From: an uncultured Synechococcaceae cyanobacterium
GTDB lineage: Bacteria; Cyanobacteriota; Cyanobacteriia; PCC-6307; Cyanobiaceae
NCBI GenBank assembly: GCA_902634405.1
Contig: CACPJY010000001.1
Span: 1 to 64,000, forward strand
Reading direction: 5' to 3'
Length of the DNA stretch: 64,000 nucleotides
The notes under the pieces: generated by a model
What the model was told of the DNA's origin: nothing
The model's database searches: none
Seen by the model: the letters and a program-made list of their open reading frames with translations, nothing else
In this document: piece after piece, positions 1 to 64,000 of the stretch
How positions within the stretch are numbered: position 1 is the stretch's first letter
How the letters are laid out: each line of letters opens with the position of its first letter
Made by a program: the position numbers and the translations under genes

Positions 1-752
1 GTGGTGCTCACAGCAACTGAATCCAAAGATTGATGTCTTAAATCTGCAACCCTTTGAGCCACTACTTCTACAAATGCGGGCTCATTTCGCTTCCCCCTTC
101 TTGGGACAGGCGCAAGGAAAGGACAATCAGTCTCTACTAAAAAACGGTCTTCTGGAACCTTGGCAGCACAGGCATGAATTGCTTCAGCCTTAGGGAAAGT
201 AACTGTCCCACTAAAACTTATAAAAAAGCCAAGCTCCAAGAAATGTTCCATCTCATCAGGTGTTCCACCCCAGCAATGCATGACACCTCTTGGACAACGA
301 GATTCCTTTTCCCTTTTCCTTAACTCTGAGAGCATCGCCTCTGCAGCGTCTCGACAATGAATTATTACTGGCAAGTCAAGTTCCACGGCAAGGTCCAGTT
401 GAGGTCGAAGGATTGCTAACTGTTCATCAAGATTTGAATCTCTAAAAAGATCTAAGCCAAGTTCGCCAATGGCAACAACACGATTATCAGAGAGAGCCGC
501 TTTTCTTAAAATCGCCTGAGTTTCTGGTGTCCAGTGCTCAGTATCTAATGGGTGCACACCAACTGAATATTTCATCTCTGGGAACCGATCTGCTAAGGAC
601 CTTATTGCTGGAATCTCAGAAGGTTCTACACATGCATGAACAAGATTAATGACACCCGCCTCTCTCCATCGATAAGCAACATCATCTAAATCCTGATCAA
701 AGTTTCTAAAAACGATGTGGCAATGACTATCTATTAGTGCTGGGAGAGACAT
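1..752 (-). CDS. tatD: TatD-family metal-dependent hydrolase (3' end outside window)
   Basis: The first 250 residues are visible; the gene runs off position 1. It is a TIM-barrel amidohydrolase-like nuclease. Metal-ligand positions expected of TatD are all present: HCH at residues 10-12, Glu97 in GELGLD, His132 in HCRDA, His159 in MHCWGG and Asp209 in ETDCPFLAP. TatD proteins are Mg2+-dependent 3'-5' DNases or D-aminoacyl-type hydrolases; the physiological substrate in cyanobacteria is not settled. The ATG at 752 is the only start that keeps the N-terminal DSHCH strand intact. rpsT lies upstream on the same strand, 75 bases away, so the two could be co-transcribed. Family assignment is secure; the function is only generic. 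Confidence 0.93.
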   Translation of the reverse strand, partial: MSLPALIDSHCHIVFRNFDQDLDDVAYRWREAGVINLVHACVEPSEIPAIRSLADRFPEMKYSVGVHPLDTEHWTPETQAILRKAALSDNRVVAIGELGLDLFRDSNLDEQLAILRPQLDLAVELDLPVIIHCRDAAEAMLSELRKREKESRCPRGVMHCWGGTPDEMEHFLELGFFISFSGTVTFPKAEAIHACAAKVPEDRFLVETDCPFLAPVPRRGKRNEPAFVEVVAQRVADLRHQSLDSVAVST

Positions 753-827
753 TTTATTCAAAAACTACCTTGAGAAAAGGAAAGTCTTTCAAAAATCCTT
801 ACTAAGCCCTGGAGGTAACATGACTAG

Positions 828-1130
<303 letters not shown>

Positions 1131-1246
1131 TTAGGCTTTTGGTATTTGATATCCCATATAGCCTAACTCAAAGTCCAATCAGTTATCTCTTAAGACATAT
1201 TCCCTCTAAAAGATTTAGCGTAATTACAAAGTTGAATTTGCAAAAC

Positions 1247-2584
1247 GTGGCAAACAAATCCAAAAACAGGCCACCGCAAAAAGCCTCTCTCATCAATTGT
1301 CTCCTAAGCGACGAAGGCGCCGAAACAGAACTTGAACGTATTGCAAGTCGAACCGATCAAGCTTCTCAAAAAGAAGTCATTGAAAAAGTGCATGAAATAA
1401 TACAAAACGTAAGGCTCCAAGGAGACCAGGCCTTAATTAGCTATACAAAGCAATTTGATGGATTCATCCCTAAACCATTATCAATAGAAGAAGAAACCCT
1501 TAAAAAAGCATGGATAAATACATCTCCAGATCTCCGTTCAGCACTTGAGTTAGCACATAGACGTATATACGACTTCCACCAAAGGCAGTTGCCCAAGGAC
1601 TTAACTGTTAAAGGTGCTCATGGCGAAACCGTTGGCAGGCGTTGGCGCCCTGTTGAAAAAGCAGGAATATATATTCCCGGCGGGAGAGCGGCTTACCCAA
1701 GCAGCGTTCTGATGAATTCAATACCAGCAAAAGTTGCCGGCGTAGAAAAAATCGTCATGTCATCACCTGCTGGCCCTGATGGGAATATCAATCAAACAGT
1801 AATGGCCGCAGCTTATCTTTCAGGAATTAAGAAGATTTTCAGAGTTGGAGGAGCTCAAGCGATAGCTGCAATGGCCTTTGGGACAAGCAGCATTCCAAAA
1901 GTTGACGTAATCACCGGTCCAGGAAATTTATATGTAACCCTTGCGAAAAAAGCGGTCTATGGCCAAGTAGGAATTGACTCTCTTGCTGGGCCTAGCGAAG
2001 TGTTGATCATTGCTGATCACACTGCGCAGATAGAACAAGTCGCAACAGATCTTTTAGCTCAAGCAGAGCATGATCCTCTTGCATCAGCAATATTGCTAAC
2101 AACAAATCACCAACTAGCAAAAGATCTCCCAGAACAAATAGACAAACAACTCGTTAGCCACCCAAGAAGAGATATTTGCAAGTCTTCACTAACGCAATGG
2201 GGGCTTGTTGTTGTTTGTGAGAGTCTTGAAAAATGTGCGGTTCTTAGCGACATTTTTGCACCTGAACATTTGGAATTACTTGTAGAAAGGCCTCAAAGGT
2301 TGGCAGATCGAATCAAGCATGCAGGAGCTATTTTCCTTGGTCCATGGACTCCAGAAGCAGTAGGTGATTATTTGGCAGGACCAAATCACACACTTCCCAC
2401 ATCAGGGACGGCTAGATTTAGTGGGGCTTTAAGCGTGGAAACTTTCCTTCAAAATACTTCGATTATTGAGTTCAATAAAACTGCGCTAGAGGCAACCGGG
2501 GCAGCTGTTATGCAATTAGCAAAGAGTGAAGGGTTACATAGCCATGGTGAATCCATAAGGGTTCGTTCAATAAACCATCCTTAA
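1247..2584 (+). CDS. hisD: Histidinol dehydrogenase
   Basis: Catalyses the last two steps of histidine synthesis: NAD+-dependent four-electron oxidation of L-histidinol to L-histidine, Zn-dependent. Family landmarks are visible: AGIYIPGG, the [12 protein letters not shown] loop, VDVITGPGN, the EHDP motif, FAPEHLE and the C-terminal HSHGESI stretch. The open frame extends back to a TTG at 1139 (481 residues), but that start is 9 bases from the rpsT start and would swallow the divergent promoters. The first 36 residues also do not resemble HisD. A GTG at 1247 gives 445 residues, close to the family's usual 430-440; a TTG at 1232 is an alternative. The 3' end overlaps convergent rpiA by 4 bases. 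Confidence 0.93.
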
Positions 2585-3303
2585 GAATCTTTCGAAAGAG
2601 AAGTTACTCCTGCGACTCCATCAATAATTTTCCCAACCAAAACCTCATCCGTAAGATTGACGAATAAGCCGTTCTCAAGAACTCCAGGAATATTATTTAT
2701 ATAAGATTCAAGTTCCTGAGGGTTTTTAATACCCCGATCCATTTTGAAATCTAGAACTAAGTTCCCCTGATCTGTAACCACTGGACCCGCTTTACGGTTA
2801 GCCATTCTTAATTCTGACTTCCCCCCTAAAGAGGACAAACTTTGTTGAACCTGCCTCCATGCAGCTGGTAGAACCTCTACTGGAAGAAGAAAGTCCAAGT
2901 TCAGAGTTTCTACAAGCTTGGTTGAATCAACTACCACAACGAATTTTTTTGCTCTTGTTGCTATCAACTTTTCTTGTACATGGCATGCACCCCCACCTTT
3001 TATTAACTGAAAAAAAGGATCTACTTCATCAGCACCATCTATTGCAAGATCAATCTTTTCAACCGCAGTTAAATTCATCAAGGGTATTCCTAATTGTGAT
3101 GCCATAACCTCACCTTGAAAAGAAGTCGTGACGCCAACTATGTCTTTCAACTCTCCAGAAGCAAGCTTTTCTCCTAGAGCTTGAATCATTAAAGCAGCTG
3201 TTGAACCAGACCCTAATCCAACAACCATGCCATCCTGAATCTGCTTAACAGCTGCAATTGCCACAGCTTGCTTCATTTGCGTTTGAATGTCAGTCATGAT
3301 CAC
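2581..3303 (-). CDS. rpiA: Ribose-5-phosphate isomerase A
   Basis: Interconverts ribose-5-phosphate and ribulose-5-phosphate in the pentose-phosphate and Calvin cycles, so it feeds both RuBP regeneration and nucleotide synthesis. The 240-residue protein has the RpiA hallmarks: VGLGSGSTA near residues 28-36, the AIDGADEVD catalytic loop, the KGGGA stretch with its lysine, and the NPQELE/LNNIPGV-type C-terminal region. The start shown reads MIMTD; the second ATG, two codons later, is equally possible. It is convergent with hisD and sits 28 bases downstream of the HtrA gene on the same strand. Family length and motifs match well. Confidence 0.96.
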
Positions 3304-3331
3304 TTCAGAAATTTAAGGAAGCAAAAGATCT

Positions 3332-4504
<1,173 letters not shown>

Positions 4505-4644
4505 TCACTGAGAAAAACTTTTTAAGGAACATACACATGGAAAAAGGAAATTTTTTTTAGAGGCGCCTAGCAAATTCAAGAAAAAAAAATGGATCATTAA
4601 ATGGAATTAAACTATTGAATCTTAAAGACAATAGATTAGATTGT

Positions 4645-4728
4645 TTATATGCCTGGCGGGTACCTCCAGAAGGAGGTAGGTGATTTACTGGATCCGTTCG
4701 GGCTAGAAGCTCGATCCAATCCATCATC
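4645..4728 (+). promoter_or_regulatory. Structured leader of the rimP-nusA-ylxR-infB operon
   Basis: After an AT-rich stretch ending in TTATAT (4645-4650, a possible -10 box), the sequence turns GC-rich and folds. TACCTCC at 4661-4667 pairs perfectly with GGAGGTA at 4672-4678 around an AGAA loop. A second arm is formed either by TGGATC 4689-4694 with GATCCA 4713-4718, or by the shorter CGGGCT/AGCTCG hairpin at 4699-4713 around an AGA loop. The pairings are read directly from the sequence. A regulatory role, for example feedback on NusA or IF2 synthesis, is inference. A free small RNA is the alternative. Confidence 0.4.
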
Positions 4729-5196
4729 TTGCCTCACCCTCTTATACCCGATCTAGAGAGCCTTGCCTCAACTGCAGCGGCCGAGAAAGGCTTTGCTGTT
4801 TGTGGCGTTCAATTACTGACTCACCTGAATCCCATGACATTGCAGGTGCAAATTCGTCATCTTGAAGCTGAGGATGTTTCTCTAGACGACTGCGCAAAAC
4901 TAAGCAATGCATTAGGAGATGCAATTGAAAATTCCCATATCATTGACCAGGCGTATGTTCTAGAGGTGAGCAGTCCTGGAATAGGGGATTTACTACTTTG
5001 TGATCGGGACTTTCAAACTTTCCGAGGTTTTCCTGTTCAAGTGACTTTCACTAACAATAGAGGAAAAGAATTGACTAAAGAAGGCCTTTTATTAGAACGG
5101 AGCAAACACAATGTTCACTTAAACATGAAAGGGAGAATTGACCGTATCCCCATAGAAGAGGTCAAGACTGTTCGGCTCTCCAGTCCCACTGGTTAA
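4729..5196 (+). CDS. rimP: Ribosome maturation factor RimP
   Basis: A 155-residue cytoplasmic factor needed for late assembly of the 30S subunit. The N-terminal domain carries LEAEDVSLDDCAKLSNALGDAIE and VLEVSSPGIG, the best conserved RimP stretch; the C-terminal SH3-like domain follows (FRGFPVQVTF to PIEEVKTVRL). Translation starts at TTG (4729), directly after the leader hairpins; no ATG lies in frame nearby upstream. It heads the rimP-nusA-ylxR-infB order conserved across bacteria, with 48 bases to nusA. Confidence 0.94.
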   Translation: MPHPLIPDLESLASTAAAEKGFAVCGVQLLTHLNPMTLQVQIRHLEAEDVSLDDCAKLSNALGDAIENSHIIDQAYVLEVSSPGIGDLLLCDRDFQTFRGFPVQVTFTNNRGKELTKEGLLLERSKHNVHLNMKGRIDRIPIEEVKTVRLSSPTG

Positions 5197-5244
5197 GCTT
5201 CTTCTACTAACCCCCAAACTTCACTCCGCATATCCCCATCTTCG

Positions 5245-6663
5245 ATGGCACTAGTACTGCTCCCTGGCTTAAATAACCTGATCGAAAACATCAGTGAGGA
5301 GAAGAAACTCCCCACACAAGTTGTTGAAGCAGCCCTTAGGGAGGCCTTGCTCAAAGGTTATGAGCGATACAGAAGAACGCTATATCTAGGAATAGTTGAA
5401 GACCCCTTCGAAGAAGAATATTTCAGCAATTTTGATGTGGGACTTGACCTGGAGGAGGAAGGTTATCGAGTACTTGCAAGTAAAATAATTGTTGAAGAGA
5501 TTGAAAGCGAAGATCACCAGATTGCACTTTCAGAAGTTATGCAGGTAGCAGAAGAAGCGCAGATTGGTGACACAGTTGTATTGGACGTAACACCCGAAAA
5601 AGAAGATTTTGGTCGAATGGCAGCTGCTACAACAAAGCAGGTACTTGCTCAAAAACTAAGAGATCAACAGCGGCGAATGATCCAAGAAGAATTTGCTGAT
5701 CTAGAAGATCCTGTTCTTACTGCTCGAGTCATACGTTTCGAAAGACAATCAGTAATCATGGCTGTTAGTTCAGGCATAGGAAGGCCTGAAGTAGAAGCTG
5801 AATTACCTCGTAGAGACCAACTCCCAAATGACAATTACAGAGCAAACGCAACATTTAAGGTTTTTTTAAAAGAAGTAAGTGAAGTTCCTAGAAAAGGTCC
5901 TCAACTTTTTGTAAGTAGAGCGAATGCAGGGTTGGTTGTTTATCTTTTTGAAAATGAAGTTCCTGAAATTCAAGAAGGCTCTGTCCGAATAGTTGCTGTT
6001 GCCAGAGAAGCAAATCCACCCTCACGCGCAGTCGGCCCTCGAACAAAAGTTGCTGTAGACAGCATTGAGCGCGAAGTTGACCCTGTTGGAGCATGTATTG
6101 GCGCTAGGGGTTCACGAATACAACAAGTAGTAAATGAACTTCGTGGAGAAAAAATTGACGTTGTTCGTTGGTCATCTGACCCAAGTCAGTACATAGCCAA
6201 CTCTCTAAGTCCTTCAAGAGTAGAAACAGTTAGGCTGGTGGATCCAGAGGGTCAACACGCTCATGTACTAGTTCCCCCAGACCAACTCAGTCTTGCGATT
6301 GGGCGAGAAGGTCAAAATGTCCGTTTGGCAGCAAGACTTACAGGCTGGAAAATTGATATTAAAAATTCCCATGAATATGATCAGGCCACTGAAGATGAAG
6401 AAGTCGCAGAACTAATTGCCCAAAGAGAAGAAGAAGAAGCACTCCAAAGGGAAGCAGAAGAGCGCTTGGCTGCTGAACATGCCGCTCGCGCTGAAGAAGA
6501 TGCACGCTTAAGAGAGCTTTATCCTCTCCCCGAAGATGACGATGAGTTCCCCAGACAAGATGAAGAAGGCAATACTTCAATAGAGGGGACTATAGATTCT
6601 GATAAAGATCAAGAATCTGCCGAAAATGAAACTGCTAAAAAAGATGAGGACGGAACCCGGTGA
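5245..6663 (+). CDS. nusA: Transcription termination/antitermination protein NusA
   Basis: Binds RNA polymerase and nascent RNA to modulate pausing, termination and antitermination. Order of domains: polymerase-binding N-terminal domain (about 1-125), S1 domain (about 130-200), then two KH domains (about 210-370) with DPVGACIGARGSRI and LAIGREGQNVRLAA. The last 90 residues are a Glu-rich, low-complexity tail (EEEEALQREAEERLAAE...); the C-terminal acidic repeats of enteric NusA are absent, as is usual in cyanobacteria. The start codon lies inside a small hairpin (CCATC 5236-5240 with GATGG 5244-5248), which could temper initiation. The stop overlaps the GTG start of ylxR. Confidence 0.97.
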   Translation: MALVLLPGLNNLIENISEEKKLPTQVVEAALREALLKGYERYRRTLYLGIVEDPFEEEYFSNFDVGLDLEEEGYRVLASKIIVEEIESEDHQIALSEVMQVAEEAQIGDTVVLDVTPEKEDFGRMAAATTKQVLAQKLRDQQRRMIQEEFADLEDPVLTARVIRFERQSVIMAVSSGIGRPEVEAELPRRDQLPNDNYRANATFKVFLKEVSEVPRKGPQLFVSRANAGLVVYLFENEVPEIQEGSVRIVAVAREANPPSRAVGPRTKVAVDSIEREVDPVGACIGARGSRIQQVVNELRGEKIDVVRWSSDPSQYIANSLSPSRVETVRLVDPEGQHAHVLVPPDQLSLAIGREGQNVRLAARLTGWKIDIKNSHEYDQATEDEEVAELIAQREEEEALQREAEERLAAEHAARAEEDARLRELYPLPEDDDEFPRQDEEGNTSIEGTIDSDKDQESAENETAKKDEDGTR

Positions 6664-6938
6664 ACCAACGTCCCGTCCTGCGCCGTTGCGTTTCCTGCCG
6701 CAAACTTCTGGATCGCCAGAACCTTTGGAGGATCATTCGTGACTATCAGGATGGTGTAGTCCTCAAAGGAGGGATGGGTCGTTCAGCCTATCTCTGTCCA
6801 ACTGAGGCCTGCTTAGAGGAGGCGCGCCGTCGCAAACGTCTTCAGAAAGCCCTGCGTTGTCAGGTACCTTCAGATGTTGTGCAGGTGCTTCAAGATCGTC
6901 TCAATCAACCCATTGATTCAGACATTGAGGCAAGATGA
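6660..6938 (+). CDS. ylxR: YlxR family (DUF448) RNA-binding protein
   Basis: A small basic protein of 92 residues. It has the RRCVSCRK start motif and the GRSAYLC signature, with basic residues (EARRRKRLQKALR) after it. YlxR proteins sit between nusA and infB in many bacteria; a structure suggests nucleic-acid binding, and in some species a role as regulator or RNase P partner has been reported. The GTG start at 6660 overlaps the nusA stop in a GTGA junction, implying translational coupling. Family is clear; exact function in this organism is unknown. Confidence 0.93.
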   Translation: MNQRPVLRRCVSCRKLLDRQNLWRIIRDYQDGVVLKGGMGRSAYLCPTEACLEEARRRKRLQKALRCQVPSDVVQVLQDRLNQPIDSDIEAR

Positions 6939-6998
6939 ACTATTAGATAACCTTGCTTTGCCCCAAGCATTTCATTTCAGGAATGAACGGAGACCTTA

Positions 6999-9900
6999 AT
7001 GACCAGCAGCGGCAAAATCAGAATTTATGAGCTTTCCAGGGATTTAGGCCTGGAGAACAAGGACGTACTAGATGCTGCGACCAAGCTCTCTATTGCTGCG
7101 AAAAGCCATAGCAGTTCAATCTCTGATGATGAAGCGAAGAAAATAAGAAGTTTCCTCAGTCACCCTAAAGGGAAATCTGCTTCCCAAAAGAGCAAGCCAA
7201 ATGTTGGCAAAGAGATCCTTTCTGTCAAAAAAGCCATTCCTGTTAGCAAAGCAAATCAGTTCGAGAAACCTCAAATTTCAAAAGCCCCCGAAACAAAACC
7301 AACAAAACCTAGTAAGCCTAAAAATGCTATTAAGCCAAAGCCAGAACAAAAAACAAACACAACCTCTACGAAACCAAAGCAGCCGATTAATGTTCCAGAA
7401 AAACCTTTAACTAGCAAGCCATCACCAAAAGCACCTATTAATAGACCAACCCCTAGCAGGCCAAATACTCCAGCCCCTCCAAAACCTTTAACTGCTAAAC
7501 CCCCAACAGCACTGCGTCCAAATATTGATCCAAAAATACAGAATGATTCCAGGAGCTCTACAAGGCTTCCTAATAAAGGTCCCTCTCATGAGATAACCAA
7601 ACAAAAAGACAGAAATTTTTCAAAACCACAAGCTCCTGCTTCTTTAAACCGAGGTCAAACAACTGCGAAAGCCAATCGTCCGCCTCAACGCAATGTCCCA
7701 AGACCAGAACTTGTAGGTCGTCCACAGCCTAAACGGCCAACAGATGCCCCTATTCGTCAAGACAAAAGAAGGCCTGGTGTCAGCCCAAGACCAATTGGTG
7801 GGCCCAATCAGCGCAATAACATGCCTGAAAGGCCAAATAATTCACAACGTCCAAACGCACCTAAGCGTCAAGGCATCTCAAGACAAGGGCAAGTCCGAAA
7901 CTCAGGTAATGCCGTCGAACTTGTAGGAAAACCTATTCGTAGAGATAAAACAAATAGCGGGCAGCCATCTCGTGATTTCAATAGTCGTGGCAGCTCACAA
8001 AATCGTCAAGGCATGCCTTCAGGCATGCGCAAACCCGTAGCTCCAGGCGAGCTAATGCAACTTCAAAAGCCTACTGGGCGTACTGGTGCGCCACCCCCAA
8101 GAAGGGCTGATGGAAGCACAGTAGGGCCTAGAAAGGCTGCAGATGGGAATAAAGCTCCAAATCGTCCAAACGCATCTCCACCCAATGCGGCCGCAGCACC
8201 TAAGAGGCCCAGTCATAGGCCTGCGTCTGGCCCTCCTAGAAGGCCTGGGAGACCAGACTGGGATGACAGTGCAAAACTTGAAGCGCTACGGAATAAATCA
8301 CCTCAAAAACAACGTCAAAAAGTACATATTATTGGTGAAAACGATGATGCATTAACCACTGAAACTAGTGGTTACGCAGGTGAGAAAGAAGCTGTAATTC
8401 TCTCAGCAAGTCTTGCAAGACCAGCCAAGCCAAAATCTCAGTCCAAAAAAGCGGCTAAGCCTATTGCCGCAATGCGAAAACGGAAAAAAGAAACAACAAG
8501 ACAGCGTCAACGCAGAAGAGCTATGGAGCTTCGAGCGGCTCGTGAAGCAAAACAAGTGCGCCCAGAGATGCTGATTGTCCCTGAAGAAAACCTTACTGTT
8601 CAAGAGCTCGCTGACATGCTCAGTGTTGAAAGCTCAGAAATCATCAAATCCCTATTCTTTAAAGGAATCATTGCAACTGTTACTCAATCACTCGACATCG
8701 CAACAATAGAAGCTGTTGCGGAGGAGTTCGGAGTTCCTGTCCTGCAGGACGATATTGAAGAGGCAGCTAAGAAAACGGGAGAAATTATTGAAGAAACAGA
8801 CTTAGCCCACTTAATTCGCAGGCCTCCAGTTGTCACAGTAATGGGTCATGTAGATCATGGAAAAACAAGTTTGCTTGATGCAATCAGAAAAGCAAGGGTT
8901 GCTGCAAGTGAAGCAGGTGGAATCACTCAACACATTGGGGCTTATCAGATTGAGATAGAGCATGCAGGAGAGCCAAGAAAAATAACCTTCCTTGATACTC
9001 CAGGACATGAAGCCTTTACTGCAATGCGAGCAAGAGGAACAAAAGTCACTGACGTAGCAGTATTAGTAGTTGCAGCTGATGATGGAGTTCGACCTCAGAC
9101 ACTTGAAGCTATTAGCCACGCAAGGGCAGCAGAAGTACCAATTGTTGTAGCCATCAACAAAATCGACAAAGAAGGCTCTTCGCCTGACCGAGTAAAGCAA
9201 GAGTTATCTGAACAAAGTCTGGTTGCTGAAGAATGGGGTGGTGATGTTGTGATGGTTCCTGTTAGTGCGATCAAGGGAGAGAACATCGACAAACTTTTAG
9301 AAATGATTCTTCTAGTAACTGAAGTTGAGGATCTACAAGCCAATCCAGACAGGCTTGCAAAAGGCACTGTCATCGAAGCACATCTAGACAAAGCCAAAGG
9401 ACCTGTAGCAACTCTCTTAATACAAAATGGAACCCTCAGGACTGGTGACGTCATTGCTGCAGGTCCAGTCCTTGGAAAAGTGAGAGCAATGGTCGATGAA
9501 AAAGGTTTGAGACTTAAAGAAGCTGGTCCTTCTTTTGCCGTGGAAGCCCTTGGATTTAACGAGGTCCCTACAGCAGGTGACGAATTTGAGGCTTACCAGG
9601 ATGAGAAATCAGCCAGATCAGTCGCTGGGGACAAAGCATCAGAAGCTCGCAGTTCGAGGCTGGCACAACAAATGGCATCACGCCGAGTTTCACTTTCAAC
9701 GATGTCAGGCCAAGCTAGTGAAGGTGAACTAAAAGAACTAAATCTCATCCTCAAAGCAGATGTACAAGGTAGTGTTGAGGCGATCTTGGGATCACTTGAA
9801 CAATTACCCAAAAAAGAAGTCCAAGTAAGAGTATTGCTATCAGCACCAGGAGAGATCACGGAAACAGATGTAGACCTAGCTGCTGCATCTGGGGCAGTAA

Positions 9901-10346
9901 TTGTTGGATTCAACACCTCTATGGCATCCGGAGCTAAAAGGGCAGCAGATGCCAACAGTGTTGATGTAAGGGAGTATGAGGTTATTTACAAACTCCTAGA
10001 AGATATTCAACTGGCCATGGAAGGTCTACTAGAGCCAGAGTTAGTCGAAGAATCATTAGGCACTGCTGAAGTCAGAGCCATTTTCAACATAGGCAAGAGT
10101 TCTGTAGCTGGTTGCTATGTAACCAATGGAAAGATTCAAAGAAACTGCAAGGTCAAAGTTGATCGAGCAGGACAAATTGTTTTCGAAGGCGATCTTGACT
10201 CCCTTCGTAGAAACAAAGAGGTCGTCAAAGAAGTCGCGACTGGCTTTGAATGCGGAATTGGGAGCGATCGATTTGCAAACTGGAAAGAAGGAGACATTAT
10301 TTCCGCCTATAAATTCGTTACTCAAAAACGAAAACTTACCACCTAA
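6999..10346 (+). CDS. infB: Translation initiation factor IF-2
   Basis: A GTPase that delivers fMet-tRNA to the 30S subunit and promotes subunit joining. The 1115 residues split into a short IF2N domain (1-50), a very long Pro/Lys/Arg/Asn-rich disordered region (about 60-480), a second IF2N-type domain near 525-600, the G domain and domains II-IV. GTPase motifs: GHVDHGKT near residue 615, DTPGHEAF near 665 and NKID near 719. The low-complexity linker is much longer than in E. coli IF2 and carries short recurring RPNxP- and RQG-type units. Last gene of the operon; 60 bases separate it from ylxR. Confidence 0.97.
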
Positions 10347-10506
10347 TAAATCATTAGTCTTAACAAATTTGCATGCTTATTGAACTCAAATAGCTAAACA
10401 GCTTTATGGGTTGATTTGCTATCAATAGCATTAATCATTCTCAAGCCGACTCTTCCAGGCTCTCACCTCGGCTCATTGAAATCACTCCTGCTCTTTTACA
10501 AACTAA

Positions 10507-10767
10507 TTAGAGGTCTTTCCTACGATCAAACCAAAGCAAACATCCAAACAAAAGCAAAGCAGTGATTTGGATGCCTATATCACCTAAAGGAACGACAATG
10601 CCCTGGGAGAGCCTAAGACTCATAACCATAAACCCAAGACACGCAGAGCCAAAGAGAGCAAACCAAACTCCTCTTCTGAGCCCTAACCAGGGAGACATCG
10701 ATTCCGTCATCAAACGCTTTCGCAATTCGGGATCTAATTTTGTTTTGCGATCCTCAAGACTTCCCAA
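10507..10767 (-). CDS. Small two-helix membrane protein, LPA1/Rep27-like (DUF3493)
   Basis: 86 residues with a charged N-terminus (KTKLDPELRKRLMTES) followed by two hydrophobic helices around residues 33-50 and 60-78, ending WFDRRKDL. It resembles the DUF3493 domain found in plant LPA1/Rep27 proteins, which help photosystem II assembly or repair. That match is from memory of the family's pattern (PELRKR...PWxGLRR, two TM helices), not from a search. It lies alone between infB and tRNA-Thr, facing the infB 3' end. A thylakoid role is inference. Confidence 0.7.
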   Translation of the reverse strand: MGSLEDRKTKLDPELRKRLMTESMSPWLGLRRGVWFALFGSACLGFMVMSLRLSQGIVVPLGDIGIQITALLLFGCLLWFDRRKDL

Positions 10768-10809
10768 GTTTTTAAAAGCAAAGCTAGTAAATGGTAGGTT
10801 CCCATAGTC

Positions 10810-10881
10810 GCCGGTGTAGCTCAGGGGTAGAGCAACTGATTCGTAACCAGTAGGTCATCGGTTCAATTCCGATCACCGGCA
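10810..10881 (+). tRNA. tRNA-Thr (anticodon CGT)
   Basis: A full cloverleaf can be drawn: acceptor GCCGGTG pairs with CACCGGC, D-arm GCTC/GAGC, anticodon loop TTCGTAA, and T-arm ATCGG/CCGAT around TTCAATT. The anticodon CGT reads ACG. The last base pair of the anticodon stem is an A-C mismatch, otherwise the stems are intact. CCA is not encoded; the discriminator base is A. Confidence 0.95.
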
Positions 10882-11024
10882 TGATTGGACTGAATCCCCA
10901 AAGTGATCTTATATATCGGATAATCAATGCTAAAATATAATCTTTTATAAAATAAAAATAGCAAAGATTTTAATAATCGATCCCTAATAAACTAAAAGGT
11001 TGCATTGGTATATGATTAACCAAA

Positions 11025-12242
11025 TTGAAACAGCTTAAAGTGTTTACATTATCTGGACTTCTTATTCTTATTTCATTAACAGCAGCGGTAGGACTTTCGA
11101 TATTGCTTATAAAATTAACTTTAGTCTTTAAGAATGCACCGATCCTAAATAAAATTAAAAAGGATAAAGATCAAGTTATCAATGCCAGCTTATCAGTTGT
11201 TATACCGGTATTTAATGAAGAAAAAAACATCGCGAACTGTCTATCAAGCGTTCTAAGCAGTATTGAGCCATGTGAAATGTGGGAGGTCATTGTAGTCAAT
11301 GATAATTCATCAGATAAAACAACCGAAATTGCTAAAAGCACTGCTATTGCAAATGGATGGGATTCAAAGAGATTTAAATTGGTTGAAGCAGGATCAAGAC
11401 CATTAGAAGAAAGGTGGGTAGGTAAGAATTGGGCATGCAATCAAGCATTAGATCATATCAAAAGTGACTGGATACTTTTTCTAGATGCAGATGTAAAATT
11501 GAAAAGTGATACTTTACGTCGATCGATCATTGAAGCCACTGAAGGAAAAGCAGACCTCCTTAGCCTTGCTCCAAGAATAAATTGTGATTGCTTAGCAGAA
11601 TGGATGGTTCAACCAATTATGGCATCCTTATTAGCAATCGGATTTCCTATAAAAGTAATAAACAACCCTAAAAATAAAAAGGGTTTTGCAGCAGGCCCTT
11701 TTATGCTTTTCAAGCGGTCTGCTTATTTATCAATAGGAGGACATGAAAAAGTTTCAGGAGAAGTTGTAGAAGATATTGCCTTAGCTAATAATATTAAAAA
11801 AGATGGGTTTAAACTAATTTTCCTTTTAGCATTGGATGGGTTAGAGTTAAAAATGTATGATAATTTGCCAGCCCTTTGGGAAGGATGGACAAAGAATTGG
11901 TTTCTAGGACTTGATCAGAATGTTCTTAAAAGTATTTCGGCTTCGACAATAGTTCTTATAATGTTCACTGGTCCATGGATAGTTTTTTTTAGTGGAATAG
12001 TTGACTTTTTATTTATACAGCAATTCGGGATTTCTATTGTAGAAATGTCTCTATCATTCCTTGCCATCAGTCTACAATTTATTTTACGGGTATGGAGCCG
12101 TCAAAAGTTCAAGCTTCCTATTACTTACTGGTGGCTTATGGGAGCAGGAGGGCTAATTATAGGAGCGATCGGACCTGTTTCAGCTTGGAAAACAATTACT
12201 GGTCAAGGGTGGACTTGGAAAGGGAGGAACTTAGGTTATTAA
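11025..12242 (+). CDS. Membrane-associated family 2 glycosyltransferase
   Basis: A 405-residue protein with an N-terminal hydrophobic helix (residues 8-30), a GT-A fold (SVVIPVFNEEKNI near 58-70, DADVKL near 152-157, GHEKVSGEVVEDIALA near 240-255) and three or four C-terminal membrane segments. The layout matches cyanobacterial glycosyltransferases of the HpnB/CrtQ type that act on lipid acceptors. The acceptor cannot be told from sequence. The frame starts at TTG 11025; no ATG is available before the first helix, and GTG at 11040 is an alternative. It follows tRNA-Thr after a 143-base AT-rich gap in which I see no gene. Confidence 0.82.
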   Translation: MKQLKVFTLSGLLILISLTAAVGLSILLIKLTLVFKNAPILNKIKKDKDQVINASLSVVIPVFNEEKNIANCLSSVLSSIEPCEMWEVIVVNDNSSDKTTEIAKSTAIANGWDSKRFKLVEAGSRPLEERWVGKNWACNQALDHIKSDWILFLDADVKLKSDTLRRSIIEATEGKADLLSLAPRINCDCLAEWMVQPIMASLLAIGFPIKVINNPKNKKGFAAGPFMLFKRSAYLSIGGHEKVSGEVVEDIALANNIKKDGFKLIFLLALDGLELKMYDNLPALWEGWTKNWFLGLDQNVLKSISASTIVLIMFTGPWIVFFSGIVDFLFIQQFGISIVEMSLSFLAISLQFILRVWSRQKFKLPITYWWLMGAGGLIIGAIGPVSAWKTITGQGWTWKGRNLGY

Positions 12243-12267
12243 AAAACAAACAATTCAAAACCTATCG

Positions 12268-13032
12268 CTAAAGACTTCTGAGCAATAGTGAAGATCCTAG
12301 AATAAATGAAAGAGTTTCAAAACATCTTTTAATAATTCTGCTACCAACCTTAATCCCAAAATGCGCTCCAAAATAACCACCAAATATAGAACCTAAAAGC
12401 AAGGAAGGAAGCCAAGTCCAAGCAATATGTCCTTGGATACCTAAAAACAAGGCTCCTGCACCATTCCAAAAAAGTCCTACAAGTATCAAAGTATATGCAA
12501 CTGCAATCTGATAACTAAATCCAAACCAAGCTACCAGCCAAATAGTTACAAACAAACCAGTTCCAGAAGTAAAGGAACCATTTAAAAGACCGATTATAAA
12601 TAATACAAAACCACCAATCAGAAAAGTTATATAGTTAGACTTAATGGATCTATTCCTGGTGCCAAAGTTATTTTTAAATATCGAATAAATACCCAGCGCT
12701 AAAATTAGCAGGCCTAAAAATAACGAAAAAAGATTATCAGGGAGTAAGACCACAAGTCTCGTTCCTAGGTATACGCCAGGAATCCCAAGCAACAATACAT
12801 AAACTGCAAAACCCCTATTTAGAGAGCCTTCCTTTAAGTAACGAATTGCTGCTCCTAGTCCCAGGGCAATACTTGCAACTTTATGCGTTGCAAGCGCAAT
12901 TTGAAAAGGCAGCCCAAAGATAATAAGTGCAGGCAATTGAATTAAACCTGCCCCTCCACCAGAAAGTGCTGAAAAAAAATTAGCTCCAAAGGAAATACTA
13001 AAGAGCCCCAATTGAAAGAGGAATAAGTCCAA
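12268..13032 (-). CDS. TauE/SafE-type membrane permease
   Basis: 254 residues, about eight hydrophobic segments, in two repeats typical of the TauE/SafE (DUF81) family. Landmarks: GGGAGLIQLPALIIFGLPFQIALATHKVA in the first half and the matching FTSGTGLFVTIWLVAWFGFSYQIAVAYTL in the second. Members export or import sulfonates, sulfite or other small organic anions; the substrate here is unknown. It lies downstream of psbA on the same strand but beyond the psbA terminator, so it is probably expressed separately. Convergent with the glycosyltransferase, 25 bases apart. Confidence 0.85.
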   Translation of the reverse strand: MDLFLFQLGLFSISFGANFFSALSGGGAGLIQLPALIIFGLPFQIALATHKVASIALGLGAAIRYLKEGSLNRGFAVYVLLLGIPGVYLGTRLVVLLPDNLFSLFLGLLILALGIYSIFKNNFGTRNRSIKSNYITFLIGGFVLFIIGLLNGSFTSGTGLFVTIWLVAWFGFSYQIAVAYTLILVGLFWNGAGALFLGIQGHIAWTWLPSLLLGSIFGGYFGAHFGIKVGSRIIKRCFETLSFILGSSLLLRSL

Positions 13033-13084
13033 CGTGAAAAAAACTATTTAGGTCAAATGATCAACGACTCTAGGTTTACTAAAA

Positions 13085-13111
13085 AAAACCCCCTCTAGAT
13101 GAGGGGGTTTT
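13085..13111 (-). terminator. Rho-independent terminator of psbA
   Basis: Perfect 11-base inverted repeat, 13085-13095 with 13101-13111, loop of 5. On the minus strand the stem AAAACCCCCTC/GAGGGGGTTTT is followed by a run of T. It begins 47 bases past the psbA stop. The symmetrical A/T flanks would let it work in both directions. Confidence 0.9.
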
Positions 13112-13158
13112 AATTCAGCTTTCGCTGAGTCTTCATGCATTAAGCAAAATGCTTAACA

Positions 13159-14241
13159 TCAACCAATTGAAGGTGCAATCAGAGCCACTGGTGTGGATTC
13201 AGCTGCTGCCAGATCAAGTGGGAAGTTATGAGCATTACGCTCGTGCATTACTTCCATACCTAGGTTTGCACGGTTAAGTACATCACCCCAAGTTGGAACA
13301 ACTTTGCCTGAAGAGTCAACAACAGACTGGTTGAAGTTGAAGCCGTTCAAGTTGAATGCCATGGTGCAAATACCCATGGATGTCAACCAAACACAAACAA
13401 CTGGGAAGATAGCCAGGAAGAAGTGAAGGCTACGGCTGTTATTGAAGCTGGCGTATTGGAAGATCAAACGACCAAAATAGCCGTGAGCTGCAACGATGTT
13501 GTAGGTCTCTTCCTCTTGACCAAACTTATAACCATAGTTCTGGGACTCATTCTCGGTTGTCTCACGAATCAAAGATGAAGTCACAAGAGAACCATGCATA
13601 GCGGAGAACAAACTTCCTCCAAACATTCCAGCCACACCAAACATGTGGAAAGGATGCATGAGGATGTTGTGCTCTGCCTGGAACACGAACATGAAGTTGA
13701 AGGTTCCAGAAATGCCAAGTGGCATACCGTCAGAAAAAGATCCCTGTCCAAATGGATAAACAAGGAACACAGCAAAAGCTGCAGAAACAGGGGCGGAATA
13801 AGCAACGCAAATCCAAGGACGCATTCCTAAGCGATAGGAAAGTTCCCACTGACGGCCCATCCAGCCACAAATACCAATCAGGAAGTGGAATACGACAAGC
13901 TGATAGGGGCCGCCGTTGTAAAGCCACTCATCCAAGGTGGCAGCTTCCCAAATTGGGTAGAAGTGAAGACCTATGGCGTTACTAGATGGAACAACAGCAC
14001 CAGAAATGATGTTGTTGCCATAAAGGAAAGAACCAGCAACAGGCTCACGGATACCATCAATATCAACTGGAGGAGCTGCAATGAAGGCAATAATGAAGCA
14101 GGTAGTAGCTGCAAGCAAGCAAGGAATCATCAGAACTCCAAACCAACCGACATAAATACGGTTATTGGTGGAGGTGACCCATTCACAAAACTGCTGCCAG
14201 CCGTCTAGATCCGGCCTATTAGAGCGGATTGAGGTGGTCAT
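13159..14241 (-). CDS. psbA: Photosystem II D1 protein
   Basis: The D1 reaction-centre subunit binds P680, pheophytin, QB and most ligands of the Mn4CaO5 cluster, in the thylakoid membrane. All 360 residues are present, with five membrane helices. The C-terminal [14 protein letters not shown] carries the His, Glu, Asp and terminal Ala ligands (positions 332-344 in standard numbering). The 16 residues after it (AAESTPVAL...) form the extension removed by CtpA. The start MTTSIRSN is canonical. No strong Shine-Dalgarno precedes the ATG. It is divergent from the radical SAM gene at 14588. Only one psbA copy is inside this window; others may exist elsewhere. Confidence 0.99.
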
Positions 14242-14587
14242 AAGGACGTGAAAGTTAATCCCCTAAGGGAAATTTTTAAGTAAGACAGCGAATGCTGTAG
14301 TGATGACTTTAATGGAGAAAGGTCCAAATCGCGGGATGAACAGGAATCAGAAAAATATTGAAAAGGATTTTTTGATACTTAATTAATTGAAAAAGAAGCT
14401 TCATCACTGAGAGGGAGGGACAAACTTTATGAATTTCTAGAATCCGTCTCTTAATGTGGGTTGAACCAAGCCAAATAGGCATTCACAACTGAACAGCTGT
14501 GAGAAGAACCAAAGAACGGTTAAGCAATTTTGATCTTTTTCAGATTGCTTTTTCCCTTTTAATGATGTCTTACAAGGGGTAGATCAA
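14242..14587. promoter_or_regulatory. Divergent psbA / radical SAM control region
   Basis: 346 bases without a gene, holding both divergent promoters. In the psbA leader, ACAGC 14285-14289 pairs with GCTGT 14294-14298 around a 4-base loop, about 45 bases ahead of the ATG, and TCCC 14259-14262 can pair with GGGA 14267-14270. Nearer the radical SAM side is an imperfect palindrome CACAACTGAACAGCTGTG (14484-14501). I could not assign convincing -35/-10 pairs to either gene. Confidence 0.5.
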
Positions 14588-16213
14588 GTGGAATCCTCGC
14601 AAGCAAATCTCCCAGAGAGAGCTTTCCAGCTTCCCGCTGAAACACTGGAAGCAAAAATCTTATACATCAGATTGCCTTGTAATCCCATTTTTCCTATTGG
14701 GCCTGTCTACCTGGCAGACCATGTTCACAAATGCTTCCCAAAAATTAAACAAAAAATAATTGACCTAGCAGCAGTACCAGTTTTTGATGTAAAGCAAATT
14801 CTACTTAAATCAATAAAAGAATTTAAACCATCGATACTTATTTTCTCTTGGAGAGATATTCAAATCTATGCACCTGTAGATGGCAGAAGTGGAAATCCGC
14901 TTCAAAACTCGTTTGAATTCTTTTATGCACGCAATCCATTGAAAAAGCTACGGGGTGCTGCAGGAGGTTTGCAGTTAATGGTGAACCATTACCAAGAACT
15001 CAGGCGAAATATAAGCCTGGTAAAAGTTGGCCTAAAATCAGCTCGGAAATTTGTAAAAAATGCTAAAGCAATTATTGGAGGTGGGGCTGTCAGTGTTTTT
15101 TATGAACAGTTGGGTCAATCTTTACCAAAGGGTACAATAATTTCCATAGGGGAAGGAGAACCCTTATTAGAAAAGCTACTTGAGGGTAAGGATTTCACGA
15201 CAGAAAGATGTTATGTTGCTGGCCAAAAACCTCGTAGGGGCTTAATACATGAAACTCCTCTAAGTAAAGACAAAACAGCTTGTAATTACTTATATATAAA
15301 AAGTATATGGGAGCAATTTAATTGGTATTTAGAAGGTGGGGATTTCTATATAGGGGTCCAAACCAAACGAGGCTGTCCTCATAATTGCTGTTATTGCGTA
15401 TATACCGTTGTAGAAGGCAAACAAGTGAGGCTAAACCCTGCAAAAGAAATTGTTTCAGAAATGCGCCAATTATATGATTTTGGCGTCAGAAGTTTTTGGT
15501 TTACGGATGCACAGTTTATCCCAGCTCAACGTTATATATCAAATGCCAAAGATCTACTTAAAGAAATTCTTGCTGAAGGGCTTAACGATATCAAATGGGC
15601 TGCCTATATTCGTGCAGATAATTTAGATGCAGAACTTGCTGAGTTAATGGTTCAAACTGGAATGAACTATTTCGAAATAGGTATAACATCTGGCTCGCAA
15701 GAGTTAGTGAGAAAAATGCGCATGGGTTATAACCTGAGAACAGTTCTAGAAAATTGCAAACTGTTAGTAAAAGCAGGTTTTAGGAATGAAGTATCGGTTA
15801 ATTATTCATTTAATGTAATAGATGAAAGGCCAGAAACAATCAGACAAACTATTGCTTACCATAGAGAACTTGAAAATATCTTTGGAATAGAAAAAATAAC
15901 TCCATCAATCTTCTTTATAGGTCTTCAACCACATACTCATCTTGAACAATACGGATTTGAAAAAGGGCTTATCCAGCCAGGCTATAACCCAATGAGCATG
16001 ACACCATGGACAGCAAAAAAACTTTTATGGAATCCAGAGCCTATGGGCAGTATCTTCGGAAGACTCTGCCTTGAAGCATTCGATAGTGATCCTAGTAATT
16101 TCGGAAGAGTCGTAATGGAGTTATTGGAAAAAGAATATGGCACTGCACCCCTTAAAGAAGCATTAAGAGCACCTCTTCAAGGTCGAGGTGCTTTAGCTAA
16201 AGCAATGATCTGA
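14588..16213 (+). CDS. Radical SAM protein with N-terminal cobalamin-binding-like region, function unknown
   Basis: 541 residues. The N-terminal 200 residues look like a B12-binding-type Rossmann domain (IRLPCNPIFPIGPVYLADHV, ILIFSWRD, AIIGGGAVSVFYEQL, ISIGEGEP). The radical SAM core begins near residue 250, with CPHNCCYC providing CX3CX2C for the 4Fe-4S cluster. BchE, PhpK and similar enzymes share this layout. I recall close homologues being labelled as photosystem II high-light acclimation radical SAM proteins, but cannot verify it here. GTG start. The divergent position next to psbA suggests a photosynthesis link. No classical DxHxxG B12 motif is evident, so cobalamin use is uncertain. 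The 3' end overlaps the next gene by 37 bases. Confidence 0.85.
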   Translation: MESSQANLPERAFQLPAETLEAKILYIRLPCNPIFPIGPVYLADHVHKCFPKIKQKIIDLAAVPVFDVKQILLKSIKEFKPSILIFSWRDIQIYAPVDGRSGNPLQNSFEFFYARNPLKKLRGAAGGLQLMVNHYQELRRNISLVKVGLKSARKFVKNAKAIIGGGAVSVFYEQLGQSLPKGTIISIGEGEPLLEKLLEGKDFTTERCYVAGQKPRRGLIHETPLSKDKTACNYLYIKSIWEQFNWYLEGGDFYIGVQTKRGCPHNCCYCVYTVVEGKQVRLNPAKEIVSEMRQLYDFGVRSFWFTDAQFIPAQRYISNAKDLLKEILAEGLNDIKWAAYIRADNLDAELAELMVQTGMNYFEIGITSGSQELVRKMRMGYNLRTVLENCKLLVKAGFRNEVSVNYSFNVIDERPETIRQTIAYHRELENIFGIEKITPSIFFIGLQPHTHLEQYGFEKGLIQPGYNPMSMTPWTAKKLLWNPEPMGSIFGRLCLEAFDSDPSNFGRVVMELLEKEYGTAPLKEALRAPLQGRGALAKAMI

Positions 16214-17013
16214 AAAAATATTATTGCTAAGAAAATCATTATTGCGAGCAAACTACTTATAGGGTTTGCGGACTCTCCACCAAACCCGATCAACCAAGAA
16301 GGAGCTTCCGGTGAAATAGTAATTACTCCATCATTCAGAAAGAACCACCCACCAACTAAGCCTCCATGCAAACCTATACAGCACCAAATTGAACCATTAT
16401 CAAGTTTTCTAATCAAAGACAATATAAGACCAAGCAAAAACAATCCCACCAGCAAAAAAATCATTGAAAAAATACTGCTTTCCGTTCGAATATGTACAAG
16501 GCTAAAAACACCTGCCTGCACAATCATCCCCAAGCGAGAGCCGATCCTCTGACTTAATTCACTCAATAACCAACCTCTAAAAATCAATTCTTCTGCAAAA
16601 CCAACCCCAATTATCAAGAAACAAGCATTCAAAACACCACCTTGAGATATGCGAAGTGTGAGCGCCGAGGGGTCTATAAAAAGAAGAGGTAATACAATGG
16701 CTGTTAACAATAAAAATCCCCACAAAAGGCCTTTAAAGAAGAAAACAAAGATAAGCTTTCCACTACTCCTATCAAGGCCTAGGTCCATCCAAGGGTTAGA
16801 AGATTGCCAGCGAATTTTTACCCAAGTTGGGACTACAAAAAGAAAAAGAATAAAGCTAAAAATTGAAGAGATTAAGCTCTGGACATCTTGAGGAAAATTC
16901 AACCCAATAAAAATAATCAATTGAGTAAAAAACCATCCCGACAAATAAAGAAATGGTAATAAAAAAATTAGACTAATCCAATAAATAAAGTTCCTTCTCA
17001 AATGATTATCCAT
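16177..17013 (-). CDS. CPBP-family intramembrane metalloprotease
   Basis: 278 residues, about eight membrane helices. CPBP (Abi/CAAX-like) motifs are all present: EELIFRGW with Glu141-Glu142 and Arg146, FSLVH with His174, and GLHGG with His216, matching the glutamyl-type intramembrane protease active site. Cyanobacterial members are poorly characterised; plant relatives (SCO4, BCM) act in thylakoid or chlorophyll maintenance. It runs convergently with the radical SAM gene and overlaps its last 37 bases. It lies 18 bases downstream of clpS, so co-transcription with clpS is likely. Confidence 0.87.
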   Translation of the reverse strand: MDNHLRRNFIYWISLIFLLPFLYLSGWFFTQLIIFIGLNFPQDVQSLISSIFSFILFLFVVPTWVKIRWQSSNPWMDLGLDRSSGKLIFVFFFKGLLWGFLLLTAIVLPLLFIDPSALTLRISQGGVLNACFLIIGVGFAEELIFRGWLLSELSQRIGSRLGMIVQAGVFSLVHIRTESSIFSMIFLLVGLFLLGLILSLIRKLDNGSIWCCIGLHGGLVGGWFFLNDGVITISPEAPSWLIGFGGESANPISSLLAIMIFLAIIFFQIIALAKAPRP

Positions 17014-17031
17014 GAACGAACTAAAGAGTAA

Positions 17032-17346
17032 TTAACTTTCTAATTCAATTGTACTTGTCAAGCCCTTAGAGTTAAGAGTCTCTGAATAAAACTCTGCAGG
17101 CTCAAGATCACAAACAATAACCAAACCAACACCAGTATTATGTGCTTCTAACATAACTGCCAATGCAGCCTGCTCTGTTAATTGAGGAACTACCTGCCGC
17201 AAAGTAAGCACTACATAATCCATGGTATTAACAGGGTCATTATGAAGCAAAACTTTGTAATGAGGTGAGTTCTTTCTCACACGCTCTAGCTTCTTATCCA
17301 ACACAGTAACTTCGCTAGAATTGATGGCAGTAATTTCAACTCGCAT
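17032..17346 (-). CDS. clpS: ClpS adaptor for the ClpAP/ClpCP protease
   Basis: 104 residues. The adaptor binds N-degrons and delivers them to the Clp chaperone. Family motif VLLHNDPVNTMDYVV (about residues 33-47) supplies the Asn-Asp substrate-contact residues; AVMLEAHNTGVGLV and the C-terminal strand complete the fold. The first 30 residues form the flexible tail that engages ClpC. Cyanobacteria often carry two ClpS paralogues with different specificities; which one this is cannot be decided from the window. Lies between dapL upstream and the CPBP gene downstream, same strand. Confidence 0.94.
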   Translation of the reverse strand: MRVEITAINSSEVTVLDKKLERVRKNSPHYKVLLHNDPVNTMDYVVLTLRQVVPQLTEQAALAVMLEAHNTGVGLVIVCDLEPAEFYSETLNSKGLTSTIELES

Positions 17347-17405
17347 AATAAATAAACTCTAAAGTTTGCCTAAGTAAGCCTCTATTAATTACATTGTATA
17401 TCTAC

Positions 17406-18632
17406 TCAAAGAGGAGTTATCAATTCCATAGCCTTTTCAACATTTTCTCGAGTATTAAATGCCGAAAGGCGAAAATAACCTTCTCCAGCTGATCCAAAGC
17501 CACTCCCAGGAGTTCCTACTACATTTGCACTCTGCAAAAGGTAGTCAAAAAATGCCCAAGAGTCCATTTCATTAGGCGTTTTAATCCATACATATGGTGC
17601 ATGCTCTCCTCCAAATACTTGAAACCCTTTAGAATGAAGCGCATTGCGAATGATAGCGGCATTTTCCATATAAAAGCGGACTAAAGTATTAATCTGAGCC
17701 TTACCTTCTGATGAGTAAGCCGCTTCTGCTCCTCGTTGCACAATATAATTCACTCCGTTAAATTTTGTATTTTGGCGACGGCTCCAAAGGCTCCATAAAT
17801 CACAAGTTTCACCCTTAACAGTCTTTCCTTTCAGGCTCTTAGGTACCACAGTAAATGCACAACGGATTCCAGTAAATCCTGCATTTTTTGAAAATGATCT
17901 GAATTCAACTGCACAATTACGTGCTCCTTCAATTTCATAAATAGAGTGAGGTAAATTTGAATCTTGAATAAAAGCCTCATAGGCGGCATCAAAAAGAATC
18001 AGCGCATCGTTCTTGTTTGCATAATCCACCCAGCGCTTAAGTTGCGCTTTAGATGCAACAGCTCCTGTTGGATTATTAGGAAAGCAAAGATAAATCAAAT
18101 CAACTGGTACATCAGGAATTTCAGCTTGAAAATTGTTAATAGCGTTTATTGGAAGGTACAAAAGTCCAGAATATGAGCCATTTGGATTTTGATCCCCAGT
18201 CCTTCCAACCATGACATTTGTGTCTACATATACTGGGTAAACAGGGTCTGTAACTGCTACTTGATTACCTGCTCCAAGAATGTCAAGAAAGTTACTGGTA
18301 TCACATTTTGAACCATCAGAAATAAATATCTCATCGGCTTCAACTTCACACCCCCTATTTAAATAATCATTTTCCGCTATTGCCTCCCTCAACCAGCTAT
18401 AACCTTGTTCAGGTCCATAACCTCGAAAACCTTCAACAGTTGCCATCTCATCAATCGCATCTTTCATGGCCTGCCTGCAAGCCTTAGGCAATGGCTCAGT
18501 TACATCACCAATCCCAAGTCGAATTATCTGAGCATTTGGGTTCTCATTACTAAAAGCCTTAATTCGTCTTGCTATTTCTGGGAAAAGGTAACCAGCCTTG
18601 AGCTTGAGATAGTTGCCGTTGACCTGAACCAC
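17406..18632 (-). CDS. dapL: LL-diaminopimelate aminotransferase
   Basis: PLP enzyme converting tetrahydrodipicolinate directly to LL-diaminopimelate, the one-step lysine/peptidoglycan route shared by cyanobacteria, plants and Chlamydia. The 408-residue protein has the fold-type I aminotransferase signatures: [10 protein letters not shown] near the N-terminus, [21 protein letters not shown], and the PLP-lysine in [13 protein letters not shown] near residue 250. The long conserved N-terminus ([22 protein letters not shown]) is specific to DapL among its relatives. Its product feeds meso-DAP for the wall. Divergent from the large radical SAM gene, with 98 bases between them. Confidence 0.96.
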
Positions 18633-18730
18633 TAGAACAAAATATTGCTGCTCACTATCCTGCTACGCAAAGTGCACCGTTTTGGCAATTAACTCCATAC
18701 CATGAAATCAATAGAAGAGTTACTTCTGAC

Positions 18731-21412
18731 GTGAGTTTTTCCCAAAAAAGTAATCACCGATCTTTCCAAGCAATGGAGGCCATTGCCTTCGACGAGTTAA
18801 TTAACAGCAACATCAAAAAACCTGCCCGATACATAGGGCAGGAGTTTGGTATAGAAACTCAAAATTGGAACACTTCTAAAGTTAGGTGGACTCTTGCCTA
18901 TCCAGAACTATATGAAGTGGGAGCAAGTAACTTAGGGCACATCATTCTCTATTCAATACTCAATAAAATCCCCTCACAAATATGTGATCGGGTATACCTG
19001 CCAGATAGAGATTTATGTCTTCGTCTTAGAGAAACTGATGTGCCTTTATTTGCGATTGAGAGTAGAAGGCCGTTAGCGGCTTTCGACATTATTGGTTTCA
19101 GCCTGGGATATGAACTGGGGGCAACAAATATTTTAGAGATGCTCGACCTGGCAAAGATCCCGCTCTATGCATCTGATCGAAATGATCGAGAGATAAATCA
19201 CCCCGATGCAATTCCATTGATTTTTGCAGGAGGACCAACTGCAACGAGCAATCCTGAGCCATATGCGGCTTTTTTCGACTTTATTGCACTTGGAGATGGC
19301 GAAGAACTTTTACCTGAAATTGGCTTAATAGTTTCAGAAGCAAAACAAACCAATCTTTCACGAAATCAATTACTACTGGATCTAGCTCAAATACCCGGCG
19401 TATATGTTCCATCTCTTTATAAGCAAAGCAAAAATGGGGTGGGGCTTATCCCCTCTTTACCAGATATACCCAAAAGAGTACTAAGAAGAGTCGCACAACC
19501 TATACCTCACTATGGAGTGAAGTTTGTCCCGAATATTGAAACCATCCATGACCGCCTAACTGTAGAGATCAGAAGAGGGTGCACTAGAGGGTGCCGTTTC
19601 TGTCAGCCAGGGATGCTGACCCGTCCAGCAAGAGATGTAGAGCCACAAAAAATAATCAAATCCGTTATAGAAGGCATGCATCAAACTGGCTATAGTGATT
19701 TTTCTCTGCTATCTCTAAGTTGCAGTGATTATCTATCACTGCCCTCTATGGGCACTGAACTAAGAAATCGACTGGCTAATAAACAAGTTTCACTTCAGCT
19801 GCCGAGCCAGAGAATTGATAGGTTCAATGACGACATTGCTCATATCCTCGGAGGTTCTAGAAAAAGCGGGCTGACATTTGCTCCCGAAGCTGGCACTCAA
19901 AAACTTAGGAACATCATTAATAAAGGATTAACTGACGAAGATCTCTTAAATGGGATACGTACAGCAATGAAAAACTCATATAAGAAAGTCAAGCTTTACT
20001 TCATGATAGGGCTACCAGGAGAAAACGATTCAGACATCATTGGAATAGCAAAAACATGCGAAATGCTCCAAAATAAATCTAAAGATCTGGGAAGACTTCT
20101 ATTAAATATAACCATCAGCAATTTCACTCCAAAACCGCACACACCTTTCCAATGGCATAGTGTATCAACAAAGGAGTTTATAAGAAGACAAAGTTTACTT
20201 AAACATTCATTCTCCAATTTAAAGGGTGTAAAAGTCAACTTTACTGACGTAAGGTTTTCAGCAATGGAGAATTTTATAGGAAGAGGTAATAGACAAATTG
20301 CTACAATAATTGAATCGGCCTGGCGTTCTGGAGCGGGAATGGATGCTTGGATTGAATCATTAGATAAAACCTATGAAGCTTGGAAAGAATTCATTGAACA
20401 GGCAGGAATGCTAGATAATTATAAAAACTTAGAAGTTCACACCTGGGAGGGATTAGATAGCCTTACTGAGGATGAAATTAAAAAATCTTGCTTACAACCA
20501 CTACCTTGGGACCATATTGATTGTGGAGTCACAAAAGATTGGTTAATTGAAGAGCTCAAAAAGGCTCTGTGTGAAGAAGTTACTGAAGACTGTTCATTTG
20601 AAAGTTGCAGTGCTTGTGGTGTTTGCGGAAACGAAATGGGGCACAATAATATAATAAACCCTCCTCCAAAGCCAAATAGAGTCAATAATAATTCTACATT
20701 TAGTGAAAGCCTTAGCAAGGTGAGATTGAGCTTTTCAAAAACTGGAACAATGTCTCTATTAAGCCATCTTGATTTAATGCGTATGTTTGACAGAGCGATA
20801 AGGCGGTGTCAATTACCAGTAAGTTTTACAAATGGATTTCACCCCCTCCCAAAATTACAAATAGCACTGGCCCTTCCTCTAGGGGTAGAAGCTTTTCAGG
20901 AGTGGATGGATATTGAATTCACTGAAGTAATTGATGCAAATGAAATGCTTCTAGCACTCCAAAACAGTCTTCCATCGGGAATCTCACTTCTTAGCGCAAA
21001 ACATGTCCCAATAAAGAGTAAAAGTCTCTCTCAGGAAATAGAAAGTGCTGTGTGGGTTTTTGAATTAAAACTTCTAAATAACAAAAGCATACATGTTTCA
21101 AGCTGGGAAAAAGCTATATCTGCAGTATCAAACTCCCCTTACTTAATTTGGAAAGATTCTGATAAAAAAGGTCGTCCTAGAGAACGAGATTACAAAAACG
21201 AATTAATATCCCTAAAGCTGGATTTAGTCGAACAAAAAGAGAAAAAGGCTGTTATTGCAAATTCTGTTCAGATCACTATGCAAACATCAGTGGATTTACA
21301 AGGCCGAAGCATAAAACCATCCCAAATCCAAAAATGGATATCAGAAAAGATCGGGGGCCCGCTAACAATTAAGAATGTCAAACGTCAAGAACTTCTATTG
21401 CGAAAGTGCTAA
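18731..21412 (+). CDS. Radical SAM / DUF2344 fusion protein (TIGR03960-TIGR03936 type)
   Basis: 893 residues, GTG start. The N-terminal two-thirds is a radical SAM protein with a B12-binding-like front domain (ELYEVGASNLGHIILYSILN, GFSLGYELGATNILEMLDLA, FAGGPTATSNPEP) and the cluster motif RGCTRGCRFCQPGM near residues 282-295. A Cys-rich segment (CSFESCSACGVCGNE) follows near residue 620, then a DUF2344 domain from about residue 660 (RLSFSKTGTMSLLSHLDLMR). This fusion sits beside the RNase E/G gene in many bacteria, as it does here. Substrate unknown; RNA or ribosome modification would fit the neighbourhood but is inference. The extra cysteines could hold a second Fe-S cluster. Confidence 0.88.
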   Translation: MSFSQKSNHRSFQAMEAIAFDELINSNIKKPARYIGQEFGIETQNWNTSKVRWTLAYPELYEVGASNLGHIILYSILNKIPSQICDRVYLPDRDLCLRLRETDVPLFAIESRRPLAAFDIIGFSLGYELGATNILEMLDLAKIPLYASDRNDREINHPDAIPLIFAGGPTATSNPEPYAAFFDFIALGDGEELLPEIGLIVSEAKQTNLSRNQLLLDLAQIPGVYVPSLYKQSKNGVGLIPSLPDIPKRVLRRVAQPIPHYGVKFVPNIETIHDRLTVEIRRGCTRGCRFCQPGMLTRPARDVEPQKIIKSVIEGMHQTGYSDFSLLSLSCSDYLSLPSMGTELRNRLANKQVSLQLPSQRIDRFNDDIAHILGGSRKSGLTFAPEAGTQKLRNIINKGLTDEDLLNGIRTAMKNSYKKVKLYFMIGLPGENDSDIIGIAKTCEMLQNKSKDLGRLLLNITISNFTPKPHTPFQWHSVSTKEFIRRQSLLKHSFSNLKGVKVNFTDVRFSAMENFIGRGNRQIATIIESAWRSGAGMDAWIESLDKTYEAWKEFIEQAGMLDNYKNLEVHTWEGLDSLTEDEIKKSCLQPLPWDHIDCGVTKDWLIEELKKALCEEVTEDCSFESCSACGVCGNEMGHNNIINPPPKPNRVNNNSTFSESLSKVRLSFSKTGTMSLLSHLDLMRMFDRAIRRCQLPVSFTNGFHPLPKLQIALALPLGVEAFQEWMDIEFTEVIDANEMLLALQNSLPSGISLLSAKHVPIKSKSLSQEIESAVWVFELKLLNNKSIHVSSWEKAISAVSNSPYLIWKDSDKKGRPRERDYKNELISLKLDLVEQKEKKAVIANSVQITMQTSVDLQGRSIKPSQIQKWISEKIGGPLTIKNVKRQELLLRKC

Positions 21413-21421
21413 CCTGGTTTG

Positions 21422-21675
21422 AGGACGTAATCAAAGCGCAATCATTGCCAAAAGCACGTCCTGGTCTTTTCAACCAAACTCTTGGTATTTAAGGCCAGTT
21501 AGCACTAGCTAATTCCAGACAAAAATCGGACAAGCAAGTCGACTCTGCTCATAAGAGTTCAATCTCCGATGATTTCTTATTCGACCTCAAGTCGCCAAAC
21601 ATTACCTCCCGTGCAATGCGCCTGAAGGCCATTGATTTTCAGCACCTTGAAGGTGTCTCTACCTCTTCTTAATCT
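21422..21675 (+). promoter_or_regulatory. Leader region of rne
   Basis: The 263-base gap before rne holds no gene I can recognise. AGGACGT at 21422-21428 pairs with ACGTCCT at 21456-21462, directly after the upstream stop; an inner GCAATCATTGC can fold in its loop. It could end the upstream transcript only weakly, since no T run follows. The rest is free of long frames. RNase E genes elsewhere carry leaders that the enzyme itself cleaves; whether this one does is inference. Confidence 0.35.
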
Positions 21676-23583
21676 ATGCCCCAACAAATTGTCATCGCTG
21701 AGCAGCTGCGAATTGCAGCCCTGCTCACTGATGAGCGAATAGACGAATTAATCGTTGCTCAAGGTCGATACCAAATAGGAGATGTCTTTCTTGGAACCGT
21801 AGAAAATGTCCTCCCAGGAATTGATGCCGCTTTTGTAAACATTGGAGAAAGTGAAAAAAATGGCTTTATCCATGTAAGCGACCTAGGTCCTCTTCGCCTA
21901 AAAAAAGGAGCTGCTGGAATTACTGAATTACTTGAACCAAGACAAAAAGTTCTCGTTCAGGTCATGAAAGAGCCAACAGGTAGCAAGGGGCCAAGACTTA
22001 CAGGAAACATTGCATTACCTGGTCGATATCTTGTTTTGCAACCGCATGGGCAAGGAGTAAATATTTCTCGTCGAATCAATTCAGAGATTGAGCGTAACCG
22101 ATTAAGAGCATTAGGAGTATTAGTCAAGCCACCAGGCACAGGTCTACTGATACGTAGTGAAGCCGGTGGAATCAGTGAAGAACTTCTTATAGATGACCTT
22201 GAGGCACTGCTTAATCAATGGGAGGGAATTCAGCAAGCCGCAGAGATTGCCAGTCCTCCAACATTGCTAAATAGAGATGAAGACTTTATTCACCGTATCC
22301 TTCGCGACCATATCAGCCAAGATCTTATTCGTGTCATCCTCGACAACCAATCCTCCGTCGAGCGTGTCAAGAACTTCTTGAAACAAGATGGAGCGAATGT
22401 CCAAGTTGAAGCTCATAACCAATCAAGCAATTTGCTCGAGCACTACCGAATCAATCAAGCTATTAGAGACGCTCTGAATCCAAGAGTAGACCTCCCATCA
22501 GGAGGGTACGTGATTATCGAACCAACTGAAGCTCTTACAGTAATAGATGTCAATTCTGGGTCATTTACACGTTCAGCGAATGCGCGCGAAACAGTACTTT
22601 GGACTAATTGCGAGGCTGCAATTGAAATAGCAAGACAATTAAAACTAAGAAATATTGGCGGTGTAATTATCATTGATTTCATTGACATGGAATCGAGAAG
22701 AGATCAATTACAACTTCTAGAACATTTCACTAATGCAGTTCAAAATGATAGTGCTCGTCCTCAAATAGCTCAATTAACTGAACTAGGACTAGTAGAACTT
22801 ACTCGAAAGCGTCAAGGGCAAAATATATACGAGCTCTTTGGTAAGCAATGTCCAAATTGCGGAGGTCTTGGGAATATGGCAGTTCTTCCAGAAACGCAAC
22901 CTTTAACTGCATTAGAAATCAACCAAACCACCTCAAGCTCGCAGGGTCAAGAAGATACATTACTTTCAGCTGAAAACAATATTGCTAAGCGAAAGCGCGG
23001 TCGCCCAAGCATAGGGCATAACTCTCAGAGTATTAACTTTGAAGAAGATACTTCAACTGCTCTTGAGACAGAACCAGAGGAATCTTCTTCAAATGAAGAA
23101 TCAAATACCTCTGAAATATTTAATAACAGACTCGAGCCAGAATTAATTGCGATTTCTATGGATGAAGATCAAGAAAATGTATTTAGCTGGTTAGGGTTAA
23201 ACCCGATAATCTTATTAGATCCCGTTCCTGAAAATGATAACCTTCTAGTCCGAGTTGTACGTCCAGGTCAAGACAAAGAGGTGATCCTTGAAGAAGCTCG
23301 AGAGGAGCTTTTATCCAATAATGGTAAGCGGCGGCGTAAGTGGAGAAACGGGAGTAGGGGGGCTTATAAAAATACCAATGAGCTTTCGGAAGTTGAAGAG
23401 TCAGCCAATAACGAGCTTCAAGTCTCCAATGATCATTCCAACATTGAAGGCGAAATCAACTCTTCAATAGAACATTCTCAAAGTACCGATTCAAGTTCTA
23501 TCGAGGAAAACAAATCTGAAAGTACTGAAAGTGAACCAGATGATTTAAGACGAAGAAGAAGGCGTTCATCTGCGAATGGTTGA
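21676..23583 (+). CDS. rne: Ribonuclease E/G family endoribonuclease
   Basis: The main single-strand endonuclease for mRNA decay and rRNA processing. The 635 residues contain an S1 domain (about 38-125), RNase H-like and 5'-sensor regions (EPTEALTVIDVNSGSFT with catalytic aspartate near 290-305), the DNase-like region with VIIIDFIDM, and the Zn-link CPNCGG near residue 393. The C-terminal 230 residues are acidic and low in complexity. The end reads RRRRRRSSANG, matching the arginine-rich nonapeptide of cyanobacterial RNase E known to recruit PNPase. It overlaps rnhB by 8 bases. Confidence 0.96.
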   Translation: MPQQIVIAEQLRIAALLTDERIDELIVAQGRYQIGDVFLGTVENVLPGIDAAFVNIGESEKNGFIHVSDLGPLRLKKGAAGITELLEPRQKVLVQVMKEPTGSKGPRLTGNIALPGRYLVLQPHGQGVNISRRINSEIERNRLRALGVLVKPPGTGLLIRSEAGGISEELLIDDLEALLNQWEGIQQAAEIASPPTLLNRDEDFIHRILRDHISQDLIRVILDNQSSVERVKNFLKQDGANVQVEAHNQSSNLLEHYRINQAIRDALNPRVDLPSGGYVIIEPTEALTVIDVNSGSFTRSANARETVLWTNCEAAIEIARQLKLRNIGGVIIIDFIDMESRRDQLQLLEHFTNAVQNDSARPQIAQLTELGLVELTRKRQGQNIYELFGKQCPNCGGLGNMAVLPETQPLTALEINQTTSSSQGQEDTLLSAENNIAKRKRGRPSIGHNSQSINFEEDTSTALETEPEESSSNEESNTSEIFNNRLEPELIAISMDEDQENVFSWLGLNPIILLDPVPENDNLLVRVVRPGQDKEVILEEAREELLSNNGKRRRKWRNGSRGAYKNTNELSEVEESANNELQVSNDHSNIEGEINSSIEHSQSTDSSSIEENKSESTESEPDDLRRRRRRSSANG

Positions 23584-24172
23584 AACTAAACCAGTTAAAA
23601 TCATCATTGCAGGAGTAGATGAAGTTGGGAGAGGATGCTTATTCGGGCCTGTTTTTGCAGGAGCGGTGATTTTAGATTCATCAGGAACTAATTTCTTAGT
23701 AAACCAAGGTCTGACTGACAGCAAGAAACTCAAAAAAATAGAACGCGCAAAGCTCGATCCTCTAATTAAAAGAAATTGTATAGCCTGGGGCCTAGGTCAA
23801 TCCTCTGCTAAAGAAATAGATGAAATAGGGATTAGAGAAGCCACTGAGATAGCAATGATTAGGGCCCTGCAAAGACTTTCAAGAAAAATAGATCTAATAA
23901 TTGTAGATGGAATTCTACCTATTAGGAATTGGGATGGGCCTCAACAAACCCTAGTCAAGGGTGATAGCAAATTTGCATCTATTTCTGCTGCAAGTGTGAT
24001 TGCTAAGCAATCACGTGATTCCCTGATTACAAGGCTTGCAAAACACTTTCCTGAATATGGGCTAGAGAAGCACGTAGGTTATGGAACTGCTTCGCATATT
24101 CAAGCAATAAAAAAGTCTGGCCCAAGCTCTCTTCACCGAAAAAGCTTCCTAACTAAAATCTTAAGAGACTGA
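23576..24172 (+). CDS. rnhB: Ribonuclease HII
   Basis: Removes RNA primers and misincorporated ribonucleotides from DNA. 198 residues with the type 2 RNase H catalytic carboxylates: Asp-Glu in AGVDEVGRGCLFGPV near residue 15, the IIVDG aspartate near 106, and the following KGDSKFASISAASVIAK stretch. LTDSKKL and HVGYGTASHIQAI are further family markers. The ATG lies within the last codons of rne, so translation is probably coupled. Length is typical. Confidence 0.96.
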   Translation: MVETKPVKIIIAGVDEVGRGCLFGPVFAGAVILDSSGTNFLVNQGLTDSKKLKKIERAKLDPLIKRNCIAWGLGQSSAKEIDEIGIREATEIAMIRALQRLSRKIDLIIVDGILPIRNWDGPQQTLVKGDSKFASISAASVIAKQSRDSLITRLAKHFPEYGLEKHVGYGTASHIQAIKKSGPSSLHRKSFLTKILRD

Positions 24173-24192
24173 TAATGCAACCTCAAACCTTT

Positions 24193-24705
24193 TTATTCCA
24201 GTTCACACCAGGCATGAAAATCCTGCACCAATTGCTGCCCAACCCGGGCCTTGATCCCCAACAAAATCCCACTAAGGATTGAATGCCCAGTTGACTCCAA
24301 AACCTTATTAGGAATTAATTTTAAAATTGACGGCTTAGTAACATTGACTCCTAAAACAGCTTCTCCTTGAAGACCATTTTCAGTTACAAAAAGAGTGGCA
24401 TCAAGAGTTAAGTCAAAATCCTCCACCAATGGCAGCCCTTTGAGCTCGCTATCGGTAGCACGCATTTTCAACTTCCCATCTATATTTTCTACTTCAATAG
24501 AAACGACTGGATTTATTTGCAGTTGAAACACATTGAGACTGGTCACGGTATATCTAAATTTTCCTGGAGCTAAAAGGGTTAGCTTGTTTGAATCCAGCAT
24601 TGCTCCAACAACTCTTTCTTGTTCGAGCAAATAACCTGTAAGACGATCTAAATTGCCTTTAACAGGCAAATCAAGCTTCTGGCTGGCTTGGAAGCCCAAT
24701 GTCAT
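24193..24705 (-). CDS. DUF1997 family protein, function unknown
   Basis: 170 residues, cytoplasmic by prediction, no membrane segment or signal. It looks like an SRPBCC-like beta-rich fold: paired strands NKLTLLAPGKFRYTVTSLNVFQLQINPVVSIEVENIDGK and a C-terminal amphipathic helix (GHSILSGILLGIKARVGQQLVQDFHAWC). DUF1997 proteins are confined to cyanobacteria and plastid-bearing organisms, with no established function that I know of. It is convergent with rnhB and divergent from pheA, standing alone on its strand. Confidence 0.75.
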   Translation of the reverse strand: MTLGFQASQKLDLPVKGNLDRLTGYLLEQERVVGAMLDSNKLTLLAPGKFRYTVTSLNVFQLQINPVVSIEVENIDGKLKMRATDSELKGLPLVEDFDLTLDATLFVTENGLQGEAVLGVNVTKPSILKLIPNKVLESTGHSILSGILLGIKARVGQQLVQDFHAWCELE

Positions 24706-24758
24706 GAGCAGTTAATGACGCATCATGATCCTATCGACCTTTTTGCTATTAATTTGCG

Positions 24759-25598
24759 ATGCCTACAAAAGTGGCCTTCCTCGGACCACCTGGAACCTAT
24801 GCAGAAAAAGCTGCGGGAATTCTATCGAAGCTTGAAAACCTTGCAAAACCTGAGTTTGTTCCCTGCCTAGGGTTGCGATCAGTTGTTGAGCAAGCAGCTA
24901 ATGGGAATTGTGACGCTGCAGTTGTACCCATTGAAAATTCTATTGAAGGAGGTGTCACTACTAGCCTTGATGCACTTTGGTCCCATCCTGAGCTTTGTAT
25001 TAGGAGGGCTCTTGTTTTGCCAATTCAACATGCATTGATCAGCAGTGGCCAAATCAATCAAATATCTGAAGTTCTCTCCCATCCACAAGCTCTTGCACAG
25101 TGCAGTGAATGGCTATCAAAAAATCTACCGAATGCAATTCAACTATCAACCAGCTCAACCGCGGAGGCTGCCAGAATGGTTCAAGGGAGTCATTTTAGGG
25201 CCGCAATAGCTTCTCGAAATGCTGCAAAAACAAAAGACATGCAAGAACTTGCCTATCCAATTAACGACATTCCAGGAAATTGCACTAGGTTTGTTTTACT
25301 TCAACCAGGCCAAAGAAAATTAAATGGTGATATAGCTAGTATTGCATTCTCATTGCATGCAAATGCCCCTGGTTCTTTATTAAAAGTCCTTTCATGTATT
25401 GCAAAGTTAGGCCTAAATATGAGCAGAATTGAATCAAGACCTTCCAAAAGAGAACTAGGTGAATATGTATTTTTTTTAGATGTAGAATTAGAACAAAATG
25501 CTAAAAATTTTAGTGAAGAATTAAGCACCTCACTTAAGCCATTATGTCAAAAATTTGTCAATTTTGGATCTTATCCAAATTCAGAAATGGATATATAG
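24759..25598 (+). CDS. pheA: Prephenate dehydratase
   Basis: Converts prephenate to phenylpyruvate for phenylalanine synthesis. 279 residues, monofunctional, without a chorismate mutase domain. The periplasmic-binding-like catalytic region begins VAFLGPPGTYAEKAA and includes VVPIENSIEGGV and the NCTRFVLL motif whose Thr is catalytic. The C-terminal ACT domain (about 195-275) has ESRPSKRELGEYVFFLD, matching the ESRP motif of the phenylalanine feedback site, so allosteric inhibition by Phe is expected. Convergent with the methyltransferase gene, 8 bases apart. Confidence 0.96.
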   Translation: MPTKVAFLGPPGTYAEKAAGILSKLENLAKPEFVPCLGLRSVVEQAANGNCDAAVVPIENSIEGGVTTSLDALWSHPELCIRRALVLPIQHALISSGQINQISEVLSHPQALAQCSEWLSKNLPNAIQLSTSSTAEAARMVQGSHFRAAIASRNAAKTKDMQELAYPINDIPGNCTRFVLLQPGQRKLNGDIASIAFSLHANAPGSLLKVLSCIAKLGLNMSRIESRPSKRELGEYVFFLDVELEQNAKNFSEELSTSLKPLCQKFVNFGSYPNSEMDI

Positions 25599-25606
25599 AG
25601 TTACGA

Positions 25607-26542
25607 CTAGCCTCTAGATCTAAATACCCCAAATTGCATCAATCTTGATGAAAATGCCCAATGCATTAATAAAATAGTGGGAATCTCTCGCAGTCCTTTC
25701 AAAAAAGATTGAGGACCTAATCGCAAGATTTTAAGGGGTCTTCTAAATCCTTCAAGAATTGAATCCAACCATGACGGTAATGTGGAAAGAGTCCAATCAT
25801 CAGTATCAACTGGAGCTCCAGAAAATTTACTTTTTAAAAGATTTCCTCGGAATTCAGGGATACTGGAAAAATGAGGGTGAGCCCACTGATCAAGCAAATG
25901 ACTCATCACGAATCTCTCAAAAAGAGTTAAATCATCCATATCAACATTGCGTCGATTCCAATCAGCAACAACTAAAAAACCTCCTGGCCTTAAGACTCTT
26001 TGCAATTCATCTGCATAGCGCTGTTTGTCAGGGATATGAGGACCACACTCGACACTCCATACTCCATCAAAACTTCCATCCTCAAACTTTAAATCAAGTG
26101 CATCCATTAATTGGAATTTACAAGACAAAGATGATGGAGTTAACTTCTCTGCTCGCTTAACCTGTGATGAGCTAATGGTTACTCCTAAAACATCAAAGCC
26201 ATAATCTCTAGCAAGAATTCGTGCGCTACCACCAATACCACATCCAACATCTAAAACACGAGATCCCGGAGGTAACTGATCAAGACCACTCCAACGAACT
26301 AAATTATGAACGAAATCCACTTTCGCTACTCTAAAATCCTTTGAAACTGGAGGGTATCCATAATGACCCAAATGAATATGCTCACCCCACAGAATCTCTA
26401 ATAATTGATCTTTAGTCCATTTGTCATAGGCGCTTGCGACAGTAGAGCTTGATTCATATTTTCTATTATTTATTCCCCACAACAAGAAACCAATAGAAAG
26501 AAACAGACCCAAAAAGATCAAAAACCAAAACAAATTAGCCAT
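25607..26542 (-). CDS. MPBQ/MSBQ methyltransferase (tocopherol/plastoquinone synthesis)
   Basis: An S-adenosylmethionine-dependent methyltransferase with an N-terminal membrane anchor (about residues 4-22). Motif I LDVGCGIGG is at 97-105, and VWSVECGPHIPDK follows. The stretches AYDKWTKDQLLEILWGEHIHLGHYG and the C-terminal REVPTILLM-like segment match the Synechocystis sll0418 type, which methylates 2-methyl-6-phytyl- and solanesyl-benzoquinol. The assignment rests on recalled similarity along the whole length. It forms the tail of the str-operon strand and overlaps the LON-domain gene by one base, so the two are likely co-expressed. Confidence 0.85.
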   Translation of the reverse strand: MANLFWFLIFLGLFLSIGFLLWGINNRKYESSSTVASAYDKWTKDQLLEILWGEHIHLGHYGYPPVSKDFRVAKVDFVHNLVRWSGLDQLPPGSRVLDVGCGIGGSARILARDYGFDVLGVTISSSQVKRAEKLTPSSLSCKFQLMDALDLKFEDGSFDGVWSVECGPHIPDKQRYADELQRVLRPGGFLVVADWNRRNVDMDDLTLFERFVMSHLLDQWAHPHFSSIPEFRGNLLKSKFSGAPVDTDDWTLSTLPSWLDSILEGFRRPLKILRLGPQSFLKGLREIPTILLMHWAFSSRLMQFGVFRSRG

Positions 26543-27204
26543 TAACTATTTGACTGATCAACATTGGAAAAAGTGTCCTTCAATACAGTTCTAGCAGCAA
26601 GTTGGCGCCTGGTTTGGTCAAGCATTTCATACTCTCTTTGAAGCCGTTTTGTAAGATCAGTAAATTCAAGTAACCGTTGTTGCTCTTCAGCTACAGGACC
26701 ACCTAAATGTGAGGCTATCCAAAAAGACAAGTCGCTGGCCATTTCTGGTAAATCATCAGGAAGAGTTATATCTGAATCAGTTAACTTCCCGGTAAGAGAG
26801 ACCACATCAGACAAAGCCAAACTAACTTTTTCTGAAAGCTTCTCAAGGTCAATAAGATCGTCAACTGACTCGTCTTGAATCCAACTAACCATCGCAGTCT
26901 TAAAAGGCGCATCACGTATAACTTCAAGTACACGAAAACGTTGTTGACCAAGTGTCACGATATTGCTTCGCCCATCTTCCAATACCCGATGCTGAATGAT
27001 CTCGGCACAACAGCCAACATCAGCAATTTTATTCGTCTTATGGTCCCATTTAATTACTCCAAAACGTTTATCACTTTCAAGAACCGTTTGGAGCATTATC
27101 CGATAACGAGACTCGAAAATATGGAGGGGAAGCACTTCTTGAGGAAAGAGCACTACATCTGGGAGAGGGAACAAGGGCAATTCCCTGACAAGCAAATCAG
27201 TCAC
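26542..27204 (-). CDS. LON N-terminal substrate-binding domain protein
   Basis: 220 residues. It begins with ELPLFPLPDVVLFPQEVLPLHIFESRYR, the signature of the Lon N-terminal (LAN/PUA-like) domain, but has no AAA+ or protease domain. The last 60 residues form a charged helix (QQRLLEFTDLTKRLQREYEMLDQTRRQLAAR), probably a coiled coil. Stand-alone LON-domain proteins are widespread in cyanobacteria; a role in substrate recognition is guessed, none is proven. It sits 65 bases downstream of rpsJ on the same strand. Confidence 0.88.
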   Translation of the reverse strand: MTDLLVRELPLFPLPDVVLFPQEVLPLHIFESRYRIMLQTVLESDKRFGVIKWDHKTNKIADVGCCAEIIQHRVLEDGRSNIVTLGQQRFRVLEVIRDAPFKTAMVSWIQDESVDDLIDLEKLSEKVSLALSDVVSLTGKLTDSDITLPDDLPEMASDLSFWIASHLGGPVAEEQQRLLEFTDLTKRLQREYEMLDQTRRQLAARTVLKDTFSNVDQSNS

Positions 27205-27269
27205 GAATCACACCTATTTACCCAATGAGAAACTAATCCTAAAGAAAAAACAGGACAAGTGCCTAACAA

Positions 27270-27590
27270 TTAGAGCTTAACTTCAATATCCACTCCGCTT
27301 GGGAGATCGAGTTTCATAAGAGCATCGATGGTCTTAGCAGAAGGACTATAAATATCAATAATTCTTCTATGGGTACGAGTTTCAAAATGCTCCCTAGAAT
27401 CCTTGTCTACATGAGGTGAACGAAGAACACAATAGATTTTTCTCTTCGTAGGCAAAGGTATCGGGCCTATTGCAGAGGCTGCTGTTGTATCAGCTGTCTC
27501 GATAATCTTGTCGCAAGAAAGGTCCAGCATGCGACGATCAAAAGCCTTTAATCGAATACGTATTTTTTGTTGAGCAATAGCTGTGGACAT
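27270..27590 (-). CDS. rpsJ: 30S ribosomal protein S10
   Basis: 106 residues, 30S head protein and antitermination partner (NusE). Canonical motifs: [43 protein letters not shown] and the [32 protein letters not shown] end. A purine-rich AGGA lies about ten bases before the ATG. In cyanobacteria rpsJ follows tuf at the end of the str operon rather than heading the S10 operon, as seen here. Confidence 0.98.
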
Positions 27591-27680
27591 AAAAAATTCC
27601 TGAAAATCTCTTTAAAAGATGGTCAAAATAGTTCTCGAAGTTCTTTAGGTATTCAGAGGCATAAAACTAGTAACAATCTT

Positions 27681-27718
27681 AAGGGATGACTTCGTCATAA
27701 GGGAAATCATCCCTTATG
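27681..27718 (-). promoter_or_regulatory. Overlapping alternative hairpins in the tuf-rpsJ spacer
   Basis: Two mutually exclusive perfect stems share bases. CATAAGGG (27696-27703) pairs with CCCTTATG (27711-27718); AAGGGATGA (27681-27689) pairs with TCATCCCTT (27707-27715). A third short stem, ATGAC/GTCAT (27686-27690 with 27694-27698), fits inside the second. It lies just after the tuf stop on the minus strand. No T run follows, so it is not a standard terminator; mRNA processing or partial attenuation before rpsJ is inference. Confidence 0.45.
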
Positions 27719-27721
27719 CAA

Positions 27722-28921
27722 TCATTCTAGGATGTTTGAAACTACTCCTGCACCTATGGTGCGGCCTCCTTCTCTAATAGCAAAACGCATACCCTTCTCA
27801 ATAGCTACAGGACAAATCAATTCGCCTGTCATTTTGATATTGTCCCCAGGCATAACCATCTCTACATTGCTTCCATCTTCTGCAGTAAAGGCAGTGATCT
27901 GACCAGTCACGTCAGTTGTTCGAATATAAAACTGAGGTCTATAACCCGCAAAGAATGGGGTATGCCTTCCTCCTTCTTCCTTTTTCAATACATAAACCTG
28001 GCCTTCAAACTTAGTATGAGGAGTAATTGAACCTTTCTTTACAAGAACCATTCCACGCTCAATGTCCTCCTTTTGGATTCCACGCAGCAATAAACCCACA
28101 TTGTCACCAGCCATACCTTCGTCCAGAAGCTTCCTGAACATTTCAACCCCAGTAACAGTAGTTACACGAGTATCTTTAATTCCGACAATCTCAACTTCCT
28201 CACCTACTTTTACCTTTCCACGTTCAATTCGACCTGTTGCAACTGTTCCACGGCCAGTAATTGAAAAGACATCCTCAACAGCCATAAGGAAGGGCTTATC
28301 AACTTCACGTTCAGGTTCCGGGATTGAATCATCAACCGCTTTCATTAATTCATCAATCTTGGATTCCCACTGTGAATCACCTTCCAATGCTTTGAGAGCT
28401 GAAACCTGAATAACTGGAAGGTCATCACCAGGGAAATCATAACTAGTAAGAAGTTCACGTATCTCCATCTCAACGAGTTCAATCATTTCTTCATCATCAA
28501 CCATGTCGCACTTGTTCAGAGCGACTACTAAAGATGGAACACCAACTTGCTTCGCTAAAAGAATATGTTCCTTTGTTTGAGCCATGGCTCCATCTGTAGC
28601 AGCAACAACAATGATTGCTCCATCCATCTGAGCGGCACCTGTAATCATGTTTTTGACATAGTCAGCATGACCTGGGCAATCAACATGGGCATAGTGCCTA
28701 CCATCAGTCTCATATTCGACATGAGCTGTATTGATTGTGATGCCCCTTTCTCTCTCTTCAGGGGCTCCATCAATATCGCCATAATCTTGTGCTTGGGCTT
28801 GTCCCTTCTTGGCAAGAACATTAGTAATTGCTGCAGTTAGGGTGGTCTTGCCATGGTCAACATGACCAATAGTGCCAATGTTGACGTGAGGCTTGTTCCT
28901 CTCAAACTTCTCGCGAGCCAT
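27722..28921 (-). CDS. tuf: Elongation factor Tu
   Basis: GTPase that carries aminoacyl-tRNA to the ribosomal A site. 399 residues with GTP motifs GHVDHGKT (19-26), DCPGHADY (about 81-88) and NKCD (about 136-139), effector region [14 protein letters not shown], and domains II and III complete to VVSNILE. Single copy in this window. Located 49 bases downstream of fusA in the str operon. Confidence 0.99.
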
Positions 28922-28970
28922 TTTTTTAAAGAATCGGGGGGTTTAGTAAAAGTTAAAGAATCTTAGACGA

Positions 28971-31046
28971 TCAGGAATTGCCCTGATTCTTAGAAATAAT
29001 TGCTTCAGCAACATTTCGAGGTACTTCCTCATAGTGGCTGAACTCCATCGAAAAGATTCCACGACCTTGTGTCATAGATCTCAACTGAGTGGCATAGCCG
29101 AACATTTCGGCCAAAGGCACTTTGGACTGCACTTTAGACAATCCATCATCGATGGATTGTCCTTCAACCTGTCCTCTACGAGAAGACAGATCTCCAATAA
29201 TAGATCCTAAGAAGTCCTCAGGGATCTCTACCTCAACTTTCATCATTGGCTCTAAAAGCACTGGACTGCATTTCTTTACGCCATCTTTGAAAGCCATTGA
29301 GCCTGCGATCTTAAACGCCATCTCAGATGAGTCCACATCGTGATAAGAGCCATCAACCATAGTCACTTTGACATCAATCAATGGATATCCGGCAATAACA
29401 CCTGACTCACAAGTCTCTTTCATCCCTGATTCTGCAGGCTTAATAAATTCCTTAGGCACGACACCGCCGACGATCTTGTTAACAAATTCAAACCCTGATC
29501 CTGGCTCACCTGGTTCCATCTCAATAACAACGTGCCCATATTGCCCTTTACCTCCTGTCTGCCTGGCGAATTTACCTTCCCCTTTAGAGCTAGCTCGAAT
29601 AGTCTCTCGATAAGAGACCTGCGGAGCTCCGATATTTGCTTCAACCTTGAATTCACGAAGCATCCGATCAACAAGGATTTCAAGGTGCAACTCTCCCATT
29701 CCAGCAATAACTGTCTGACTGGTTTCAGGATCAGTACTAACTCTGAAAGTGGGATCTTCCTCCGCCAAGGCAGTCAAAGCTTTAGAAAGTTTTTCCATGT
29801 CCCCCTTCGTTTTAGGCTCTACGGCCACTGAAATCACAGGCTCAGGGATAAATAGAGTCTCAAGAACAATCGGATCGTTCGTACTGCATAGGGTGTCCCC
29901 AGTTGTAGTGTTCTTCAAACCAAGTACAGCGCCAAGATCCCCTGCTCTAAGCTCATCGACTTCTTCTCGATCATCTGCTTTCAAAACAATTAATCTAGAA
30001 ATCCGTTCTTTTGCATTCTTTGTAGCGTTAAGGACATAACTGCCTTTTTCAAGAATCCCGGAATACATCCTCACAAACGTTAGTTTCCCATAAGGGTCAG
30101 ACATAACCTTGAAGGCTAAAGCGCTAAATGGAGCGTTGTCATCAGAAGGGCGGACTGCCTCCTCTCCATTCTCGAGCAAACCTTGAATTGGGGGAACATC
30201 TACTGGAGCAGGCAGGTAATCAACTACAGCATCTAGCAAGAGCTGAACACCTTTATTTTTGAAAGCAGAGCCACATAACATTGGTACCAAGCCATGTTTT
30301 AAAACCCCCTCTCTAATTCCACCTTCTAGCTCTTTTTGACTTAACTCACCGGTTTCAAGGAAAGTCTCAATAAGGGCCTCATCCGTTTCAGCAACAGATT
30401 CCATTAATTTTGATCGCCACTCTGCAGACAACTCCTTCATGTCATCTGGAATATCTGTCTCCTCAATATCCTTACCGAGATCATCTTTATATATAAATGC
30501 CTTGTTCTTAACCAAATCAACGATGCCCATCAAATCGCCTTCAGCCCCGATGGGCAATTGAATAGGGGCAGCGTTAGCCTTCAAACGCTCCTTGATTTGC
30601 TTATGAACTTTTAGGAAATCAGCCCCTGTTCGGTCCATCTTGTTAACAAAAACCATCCTAGGCACTGAATACCTATCAGCCTGCCTCCAAACGGTTTCAG
30701 ACTGAGGCTGAACACCTCCTACAGCACAAAAAACAGCTATCACCCCATCCAAAACACGCATTGAGCGTTCAACTTCAATTGTGAAGTCAACGTGTCCTGG
30801 AGTGTCAATGATATTTATCCGATGATCATTCCAAGTAGTTGAAATCGCTGCTGCGGTAATAGTGATTCCCCGCTCACGCTCTTGGGCCATCCAGTCTGTA
30901 ACTGCAGCCCCATCGTGAACCTCGCCCATTTTGTGCACTACACCTGAGTAAAACAAAATGCGTTCGGTACATGTGGTTTTACCCGCATCAATATGGGCAG
31001 CAATCCCAATATTTCTTACACGTTCTAAGGAAAAGGCGCGAGCCAC
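28971..31046 (-). CDS. fusA: Elongation factor G
   Basis: Translocase GTPase. 691 residues with [18 protein letters not shown] and [10 protein letters not shown] in the G domain, then domains II-V ([17 protein letters not shown] in domain [10 protein letters not shown] in V). The full length and an intact G1 motif argue for the housekeeping EF-G rather than a divergent EF-G2. Second last translation factor of the str operon, with 88 bases between it and rpsG. Confidence 0.99.
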
Positions 31047-31134
31047 AGGAGATCTCCAGTTTCTGAAATAAATGCGGAGGAGACTCTACAGGTCAGACCG
31101 TACTAAAGGAAACAATTCAAGAACTTAACCACAA

Positions 31135-31605
31135 TCAGTAGCGATAATGAGCAAAAGCTTTATTAGCTTCCGCCATCTTGTGAGTCTCTTCTCTCTTCCG
31201 AACTGCGCTCCCAGCCTCATTAGCAGCATCCATAAGCTCAGAGGCTAACTTTTGAGCCATACTCCGACCATTTCGTGCTCTTGAAAAATTAACCAGCCAA
31301 CGAAGCGCCATTGCAGTTCCTCGCTCTTGACGAACCTCCATTGGGACTTGATATGTAGCTCCGCCTACGCGCCTAGCCCTTACCTCTACTAAAGGAGTTG
31401 CATTCTTAACTGCAGTTTCAAAAAGCTCTATTGGGTCATTACCTGTTCGTTCATTAATCAAACCAAAAGCTTCTGAAAGAATTCTCTGAGCAGTTGACTT
31501 TTTCCCATGCTTCATTAAGCGAGCAATCATCATTGACGCCAAGCGATTATTAAACTGAGGGTCAGGGAGAACTGGCCTTTTTTCAGCTGCGTTTCTACGG
31601 GACAT
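31135..31605 (-). CDS. rpsG: 30S ribosomal protein S7
   Basis: 156 residues; organises the 3' domain of 16S rRNA and, in other bacteria, represses its own operon. Family motifs: [10 protein letters not shown] start, [36 protein letters not shown] and the [20 protein letters not shown] end. 56 bases downstream of rpsL. Confidence 0.98.
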
Positions 31606-31661
31606 GAAATTTGTTAGAGAAAGAGATTGAAATTAATAACAGAACAATAAATATTTTTAAC

Positions 31662-32036
31662 TCAATCCTTTGGTGACTTGGCACCATACTTAGATCTAGC
31701 CTGGCGCCTATCTTTTACACCTGCTGTATCCAGAGTGCCTCTGATTATGTGATACCTAACCCCGGGAAGATCTTTCACCCTTCCGCCTCGAATCAAAACA
31801 ACAGAGTGCTCTTGAAGGTTGTGTCCAATTCCAGGTATATAGGCAGTCACTTCAAAACCTGAAGTAAGTCGAACACGTGCAACCTTACGAAGCGCGGAAT
31901 TGGGCTTCTTTGGGGTTGATGTATAGACACGCGTACAAACCCCTCGGCGCTCGGGACAAGCTCGTAAAGCAGGAGATTTGGTTTTACGAGAGAGGCGCTG
32001 ACGTTCTGTTCTTATCAGCTGTTGGATAGTTGGCAT
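31662..32036 (-). CDS. rpsL: 30S ribosomal protein S12
   Basis: 124 residues at the decoding centre. Contains [18 protein letters not shown], the [29 protein letters not shown] stretch and the GAKSPKD end. The lysine in KKPNS is the wild-type, streptomycin-sensitive residue. First gene of the str operon; its control region is shared with divergent glsF. Confidence 0.98.
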
Positions 32037-32271
32037 CTAAAATTTAGCTATTGGGTCGGTACTCGACCTGATTCCACAATCATCCACTCTACTCGGTCGT
32101 CAGTCACAATAATAATTAGATGGCTTGGAGTAGGAAAATCAGCATTTACAGCTCTAAAGATCTTTCAGTTCAGACAATTCGATGGGGGCTCGCATCCCTA
32201 GGATTTGTAAGTCAACCTCTCAATTACACAAAACATCACAGCGTCAAGCAAGAAAAGTTAAGTTGAAAGTC
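32037..32271. promoter_or_regulatory. Divergent rpsL / glsF control region
   Basis: 235 bases between the rpsL start and the glsF start preferred here. On the rpsL side, GGTCG 32054-32058 pairs with CGACC 32064-32068, 17 bases ahead of the start codon. TATTAT read on the minus strand (32109-32114) could be a -10 box for the str operon, without a good -35. I looked for an NtcA site (GTA-N8-TAC) for glsF and saw none. Confidence 0.4.
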
Positions 32272-35200
32272 ATGTCAGAGCACCTTCCCATTCCTCATTG
32301 GCCTTATTGCGATAGCAATGCTCCTGAAACCATTGTGGGCGAAAAAGACGCATGCGGAGTTGGTTTTATAGCGAATTTGGAAGGAAAATCTAGTCACTGG
32401 ATTCTTGAACAAGCCCTAAGAGGGCTTAATTGCATGGAGCATCGTGGCGGATGCGGAGGAGATGGAGATTCAGGAGATGGTGCAGGAATTCTCTGCGAAA
32501 TTCCATGGTCTTATCTGCACGATGTTTGGCCCCTTTTAAACAATTGCCCTGACCATTCAAAGACTGGTCTAGGAATGATGTTTATGCCAAAGGACTCCGC
32601 CCAGAGGAAGGAGGCACATCGCTTTTGCGAAGAAGAAGCAAAAGCACTAGGACTTCAACCACAAGGGTGGAGAGATGTACCTATTGATGCCTCAGTTCTT
32701 GGGGAACTCGCAAAAGAAACTGCTCCTGTCATTCAGCAATGGCTTATTTCTGCATCTGAAAAAGGAGCAGCCTTAGAAGCTTTACTTTTCAGACTTAGAA
32801 GGCGGATTGGAGGTAGAGCTAGAAAAGCATGGAAAGACAAAGTTGATGATTTATATATCAGTTCTCTAAGTAGTAAGACTATTGTTTACAAAGGGATGGT
32901 GCGTTCAGAAGTTCTTTCAAGTTTTTATTCAGACTTAATTGATAAGCGATTTAAAGTTACTTTTGCCGTTTATCACAGAAGATTTAGCACAAATACTCTT
33001 CCTAGATGGCCTTTAGCTCAGCCAATGCGATTAATTGGTCATAACGGAGAAATAAATACTCTTTTGGGAAATATTAACTGGGCTAAAGCAACAGAAATCA
33101 ATCTCGATTCAGTTTGGGGGGATGATGCAGACGACATAAAGCCTGTTGTCAATCCATCATTTAGCGATTCGGCCAATCTTGATGCCACACTTGAACTTTT
33201 AGTTCGCAGTGGCAGACCAATAACAGATAGTCTCCTCACCCTAGTTCCAGAAGCATTTCGTGATCAACCAGAATTAGAAAAAGAACCAGAAATCTCCGCT
33301 TTCTATGAATATTCCGCTTGCACTCAAGAGCCTTGGGACGGTCCTGCCCTACTAGTTTTTGCTGACGGAAACTATGTTGGAGCCACTCTTGACCGCAATG
33401 GCTTACGACCAGCTCGTTACTCAATAACCAATGATGGTTTTGTAGTTATGGGTTCAGAGACAGGAGTAGTCGAAGTTGATGAAAATCTAATTATTGAAAA
33501 AGGTCGATTAGGTCCTGGACAAATGTTGGCTGTTGATATGAAAAATAGACGTCTTTTACGTAATTGGGATGTCAAGCGGGAAGTATCAAGGCGCTATCCA
33601 TACCAATCATGGATTTCCAAATACCGAGAAGAACTAGGAACCCAATCTTGGCAAACAAAAAATGAATTAAGCCCGGTTGATTTATTGCAACTCCAAACTG
33701 CTTTTGGATTTTCTGCTGAAGACCTTGACTTAATAATTGATGCTATGGCCAGTCAGGCCAAAGAACCAACTTTTTGCATGGGAGACGATATCCCTTTAGC
33801 TGTACTTTCAGAGAAACCACATCTTCTTTTTGACTATTTCAAACAACGTTTCGCACAAGTCACCAACCCACCCATTGACCCGTTAAGAGAAAAACTGGTG
33901 ATGAACCTGGAGATGAATCTTGGCAAACGAGGATCTCCACTTAGACCAGAGCCAAATTCTGCATCAGTAATTCATCTCAAAACACCAATACTTAACGAAC
34001 CAGAGCTTACAAAACTCAAAAAAATCGGGGCTCAAGTTAAAGAGCTCAAAATTTTAATGCCTATAACTAATGGTCCAAATGAACTCAACAAAGCCCTTAA
34101 GCGTATTTGCAATGAAGCAGAAGATTTTGTACGGGCAGGTAGTCGAGTATTGATACTTTCTGATAAAGGTATTAATGCTCAGCAAACTTATATCCCCCCC
34201 CTTCTTGCTGTAGGTGCAGTCCACCATCATTTACTAAATAGAGGCTTAAGACTTCAAACATCCCTTATCTCTGAAACAGCCCAATGTTGGACTACCCATC
34301 ACCTTGCTTGCCTTATTGGCTATGGAGCAAGTGCTGTTTGTCCTTGGCTCACTTGGGAGACAACTCGTCATTGGTGGCATCATCCTCGTACCCAGAAACT
34401 TTTTGAAACAGGAAAACTTCCATCCCTAACTATTGATGAAGCTCAAAGCAATCTTCGAAAAGCCTTAGAGGATGGCCTAAGGAAAATCCTTTCAAAGATA
34501 GGGATCTCTATGTTAGCGAGCTATCACGGTGCACAAATCTTTGAAGCAATTGGCATAGGAGCAGATGCAATTGATATCGCATTTAAGGGCACCACTAGTC
34601 GAGTCGCAGGGATGAGCCTTCAAGATCTTGCCAATGAAACGATTTCGTTCCACGCAAAAGCATTTCCTGAATTAGATAAAACCAAACTCGAATTTATGGG
34701 ATTTGTGCAATATAGAAGTGGTGGCGAATACCACCTAAACAATCCAGAGATGTCAAAAGTTCTCCATACATCAGTAAAAGCGGGGCCAAGTTATGACCAC
34801 TACTCCACATACAAAACACTCCTAGAAAATAGGCCCCCTACAGCATTACGTGACCTGCTGACATTTCGAAAATCATTGTCCACCGTTCCTTTAGCTGAAA
34901 TAGAGAGTGCAACAGATATTTGTACACGCTTCTGCACTGGAGGGATGAGCTTAGGAGCCTTATCTAGAGAAGCACATGAGGTACTTGCTATCGCAATGAA
35001 TCGGATTGGTGGGAAAAGTAATAGCGGAGAGGGTGGGGAAGATCCCGCAAGATTTAAGACTCTTGAAGATGTTGATAATTCCAATCATTCCAAAACCCTT
35101 CCGAACATTAAAGGTCTCAAGAATGGTGATTCTGCATGTTCGGCAATTAAGCAAATTGCATCTGGACGTTTTGGGGTCACACCTGAATACCTCCGCAGTG

Positions 35201-36861
35201 CAAAGCAACTAGAAATAAAAGTTGCACAGGGAGCAAAGCCTGGTGAAGGTGGCCAACTCCCTGGTCCAAAAGTAGACCCCTACATCGCAAAGCTTCGTAA
35301 TAGCAAACCTGGCGTCGCACTTATCTCTCCCCCTCCCCATCATGACATTTACTCCATTGAAGATTTAGCCCAACTAATTCATGACCTTCATCAAATTCAT
35401 CCAAAAGCCAAAGTCAGCGTAAAACTCGTCGCCGAAATAGGAATAGGGACGATCGCCGCTGGAGTTGCTAAAGCGAATGCTGACGTGATTCAAATTTCAG
35501 GACATGATGGAGGTACTGGAGCTTCTCCACTAAGCTCTATCAAACATGCAGGGAGTCCATGGGAACTGGGCCTCACAGAAGTTCATAGATCTCTATTAGA
35601 AAATGGGCTGCGTGATCGTGTCTTACTACGGGCAGATGGCGGATTGAAAACAGGCTGGGACGTTGTCATGGCTGCATTATTAGGTGCTGAAGAATATGGC
35701 TTTGGTTCAGTAGCCATGATTGCCGAAGGATGCATTATGGCCCGTGTATGCCATACCAACAACTGTCCTGTAGGGGTAGCAACTCAAAAAGAAAATCTAA
35801 GGAAACGTTTCCCGGGCATCCCAGAACATGTGGTGAATTTCTTCCTATTTATTGCTGAAGAAGTTCGTCAAATCATGAGTATTCTCGGGGTGAGAAACTT
35901 CGAAGACTTAATTGGCAGAACAGATCTACTAGAACCTCGTAAATTACAGCTCAAAAAAACGCACAAGGTGGACCTATCTTGCTTGCTTGCACCAATTGAA
36001 ATTGGCAAAGAAAGACAGTGGCTTCAGCATGAGTCACAAGCTCATAGCAATGGAACAGTGCTCGAAGATGTCTTATTTGCTGATACTGCGTTGATGGAAG
36101 CCATAGATCAACATCAAAATGCTTCTCGATCTCTTCAAATCCTCAACACTGACAGAAGTGTTTGCTCTAGGTTGTCAGGTGAAATAGCAGCCAGATATGG
36201 CAACAAAGGCTTTAAAGGACAAATTGATCTCAATTTTAAAGGGGCTGCAGGGCAGAGCTTTGGAGCCTTCCTCCTAAATGGGATCAATGTCCATCTAGTT
36301 GGCGAAGCAAACGACTATGTAGGGAAGGGAATCAACGGAGGACGAATTACAATCGTCCCAAAACTTCAAAACAACGACTCCGGCAAGCAAGTGATTCTTG
36401 GCAACACATGCTTATATGGAGGAACTGGTGGCGAGCTTTTTGCCTTAGGGACAGCAGGAGAACGTTTTGCAGTACGCAATAGCGGAGTTCATGCAGTGGT
36501 TGAAGGAACTGGAGATCATTGCTGCGAATACATGACTGGAGGAGTAGTAGTTGTACTGGGTATAACTGGTCGCAACATTGCTGCTGGGATGACTGGGGGT
36601 ATTGCCTTCTTGCTTGATGAAGACGAGACAGTGATTACTCGGGTAAATCAAGAAATAGTTGAAATTCACCCAATTTCCACAAAGGAACAAGAGAAAATCC
36701 TTCAACCTCTACTTGAATCACATATTCAACAAACAAATAGCTCTAAGGCAATGACAATAGTCAAGAATTGGTCGATATGGAAAGCTAAATTTAAAATTCT
36801 TGTACCACCAAGTGAACGGTCAAAAGTTGGGCTCCATATTAAAGAAAAAGTAGCTTTGTAA
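32272..36861 (+). CDS. glsF: Ferredoxin-dependent glutamate synthase
   Basis: Makes two glutamates from glutamine and 2-oxoglutarate with electrons from reduced ferredoxin: the GOGAT half of ammonium assimilation. The open frame starts at 32182, but ATG 32272 gives a 27-residue propeptide ending just before CGVGF, whose Cys becomes the N-terminal nucleophile after processing. Domains: type II amidotransferase (about 28-430), central domain, FMN synthase domain with GEGGEDPARF and 3Fe-4S cysteines in CX5CX4C near residue 1153, then the beta-helix with GGTGGELFALG. At 1529 residues the length is typical. No NAD(P)H subunit gene is adjacent. Confidence 0.96.
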   Translation: MSEHLPIPHWPYCDSNAPETIVGEKDACGVGFIANLEGKSSHWILEQALRGLNCMEHRGGCGGDGDSGDGAGILCEIPWSYLHDVWPLLNNCPDHSKTGLGMMFMPKDSAQRKEAHRFCEEEAKALGLQPQGWRDVPIDASVLGELAKETAPVIQQWLISASEKGAALEALLFRLRRRIGGRARKAWKDKVDDLYISSLSSKTIVYKGMVRSEVLSSFYSDLIDKRFKVTFAVYHRRFSTNTLPRWPLAQPMRLIGHNGEINTLLGNINWAKATEINLDSVWGDDADDIKPVVNPSFSDSANLDATLELLVRSGRPITDSLLTLVPEAFRDQPELEKEPEISAFYEYSACTQEPWDGPALLVFADGNYVGATLDRNGLRPARYSITNDGFVVMGSETGVVEVDENLIIEKGRLGPGQMLAVDMKNRRLLRNWDVKREVSRRYPYQSWISKYREELGTQSWQTKNELSPVDLLQLQTAFGFSAEDLDLIIDAMASQAKEPTFCMGDDIPLAVLSEKPHLLFDYFKQRFAQVTNPPIDPLREKLVMNLEMNLGKRGSPLRPEPNSASVIHLKTPILNEPELTKLKKIGAQVKELKILMPITNGPNELNKALKRICNEAEDFVRAGSRVLILSDKGINAQQTYIPPLLAVGAVHHHLLNRGLRLQTSLISETAQCWTTHHLACLIGYGASAVCPWLTWETTRHWWHHPRTQKLFETGKLPSLTIDEAQSNLRKALEDGLRKILSKIGISMLASYHGAQIFEAIGIGADAIDIAFKGTTSRVAGMSLQDLANETISFHAKAFPELDKTKLEFMGFVQYRSGGEYHLNNPEMSKVLHTSVKAGPSYDHYSTYKTLLENRPPTALRDLLTFRKSLSTVPLAEIESATDICTRFCTGGMSLGALSREAHEVLAIAMNRIGGKSNSGEGGEDPARFKTLEDVDNSNHSKTLPNIKGLKNGDSACSAIKQIASGRFGVTPEYLRSAKQLEIKVAQGAKPGEGGQLPGPKVDPYIAKLRNSKPGVALISPPPHHDIYSIEDLAQLIHDLHQIHPKAKVSVKLVAEIGIGTIAAGVAKANADVIQISGHDGGTGASPLSSIKHAGSPWELGLTEVHRSLLENGLRDRVLLRADGGLKTGWDVVMAALLGAEEYGFGSVAMIAEGCIMARVCHTNNCPVGVATQKENLRKRFPGIPEHVVNFFLFIAEEVRQIMSILGVRNFEDLIGRTDLLEPRKLQLKKTHKVDLSCLLAPIEIGKERQWLQHESQAHSNGTVLEDVLFADTALMEAIDQHQNASRSLQILNTDRSVCSRLSGEIAARYGNKGFKGQIDLNFKGAAGQSFGAFLLNGINVHLVGEANDYVGKGINGGRITIVPKLQNNDSGKQVILGNTCLYGGTGGELFALGTAGERFAVRNSGVHAVVEGTGDHCCEYMTGGVVVVLGITGRNIAAGMTGGIAFLLDEDETVITRVNQEIVEIHPISTKEQEKILQPLLESHIQQTNSSKAMTIVKNWSIWKAKFKILVPPSERSKVGLHIKEKVAL

Positions 36862-36873
36862 GCGATTAAAGCA

Positions 36874-37179
36874 ATGCCCTGGTTTATAAAGACTGAGCGC
36901 TTTACGAATAAAACTCTTTCGCTAACGCTACAGCAACGAAAAGAACTCCTAAAAAGTCATCGGTTATGGGTGAAAAGTTTGTGCCATTTAGACAGAAGAA
37001 TCTCTAGTGGCTACCTAGTAGATCAAAATCTTGAGCCTGGTGGAGGTGGACTGATGCTTTTCGAAGCAGAGTCATATCAAGAAGCTAAAAATATTGTCCT
37101 CCAAGATCCAATGATTACAGAAGAATTAGTCGAGTGGAACTTACAACAATGGCTACCTGTAGAAGGAAATGTAATCTGA
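36874..37179 (+). CDS. YciI-like protein
   Basis: 101 residues. The core matches the YciI/dimeric alpha-beta barrel fold: a long helix (LTLQQRKELLKSHRLWVKSL), then GGGGLMLFEAESYQEAKNIVLQDPMI, where the family has its gly-rich strand and the phrase for a distant-ligand pocket. It starts 12 bases after the glsF stop and ends 4 bases before the convergent lipA stop, so it is likely expressed with glsF. The catalytic His-Asp of some YciI enzymes is not obvious. Function unknown. Confidence 0.75.
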   Translation: MPWFIKTERFTNKTLSLTLQQRKELLKSHRLWVKSLCHLDRRISSGYLVDQNLEPGGGGLMLFEAESYQEAKNIVLQDPMITEELVEWNLQQWLPVEGNVI

Positions 37180-37183
37180 CAAT

Positions 37184-38053
37184 TCAACGTGGATACTCAC
37201 TCATTAAACGTCTCACCTCACCTGCGTGATAACTACTTCTTGTCAAGGGAGAGCTAACAACCTGCAAAAAGCCCAACTCATTTTCTCCAAAATCCTTATA
37301 AAGAGAAAACATGCCAGGGGTTACAAATCGTTGAACAGGCAAATGATTAGGACCTGGAGAAAGGTACTGCCCAATTGTTACTATATCTACCTTATGTAGA
37401 TATAGTTCTCTCATTACCTCATAAATCTCAGCATCTGTTTCCCCAAGACCAACCATCAAGCCAGATTTTATATATGTAGTCGGCCAATGATTCCTTACAA
37501 ATTGCAGCAGCTCTAAAGATCTAGCAAATAGACCCTGTGGTCTTACTCGCTTATACAGTCTGGGTACAGTCTCAATATTGTGATTTAGAACATTGGGAGC
37601 TGCTGACATCACTTTTTCAAGTGAATTGAAATCTCCACAAAAATCAGGAATTAAAAGCTCAATTGTGGTCAATGGTGATTTAGAGCGTACTGCCTTAACA
37701 CAAGCAACAAACTGACTAGCGCCACCATCAGTCAGATCATCCCGATTCACTGAAGTGATCACTACATGTGCAAGTTTCATACGGGCCACAGCCTGGCCCA
37801 GACGTTCTGGCTCTGTAGGGTCCAAAGCCCTCAGACTCCTATCAAAATCAATATCACAATACGGGCAAGCACGGGTACATCCTGGGCCCATAATCAAAAA
37901 AGTTGCTGTTCCTCCAGCAAAACACTCGCCAATATTTGGGCAACTCGCTTCCTGGCAGACAGTATTAAGACGTAGATCCTTTAAGAGATCTGCGACATCT
38001 CCAATCCTTTCATGCTGTGGAGCTTTAACACGTAACCAAGCTGGCTTCAACAA
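37184..38053 (-). CDS. lipA: Lipoyl synthase
   Basis: Radical SAM enzyme that inserts two sulfurs into octanoyl groups on lipoyl domains of the 2-oxoacid dehydrogenases and the glycine cleavage H protein. Both clusters are coded: auxiliary CX4CX5C ([12 protein letters not shown], near residues 34-45) and radical SAM CX3CX2C (CTRACPYC, near 58-65). The [14 protein letters not shown]-terminal motif contains the serine ligand of the auxiliary cluster. 289 residues, typical length. Cyanobacteria often have two LipA copies; the other would lie outside the window. Confidence 0.96.
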
Positions 38054-38141
38054 GACCTTTTCTACTAAAGCAACTTTATAGAATCATCTTTCCAGTAACA
38101 ATAAATCCAAACAAGGTTGATCTTTTAAAATTAGTTTTTTT

Positions 38142-38215
38142 CGGGATGTGGCGCAGCTTGGTAGCGCACTTCGTTCGGGACGAAGGGGCCGCAGGTTCGA
38201 ATCCTGTCATCCCGA
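38142..38215 (+). tRNA. tRNA-Pro (anticodon CGG)
   Basis: Cloverleaf: acceptor CGGGATG with CATCCCG, D-arm GCGC/GCGC, anticodon stem CTTCG/CGAAG around loop TTCGGGA, T-arm GCAGG/CCTGT. The anticodon CGG reads CCG. Discriminator A; CCA not encoded. It lies between lipA and cbiG-cobJ, on the opposite strand to both. Confidence 0.95.
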
Positions 38216-38233
38216 TACATTGATTACATAACT

Positions 38234-40072
38234 TCAAGCGCTATCAACAATTGAATAACCCCTTGGCGTCACAATTTTTCCATCTTCAATTCGAGTGGAA
38301 GAATTTCCGACAAGTATCAAAGAAAGCATGTCAACAGTTTGAACAGGGAAGTCTTCCAGCGAGAAGAAATCTATTTTCTCCTCAACTCTGCCTAGCTGCC
38401 TAGCTATAACAACTGGTGTGTTTAGAGGTCGGTGTTCTAGCAAAACCTCAATAGCTTTCGCTAAGTGCCAATCTCTATTTTTAGATCGTGGGTTATAAAA
38501 AGCAATTACAAAATCTCCCAAAGCTGCTGACCTAATACGAGCTTCGATTTTTTCCCAGGGTGTCAAACGATCACTAAGACTAATCGTACAAAAATCCTGC
38601 ATTAAAGGTGCTCCCACCTTGGCAGCAGCAATTTGAAAGGCCGAAATACCTGGATGAACCTGAAAGTAGGGTCTCTCAGCTGGGGTAAGCCTTAACCAAA
38701 GCTCCAATGCAAGACCAGCCATTCCATAAATCCCACTATCGCCAGAGGAGACAAGTGCAACAACTGCACCTTGCTGGGCTAATTCCAATGCCTTTCTGCA
38801 GCGATCAACTTCAAAAGTAAGTTCTCCATCAATTCGAATCTGATCAGGCCTCCTCAGTGGTTCCAAAATGTCTAAATAGCGCCAATACCCAACCCAAACA
38901 ACTGCTTTTGAAAGAGCAAAGCGAGCATCTTGGGTCAACAAAGCCAAGTCGCCAGGCCCACTTCCAAGAAGGTGTAATTCACCTTCTTGCGGAGCAAAAG
39001 GTGCTTCCGATTCAGAGATGGCAATTGTAATTGCTCCCATTTCATTGATCTGAGAAGAGAAAACCCTCTTCGAGAGAAGCAATTTCGACCCTGGTTTAGC
39101 CGCCAAAAGGGCTGCTGCTTCAGCCACAGAAGGTGTACCCATCACATCCTGAACTGCTTGTGAAGGATTAGGGACCTCTACACCTGCAAGGGCTTGAGCA
39201 GAAAAAAAGCGCATTGCCCAACGCTCTTTTTTTGCAAGGGTCAAGAAAGCTTTTTCATCATTCTTTTTGTCAATAGTTGCGATACCCGCGATAGATTCTT
39301 TTGCCAACCCTGATTGAGATAAAGAATCCTCTAATGCCCTTTCAAGAAGATTCAAACTACTATTTCTCTCACAACCAACTCCTACCCAAAGAGTTGGAGG
39401 GTGCCAACTACAAAAACTTGAAGCGAAAGGCCCAATATTTAATTGATTAGAGACTAATGAATCAGAAGAATGAAATTCATTAAAAGACTTTCTTGCTGCG
39501 GCTGAAAGTTGCCAAAGCTTTGACCCTGAACTCTGAAAAACAGCCAGTTTTTCTCCTTTTGCTTGAGCAAGCATCAACTTTTTCCATTCCTTTAAATTCT
39601 GACTACGCTGCCAGCCCCAAGTTCTCCCAAAACTATCCAAAGCAAGGCGTTCCTGACTAGTTGAGTCTCCTGTCATAACAGCTTGGCCACCAATATCCGC
39701 AGCTATTTCCTGAGCAAGTTGTTCAGCTCCAGCCTGGTGACCTCCAATTAAAGGAACAACATGCAAGCCATTTGCATCAAGCACAATGACTGCAGGATCT
39801 TGCTCTTTACCTCTTAAAAGAGGAGCCACTAGTCGCGTTACTGCACCTAATGCTCCAATAACAATCAAAACTGATCCTTTACGCCAATATTCACTCAAAA
39901 TTTTCGCAGCTGAGTCAACTAATACGTCCATCGGGATATTTTCAAGTGTGTTAGAAGCACCAGGTGTTAAAGCCAATAACTCTGAATGTTGCCTTGCTTT
40001 TAAAAGCTGCATTAAAGGCCAAGCGCTTGACGAGAGGCCGATTACTAGTCTTAAAGCTTTCTCTGAGTCCAA
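38234..40072 (-). CDS. CbiG-CobJ fusion: cobalt-precorrin-5A hydrolase / precorrin-3B C17-methyltransferase
   Basis: Two corrin-ring steps in one 612-residue chain. The N-terminal half is CbiG-like: VIGALGAVTRLVAPLLRGKEQDPAVIVLDANGLHVVPLIGGHQAGA near 75-125, and GVGCERNSS in the middle. From about residue 365 a tetrapyrrole methylase begins (LHLLGSGPGDLALLT), with SSGDSGIYGMAGLALEL and FCTISLSDRLTPWEKIEARI of CobJ/CbiH. Together they contract the ring during pseudocobalamin synthesis, expected in Prochlorococcus. The fusion is common in marine picocyanobacteria. It is followed on its 3' side by tRNA-Pro and preceded by the secreted acidic protein gene. Confidence 0.92.
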   Translation of the reverse strand: MDSEKALRLVIGLSSSAWPLMQLLKARQHSELLALTPGASNTLENIPMDVLVDSAAKILSEYWRKGSVLIVIGALGAVTRLVAPLLRGKEQDPAVIVLDANGLHVVPLIGGHQAGAEQLAQEIAADIGGQAVMTGDSTSQERLALDSFGRTWGWQRSQNLKEWKKLMLAQAKGEKLAVFQSSGSKLWQLSAAARKSFNEFHSSDSLVSNQLNIGPFASSFCSWHPPTLWVGVGCERNSSLNLLERALEDSLSQSGLAKESIAGIATIDKKNDEKAFLTLAKKERWAMRFFSAQALAGVEVPNPSQAVQDVMGTPSVAEAAALLAAKPGSKLLLSKRVFSSQINEMGAITIAISESEAPFAPQEGELHLLGSGPGDLALLTQDARFALSKAVVWVGYWRYLDILEPLRRPDQIRIDGELTFEVDRCRKALELAQQGAVVALVSSGDSGIYGMAGLALELWLRLTPAERPYFQVHPGISAFQIAAAKVGAPLMQDFCTISLSDRLTPWEKIEARIRSAALGDFVIAFYNPRSKNRDWHLAKAIEVLLEHRPLNTPVVIARQLGRVEEKIDFFSLEDFPVQTVDMLSLILVGNSSTRIEDGKIVTPRGYSIVDSA

Positions 40073-40089
40073 AGTATTAAGAACCTTAA

Positions 40090-41328
40090 TTAATGATTAG
40101 TTAGCAAATTTTTAGGATTAAGACCCTTAATAAAAGACGTCCTAAATCTTTTAGGCTTGAAATCGGAAGAACTAGCCAAGTCTTTATTCTGTAATGGATT
40201 ATTGGAATCATCAAAGTTTTCCTCAGAAGTTGATTCTTCTGATTTCTTACTTTTATTGCCCAAGAGCTTTTCCTGCATTTGTGAATAACTATTGATCATA
40301 TCAAAATCCTCTTGAAATTCTTTTATATCTTCAGAAGAAACATCTTCTTCTCCTGAAAAATCTGCTTCAATTAAAGTTTCACTAAACTCATCGTTGTTAA
40401 TTTCATCAAACAATTCCCTCTCTACAGTGTATCTAGATAAGAGCTTTTCGCTTATGTTTGAATTCATCCAAGGGGGTTGTTCTTCGTTGCTTTCAAGATT
40501 AATGATTTTTAACTGCTTATTGAAAAAAGGGTTTATAGATTCCCCAGACGAATCTATAACTTCAAATTGAATAATATTCTGTCCAGGTAATAATCCATCA
40601 ATCCAAATCGCTTCAGGGTGATCCATTAAAAAACTATCATCATTTATAGAAATACGCATTCTCCACTGATCATCTCCTTCTGAGATGTTCTGCAATGGAG
40701 AATTCCATAACAACCAATCCAACAATAAAGGCTCGGACTGATTTAGATCTGAAGGATTAGCAATGGTCATCCAAGGTTGTCCCTCTTCTGGCTGGGTCCC
40801 CTTGAGTTTCTTGATCGAGTGGAGTCTCCATTGCAAACTTGCTCCTGGATCCTTAATAGCTTCACCCCAAGGTAAAGCTGCATATGCAGCAAATCTATGA
40901 CTCCCTGGAGAAAGGGGTTTCATTGGAATATGCAACTTTTCCCCTGAAAAAGCACTTATCCGGATTGGAAGCCTGTCATCAACTTGAACAACAACATGAG
41001 GGCCTAAACCAAGTTGAGGATCATTAACGAGAGGCCAATCTTCTAAATCAATCACCAACTCCCATGGATTATTGCTCAAAATAGATTCATTTGCTGGAGA
41101 AACCAACTTGAGCCTGGGTTGATGGTTTGAAAGAGAGTCAAAAATTTTCTGCGCTGCTATGGGGGGAGCAACCTCGCTAATGCTTCCTGATGGTTCTGAA
41201 GGACCTAATAAAGAGTTGAAAGGAAGGTCTACAAATTCTACGTCCGATTCCAAGGCCCATGCTCCGCCAGAATCAAAGGTAAAAAAACAACTAAAGAAAA
41301 AAAATATTAAAAGTAAAAATGTTCTCAT
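40090..41328 (-). CDS. Predicted secreted acidic protein, function unknown
   Basis: From ATG 41328 the protein is 412 residues and opens with a clear signal peptide (MRTFLLLIFFFFSCFFTF, cleavage likely after GGAWA); the frame continues upstream to 41439 but that extension would bury the signal. Residues about 70-290 contain beta-rich, Ig-like patterns (LVSPANESILSNNPWELVIDLEDWP; LPGQNIIQFEVIDSSGES). The C-terminal 130 residues are Ser/Glu/Asp-rich and disordered. I do not recognise a family. It lies 17 bases upstream of cbiG-cobJ on the same strand and divergent from psaA. An envelope or lumenal location is inferred from the signal peptide. Confidence 0.7.
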   Translation of the reverse strand: MRTFLLLIFFFFSCFFTFDSGGAWALESDVEFVDLPFNSLLGPSEPSGSISEVAPPIAAQKIFDSLSNHQPRLKLVSPANESILSNNPWELVIDLEDWPLVNDPQLGLGPHVVVQVDDRLPIRISAFSGEKLHIPMKPLSPGSHRFAAYAALPWGEAIKDPGASLQWRLHSIKKLKGTQPEEGQPWMTIANPSDLNQSEPLLLDWLLWNSPLQNISEGDDQWRMRISINDDSFLMDHPEAIWIDGLLPGQNIIQFEVIDSSGESINPFFNKQLKIINLESNEEQPPWMNSNISEKLLSRYTVERELFDEINNDEFSETLIEADFSGEEDVSSEDIKEFQEDFDMINSYSQMQEKLLGNKSKKSEESTSEENFDDSNNPLQNKDLASSSDFKPKRFRTSFIKGLNPKNLLTNH

Positions 41329-41852
41329 GGCACATTTTAGCTTTCTTAATGCACCCAAAAACTCCTGAAAATGATTATTCGGGCCAAATATCACCCCCAG
41401 GGAAGGCATGAGGCAAAAGCTGGCAAGAGGAAATTTCAAGAAAAGGGGGCAAGCAAGAAACCAGTCCAGGAGAAGGAAGTCACCAACTCAGTACAAGTAT
41501 TTTAATGAATCTCAAAGATTTTGAGCTCCTGAAATTGTTAATTCATTTCAAAAGCAACTAATCCCTTTTATATCAATGTCGCAAAAGACTTCATACCCTG
41601 ACGAAGAAGCTTCTGGATAGAACATTTGTTACTTGCGTGAGTAGTGACAGGCTCTCGCACTTATGCTTCGTTGAGCGGTCCCCTTTTAGGGGCCAACTCG
41701 CTGCAGTGCTCTCACAAGGTTTTCCTTAAGTTGTAGCACTGGCGCCCGGATGTCAAATCCCTTCCAGGGACTGCATTCGGGGCCCTGGTAAGTCCTCGAA
41801 CTTACCGATAGGTGGCCCTCCACCTCGATCCCGTACCTCGAGGAACCTCTCG
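41329..41852 (+). promoter_or_regulatory. psaA upstream region with GC-rich, hairpin-dense leader
   Basis: The 524-base gap splits in two. The left part is AT-rich, with CTCAAA/TTTGAG (41511-41525). The right part, 41641-41820, is about 56% G+C by hand count, far above the surroundings, and packed with perfect stems: CCCCT/AGGGG (41680-41692); CAGTGCT 41704-41710 with AGCACTG 41735-41741, holding AAGG/CCTT inside; CCAGGG/CCCTGG (41764-41788) sharing GG with GGTAAG/CTTACC (41787-41806); GGTGG/CCACC (41811-41824); CCTCGA/TCGAGG (41823-41843). The last takes in the GAGG that would serve as ribosome-binding site for the ATG at 41853. Control of psaA is inference. Confidence 0.6.
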
Positions 41853-44102
41853 ATGACCATTAGCCCACCAGAGCGTGGGACGAAGGCTATTTACGACCAG
41901 CCTGTCGACCGGGACCATGCCCCCGCCGACCCTGAAAAGCTAGGTCAACCGGGACTTTGGTCCCGCAGCCTCGCCAAAGGTCCCAAAACCACAACCTGGA
42001 TTTGGAACCTCCACGCTGACGCTCACGATTTTGAAACTCACATCGGTGATGTAGAAGAGACGAGTCGAAAGATTTTTTCGGCCCATTTCGGACATCTTGC
42101 CGTTGTATTTATATGGATGAGTGGTGCCTTCTTCCACGGTGCTCGCTTTTCCAATTATTCCGGCTGGCTAGCCGATCCAACGCACGTGAAACCAGGTGCG
42201 CAGATTGTATGGCCAATAGTTGGACAACAAATTATGAATGGGGATCTCGGTGCCGGTTACAACGGCATGCAGATCACCTCTGGAATTTTCCAAATGTGGA
42301 GGGCCTGGGGTATCACCAGCGAAACAGAACTGATGGCATTAGCCATTGGTGCTCTGGTGATGGCAGCCCTAGTTCTCCACGGCGGGATTTACCACTATCA
42401 CAAAGCCGCTCCAAAGCTTGAGTGGTTCAAAAAAATCGAGTCAATGCTCCAGCACCATCAGATCGGTCTGATCGGTCTGGGTTCAATTGGCTGGGGAGGT
42501 CACCTGATTCATGTGGCTAATCCAACCAATGCAATGCTCGATGCCATTGACGCTGGAACTCCGCTTTCACTTAATGGCCAAACAATTGCATCTGTGGCGG
42601 ATATTCCTCTTCCACATGAGCTCTACAACGCAGATCTGGTAGGTCAGATCTTCCCTGGACTAGCTTCAGGAGTTGGCAATTTCTTCAGCCTAAATTGGTG
42701 GGCCTTCAGCGATTTCCTTACCAACAACGGTGGGGTTAATCCTGTTACAGGAAGCCTTTGGATGACTGACATTGCTCACCACCATTTAGCGTGGGGAGTT
42801 TTTGCCATCTTTGGTGGTCATATGTGGCGTAACACCATGGGTGTTGGTCACAGCATGAAGGAAATTATGGATAACGCTAAGGGCGATCCAATCCTTTTCC
42901 CTGCACCAAAAGGTCACCAAGGAATTTTTGAATTCCTTAGTAATAGTTGGCACGCCCAACTAAGCATCAACCTTGCCTGTGTTGGTTCAGCAAGCATCAT
43001 CATTGCGCATCATATGTATGCGTTACCTCCCTATCCGTACTTATCTAGTGATCACGCCACTGTTTTAGGGCTCTTCACTCACCATATGTGGATAGGTGGC
43101 TTAATGATCTGCGGAGCTGCTGCTCATGGAGGCATTGCAATGGTTAGGGACTACGATCCCGCCCTTCACGTAGATAACGTCCTAGACAGGATTTTAAAAG
43201 CGCGTGATGCCCTCATTAGCCATCTGAACTGGGTATGCATGTTCTTAGGCTTCCATAGTTTTGGCCTTTACATCCATAACGATGTAATGCGTGGACTAGG
43301 ACGTAGCCAGGACATGTTCAGCGATAAGGCAATACAACTTCAGCCATTTTTGGCTCAATGGGTTCAAAACCTTTGGCATGAATCAGTTGGAACTGGTGCT
43401 CTAGTAGGTGCTGGAAACCTTCCAGGTGGTATTAGTGAAGCTTTCGACATTCCATTAGGAACTGCCGATTTAATGATTCACCATGTTCACGCTTTTACCA
43501 TCCACGTAACTGTGCTCATCCTTCTTAAGGGTGTGCTCTATGCAAGAAGCTCTCGCTTAATACCTGATAAGGCTCAGCTTGGCTTCCGTTTCCCCTGCGA
43601 TGGCCCCGGTCGTGGTGGCACCTGTCAGGTTTCTTCTTGGGACCATGTTTTCCTAGGCCTGTTCTGGATGTATAACTCCATATCTGTTGTTATCTTCTAT
43701 TTCTCATGGAAGATGCAAAGCGACGTATGGGGTCTCACTGGAGGCAACTTCGCTGATAGCGGCATTACCATTAATGGTTGGTTGCGCGACTATCTCTGGG
43801 CACAATCCTCTCAAGTTCTTACCGGCTACGGAACACCTTTAAGTGGCTATAGCCTGTTATTCCTTGGAGGTCACTTCATCTGGGCATTTAGCCTGATGTT
43901 CCTGTTCACTGGCCGTGGCTATTGGCAGGAATTGTTTGAGTCAATTATTTGGGCTCATAACAAGCTGAAATTGGCTCCTACCATTCAGCCCCGTGCTCTT
44001 TCCATTACCCAAGGACGTGCAGTTGGTGTCACCCATTTCCTTTTGGGAGGCATTGTCACTACTTGGACTTTCTTCCATGCCCGCCTTCTTGGGCTCGGCT
44101 GA
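41853..44102 (+). CDS. psaA: Photosystem I P700 apoprotein A1
   Basis: Core PSI subunit binding P700, A0, A1 and, with PsaB, the FX cluster. 749 residues, eleven membrane helices. The FX loop [18 protein letters not shown] supplies two of the four cluster cysteines; many His ligands to chlorophyll lie in repeated HHHLA/HH motifs. The start MTISPPERG is canonical. Immediately upstream lies the structured leader, and psaB follows after 21 bases; the two are normally co-transcribed. Confidence 0.99.
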
Positions 44103-44123
44103 CCTTTCCTGACCTTTCCCCAC

Positions 44124-46376
44124 ATGGCAACGAAATTTCCTTCGTTTAGCCAGGGTCTGGCACAGGACCCTACAACCCGTCGTATTTGGTACGGCATTGC
44201 CACGGCTCACGATTTCGAGAGCCATGACGGCATGACCGAAGAACAGCTTTATCAAAAACTGTTCTCTACTCATTTCGGTCACCTCGCCATCATCGGTCTA
44301 TGGGTTGCTGGAAACCTGTTCCATATCGCCTGGCAGGGCAACTTTGAGGCCTGGGTCGCCGACCCAACTCATGTTCGCCCAATTGCTCACGCAATCTGGG
44401 ATCCCCATTTTGGCCAAGGCATCACAGATGCTTTGACTCAAGCGGGTGCATCTGGCCCAGTAGATATTTGCTATTCCGGTTTGTACCACTGGTGGTACAC
44501 AATTGGTATGCGGACTAATATCGAGCTCTATCAGGGCGCGATTTTTATAAACATAATGGTGTGCTGGCTGCTTTTTGCAGGCTGGCTTCATCTTCAGCCA
44601 AAGTTCAGGCCTTCATTGGCTTGGTTCAAAAACGCTGAGGCACAGTTAAATCACCATATTGGTGTCCTATTTGGCTTCTCTAACATTGCTTGGACAGGTC
44701 ACTTAGTACACGTAGCTATTCCAGAATCACGTGGTCAACACGTTGGATGGGACAACTTCTTAGAAGTACTTCCTCATCCAGATGGCTTAGCTCCTTTCTT
44801 TACAGGAAACTGGGGTGCTTATGCACAAAATCCAGATTCCCTAGATGCTGTTTTCGGAACCTCACAAGGTGCTGGTACAGCAATGCTTACATTCCTTGGT
44901 GGAATGCATCCAGGGAGTGGTTCTCTGTGGCTTACCGATATTGCTCATCACCACCTAGCTCTAGGAGTTGTGATGATCATTGGTGGGCATATGTACCGCA
45001 ATACCTTTGGTATTGGTCATACTCTCAAGGAAATCACTGAAGCCCACAACACCAGTCACCCTAACGACCCTCATAAAGATGGTTATCGCGAAGGTTGGGG
45101 ACATTTTTCAGTAAATCACAATGGGATTTACGAAACAGTTAACAATTCACTCCACTTCCAATTAGGGCTTGCACTGGCTTGTCTTGGAGTTGCTTGCAGT
45201 CTGGTTGCTCACCATATGGGAGCACTTCCTTCCTATGCATATATTGCTCAGGATTACACAACTCAAGCCGCTCTTTACACTCACCACCAGTACATTGCTG
45301 TCTTATTGATGGTAGGGGCTTTCTCTCATGGAGCGATCTTCTTCGTCCGTGACTACGACCCCGAACTTAATAAGAACAATGTTCTTGCAAGGGTTTTAGA
45401 TAGCAAAGAAGCTCTAATCAGTCATCTCAGCTGGGTATGTATGCTTCTTGGCTTCCACACCCTTGGAATTTACGTTCACAATGACGTATGTGTTGCTTTT
45501 GGCACCCCTGAGAAGCAAATACTAATTGAGCCAATTTTTGCTCAATTCACAATGGGTGCCGCAGGCAAGGTGATGTATGGCTTCGATGCATTGTTATCCA
45601 ATGCCAATAGTGCTGCCAGCATGGCCGCAGCCAATATTCCTGGTGACCACTATTGGTTGGACATGATCAATGCACCCGATGCATCTACTAATTTCCTTCC
45701 TATAGGACCTGCGGATTTCTTGGTGCACCATGGCATAGCCCTTGGTATCCATACCACTGCACTAATCCTTATTAAAGGTGCTCTAGATGCTAGAGGGACT
45801 AAGCTAATTCCAGATAAAAAGGACTTTGGCTATTCCTTCCCTTGTGATGGTCCTGGCCGTGGAGGCACTTGCGACAGCTCAGCATGGGATGCCACTTATA
45901 TGGCTCTCTTCTGGGCAGTTAACACAATTGCTTGGGTTCAGTTCTACTGGCATTGGAAGCATTTGGCCATTTGGTCAGGCAATATTGCCCAGTTCAATGA
46001 GTCTGGAACTTATTTAATGGGTTGGTTCAGAGATTATTTGTGGCTTAACAGTTCACAGTTAATCAATGGTTATAACCCATTTGGTGTCAATGCATTATCT
46101 CCATGGGCATTCATGTTCCTATGGGCTCACCTTGTATGGGCTGTAGGCTTCATGTTCCTCATCTCTTGGAGAGGATACTGGCAAGAGTTAATCGAGACCC
46201 TTGTATGGGCTCACCAGCGCACTCCAATTGCCAACCTGGTTGGCTGGCGTGACAAGCCTGTTGCCCTATCGATTGTTCAAGCCCGCTTAGTTGGTGTTTC
46301 TCACTTTGTGATAGGAACAGCAGCCACTTACGCAGCGTTTGTAATCGGATCCACTGCAGGTAAATTCGGGACATAA
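44124..46376 (+). CDS. psaB: Photosystem I P700 apoprotein A2
   Basis: Second half of the PSI heterodimer, 750 residues, eleven helices. Opens [22 protein letters not shown]; the FX loop [18 protein letters not shown] gives the other two cysteines. Paired His ligands are in [10 protein letters not shown] and related sites. It is homologous to PsaA throughout. Its stop is followed about 50 bases later by a strong terminator. No Shine-Dalgarno is seen in the short gap after psaA. Confidence 0.99.
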
Positions 46377-46427
46377 ATTGAAACTGTCCTTCTCTCCCTA
46401 GTAGTACGGGGTCGTATAAAACGACTT

Positions 46428-46463
46428 AAAAGCCCACCAGAATTTCTCTGGTGGGCTTTTTAA
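46428..46463 (+). terminator. Rho-independent terminator of psaAB
   Basis: AGCCCACCAG (46431-46440) pairs with CTGGTGGGCT (46448-46457), loop of 7, followed by TTTT TAA; flanking A and T runs lengthen the stem. A smaller hairpin, GTCGT/ACGAC (46411-46425), precedes it. Confidence 0.93.
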
Positions 46464-46962
46464 TAAGCAAATAACTTATCCCCTTAAACACCATTATCAA
46501 AATTAGAAGTATATTCTTCAAGATTCAATTTATTCTATTAAAAGTGCTATTCAAGCAATGAACCTATGGTGGAAAATCTACTTTGGAAGCGGTAATTAAA
46601 ACAGTTAAAAGCATTTCTTTCATCATTGCTTCTACTCCACTACATTAATTACTACAAAGATTATTAGCTTCGCAATCAACAATCTAAAAAAATAAAAAGC
46701 TTTAATCTAATAGATTCAATCTACTTTTGCTGATATCTTTTTCAGGAAGGTATTCCAACTGACTGGCCACTTCCATCTTATAAAAATAGCCAATATCAAT
46801 AAATAAAACATCCCTTCTATAGGGTGATTAATGTTACTAAGAGCTATTTGAATCTCGCTGGCCAATACTTTAATTTGTGATAGAGCAAGAAGGTTTAGTC
46901 CAATGGAGTTAATGAGTTAATTTCCTTTGGACGCTGGCTATAGATTATAAGATAAAAAACAT
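46464..46962. other. AT-rich spacer between the psaAB and psaL terminators
   Basis: About 500 bases with no recognisable gene. Two odd pieces: a 13-codon frame at 46558-46599 (+) reading MNLWWKIYFGSGN, like the start of a truncated membrane protein; and an open stretch on the minus strand at 46716-46916, entered separately. I see no strong promoter, terminator or tRNA. The stretch looks like decayed coding DNA. Confidence 0.45.
46716..46865 (-). CDS. Possible small membrane ORF or gene remnant
   Basis: From TTG 46865 this gives 49 residues: an amphipathic N-terminus (LASEIQIALSNINHPIEG), one hydrophobic helix (MFYLLILAIFIRW) and a basic end. The frame is open from 46916. From the internal ATG 46811 only 31 residues remain. 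No ATG start fits the longer form and no ribosome site stands out. Residue composition looks protein-like, so either a real micro-protein or debris of a longer gene. I do not recognise a family. Confidence 0.2.
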   Translation of the reverse strand: MASEIQIALSNINHPIEGMFYLLILAIFIRWKWPVSWNTFLKKISAKVD

Positions 46963-47000
46963 CAAAAAAAACCTGAGGCGTAAATTATTAACGCCTCAGG
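46963..47000 (-). terminator. Rho-independent terminator of psaI-psaL
   Basis: CCTGAGGCGT (46972-46981) and ACGCCTCAGG (46991-47000) form a perfect 10-pair stem with a 9-base loop. On the minus strand the stem is followed by eight T. It starts 46 bases past the psaL stop. Confidence 0.93.
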
Positions 47001-47046
47001 AGAAAAATGAATTGAACTCGAAATTAATAATCCCAAGAACTAAAGA

Positions 47047-47646
47047 TCAATTTAAACCCCACGCACCACCAGCTACTTTCATTAGGGTCTCTAAATGAAG
47101 AGTTCCGCAAAGTAACCACGCAAATACTGCACCGCCACATCCGCCTAGCCAAAAACCACTAGTGAAATCAGCCCAACCAATCTTTGTAAATAAATCAGCA
47201 GGAGGATTGTCGATTGTGCAATCAGCAGGCTGAACAGCTGGACCTTTACCTGGAGCGTTGTAAAGAACCAAAAGAGCAGTGAGAATATGCACTGCTCCAA
47301 TGGCAGACAAAAGACCTGCTGTTAAGGCATAGTCAGTATTACGAAGAGGGCCTGTTATCGCAAAGGGGCCAAACAGGGTATACCCAAACATTGCTCCTAT
47401 CTCTAGGCCTCTAAAGTTAGATGAAAGGCCTGGACGATAAAAAGGAAGGTTATTTAGCCAAGCCTTAGTGAAATAACCACTATTCACAGGCGTAGCAAGA
47501 TCCCCCACGCAAGGATCAGCCGCAGGATTCACAGCCCACTGATCAGCTATGCCAACATCAGATGGGCGAGAAGTACTATCGACATACTTCTCAGGAAATC
47601 TGACTGGCTTATTAGAGCGGAGGAACGGATCTTGGAATTCAGTCAT
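47047..47646 (-). CDS. psaL: Photosystem I subunit XI
   Basis: 199-residue membrane subunit that forms the core of the PSI trimer. Features: N-terminal stromal stretch ([29 protein letters not shown]), [17 protein letters not shown], then two or three helices, ending GGAWGLN. The segment [20 protein letters not shown] holds a conserved chlorophyll His. It lies 46 bases downstream of psaI, the usual cyanobacterial pair, and shares its terminator. Confidence 0.98.
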
Positions 47647-47692
47647 TTTTAATAAAGCTGGTGAAATTTAATGGAGGAAGGAAAGCTCCGTC

Positions 47693-47809
47693 TCAGTCAG
47701 TAGCTGTAATGTGGCGGCCTACCAGCACTATAAAAACGGCTGGGGCTACCAAACCGATCAAAGGAACAAATACAGCAGGTAACCAGGTGGCTGCAAATTC
47801 GCTAGTCAT
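47693..47809 (-). CDS. psaI: Photosystem I subunit VIII
   Basis: A 38-residue protein found by reading the minus strand: MTSEFAATWLPAVFVPLIG followed by VAPAVFIVLVGRHITATD. It is a single membrane helix with the LPxxFVPLxGLVxPAxxM-type pattern of PsaI, which sits beside PsaL in the trimer centre. Upstream of psaL on the same strand, as in other cyanobacteria. ATG start; no competing frame. Confidence 0.95.
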   Translation of the reverse strand: MTSEFAATWLPAVFVPLIGLVAPAVFIVLVGRHITATD

Positions 47810-47837
47810 GGCATAAGCCAGTTAAGTCCATAGTTAC

Positions 47838-47865
47838 TGTATAGATTGCTTTTCAAGTGGTACAA
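47838..47865 (-). promoter_or_regulatory. Candidate promoter of psaI-psaL
   Basis: On the minus strand, TTGTAC (47860-47865) and TATACA (47838-47843) are separated by 16 bases, about 28 bases upstream of the psaI ATG. This is a reasonable sigma70-type pair. Farther upstream GGGTGAT/ATCACCC (47910-47928) forms a 7-pair hairpin between psaI and the divergent gene. Confidence 0.4.
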
Positions 47866-47952
47866 CTCAAGGGCCATGGACGAAATAAAAGTTCAATCCA
47901 TCACCTCTAGGGTGATCATCAATCACCCCCTCTGAAACCCGTTTTTCGAACC

Positions 47953-48435
47953 ATGAATCAGACTTTAGCTGGAGCAGCTGCATTGCTCATATCCATTGCG
48001 CTATGGGGGTTTGGGAGGAAACCGCGATTGTCTTCACACTCCTTTAGTGCCCAGGAAAGTCCCACAAGTAAGACATTTTTTGCAAGCTCACCCAAAAAAA
48101 TTGATCAGCAAAAAAACATACAAGATTTCACAGAATTCAATCCGATTTTTACGTTAAAAAAGCAAATTTCTCCAAAAAAACGATTAGATCTTCAGCATTT
48201 GCTGAGGATTTTAATGCGCTCTGGGCCAGAAGAGCGTCTAGAAGCAATTCAAATTGCCAACAAGTGGGGAGATCCTATTGTCATTCCTATTCTTAAAAAA
48301 GCACTGCGGGATTCTGATAGCAACGTTGTAGCTGCTGCTGCAAGCGCTATTAATAAATTCAAAGGTAAAACCTATACATCTAAATTTGCTCAGGTAAAGG
48401 ATCGTCCTCCTCGAAATGTTTCTCTAATGCGATAA
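47953..48435 (+). CDS. HEAT-repeat-like protein with N-terminal membrane anchor
   Basis: 160 residues: hydrophobic anchor (LAGAAALLISIALWGFG), a low-complexity Ser/Lys linker (about 25-75), then two helical repeat units (LLRILMRSGPEERLEAIQIANKWGDPIVIPILKKAL and RDSDSNVVAAAASAINKF) of HEAT type. Such repeats usually mediate protein contacts; some cyanobacterial ones act on phycobilin lyases, but nothing here points to that. It is divergent from psaI, and its 3' end overlaps the glycosyltransferase gene by 46 bases. Confidence 0.7.
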   Translation: MNQTLAGAAALLISIALWGFGRKPRLSSHSFSAQESPTSKTFFASSPKKIDQQKNIQDFTEFNPIFTLKKQISPKKRLDLQHLLRILMRSGPEERLEAIQIANKWGDPIVIPILKKALRDSDSNVVAAAASAINKFKGKTYTSKFAQVKDRPPRNVSLMR

Positions 48436-49349
48436 ATAGGTCTTGACTGACTTTCGTGATAAGTCCTAATTTGCAACTCAGCCAACAAACCAAAGCAAAA
48501 AAGCTGAACACCAGTCAGGCCAAGAACCACAGCCAAGGTCAACAAAGGTCTATTTGCAATATCTTCTCCCATCATTTTTATGGCAAGCAAATAAAATCCT
48601 GCAATCAAGCTACCTAAAATTGCAACTAAGCCGCCAGAGCCAAAAACATACATAGGTCGAGTTAAGAACCTATTCATAAACCAAACCGTTAACAAATCCA
48701 TTAAGACACGAAAGGTCCGATCAATTCCATATTTGCTGGCCCCATATTGCCTGCCTCGGTGATTCACTTTGACTTCAGTGATTCTTGCCCCTTCAATATT
48801 TGCCAACACAGGCAAAAACCTATGCAGTTCTCCATAAAGGCGCATGTCTTCTAAAACTTCTCTGCGATAAGCCTTTAAAGAGCAACCATAATCATGCAAT
48901 CTCACTCCTGTGACGCGACCAATAAGCCTATTAGCAATCCTAGAGGGCAACTTTCGTTGCAAAACCGCGTCCTGACGTTGATAACGCCAACCACTAACTA
49001 GATCAAAACCCTCTCGCAACTTTTCTACTAAAAGGGGAATATCTGCAGGATCATTTTGCAAATCGCCATCTAAACTTACAATCACATCACCCTTAGCCAC
49101 ATCAAACCCCGCAGCCATCGCAGCCGTTTGTCCATAATTCTTACGAAGAAGTACACCTACAAGTTCAGGCACCTTTGCACTTAGATCTAGTAACACATTC
49201 CCAGTCCCATCAGTAGAACCATCATTAACAAGTATCAATTCAAAGCTTTCGCTAGTAGGACGCAAAGCTGTTAGAAGCTCTTCTACAAGCTTAGGGAGGC
49301 TTTCTGCCTCGTTATAGATTGGAACAACTACAGAAAGATTAAGGGTCAT
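48390..49349 (-). CDS. Polyprenyl-phosphate family 2 glycosyltransferase (GtrB/ArnC/DPM1-like)
   Basis: Transfers a sugar to a polyprenyl phosphate for use at the outer side of the membrane. Catalytic domain: LSVVVPIYNEAESLPKLVEELL, LVNDGSTDGTG, SLDGDLQNDPADIP (metal site), then two C-terminal helices (PMYVFGSGGLVAILGSLIAGF; LTLAVVLGLTGVQLFCFGLLAELQIR). The open frame starts seven codons earlier at 49370, but MTLNLSVVVP at 49349 matches family length better. Sugar and final acceptor unknown. Confidence 0.87.
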   Translation of the reverse strand: MTLNLSVVVPIYNEAESLPKLVEELLTALRPTSESFELILVNDGSTDGTGNVLLDLSAKVPELVGVLLRKNYGQTAAMAAGFDVAKGDVIVSLDGDLQNDPADIPLLVEKLREGFDLVSGWRYQRQDAVLQRKLPSRIANRLIGRVTGVRLHDYGCSLKAYRREVLEDMRLYGELHRFLPVLANIEGARITEVKVNHRGRQYGASKYGIDRTFRVLMDLLTVWFMNRFLTRPMYVFGSGGLVAILGSLIAGFYLLAIKMMGEDIANRPLLTLAVVLGLTGVQLFCFGLLAELQIRTYHESQSRPIYRIRETFRGGRSFT

Positions 49350-49396
49350 AGTTTCTATAAAAGTCCCCACCTAAAAGATCAAAGAAGTACAAGGTT

Positions 49397-50149
49397 TTAA
49401 GCGAGAGTAGTACCGTCGTGACAAATGTGCACCCTCGCTGCTCCTCTTAGAATTGAACGGTAATGGCAAGCAATAATGCTTTTATCCGTAGGGTATAAGT
49501 TATCAACACCTATCCCATTGCGGCCATTGTGCAATCCAGAGCTATGCCAATAAAAGCCTTTAGCTTTATAAATTGCCACATGTGTGCATCGTTCATTAGA
49601 ACCAAAAAATAGGAGATCTCCTTGCAAAAGACTCTCAAAATTGTTTGGCTTTAACTCAATTGACTGGCAAAAACTTTCTTGCTGATAAGCATCTCTAGGC
49701 AACCAGATCCCTTGACTCGCGAACGCTGTTTGAACAAGTCCAGAACAATCAAAATCAGGTCCTACAGTTCCACCCCACAAATAGTGATTAGATTTCCTGC
49801 TTGCCTCCTCAATCCAACTCAAAACAGCAGGTATTCTTTGCTGGATTTCTTCTGAAGAAATAACTGCAGGTTCAAAAACTGCTCGCTGAATTGCTTTACC
49901 CAAGAGATCACTTAATTCAAACCAGCAATGATAACCATCCTCAATCAATCGAACTTCAACCCTCTTAGAAGGTTCCTCATTGGTTAAATCAGTTGGCTTA
50001 GAGAGCAACTGAAAGCTCCTACCTGAAGAAGCTTGCGTTGACAATACTGTCCCTGTTTCACAAGCAAAGCCATCTAAATCTGTCAGTAATTCCCAAATAC
50101 TTCCAATTTCAATTAGGTCTAAAGCTATATGAGTGCCTAAGGTCTGCAT
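49397..50149 (-). CDS. NlpC/P60 cysteine peptidase with N-terminal SH3-like region
   Basis: Cleaves peptidoglycan stem peptides between D-Glu and meso-DAP in its characterised relatives. 250 residues; about 1-100 is the SH3b-like part, then the catalytic domain with Cys135 in DCSGLVQ, His190 in CTHVAIY and a third polar residue near 202. YLWGG precedes the cysteine, as in the Anabaena/Nostoc NlpC/P60 enzymes. There is no signal peptide. It is divergent from the beta-lactamase-like gene, 17 bases apart; both would act on wall material. Confidence 0.88.
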   Translation of the reverse strand: MQTLGTHIALDLIEIGSIWELLTDLDGFACETGTVLSTQASSGRSFQLLSKPTDLTNEEPSKRVEVRLIEDGYHCWFELSDLLGKAIQRAVFEPAVISSEEIQQRIPAVLSWIEEASRKSNHYLWGGTVGPDFDCSGLVQTAFASQGIWLPRDAYQQESFCQSIELKPNNFESLLQGDLLFFGSNERCTHVAIYKAKGFYWHSSGLHNGRNGIGVDNLYPTDKSIIACHYRSILRGAARVHICHDGTTLA

Positions 50150-50166
50150 GAAGTGATTGGAGCGCT

Positions 50167-51063
50167 ATGGCGTTCTACCGTCAAGACCCTCAAATGAATA
50201 ACGAGCTTTCTGAGCTTTTAGACAGTTTGGAAAGTGAGGGTAGACCTGGACTGAAAAATAGTATCGCAATTACCTGGATTCGCTACGAAACAGCCAATCC
50301 AATAGCAGGTAAAGGTTTTGGTGCATCCTGGTCAGAAGAAAGACTGCTCTATCCAGCGAGTGTCGTCAAACTATTTTATGCAGCGGCCGTGGAGGCTTGG
50401 CTTATTAAAGATTTAATCCCAGAGAGTAAAGAGTTGACTAGAGCAACGAAAGACATGCTGCAGGACTCTAGTAATGACGCAACAAGTTTAGTTTTGGATC
50501 TATTAACAGGAACAACTAGTGGCCCTTCATTAACTGGACAAGGTTGGGATTCATGGAAGCAACAACGGCAATTAGTGAATCACTGGCTCAAGGCACTTGA
50601 CTGGGAAGAGCTTAAGCAAATTAATTGTTGTCAGAAAACATGGAGCGAGGGACCATATGGCAGAGAACAAGATTTCTACGGAACTGAGCAGGGTAACCGA
50701 AATGCAATTTCGACAATCGCAACAGCTAGGATGCTTGAGTCAATAATGACAGGTGAGATCCTTTCACCTAGAGGATGTAAACGCCTTCGTGAATACTTAT
50801 CCAGATCACTAGATGTTAATCAACGAGAAAATGATCCTGAGAACCAGGTAGATGGATTTATCGGAGAAGGACTCCCAAAAGGAAGCAAGCTTTGGAGCAA
50901 AGCAGGTTTAATGAGTCAAGCTCGGCATGATGCTGCATGGTTCTGCTTACCTAATAAAGAACCAATGCTTTTAGTCGTTTTTAGTCTTGGAAATCAGAGA
51001 GCTAAAGATATATCTTTATTACCACTAATAACTAAAAGATTAAGCAACTTTAGCAGAAGTTAG
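50167..51063 (+). CDS. Class A beta-lactamase-like serine hydrolase
   Basis: 298 residues with the penicillin-binding/beta-lactamase fold (PF13354 type). SxxK nucleophile: Ser65-Val-Val-Lys68 in YPASVVKLF; an SxN-like SSN at 101-103; and a SKAG in place of KTG near residue 244. No Glu166-type omega loop is evident and there is no signal peptide, so antibiotic hydrolysis is unlikely. A peptidase or amidase role on cell-wall fragments is more plausible. ATG at 50167 leaves almost no leader next to the divergent NlpC/P60 gene. Confidence 0.8.
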   Translation: MAFYRQDPQMNNELSELLDSLESEGRPGLKNSIAITWIRYETANPIAGKGFGASWSEERLLYPASVVKLFYAAAVEAWLIKDLIPESKELTRATKDMLQDSSNDATSLVLDLLTGTTSGPSLTGQGWDSWKQQRQLVNHWLKALDWEELKQINCCQKTWSEGPYGREQDFYGTEQGNRNAISTIATARMLESIMTGEILSPRGCKRLREYLSRSLDVNQRENDPENQVDGFIGEGLPKGSKLWSKAGLMSQARHDAAWFCLPNKEPMLLVVFSLGNQRAKDISLLPLITKRLSNFSRS

Positions 51064-51144
51064 TATTATTTTTAGAGAAAGAACTAGGTGCAAATTTATT
51101 AGAATTAAAATAATTAAGTTCCTATTTAAAAGAAAAGAGCTTAA

Positions 51145-51162
51145 ATCATTAAATTTAATGAT
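51145..51162. repeat. Perfect AT-rich palindrome between convergent genes
   Basis: ATCATTAAATTTAATGAT is an 18-base perfect palindrome next to the ABC transporter stop, in the 103-base gap after the beta-lactamase-like gene. It could help terminate transcription from the plus strand, weakly, since CTTTCT follows. Confidence 0.4.
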
Positions 51163-51166
51163 CTTT

Positions 51167-52948
51167 CTATAATATATTATCAGCTTTAATCGAACCATCC
51201 TCGATTCTCAATATATGATTACAGCCTGACAAGCTTTGTATTCTATGAGCAATCATGATAATTGTTATATCAAAACTAATTGAATCTATTGATTGCATTA
51301 AAGCAGCCTCAGTTTCCAAATCTAAGGCACTTGTGGCTTCATCAAATATTAAAATTTGAGCATCCTTATAAAAAGCCCTTGCTATTGCAATACGTTGTCT
51401 TTGCCCCCCACTAAGCCTAACGCCTTGCTCACCTACAAAAGTTGAATAACCATCCGGCAAATCATCAATTAAACCTTCGAGTTGAGCTTTTCTAGCTGCT
51501 GTTTTTAGTTTAAAGAAATCAATATCATCTTTCGCGATTCCAAGTGCTATATTCTCTGCAATAGTACTATCTGTAAGATAAATATCTTGAGGAACATGAG
51601 CAACAGATGCCATCCAACAATGAATCATTTCTGGCTTGCATAAATCGTGCAAATCATTACCGTCTATGAATACCTGGCCATTAGTAGGCCTAAGGAGACC
51701 CATTAAAATATTCAATGTTGTTGTTTTCCCTCCTCCAGTTTTGCCAATAATTCCTATTCTATCTCCTTTTCGGATCCTGAAATTAACCTTATTTATGACA
51801 TTGGGTAATTGATCTTTATAGCGAAAACTTACATCTTTAAAAGATATTTCTGAATTTAACTTTATAGGCTCTATATTAGCTAATTGTGCATACTCGGGCT
51901 CGGGTAAAGACAATAAATCCAGAAGCCTCACCAAACTAGGCTTTCCTGCCTTCAGGTAGCCATAGCATTCATAAATTTTCTGGGCAATTGGCAAGAGTTT
52001 CTGAGCACCAATTACAAGTGCTCCAATAATTGGTAGAGCTTTAGTAATCCCACCATTTAAAACTAGAAAAAAGCCAATGCTCGCAATTAGAACAATCCCT
52101 AAAGGCTCTATAATTAATTTTGGAAAACCGATAAGGTATCTAATTTCTCCAACTAAATCTCTATTCTTCCTATCTGAAGCCTGAAATAAATTCACATAAA
52201 AATTTTGTGTTCCATCTAAAATTACATCTCTGACTGCTCCAAATCCTTCATTCAAAGCTTGTAAAACTTTTTCGCTAAGTTTAACTTTCTGAGATCCAGA
52301 TTTTTGAAGCTGTATCTTGGCATTGTTTATACAAATAAAATAAACTAAAGCTATAATAAGTCCAGAGGCAATTGTAATACGCCAATCTATTATTAACAAT
52401 GCAATAGTCAATGCTATAGAAATTAGACTAGAACTACAAAGTATAAGAAACGGGCTAATTATGAGAGCGACTGTTTCAGCAACTGAGTTCAAGATTGTAG
52501 AAATAAGCACACTAGAATTCTGACTTACATGAAAAGAATATGGTTGCCATAATGTTCTTGAATAAGCATTAGAAGCTAAATCAGATCCAACAGCTGCAGA
52601 GAATCTAGAACTAAGTCTTAATTCTAGAAGACGAATTGAGGCAGAAAGAATCGCTGACAGGCCAAAGAAGATTGTAATAATGAGCAAAAGCTCCTGAATT
52701 CCATTAATTCCTAACCGATTAGTCAAAAACCGGATGAAAGGGTGACCTAATAAGCCTTGTGGGTTAGCAATAACAGCTAAAAAGGGCAATACAGATGCAA
52801 GAGTTAAAACCTCAGCCAAGCTGCTAGCAAACATCAATAGAAGAAGAGAAAATAATTGTTTCTTCCGTCGTCGATCTACTTTGGACCAAAGCTGGATTAG
52901 CAAATGGTTGATTGTCTTTGACTCGTTCTTAAAGGTTTTCGTATTCAT
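51167..52948 (-). CDS. ABC exporter, membrane and ATPase domains fused
   Basis: 593 residues: six-helix transmembrane domain (about 30-330) and ATPase domain (about 360-590). Walker A GKTGGGKTT near residue 400, signature LSGGQRQR near 510, Walker B ILIFDEATSALD near 533, and the switch His in MIAHR near 563. The layout matches half-transporters of the MsbA/PglK type that flip lipid-linked sugars or lipids. The start ATG 52948 is clear. It neighbours a methyltransferase and glycosyltransferase, hinting at surface polysaccharide work, but no substrate can be named. Confidence 0.9.
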   Translation of the reverse strand: MNTKTFKNESKTINHLLIQLWSKVDRRRKKQLFSLLLLMFASSLAEVLTLASVLPFLAVIANPQGLLGHPFIRFLTNRLGINGIQELLLIITIFFGLSAILSASIRLLELRLSSRFSAAVGSDLASNAYSRTLWQPYSFHVSQNSSVLISTILNSVAETVALIISPFLILCSSSLISIALTIALLIIDWRITIASGLIIALVYFICINNAKIQLQKSGSQKVKLSEKVLQALNEGFGAVRDVILDGTQNFYVNLFQASDRKNRDLVGEIRYLIGFPKLIIEPLGIVLIASIGFFLVLNGGITKALPIIGALVIGAQKLLPIAQKIYECYGYLKAGKPSLVRLLDLLSLPEPEYAQLANIEPIKLNSEISFKDVSFRYKDQLPNVINKVNFRIRKGDRIGIIGKTGGGKTTTLNILMGLLRPTNGQVFIDGNDLHDLCKPEMIHCWMASVAHVPQDIYLTDSTIAENIALGIAKDDIDFFKLKTAARKAQLEGLIDDLPDGYSTFVGEQGVRLSGGQRQRIAIARAFYKDAQILIFDEATSALDLETEAALMQSIDSISFDITIIMIAHRIQSLSGCNHILRIEDGSIKADNIL

Positions 52949-53019
52949 TAATTCCTATGCGAAGGGTTCGCTGGCAAACACTATTAATCATGAGGTTAAC
53001 CTTAGTTAGAGATAACTAA

Positions 53020-53048
53020 TAAATCCAAATATCTCCATATTGGATTTA
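53020..53048 (-). terminator. Weak terminator-like hairpin
   Basis: TAAATCCAA (53020-53028) pairs with TTGGATTTA (53040-53048) around 11 bases, about 45 bases after the methyltransferase stop on the minus strand. Only a short T-rich stretch follows, so efficiency is doubtful. Confidence 0.35.
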
Positions 53049-53092
53049 GATTAAAAGAATGCCTAGATAATGGATTCCTATGTGAATAAACC

Positions 53093-54022
53093 CTAAAAGT
53101 AAGCAATTGCGAAGAGCGATGGAGGTGTTTTCAACTCGTGCGATAGATTCTCAAAACAATCATCTATTAAATAATCATACGAGCAAAATAACTGACTTTT
53201 CTTTCTTAGAATCTCATGCTGTGATGCCCAACCCGCTTTCCAGGCGAGACCTCTTGTCCAACCCCAGATCTTTCTCTTGTTATAAAAGTGCTTAATTTCC
53301 TTAGCGCCTGCGCGTTTCAAGAGTTTTTCTAGGCCCTCTTTCGTAAACAATGTCCTATGAAAAGGCGCCATGAAATTCCATGCATACTCTTTCAATACTT
53401 TCATTTGCAGGGCAGAACCAGAAGGCACTTGTATTAGAACTGCTCCTCCTTCGTGTGACAAGGCAAATTGTTTGATCCTTTTTATCGAATCAAGTGGATC
53501 CCAGAGATGTTCTAAAACATCACTAAGAACAACAAGGTCCACCCTTTCCAATGAAAGCATTAATTTATCAAGGGATTCAATGGATCCACAAAATAACTTG
53601 TCTCGTAGCTCCGGTTTAATGGTTGTAACTTCAAACGCCTTTGAATCCGGTTCAACTCCATATGCTTTAAAGCCTTTTTCATGAAAACTCGCGACAAGTT
53701 CTCCATTCCCACAACCTATGTCAAGAATAGATTTAGGAATAGTGCTAAGGAAACTAATAAACTCTTCCGCAGTATCGAGACATAACAACAATCTCTGCGC
53801 AATGTCTTTTTCAGGGGCAAATTTGAAATTTGATGATGAATACCAATACTCCTTATGTAATTCTGAGAGCGTTTCCTGGTCTTGAACCTGCTCATCTTGC
53901 AGAAATATTGTGAGGCAATCTGCACACTGCGAGTAGTTGTATCCTGACAGTGAGAAATCCTTCTTGACTGAAATAAAATTATTGGTATTCCTTTTGTCGC
54001 TTTGACAAGCGGGGCAATTCAT
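53093..54022 (-). CDS. Class I SAM methyltransferase with zinc-ribbon N-terminus
   Basis: 309 residues. Cys3, Cys6, Cys33 and Cys36 form a likely zinc site (NCPACQS and QCADC), followed by motif I ILDIGCGNGE (about 99-108), acidic VEPD near 127 and LSDVLEHLWDP. Proteins of this shape occur in sugar-modifying and capsule gene clusters, for example deoxysugar C-methylation. The exact substrate is unknown. It may be accessory: it sits near tRNA-Ser, next to the exporter, in the only part of the window that looks like an island edge. Confidence 0.82.
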   Translation of the reverse strand: MNCPACQSDKRNTNNFISVKKDFSLSGYNYSQCADCLTIFLQDEQVQDQETLSELHKEYWYSSSNFKFAPEKDIAQRLLLCLDTAEEFISFLSTIPKSILDIGCGNGELVASFHEKGFKAYGVEPDSKAFEVTTIKPELRDKLFCGSIESLDKLMLSLERVDLVVLSDVLEHLWDPLDSIKRIKQFALSHEGGAVLIQVPSGSALQMKVLKEYAWNFMAPFHRTLFTKEGLEKLLKRAGAKEIKHFYNKRKIWGWTRGLAWKAGWASQHEILRKKSQLFCSYDYLIDDCFENLSHELKTPPSLFAIAYF

Positions 54023-54433
54023 TCAATAAAAGTAATTTTTAAAATCTTACTTCAACGACACTAAAGCTGAAATTAGGTGGTTCACGATAATTTTCGAATG
54101 AACCAAACAGCTCATTGACATGAAATTAAAAATATCTTCTACATGCTTCTATTCAGTCATAAAGGAACTATCAATTTTTTTAACTCGCATTCACGTCATT
54201 GAATCTTAAAAAGTACGGAGAGGAGTGGATTCCGCCTAAGACCCTATGACACCGTATGGGAAGGCATGTGACGCTGTAATAGGTAGTTGAGGGCATTTCC
54301 CCCACAATTTCCCCCATGCATTAGTTGATACGGGATGGCACTATGTGATTACACCTGAGACTTCTTTTTGAGCGTCCAACTACCTTTTCTACACTTTTGG
54401 GAGTCTATGAGACTCCCTGAATCAACATAGATA
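54023..54433. other. Gene-free region by tRNA-Ser with tRNA 3'-end look-alike
   Basis: 411 bases without a convincing gene. TACGGAGAGG at 54214-54223 repeats the bases at 54432-54441 that form the 3' end of tRNA-Ser, and GGATTC follows in both after a slightly different spacer. Between them: a 9-base inverted repeat AGGTAGTTG/CAACTACCT (54281-54289, 54377-54385), a doubled GGGGGAAAT on the minus strand, and hairpin GGGAGTC/GACTCCC (54399-54417) without a T run. It could be a decayed attachment site. Confidence 0.35.
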
Positions 54434-54522
54434 CGGAGAGGGAGGGATTCGAACCCTCGACAGAAGTTGCCTCCTGTAACTCCTTAGCAGGGAGCCGCTT
54501 TCAACCACTCAGCCACCTCTCC
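54434..54522 (-). tRNA. tRNA-Ser (anticodon GCT)
   Basis: Type II tRNA with a long variable arm. Acceptor GGAGAGG pairs with CCTCTCC, anticodon stem GCTCC/GGAGT around CTGCTAA, T-arm GAGGG/CCCTC with TTCGAAT. The anticodon GCT reads AGC/AGT. Discriminator G, as expected for Ser. CCA not encoded. Confidence 0.95.
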
Positions 54523-54584
54523 AGTGGCTTGCCTACCTTATCAAGTTGCCTTGAAAAACGTCCAAAGAAAAATCGAAATCACTT

Positions 54585-55775
54585 TCAAATAACAACTCTA
54601 GGCAACCGGTCCTTGAAGCGACAAAGGACCTCCCATGGAATGGAACCGCTTATATCACTCCAATATTGGGGTGTAATGCACTGACCTTGATCCCGCCCAA
54701 AAATTGTAATCACACTCCCGACAGCTAAGCCAGGGTGATCAGTTGCATCCAATATCAATTGGTCCATAGTTATTGCGCCCACTTGAGGGACAAATTCCCC
54801 ATCTAACAAAGCAGATATATTTCCTGAGAGGGATCGATCAACACCATCCGCATACCCTATTGCAACAACAGCCAGTTTTGTTGGTCTATCGGTGATAAAA
54901 GAATGCCCATAACTCACTCCAACACCTGCTGCTACATTTCTCAATAAAGTAACTCTGGCCTTAACTGCCATTGCAGGAATTAAGTCCAAGTTTTGATTAC
55001 CAATGGGACTATATCCGTAGATAGAGAGGCCTACTCGAACCATATCAAAATGTAATTTCCTATCAATCAAAGTTCCTGCTGAGTTAGCCAAATGGAAGCA
55101 GGGTATCTCTGAACCTGTTGAACAGTTTGTGACTACTGACTCAAATCTCTCTCTTTGTAGATTGGTCAACTGTGAAGCTTGACCGTTATAAACATCATCA
55201 GCAGATGCTAAGTGGCTATATAAGCCTTCTAATTTAAGATTCTCGAGTTGTTTAATCTTCTCCACTAAACTATTTGCGTCTTTCAAATCACATCCAAGTC
55301 TTGTCATTCCTGTATCAAACTTGAGATGAGCCCTAAAAATTTTTCCCGAATCTTGAGCTATCGAGTCACAAATATAAGCTTCCCTGATAGAACATAAGGT
55401 CGGCATCAGATCCCAATGAAAAGATGCCCTTAAATCTTCCGCATCTATCAAATTTCCTAAGATTAAAACTGGTTTATTAACTCCTGCTTTCCTAAGCTGA
55501 ATCCCCTCTTGAAGGGTTGCAACCCCTAAGCTGCTCGCCCCACCTCTTATTGCAGCTCTGGCCACCGTCTCAGCACCATGTCCATATCCATCAGCTTTCA
55601 CAACTGCCATTAAAGAACAGCTTGGTTTTATATACCTTTTAAGAATTGCTGTATTGGCTTCAATTGCCTGCGGGCTAACCTCAATCCAAGCCCTGAGACG
55701 CGGATTATAGATATCCAAAGCCTCATGAATCGTACCCGTAGGTAGATCACCTGATTTAGCGATCAAATCGCTCAT
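54585..55775 (-). CDS. alr: Alanine racemase
   Basis: PLP enzyme making D-alanine for peptidoglycan. 396 residues, with the PLP lysine Lys60 in AVVKADGYGHG and the catalytic tyrosine in GVSYGHSF near residue 290. KFDTGMTRLG and VGLSIYGYSP are further family stretches. N-terminal TIM barrel and C-terminal beta domain are both complete. It is divergent from the HNH gene, 70 bases away. Confidence 0.95.
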   Translation of the reverse strand: MSDLIAKSGDLPTGTIHEALDIYNPRLRAWIEVSPQAIEANTAILKRYIKPSCSLMAVVKADGYGHGAETVARAAIRGGASSLGVATLQEGIQLRKAGVNKPVLILGNLIDAEDLRASFHWDLMPTLCSIREAYICDSIAQDSGKIFRAHLKFDTGMTRLGCDLKDANSLVEKIKQLENLKLEGLYSHLASADDVYNGQASQLTNLQRERFESVVTNCSTGSEIPCFHLANSAGTLIDRKLHFDMVRVGLSIYGYSPIGNQNLDLIPAMAVKARVTLLRNVAAGVGVSYGHSFITDRPTKLAVVAIGYADGVDRSLSGNISALLDGEFVPQVGAITMDQLILDATDHPGLAVGSVITIFGRDQGQCITPQYWSDISGSIPWEVLCRFKDRLPRVVI

Positions 55776-55845
55776 AGAAAAAAAAGAAGAAGTGCTGCGA
55801 AAAAATTTTTATACGGTTATCATCTCGCTTAATTAGGGGGCTGGC

Positions 55846-56349
55846 ATGGTCCAGGTTCTGGTTCTAAATGCTTCCTATGAGCCCTTAAACGTCACAACTT
55901 GGCGTAGAGCACTAGTGATGATGCTCAAAGGTAAGGCAGAGAGTCTAGAAGAAGATGAAAATCGTGTTATTCGTCATGGGACCAATCTCCCCACTGTTAT
56001 TCGATTACGTCATTTTGTAAGAGTGCCTTTTAGAGAGCTACCTCTCACAAGGCGAAATATTTTTAATCGAGATAATCACTCCTGCCAATATTGTGGTTAC
56101 ATAGGTGAAAAACTGTCAATAGACCATGTAATACCTCGAAGTCGCGGAGGAATTGATAGCTGGGAAAATGTTATTACAGCCTGCCTAGATTGCAATGTCG
56201 TCAAAGGAAATCGAACTCCTACTGAAGCAAATATGCATTTAAGAAAAAAGCCAATAAGGCCTGCTCACAACATAAGCTTTGAAGCTAAGAAACAAATAGA
56301 AGCTGGTAGATATAACGAGTGGAGAAAATATGTGATTGGCTGGAATTAA
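55846..56349 (+). CDS. HNH endonuclease-domain protein
   Basis: 167 residues. The HNH finger has Cys80, Cys83, Asp93-His94, Asn108 and Cys113/Cys116 (CQYCG, SIDHVIPRSRGG, WENVITAC, CLDCN), so both zinc and catalytic residues are intact. The N-terminal VLVLNASYEPLNVTTWRRA is typical of the stand-alone HNH proteins conserved across cyanobacteria. They are not obviously parts of introns or restriction systems; a DNA repair or recombination role is guessed. The only plus-strand gene between alr and the end of the window. Confidence 0.9.
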   Translation: MVQVLVLNASYEPLNVTTWRRALVMMLKGKAESLEEDENRVIRHGTNLPTVIRLRHFVRVPFRELPLTRRNIFNRDNHSCQYCGYIGEKLSIDHVIPRSRGGIDSWENVITACLDCNVVKGNRTPTEANMHLRKKPIRPAHNISFEAKKQIEAGRYNEWRKYVIGWN

Positions 56350-56368
56350 ATAATTAAGAATTATCCTC

Positions 56369-57466
56369 TTAGGAATTGTCCTGAATAGATAATTGTTCAA
56401 TTTGTGCCCTTTGTTCTTCTGCTATACAGGAACCAATTAAATCATCTAATTGCCCTTCAAGAACTGGATCAAGAGCAAAATTCTTACCTAAGCGATGATC
56501 AGTAGTTCTATTGTCTTTATAGTTATAAGTACGTATCTTTTCACTGCGATCACCAGTCCCAACCTGCGCTCTTCTTTGAGAACTTTCTCGTTCATTCGCC
56601 TCGGCTATTTGCCTCTCAAGCAATTTAGCCCGCAAAATCTCCATCGCCCTTTCTCTATTTTGTAACTGTGATCGCTCTTGAGTACAAAAGACTCTTATTC
56701 CTGTTGGCTTGTGAAGTAGATCAACAGCAGTTTCAACCTTATTCACATTCTGACCTCCAGCTCCACCAGAGCGAGCTGTATTAATTTCTAGATCGCCTGA
56801 CTCAATCTGAACCTCTACGGGATCTGCTTCTGGCATTACTGCAACTGTTGCTGTAGACGTATGAACCCGCCCTTGAGATTCGGTAGCAGGGACTCTTTGA
56901 ACTCTGTGAACTCCAGCTTCAAACTTGAGTTGACTAAAAACAGCAGGACCTTTAACTGAAATAATTAACTCTCTAAACCCTCCCAAATCAGCTTCTGTAG
57001 AACTCATTGGCTTAACTAACCACCCAACTCGTTGTCCGTATCTTTCATACATGCGAGCAAGGTCTCCTGCCCATAAACAAGCCTCATCGCCTCCTGCTCC
57101 AGCACGAATTTCAAGCATCACACTCCTTTCGTCTCTGGGATCCTTAGGAAGTAATGCAAGAGTTAAGCGATTAATGATTTCCGACTTTCTACTCTGAATC
57201 TGATCCAACTCATCCTGGACCAAGGCTTCCATATCAGAGTCACCTCTAATTTCACGAAGTAAATCCTGATTCTGTTCCCACTCCTGTTCAGCGCCTTGAA
57301 GTTCTTCATAGTCCAAAACAAGTGGTTCAAGTCGAGATCTCTCTCTAGCAATACTCTCCAAACGTTTTGGATCTGAAGCAACATCAGGGTCTGCCAACTG
57401 ACGCTCTAGACTTCGGAAACTAGAGGTGGCTGTTTCAAGACGAGATTTCAGAGCTGAAGAATCCAT
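56369..57466 (-). CDS. prfA: Peptide chain release factor 1
   Basis: Recognises UAA/UAG stop codons and hydrolyses peptidyl-tRNA. 365 residues. Domain 3 carries the GGQ motif ([13 protein letters not shown]), and the PAT-type recognition region [16 protein letters not shown] lies just before it, which separates RF1 from RF2. Four domains present with no gap. It ends the long minus-strand ribosomal cluster, 41 bases after rpmE. Confidence 0.97.
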
Positions 57467-57507
57467 AACACTTTCCTATTTTTGCTATGGACTGTTTTGC
57501 ATAAAAA

Positions 57508-57801
57508 TCAGACTTCAGATTCTGGTTCCTTCTTGGGGTTCTTAGATGACTTTTTCGATTTTACTGAGGCATCATCAGCCTCTTTATCTGAAGAGGATCC
57601 CATTCCATATTTGCGCATAAATCTATCAACGCGGCCCTCAGTATCCAAAATCTTTTGTGTTCCTGTGAAAAAAGGATGATTACCACTCCAAACATCTACA
57701 TGAATTTCAGGCTGGGTTGCACCAGTTGTCATTACAACCTCACCATTACAAATCACTTTCGCATCTGGATACCAAGTTGGATGAATGTCAGGCTTCGGCA
57801 T
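57508..57801 (-). CDS. rpmE: 50S ribosomal protein L31
   Basis: 97 residues. The core (PDIHPTWYPDAKVICNGEVVMTTG to GRVDRFMRKYG) matches cyanobacterial L31. The zinc CxxC pair is absent, only one Cys remains, so this is a zinc-independent form. A Ser/Lys-rich tail of about 25 residues makes it longer than the usual 70-80. It follows rpsI by 32 bases. Confidence 0.95.
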   Translation of the reverse strand: MPKPDIHPTWYPDAKVICNGEVVMTTGATQPEIHVDVWSGNHPFFTGTQKILDTEGRVDRFMRKYGMGSSSDKEADDASVKSKKSSKNPKKEPESEV

Positions 57802-57833
57802 GGAAATAAATTAGAAAGAATAAAGAATAAAGT

Positions 57834-58253
57834 TCAGCGTTTTGAAAACTGAGGTGCTTTTCTTGCTTTCTTCAAACCATATTTGCGTCGCTCTTTAGCT
57901 CTAGGGTCACGACTTAAATGTCCCTCAGTTTTAAGTGGTTTGCGATTATCCGGCGAGAGTTCGCATAATGCTCTAGCTGCACCTTGTTTAATTGCATCAG
58001 CTTGACCTGTTAACCCACCACCATAAACATTAACCAATACATCATATTCCGAATTAAGACCAAGAGTTTGAAGAGGGGCCTTAACAGCAGCTAGATAGGT
58101 AGGGTTGAAATTCAAGTAATGATCACCTGGGCGACCATTAATTGTGATAGTGCCTGAGCCAGGAACCAACCTCACTCTAGCTACTGAGGTTTTCCTTCGT
58201 CCTGTGCCCATGTAAACGACTCGGGAAGAAGAAGAAGAAGAAGAGCTACTCAT
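57834..58253 (-). CDS. rpsI: 30S ribosomal protein S9
   Basis: 139 residues. The N-terminus has an unusual run of Ser ([11 protein letters not shown]), coded by a repeated agaaga/ttctt tract at 58226-58245; the rest is canonical: [46 protein letters not shown] and the C-terminal [12 protein letters not shown] that contacts the P-site tRNA. Overlaps rplM by 8 bases. Confidence 0.97.
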
Positions 58254-58701
58254 TTATAGAACCTGTGGAATCAAACTTAAGGGGTTGAGGCTGTTGTGCG
58301 GTGTGTGGATGATCAGGCCCACGATATACCTTTAACTTGCGGAACAACTGCCTACCCAGAGCATTATGAGGCAGCATACCTTTAATAGCCTTCTCAATTA
58401 TTCGCTCAGGGATCCTGACATTCAATGACTGAAATGTTTCTTCCTTCATCCCACCAGGGCGACCTGAATGTCTTCGGTAAATCTTCTGCTCAGCTTTTTT
58501 ACCAGAAACCTGAATCTTCTCGGCATTGACAACAACCACAAAATCTCCTGCATCAAGATGAGGAGTGAAATGCGGTTTGGTCTTACCACGAAGAATTGAG
58601 GCGACTTCTGAGGCAAGTCGGCCAAGGGTTTGATTCTCTGCATCCACCAGATACCACTGACGGTTAATAGAATCAATTGAAGGAACTGAGGTCTTGTTCA
58701 T
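58246..58701 (-). CDS. rplM: 50S ribosomal protein L13
   Basis: 151 residues with the L13 motifs [37 protein letters not shown] and [25 protein letters not shown]. An early-assembly 23S rRNA binder. It shares 8 bases with rpsI, the usual L13-S9 pair. 167 bases separate it from truA upstream; that gap has a CCTATC/GATAGG hairpin. Confidence 0.97.
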
Positions 58702-58840
58702 CTAGCCGGCACGCCGGTTGTTCTTACTTGGTTGCGCTAACAAAGTTGATAGCACTGTGATAGAGCTCCAGGCCAATTTAGCTAGGCACTGTTGAAGCTC
58801 AAACTAAAATTTTACACTTCCAAGGTGCAATTCTGATAAA

Positions 58841-58858
58841 CCTATCCTAGGAGATAGG
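58841..58858 (-). terminator. Weak hairpin after truA
   Basis: CCTATC (58841-58846) pairs with GATAGG (58853-58858) around CTAGGA, just past the truA stop on the minus strand, followed by TTTAT. Short stem, so at most partial termination before rplM-rpsI. Confidence 0.35.
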
Positions 58859-58868
58859 AATTTTCGTA

Positions 58869-59723
58869 CTAGGGGGCCAATGGGTTACCCCCCTTCAAAA
58901 AGGGCATAGGAGGTGCATTCGAGCTGAACAAAGAAAATAAAGGCTGAGAATCAAACCAAGCCGATCCGCTAAAGAGTTCTTCTGGGTATCCAATCCTCAA
59001 AAGACATAATCCCAAAGCTGGAGCAGCCTCCTTCACTTCTTTTCTTCGTCGTTGTTTCCATCTTTCTTCAAATTCATCGCAAGCCAATCGATGCTCGCCT
59101 ACGGCAACTAATTGACCCACTAATAATCGGACCATGCCATACAAAAAACCCGTCGCCTGAATCTCAATTCTTATCAAGTCTCCATATCGTTCAAGTTCGA
59201 CTTCCTGAATTGTTGTTCGAGCATGCGCACGCTGGCTGCCGGATCGCTGAAAAGCTGAGAAATCGTGGGTCCCTTTTAAGCTGATTAAAGCTTCTTCCAT
59301 TAAACCTTCATCTAAGCGAACTTGATATCGATGCCAACTCCACGGAGCTAAGAAAAGATTAGGGTTTCTTCCGTTATAAATGGTGTATCGATACCGCCTA
59401 TAACAAGCTGAATAACAAGCGTGCCAACTTAAAGGTCTCTCAACGGAAGCTAAAACCCTTATTGATTCTGGCAATCTGCCATTTAAAGCAGGAGCCCAAC
59501 GATTGCCAGGAATTAAGTCAGAACAATCAAAATGGACGACCTGACCTGAGGCATGCACACCAGAATCAGTTCGACCGGCAGCAAAAGTCTCAATTGGTCG
59601 ATGGGGGTCAAGCCTTTGAATGGCATCTTCCAAAACAGACTGAACACTCAAACCTTCGCGTTGTCGCTGCCAACCACAAAAGCCCTTTCCGTCATATTGG
59701 ACAGCAAGTGCAATGCGTCGCAT
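58869..59723 (-). CDS. truA: tRNA pseudouridine synthase A
   Basis: Makes pseudouridine at positions 38-40 of tRNA anticodon stems. 284 residues; the catalytic Asp is in [19 protein letters not shown] near residue 53, and [12 protein letters not shown] and [17 protein letters not shown] are family motifs. Length is slightly longer than the E. coli enzyme because of a short C-terminal tail. It follows rplQ in the alpha-operon tail, a position common in cyanobacteria. Confidence 0.95.
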
Positions 59724-59799
59724 AGTTAAAAACTATGGATATGAAGCAAGTGATTCTTCAAAACAATGAAAAAATTATCTTTTAAAAGACTTTATTGGA

Positions 59800-60150
59800 C
59801 TAAACAAGTTCAACAATTGACATTTGAGCGTTATCTCCACGTCTAGGAATAGTACGGAAGATTCTTGTATAACCACCATTACGGTCACCATATCTCTCTT
59901 GCGCTTTTTCAAAAAGAGCATGTACAAGTTTCTTGTCGTATATGTAGCCTATAGCCCTCCTTCTAGAAGCAAGACTGCCATTTTTGGCAAGGGTTATCAT
60001 CCTTTCTGCTTCATCACGAAGTGCCTTAGCCCTTGCTGTGGTTGTTGTGACTCTTCCTTCTCTAATAAGTTGAGTAGTTAAACCACGAAGCATAGCCTTA
60101 CGCTGATCAGCGGGTCTACCTAGTTGAGGAACTCTACATTGATGACGCAT
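59800..60150 (-). CDS. rplQ: 50S ribosomal protein L17
   Basis: 116 residues: [42 protein letters not shown] is the unmistakable L17 N-terminus, ending [10 protein letters not shown]. 31 bases after rpoA. Confidence 0.98.
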
Positions 60151-60181
60151 TTTTCTAAAAAGTTTTGGAGCGAAGTGTTAG

Positions 60182-61120
60182 CTAACCAGAGGTTCGACTT
60201 TGAGGAATAGAGATACCAATTCTCTCAAGAGCTTCAATAACCTCATCTGCTGATTTGGAGCCAAAATTCTTTATCTCAAGAAGATCTTCATAACTAAAGC
60301 CCATTAAGTCAGATACAGAATTTACCTGAGCACGCTTCAGGCAGTTATAAGCCCTTACTGAAAGATTTAGCTCTTCCAATGGAATCTGAGCTTCAGCAGT
60401 TGGCTCAGGCTCAACAGGCTCCTCTTCAACCATTGTTACCGTGGCAAGAGGCTGGAAGAGTTCAATCAACTGATTAGCTGCTTCAGCTAGCGCATCATCG
60501 GGAGTAGTTGATCCATCGGTAACAATTTCCATGCGAAGCCTTTCTCGCGTAGAACCACCTTCAGCAACTGCAGTTTCATCAATAGTGAAATTGACCCTTT
60601 GAACAGGCATAAATACTGCATCGATCTGAAGTAAATCAATTGCACTTACCTCTTCGTTATGACGATCAACAGGCCGATAACCAACTCCCCTCTCAACATG
60701 TACTTCTAATTCAAGTGCGTGTCCTTCATGGACAGTAGCTATAGGTCGGTCGGCATCTATTACTTGTACTTGAGAAGAGAATTGAAGGTCCTTAGCCCTA
60801 ACATCGGCAGGGCCTGTAACAACTAAACGACCAATCTCAACTTCATCATTTCTGCTGTTGAGAGTTAGCTGTTTACAGTTCAGGAGTATATCTAGAACAT
60901 CCTCGCGGACACCAGGAACAGTTGCATATTCATGGTTTACTCCTGCAATACGAACAGCTGTAACAGCACTTCCTTCTAGGCCCCCCATCAAGACTCTCCT
61001 CAAAGAGTTGCCTAAAGTGGTGGCTTGTCCACGTTCCAAGGGGCCAATAAGAAAGACACCTGTTTGGGCACGGTCATCAGAAACTTGATGTTCGATTCTG
61101 TCGATCTGGTATTGCAACAC
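60182..61120 (-). CDS. rpoA: DNA-directed RNA polymerase subunit alpha
   Basis: 312 residues, the scaffold for polymerase assembly. N-terminal domain with [23 protein letters not shown]-terminal domain (about 240-305) with the helix-hairpin DNA/activator contacts ([33 protein letters not shown]). Linker Glu-rich. Sits between rpsK and rplQ, the usual alpha order. Confidence 0.98.
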
Positions 61121-61172
61121 GGTCTAATCAGGGGAATAGTTTGGTATGAAAAGAAGCGAATGATGAAAATAA

Positions 61173-61565
61173 TCAAACGCGTCGTCGTTTAGGCCGACGA
61201 CAACCATTATGTGGAAGAGGAGTAACATCCCTAATCAGCGTTATTTCCAAGCCAGCAACCTGCAAAGCACGGATTGCCGTTTCACGTCCTGAACCAGGTC
61301 CTCTTACTAAAACTTCTATCTGTCTCATGCCTTGATCAAGAGCTCGTCTAGCTGCAGCCTCAGCCGCTGTTTGAGCCGCAAAGGGTGTTCCCTTCCTTGC
61401 GCCTTTAAAGCCACTTGCTCCAGCAGATGACCAGGAAATCACTTCACCTGAAGTGTCTGTAATGGAAACTATAGTGTTGTTAAAGGTGCTCTGAATATGC
61501 ACAACGCCATTAGGGACATTGCGCTTGGTCTTTTTTGAACCTGATTTCTTAGCAGTTGTGGCCAT
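61173..61565 (-). CDS. rpsK: 30S ribosomal protein S11
   Basis: 130 residues: [57 protein letters not shown] and the [15 protein letters not shown] end, all canonical for S11 of the 30S platform. 52 bases before rpoA. Confidence 0.98.
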
Positions 61566-61637
61566 ATTGTTGGGCCTAAATTAGGCAGATGTTGGGTAAA
61601 AGGGGCTGAAGAAATAATTGCTTATAGATAGGCAACC

Positions 61638-62003
61638 TTATTTCTTTTTGCCAGCGACTGTTTTTCTACTGCCACGTCTAGTGCGAGCGTTGGTCCTTGT
61701 GCGCTGACCACGAACTGGAAGACTCATCCTATGACGACGGCCTCTAATGCAACCGATATCTTGCAATCGCTTTAAAGCCATCCCTTCCTGTCGTCGAAGA
61801 TCTCCCTCGACAGTAAAAGCTTCGGTAGCAGCACGAAGCTTCTGGACATCCCCATCATCAAGGTCTTTCACTCGAATATCTGGATTAACTCCAGCCTGAG
61901 CCAAAATAGTTTTGGCACGAGTCAAGCCAACCCCATATATGTAGGTCAGAGCAACTTCTACCCGCTTTTCGCGGGGTATGTCGATTCCGGCAATCCTTGC
62001 CAC
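61638..62003 (-). CDS. rpsM: 30S ribosomal protein S13
   Basis: 121 residues: [26 protein letters not shown] start, [23 protein letters not shown] end. Binds the 30S head and contacts P-site tRNA. A hairpin, AGTCGC/GCGACT (62033-62049), lies between it and rpmJ. Confidence 0.98.
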
Positions 62004-62032
62004 TTGGTAATTAAATCGAGATGGGACATTTG

Positions 62033-62049
62033 AGTCGCAAAGAGCGACT
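62033..62049 (-). repeat. Hairpin in the rpmJ-rpsM spacer
   Basis: AGTCGC (62033-62038) and GCGACT (62044-62049) form a perfect 6-pair stem around AAAGA; CATTT/AAATG outside it can extend the arm. It has no T run and lies about 30 bases before the rpsM start. RNA processing or ribosomal-protein binding is possible but unproven. Confidence 0.4.
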
Positions 62050-62116
62050 TGAAAATGGAATTAGGAAGAGCTAAAAGCTTAGGACTTTCCTGCCATTGAT
62101 AGATTGGCAGACAGGG

Positions 62117-62230
62117 TCAACCCTGTCTCTGCTTGTGCTTAGGGATAGTGCAAATCACCATCACCCGGCCATGGCGGCGAATCACCCGGCACTTTTCACA
62201 CATTTTTTTAACTGAAGCGCGCACCTTCAT
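62117..62230 (-). CDS. rpmJ: 50S ribosomal protein L36
   Basis: A 37-residue protein found by reading the minus strand: [19 protein letters not shown] then [18 protein letters not shown]. Three Cys and one His (C11, C14, C27, H32) are the zinc set of the C+ form of L36. It sits between adk and rpsM, its normal place. A hairpin ACAGGG/CCCTGT (62111-62126) overlaps its stop codon. Confidence 0.97.
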
Positions 62231-62277
62231 TTGGTGATAACACTCCTTATTTGCAAACCCAAATCCTACAACATCAC

Positions 62278-62826
62278 TTACTTCAAAGCTGCTTCAATCC
62301 TAGTTGTAATTTCATCAATGCTGCCAATTGCCTGTATTTCAAGAACTAATCCTCGTTTTCTGTAGTATTCAATCAGCGGCTGAGTTTTCTGACGATAGAC
62401 CTCAAGACGGTTCTTGATAACAGATTCCTCATCATCTGGCCTCCCTCTCATAAGCAATCTTTCTAATAAAACAGAATCATCTAACTCCAATAAAATCACT
62501 CCTTCTATAACTTGATTTAATTTGTTTAGTAATGCTTCGAGGGATTCAGCCTGGTTAACGGTCCTAGGAAATCCATCTAAAATCCAGCCAGAGACACCGT
62601 TTAATAGTTGATTTTCAACGATTCCCAAAACAATTTGATCACTAACTAATTCTCCCTTATTCATAAGGTCTGCAGCTGACTTACCTAAATCAGTTTCGGC
62701 AGCAACCTCAGCCCTCAAAAGATCACCGGTAGACAAATGCTTTAAGTCGCAAGCAGTGCAGATCCTTTCAGCCTGTGTACCCTTACCAGCTCCTGGTGGT
62801 CCAAGGAATAGAAGTCTTTGCTTCAT
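62278..62826 (-). CDS. adk: Adenylate kinase (short form)
   Basis: Interconverts 2 ADP with ATP and AMP. 182 residues with P-loop [11 protein letters not shown] (about 8-18), AMP site [19 protein letters not shown] and [16 protein letters not shown]. The long zinc LID domain is missing, as in the short adenylate kinases. Immediately downstream of secY, 35 bases apart, as in the spc operon. Confidence 0.97.
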
Positions 62827-62860
62827 AGAACTAAAGAACTTTTAGAAAGTTACTAATAAA

Positions 62861-64000
62861 TTACTCTCGTACAAGTCCTTCATATCGTTGAGAAATGACA
62901 TAAGTCTGTACCTGCTTAGCAGTGTCAATTGCCACTCCTACAAGGATTAACAATGATGTGGCTCCTAAACCCTGAAATGTCTGGACGTTGGTAGCCCTCT
63001 CTACGGCAGCTGGGACAATTGCTACAGAGCCCAGGAATAGCCCGCCCAAAAGAGTTAAGCGATTTTGAACACCTGAAAGATAATCAGTTGTAGCCCGTCC
63101 AGGCCTAACACCTGGTATAGCGACTCCTCCCCTTTTCAGATTTGAAGCAATATCAATAGGGTTAACTGTTAGTGATGCGTAGAAATATGCAAAACCGAGA
63201 ATCAACGTGAAAAAGACAATCGCATATGGCCAAGGATTAGATGAGCCAGGATTAAGTGCACTAGCTGCTCTTATTAGCAATGGGTTTTTAGAAAAATTAG
63301 CAATCGTAATAGGAAGAAAGATTAATGCCGACGCAAAGATTATTGGCATCACTCCGCCAGCATTCAATTTTAAAGGCAAATAACTCTGTCGAGTTGGCAA
63401 CAAACCAGAAGAGCCGATCTGTCGTTTTGCGCTAACGATAGGTAAACGACGTGCACCCTCCTGAACAAAAATAATTCCAACAATAGTAACTAAAAAAACA
63501 AAGAGTAAAACAATAATTCCAACAACGTCGTTTCTATCTCCAGTTTGAGCCTTCTCAATAGTCGATCCAAGAGCCTTCGGCAAAGTAGCTACTATATTCA
63601 AAAAGATAACCAATGAAGCACCTTGTCCAATTCCTTTTTCAGTAATAATTTCACTTAACCACATTACAATCATCGATCCAGTTACTAGTCCTAAAGCTGT
63701 TTGACATACAAAAGCTGTTTCACTTAAACCTTCAACTGAATACTGACGAAGTATCAATGCAAAAATCACACTCTGTACAAGACCCCAGCCAAGAGCAACA
63801 TATCTAGTAATTTGTGCAATCTTTCTCCGTCCTGCTTCACCTTCATTCTTTTGCAAATCTTCTAGCTGAGGCAAAGAAGCTGTTAATAACTGAAGAATAA
63901 TTGAGGCATTAATAAAAGGAAGTATCCCAAGTGCAAAAACACCTAATGTAGAAATTCCTCCACCAGTAAAGATGTCCAAAAAACCAATAAGTTGTCCACC
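62861..64000 (-). CDS. secY: Protein translocase subunit SecY (5' end outside window)
   Basis: Central channel of the Sec translocon in the plasma and thylakoid membranes. The C-terminal 379 residues are inside the window, with the frame open through 64000 (GGQLIGFLDIFTGGG); the usual length is about 440. Nine or so membrane segments are visible, plus cytoplasmic-loop landmarks QEGARRLPIVSAKRQIG and GVRPGRATTDYLSGV, and the conserved end YVISQRYEGLVRE. A TTG at 63979 is internal and not the start. Confidence 0.97.
   Translation of the reverse strand, partial: GGQLIGFLDIFTGGGISTLGVFALGILPFINASIILQLLTASLPQLEDLQKNEGEAGRRKIAQITRYVALGWGLVQSVIFALILRQYSVEGLSETAFVCQTALGLVTGSMIVMWLSEIITEKGIGQGASLVIFLNIVATLPKALGSTIEKAQTGDRNDVVGIIVLLFVFLVTIVGIIFVQEGARRLPIVSAKRQIGSSGLLPTRQSYLPLKLNAGGVMPIIFASALIFLPITIANFSKNPLLIRAASALNPGSSNPWPYAIVFFTLILGFAYFYASLTVNPIDIASNLKRGGVAIPGVRPGRATTDYLSGVQNRLTLLGGLFLGSVAIVPAAVERATNVQTFQGLGATSLLILVGVAIDTAKQVQTYVISQRYEGLVRE

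Follow-up and report, generated by a model that had tools for sequence, protein, structure and literature searches.

The sequence directly upstream of psaA in the window (the whole 64,000-nucleotide stretch of cyanobacterial DNA analysed here) is GC-rich and crowded with hairpins, raising the question of whether it acts as an RNA on the expression of psaA and, if so, by which of its stems. PsaA and PsaB are the photosystem I core proteins of very abundant photosynthetic bacteria. A sequence-only reading of the segment had proposed that a switch-like leader, or an independent small RNA, controls psaA translation or decay.

The psaA leader and its RNA family

A covariance-model search of the window returned a full-length match (197 bases, model positions 1–197) to the Rfam family RF01752, psaA RNA, with a score of 116.4 bits against a gathering cut-off of 50 and an E-value of 2.2e-26 (Table 1). 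The match reaches the start codon of psaA (41853), and psaB is the next gene, at 44124, which places the element in the potential 5′ UTR of psaAB. Weinberg et al. 2010 (PMC2864571) described the motif at that location in certain cyanobacteria, with three hairpins and with UNCG loops that are frequent but not universal; UUCG-type loops were absent from the predicted fold of the window copy. The same paper rated the motif as certainly RNA and probably cis-regulatory, left ‘riboswitch?’ open, and regulation in the species carrying it was still unstudied at that date; the literature that we searched contained no functional study of psaA RNA later than 2010. We regard the window leader as almost certainly a member of RF01752. 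The element is thus already known, having been catalogued since 2010, and the sequence-only reading had spotted it correctly.

Table 1. Positions of features at the psaA locus, in window coordinates
Feature	Position	Strand	Basis
Conserved upstream promoter element GAACATTTGTTAC (GAACCTTTGTAACT in marine Synechococcus)	41620..41632	+	predicted −54 to −42; conservation
psaA RNA, Rfam RF01752	41660..41856	+	covariance-model match, full length
Predicted −10 box TATGCT	41662..41667	+	hexamer conserved across leaders; in Rfam model as unpaired RNA positions
Predicted transcription start A (179-nt 5′ UTR)	41674	+	inferred from conserved A before GCGG
HP-A, 5′ local hairpin GGUCCCC/GGGGCC	41677..41694	+	predicted probability 0.24–0.69; exclusive with Rfam P1 and P2
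Rfam P2, GGGGCC (41689–41694) with 41781–41786	41689..41786	+	6 of 7 positions pair in window
P3 hairpin CAGUGCU/AGCACUG	41704..41741	+	covariation
P4 hairpin	41747..41779	+	Rfam alignment and predicted fold
P5 hairpin GGUAAGU/ACUUACC	41787..41806	+	covariation; probability 0.97
H5 hairpin AGGUGG/CCACCU	41810..41825	+	predicted fold; absent from Rfam structure
Rfam last hairpin CCUCGA/UCGAGG (ribosome-binding-site stem of the sequence-only reading)	41823..41843	+	Rfam alignment
Start hairpin UCGAG/CUCGA	41838..41853	+	pairs part of Shine-Dalgarno and A of AUG; predicted fold
Shine-Dalgarno GAGG	41840..41843	+	sequence, 9 nt 5′ of AUG
psaA CDS, 749 aa	41853..44102	+	ORF; residues 1–200 94% identical to closest Prochlorococcus relative
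psaB	44124–46376		ORF, 3′ of psaA

Of 400 genomes from the same cyanobacterial family, 224 had a match to RF01752, as a rule one each. The sampled genomes of relatives and of the class outside that family had none, and genomes of about 1.2–1.9 Mb within the family often had no match. For comparison we used the psaA leaders of about 150 relatives, the subsets including 68 typical homologs and 28 derived (Prochlorococcus-like) lineages. The psaA RNA was linked to psaA in the leaders examined. High-light-type (HL) Prochlorococcus leaders (L093–L109, including that of MIT 9201, L097) had wholly lost RF01752 while keeping the upstream promoter element and the −10 box. The z-score of the fold energy of the last 115 nt was −1.07 in the HL leaders, −2.84 in the typical, −4.02 in the derived and −3.77 in the LLI-like ones, HL and LLI-like being group labels drawn from sequence and record names that imply no clade assignment.

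The Shine-Dalgarno context of the HL leaders differs as well (GAGGTGCTAGATG). In the LLI-like leaders (L067–L092), a tight AUUCC-NNNN-GGAAU hairpin about 30 nt before the ATG holds the Shine-Dalgarno GGA and replaces the RF01752 arrangement; its tetraloops are variable (TGAA, TAAA, and TTCA or AACA in L074/L086), and a hairpin upstream of it, for instance CCTAGTCTT/AAGACTAGG, varies in a compensating manner. The cyanophage P-TIM68 (L179, KM359505.1) has psaA 9 nt after psaC with no RF01752 match, and this psaA, having no host leader, would escape any leader-based control. A scan of viral contigs for psaA found none.

Both the GC content and the fold energy of the segment are unusual. The G+C content of 41641–41820, put at about 56% by hand in the sequence-only reading, was 56.1%, a level that just 0.6% of 180-nt windows reached; the genome, described there as AT-rich, is only mildly so, with a window mean of 42.0% GC. 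As the GC-rich patch extends to 42085, into psaA, high GC is not a mark of the leader alone. The first codons of psaA (41850–42000) are 60–64% GC, above the leader's own value. The stems named in that reading were all present as typed, but their close packing was less distinctive, 12 perfect stems of at least 5 pairs comparing with 7.9 ± 2.7 in dinucleotide shuffles (p ~0.09); a count of short stems, taken alone, does not reach significance. The fold energy of 41641–41852 was −81.1 kcal/mol (z −3.15), with 0 of 200 shuffles as low, and the z-score was −2.97 when folding began at the predicted transcription start; these nearest-neighbour values take no account of proteins, tertiary contacts or pseudoknots.

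Predicted promoter and transcription start

The unpaired 5′ end of the Rfam model includes TATGCTT. At this place the homologous leaders have TATGCT (84), TATACT (34), TATAGT (7), TATTAT (7), TATGAT (5) or TAAGCT (4), hexamers that all begin with TA and end in T, in the pattern of a −10 box, and a near-constant A stands 7 nt downstream, directly before GCGG. From these features we infer that the window psaA transcript starts near A41674. Almost every relative also has an upstream element (GAACATTTGTTAC or GAACCTTTGTAAC), some 29 nt 5′ of the −10 box; the HL clades without psaA RNA are among them and combine it with TATTAT at a similar spacing. Because the −10-like hexamer and the upstream element are kept in clades that have no such RNA, promoter DNA, and not RNA, is most likely what the first ~14 positions of the RF01752 model represent. 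The predicted start lies upstream of 41820; a start downstream of about that position had been named in the sequence-only reading as evidence that would count against it, so the prediction speaks in favour of that reading.

Activating RpaB/HLR1 sites are located at −66 to −45, and psaA is listed as a target in model strains (2026 review, PMC13421787). In marine Synechococcus, comparison by eye with HLR1 (KTTACAWW-N2-KTTACAWW, about −66 to −45) identified a single half-site on the minus strand, GTTACAAA, with no good second half; in Prochlorococcus the HLR1-like site was degenerate. The window element is a possible half-site of the RpaB/HLR1 type; as it matches HLR1 poorly from its position at −54 to −42, the link to RpaB is a lead only.

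A GC-rich, structured segment with its own predicted promoter might also encode an independent small RNA upstream of psaA, the other proposal of the sequence-only reading. However, no terminator-like site was found within 41000–42200, the conserved stretch continues across the start codon, and the element was found only at psaA. On these grounds the small RNA is unsupported, and we consider it extremely unlikely.

Hairpins of the leader and the ribosome-binding site

Compensatory changes among relatives, named in the sequence-only reading as a check on its stems, were found in P5 and P3. P5 changed on both sides at 6 of the 6 pairs tested, and the paired fraction was 0.874 in register as compared with 0.28–0.44 when slid; its pairing probability (GGTAAGT/ACTTACC) in the predicted folds of the window was 0.7–0.98. 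For P3 (CAGTGC/GCACTG), the fraction was 0.860 in register and at most 0.367 when slid, with both-side changes at 3 of 8 pairs. The comparison strongly supports P5 as a real helix and supports P3. At the place of HP-A, several derived lineages (e.g. L028, L039, L051, L052 and L059) have longer hairpins of other sequence.

The two stems that the sequence-only reading had opposed to each other, CCAGGG/CCCTGG and GGTAAG/CTTACC, do overlap, since CCCTGG (41783–41788) and GGTAAG (41787–41792) share two bases, but they do not form an either/or switch. The predicted probability of CCAGGG/CCCTGG was 0.00–0.03; lying outside the predicted fold, this stem is ruled out as a switch half, and its conflict with P5 is a product of chance. 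Attenuation by a leader peptide was likewise rejected: of 68 homologs, no more than 12 have an ATG ORF of at least 8 codons in the leader, and the peptides compared are not alike. The window leader itself has a 13-codon ATG ORF at 41750–41791, apparently unconserved.

The stem that had been seen to cover the ribosome-binding site, CCUCGA/UCGAGG, exists and is identical to the last hairpin of the Rfam structure. It was invariant in the 68 typical homologs, and intact in 13 and broken in 15 of the 28 derived lineages, the derived-lineage counts being made alignment-free, as the alignment displaces some of these rows by one base around the Shine-Dalgarno. Nevertheless, it is not the favoured fold: its probability from the predicted start was 0.00–0.01 in the window, and it exceeded 0.5 at 37 °C in 0 of the 68 homologs, whose folds at 22 °C were essentially the same. 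What was predicted at this place are two local hairpins. The core of H5, GGUGG/CCACC (41811–41824), had a probability of 0.96–1.0 in the window when folded from the predicted start, exceeded 0.5 in 64 of 68 typical homologs and was retained in lineages where the long-range helix P1 of the Rfam structure is lost. One leader (L024) has GGCG/CGCC where the others have GGUG/CACC, which looks like a compensatory change from U-A to C-G. The start hairpin had a probability of 0.87–0.95 in the window, exceeded 0.5 in 68 of 68 typical homologs and was intact in 26 of the 28 derived lineages. UCGAG/CUCGA is nearly invariant, so covariation is unable to test it, and the CTCG is kept in LLI-like leaders despite loss of the UCGAG, so something other than this pairing may have preserved it. 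Pairing of the loop CCUCGA (41794–41799) with the Shine-Dalgarno was rejected, with a probability of 0.02–0.03 from the predicted start.

These predictions make it rather probable that PsaA translation is controlled through masking of the ribosome-binding site. Masking by a hairpin is also what an RNA thermometer would use, and the 5′ UTR of Chlamydomonas chloroplast psaA, the same gene, has been shown experimentally to be one (PMC10639063). In the window leader, however, positions 41839–41842 were predicted to be at least 97% paired throughout 5 to 55 °C; the central Shine-Dalgarno pairing barely changes with temperature, where a thermometer hairpin would open over the physiological range. 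A thermometer of this type is accordingly very improbable.

Proposed exclusive states, their possible loss in Prochlorococcus, and known systems

What is established for the leader is the covariance-model match, the covarying hairpins and the position on the start codon. The RF01752 match and the compensatory changes support the proposal of a structured cis-regulatory leader, and our preferred reading, which we consider reasonably likely, is that psaA RNA forms a structured leader at the 5′ end of the psaA mRNA and acts in cis, at the level of translation. Transcription would start at A41674, and the leader would fold into HP-A (or P2), P3, P4, P5, H5 and the last hairpin. With the Shine-Dalgarno and the A of the AUG held in this last hairpin, translation of PsaA would be restrained by default.

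Across the family, P1 could replace HP-A and H5, freeing CCUCGA to pair with the Shine-Dalgarno. P1 takes GGGG and GCC of the 3′ region, bases that GGUGG/CCACC also takes, and the Rfam ribosome-binding-site hairpin takes CCUC of CCACCUC; owing to these shared bases, the state with P1 and the Rfam hairpin and the state with the local hairpins are mutually exclusive. The Shine-Dalgarno would be paired in both, with different partners. Predicted folds did not favour P1, which exceeded 0.5 in 0 of 68 typical homologs and cost a median of 4.9 kcal/mol above the best fold (1.2–3.6 in most marine Synechococcus-type leaders). Nevertheless, when 48 pairings of a 5′-loop column with a column of the 3′ region were compared, the register pair of P1 came out strongest (74% paired versus 50% expected, z 7.7, MI 0.84), and 6 of 13 changes on the leader tree swapped standard pairs via G-U steps, with 0 strict double changes. 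As this support comes mainly from one variable column pair, and as the shuffles are blind to relatedness, the covariation is good but not final evidence; by it, P1 is probably real in the psaA RNA family. Strong covariation at a helix that is not the favoured fold makes two exclusive states plausible. Since P1 requires the part of the leader that is transcribed last, the local hairpins should form first, and the choice between states might be made by a trans-acting factor, ribosome standby or transcription speed. In the window, 7 of 10 P1 positions pair formally, but the core contains C.A, C-gap and U.U, and P1 was predicted to be unformed; with P1 thus damaged, this leader is probably locked in the local-hairpin state.

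A switch-like leader is therefore plausible, as the sequence-only reading had suggested, but with other stems. That the RNA is a true two-state switch is, in our estimation, possible but less likely than not. The same holds for the fuller form of this idea, in which a photosynthesis-linked signal would choose between P1 with CCUCGA/UCGAGG and HP-A with GGUGG/CCACC and UCGAG/CUCGA, the system having been taken apart in steps in Prochlorococcus: loss of P1 with the local hairpins retained, and loss of everything in high-light clades. A static stabiliser and brake would be a simpler rival: the 5′-proximal and start-site hairpins would shield the highly expressed psaA-psaB mRNA from decay or set ribosome loading, without switching. 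It agrees with a hairpin that begins about 3 nt from the predicted 5′ end, with the persistence of local hairpins where P1 is lost, and with the cost of P1 in the window, 10.1 kcal/mol above the best fold; on the other hand, an occluded Shine-Dalgarno would be costly for a pure stabiliser, and the P1 register pair covaries across ~130 nt. We view the static leader as possible, though not as the likely reading. Mutually exclusive helices adjoining the Shine-Dalgarno would also suit the expression platform of a ligand-binding riboswitch, the category left open in PMC2864571. Yet the letters that are conserved fall within helices or the promoter, with no sign of a conserved unpaired pocket, and the element was found only at psaA; a riboswitch appears very improbable.

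For the translational leader, the refined map supplies a predicted start, three helices that compete for the ribosome-binding site, naturally occurring strains that have or lack each of them, and complete loss in high-light Prochlorococcus. What was an open annotation can now be approached with a small set of defined mutants and with probing. The exclusive pair proposed here, which differs from that of the sequence-only reading, is testable in this way.

Among known systems, the PhotoRC-I/II and psbNH motifs (Weinberg et al. 2010) are likewise leader motifs of cyanobacterial photosystem mRNAs without a known trigger; they belong to other genes, and the covariance-model search gave no match to them in the window. 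The Chlamydomonas psaA thermometer shares with the window leader a psaA 5′ UTR hairpin that hides the Shine-Dalgarno. That thermometer consists of one weak hairpin, which has melted by 40 °C (PMC10639063), whereas the window leader is large and predicted to be stable. With RF01752 itself (PMC2864571), the window copy shares the gene, the position, the whole model, the P3 and P5 hairpins and the Rfam ribosome-binding-site stem, and differs in its damaged P1 and the lack of UNCG loops. To that model the present analysis adds the predicted local hairpins H5, HP-A and start hairpin, and the probable reassignment of its first ~14 positions to the promoter.
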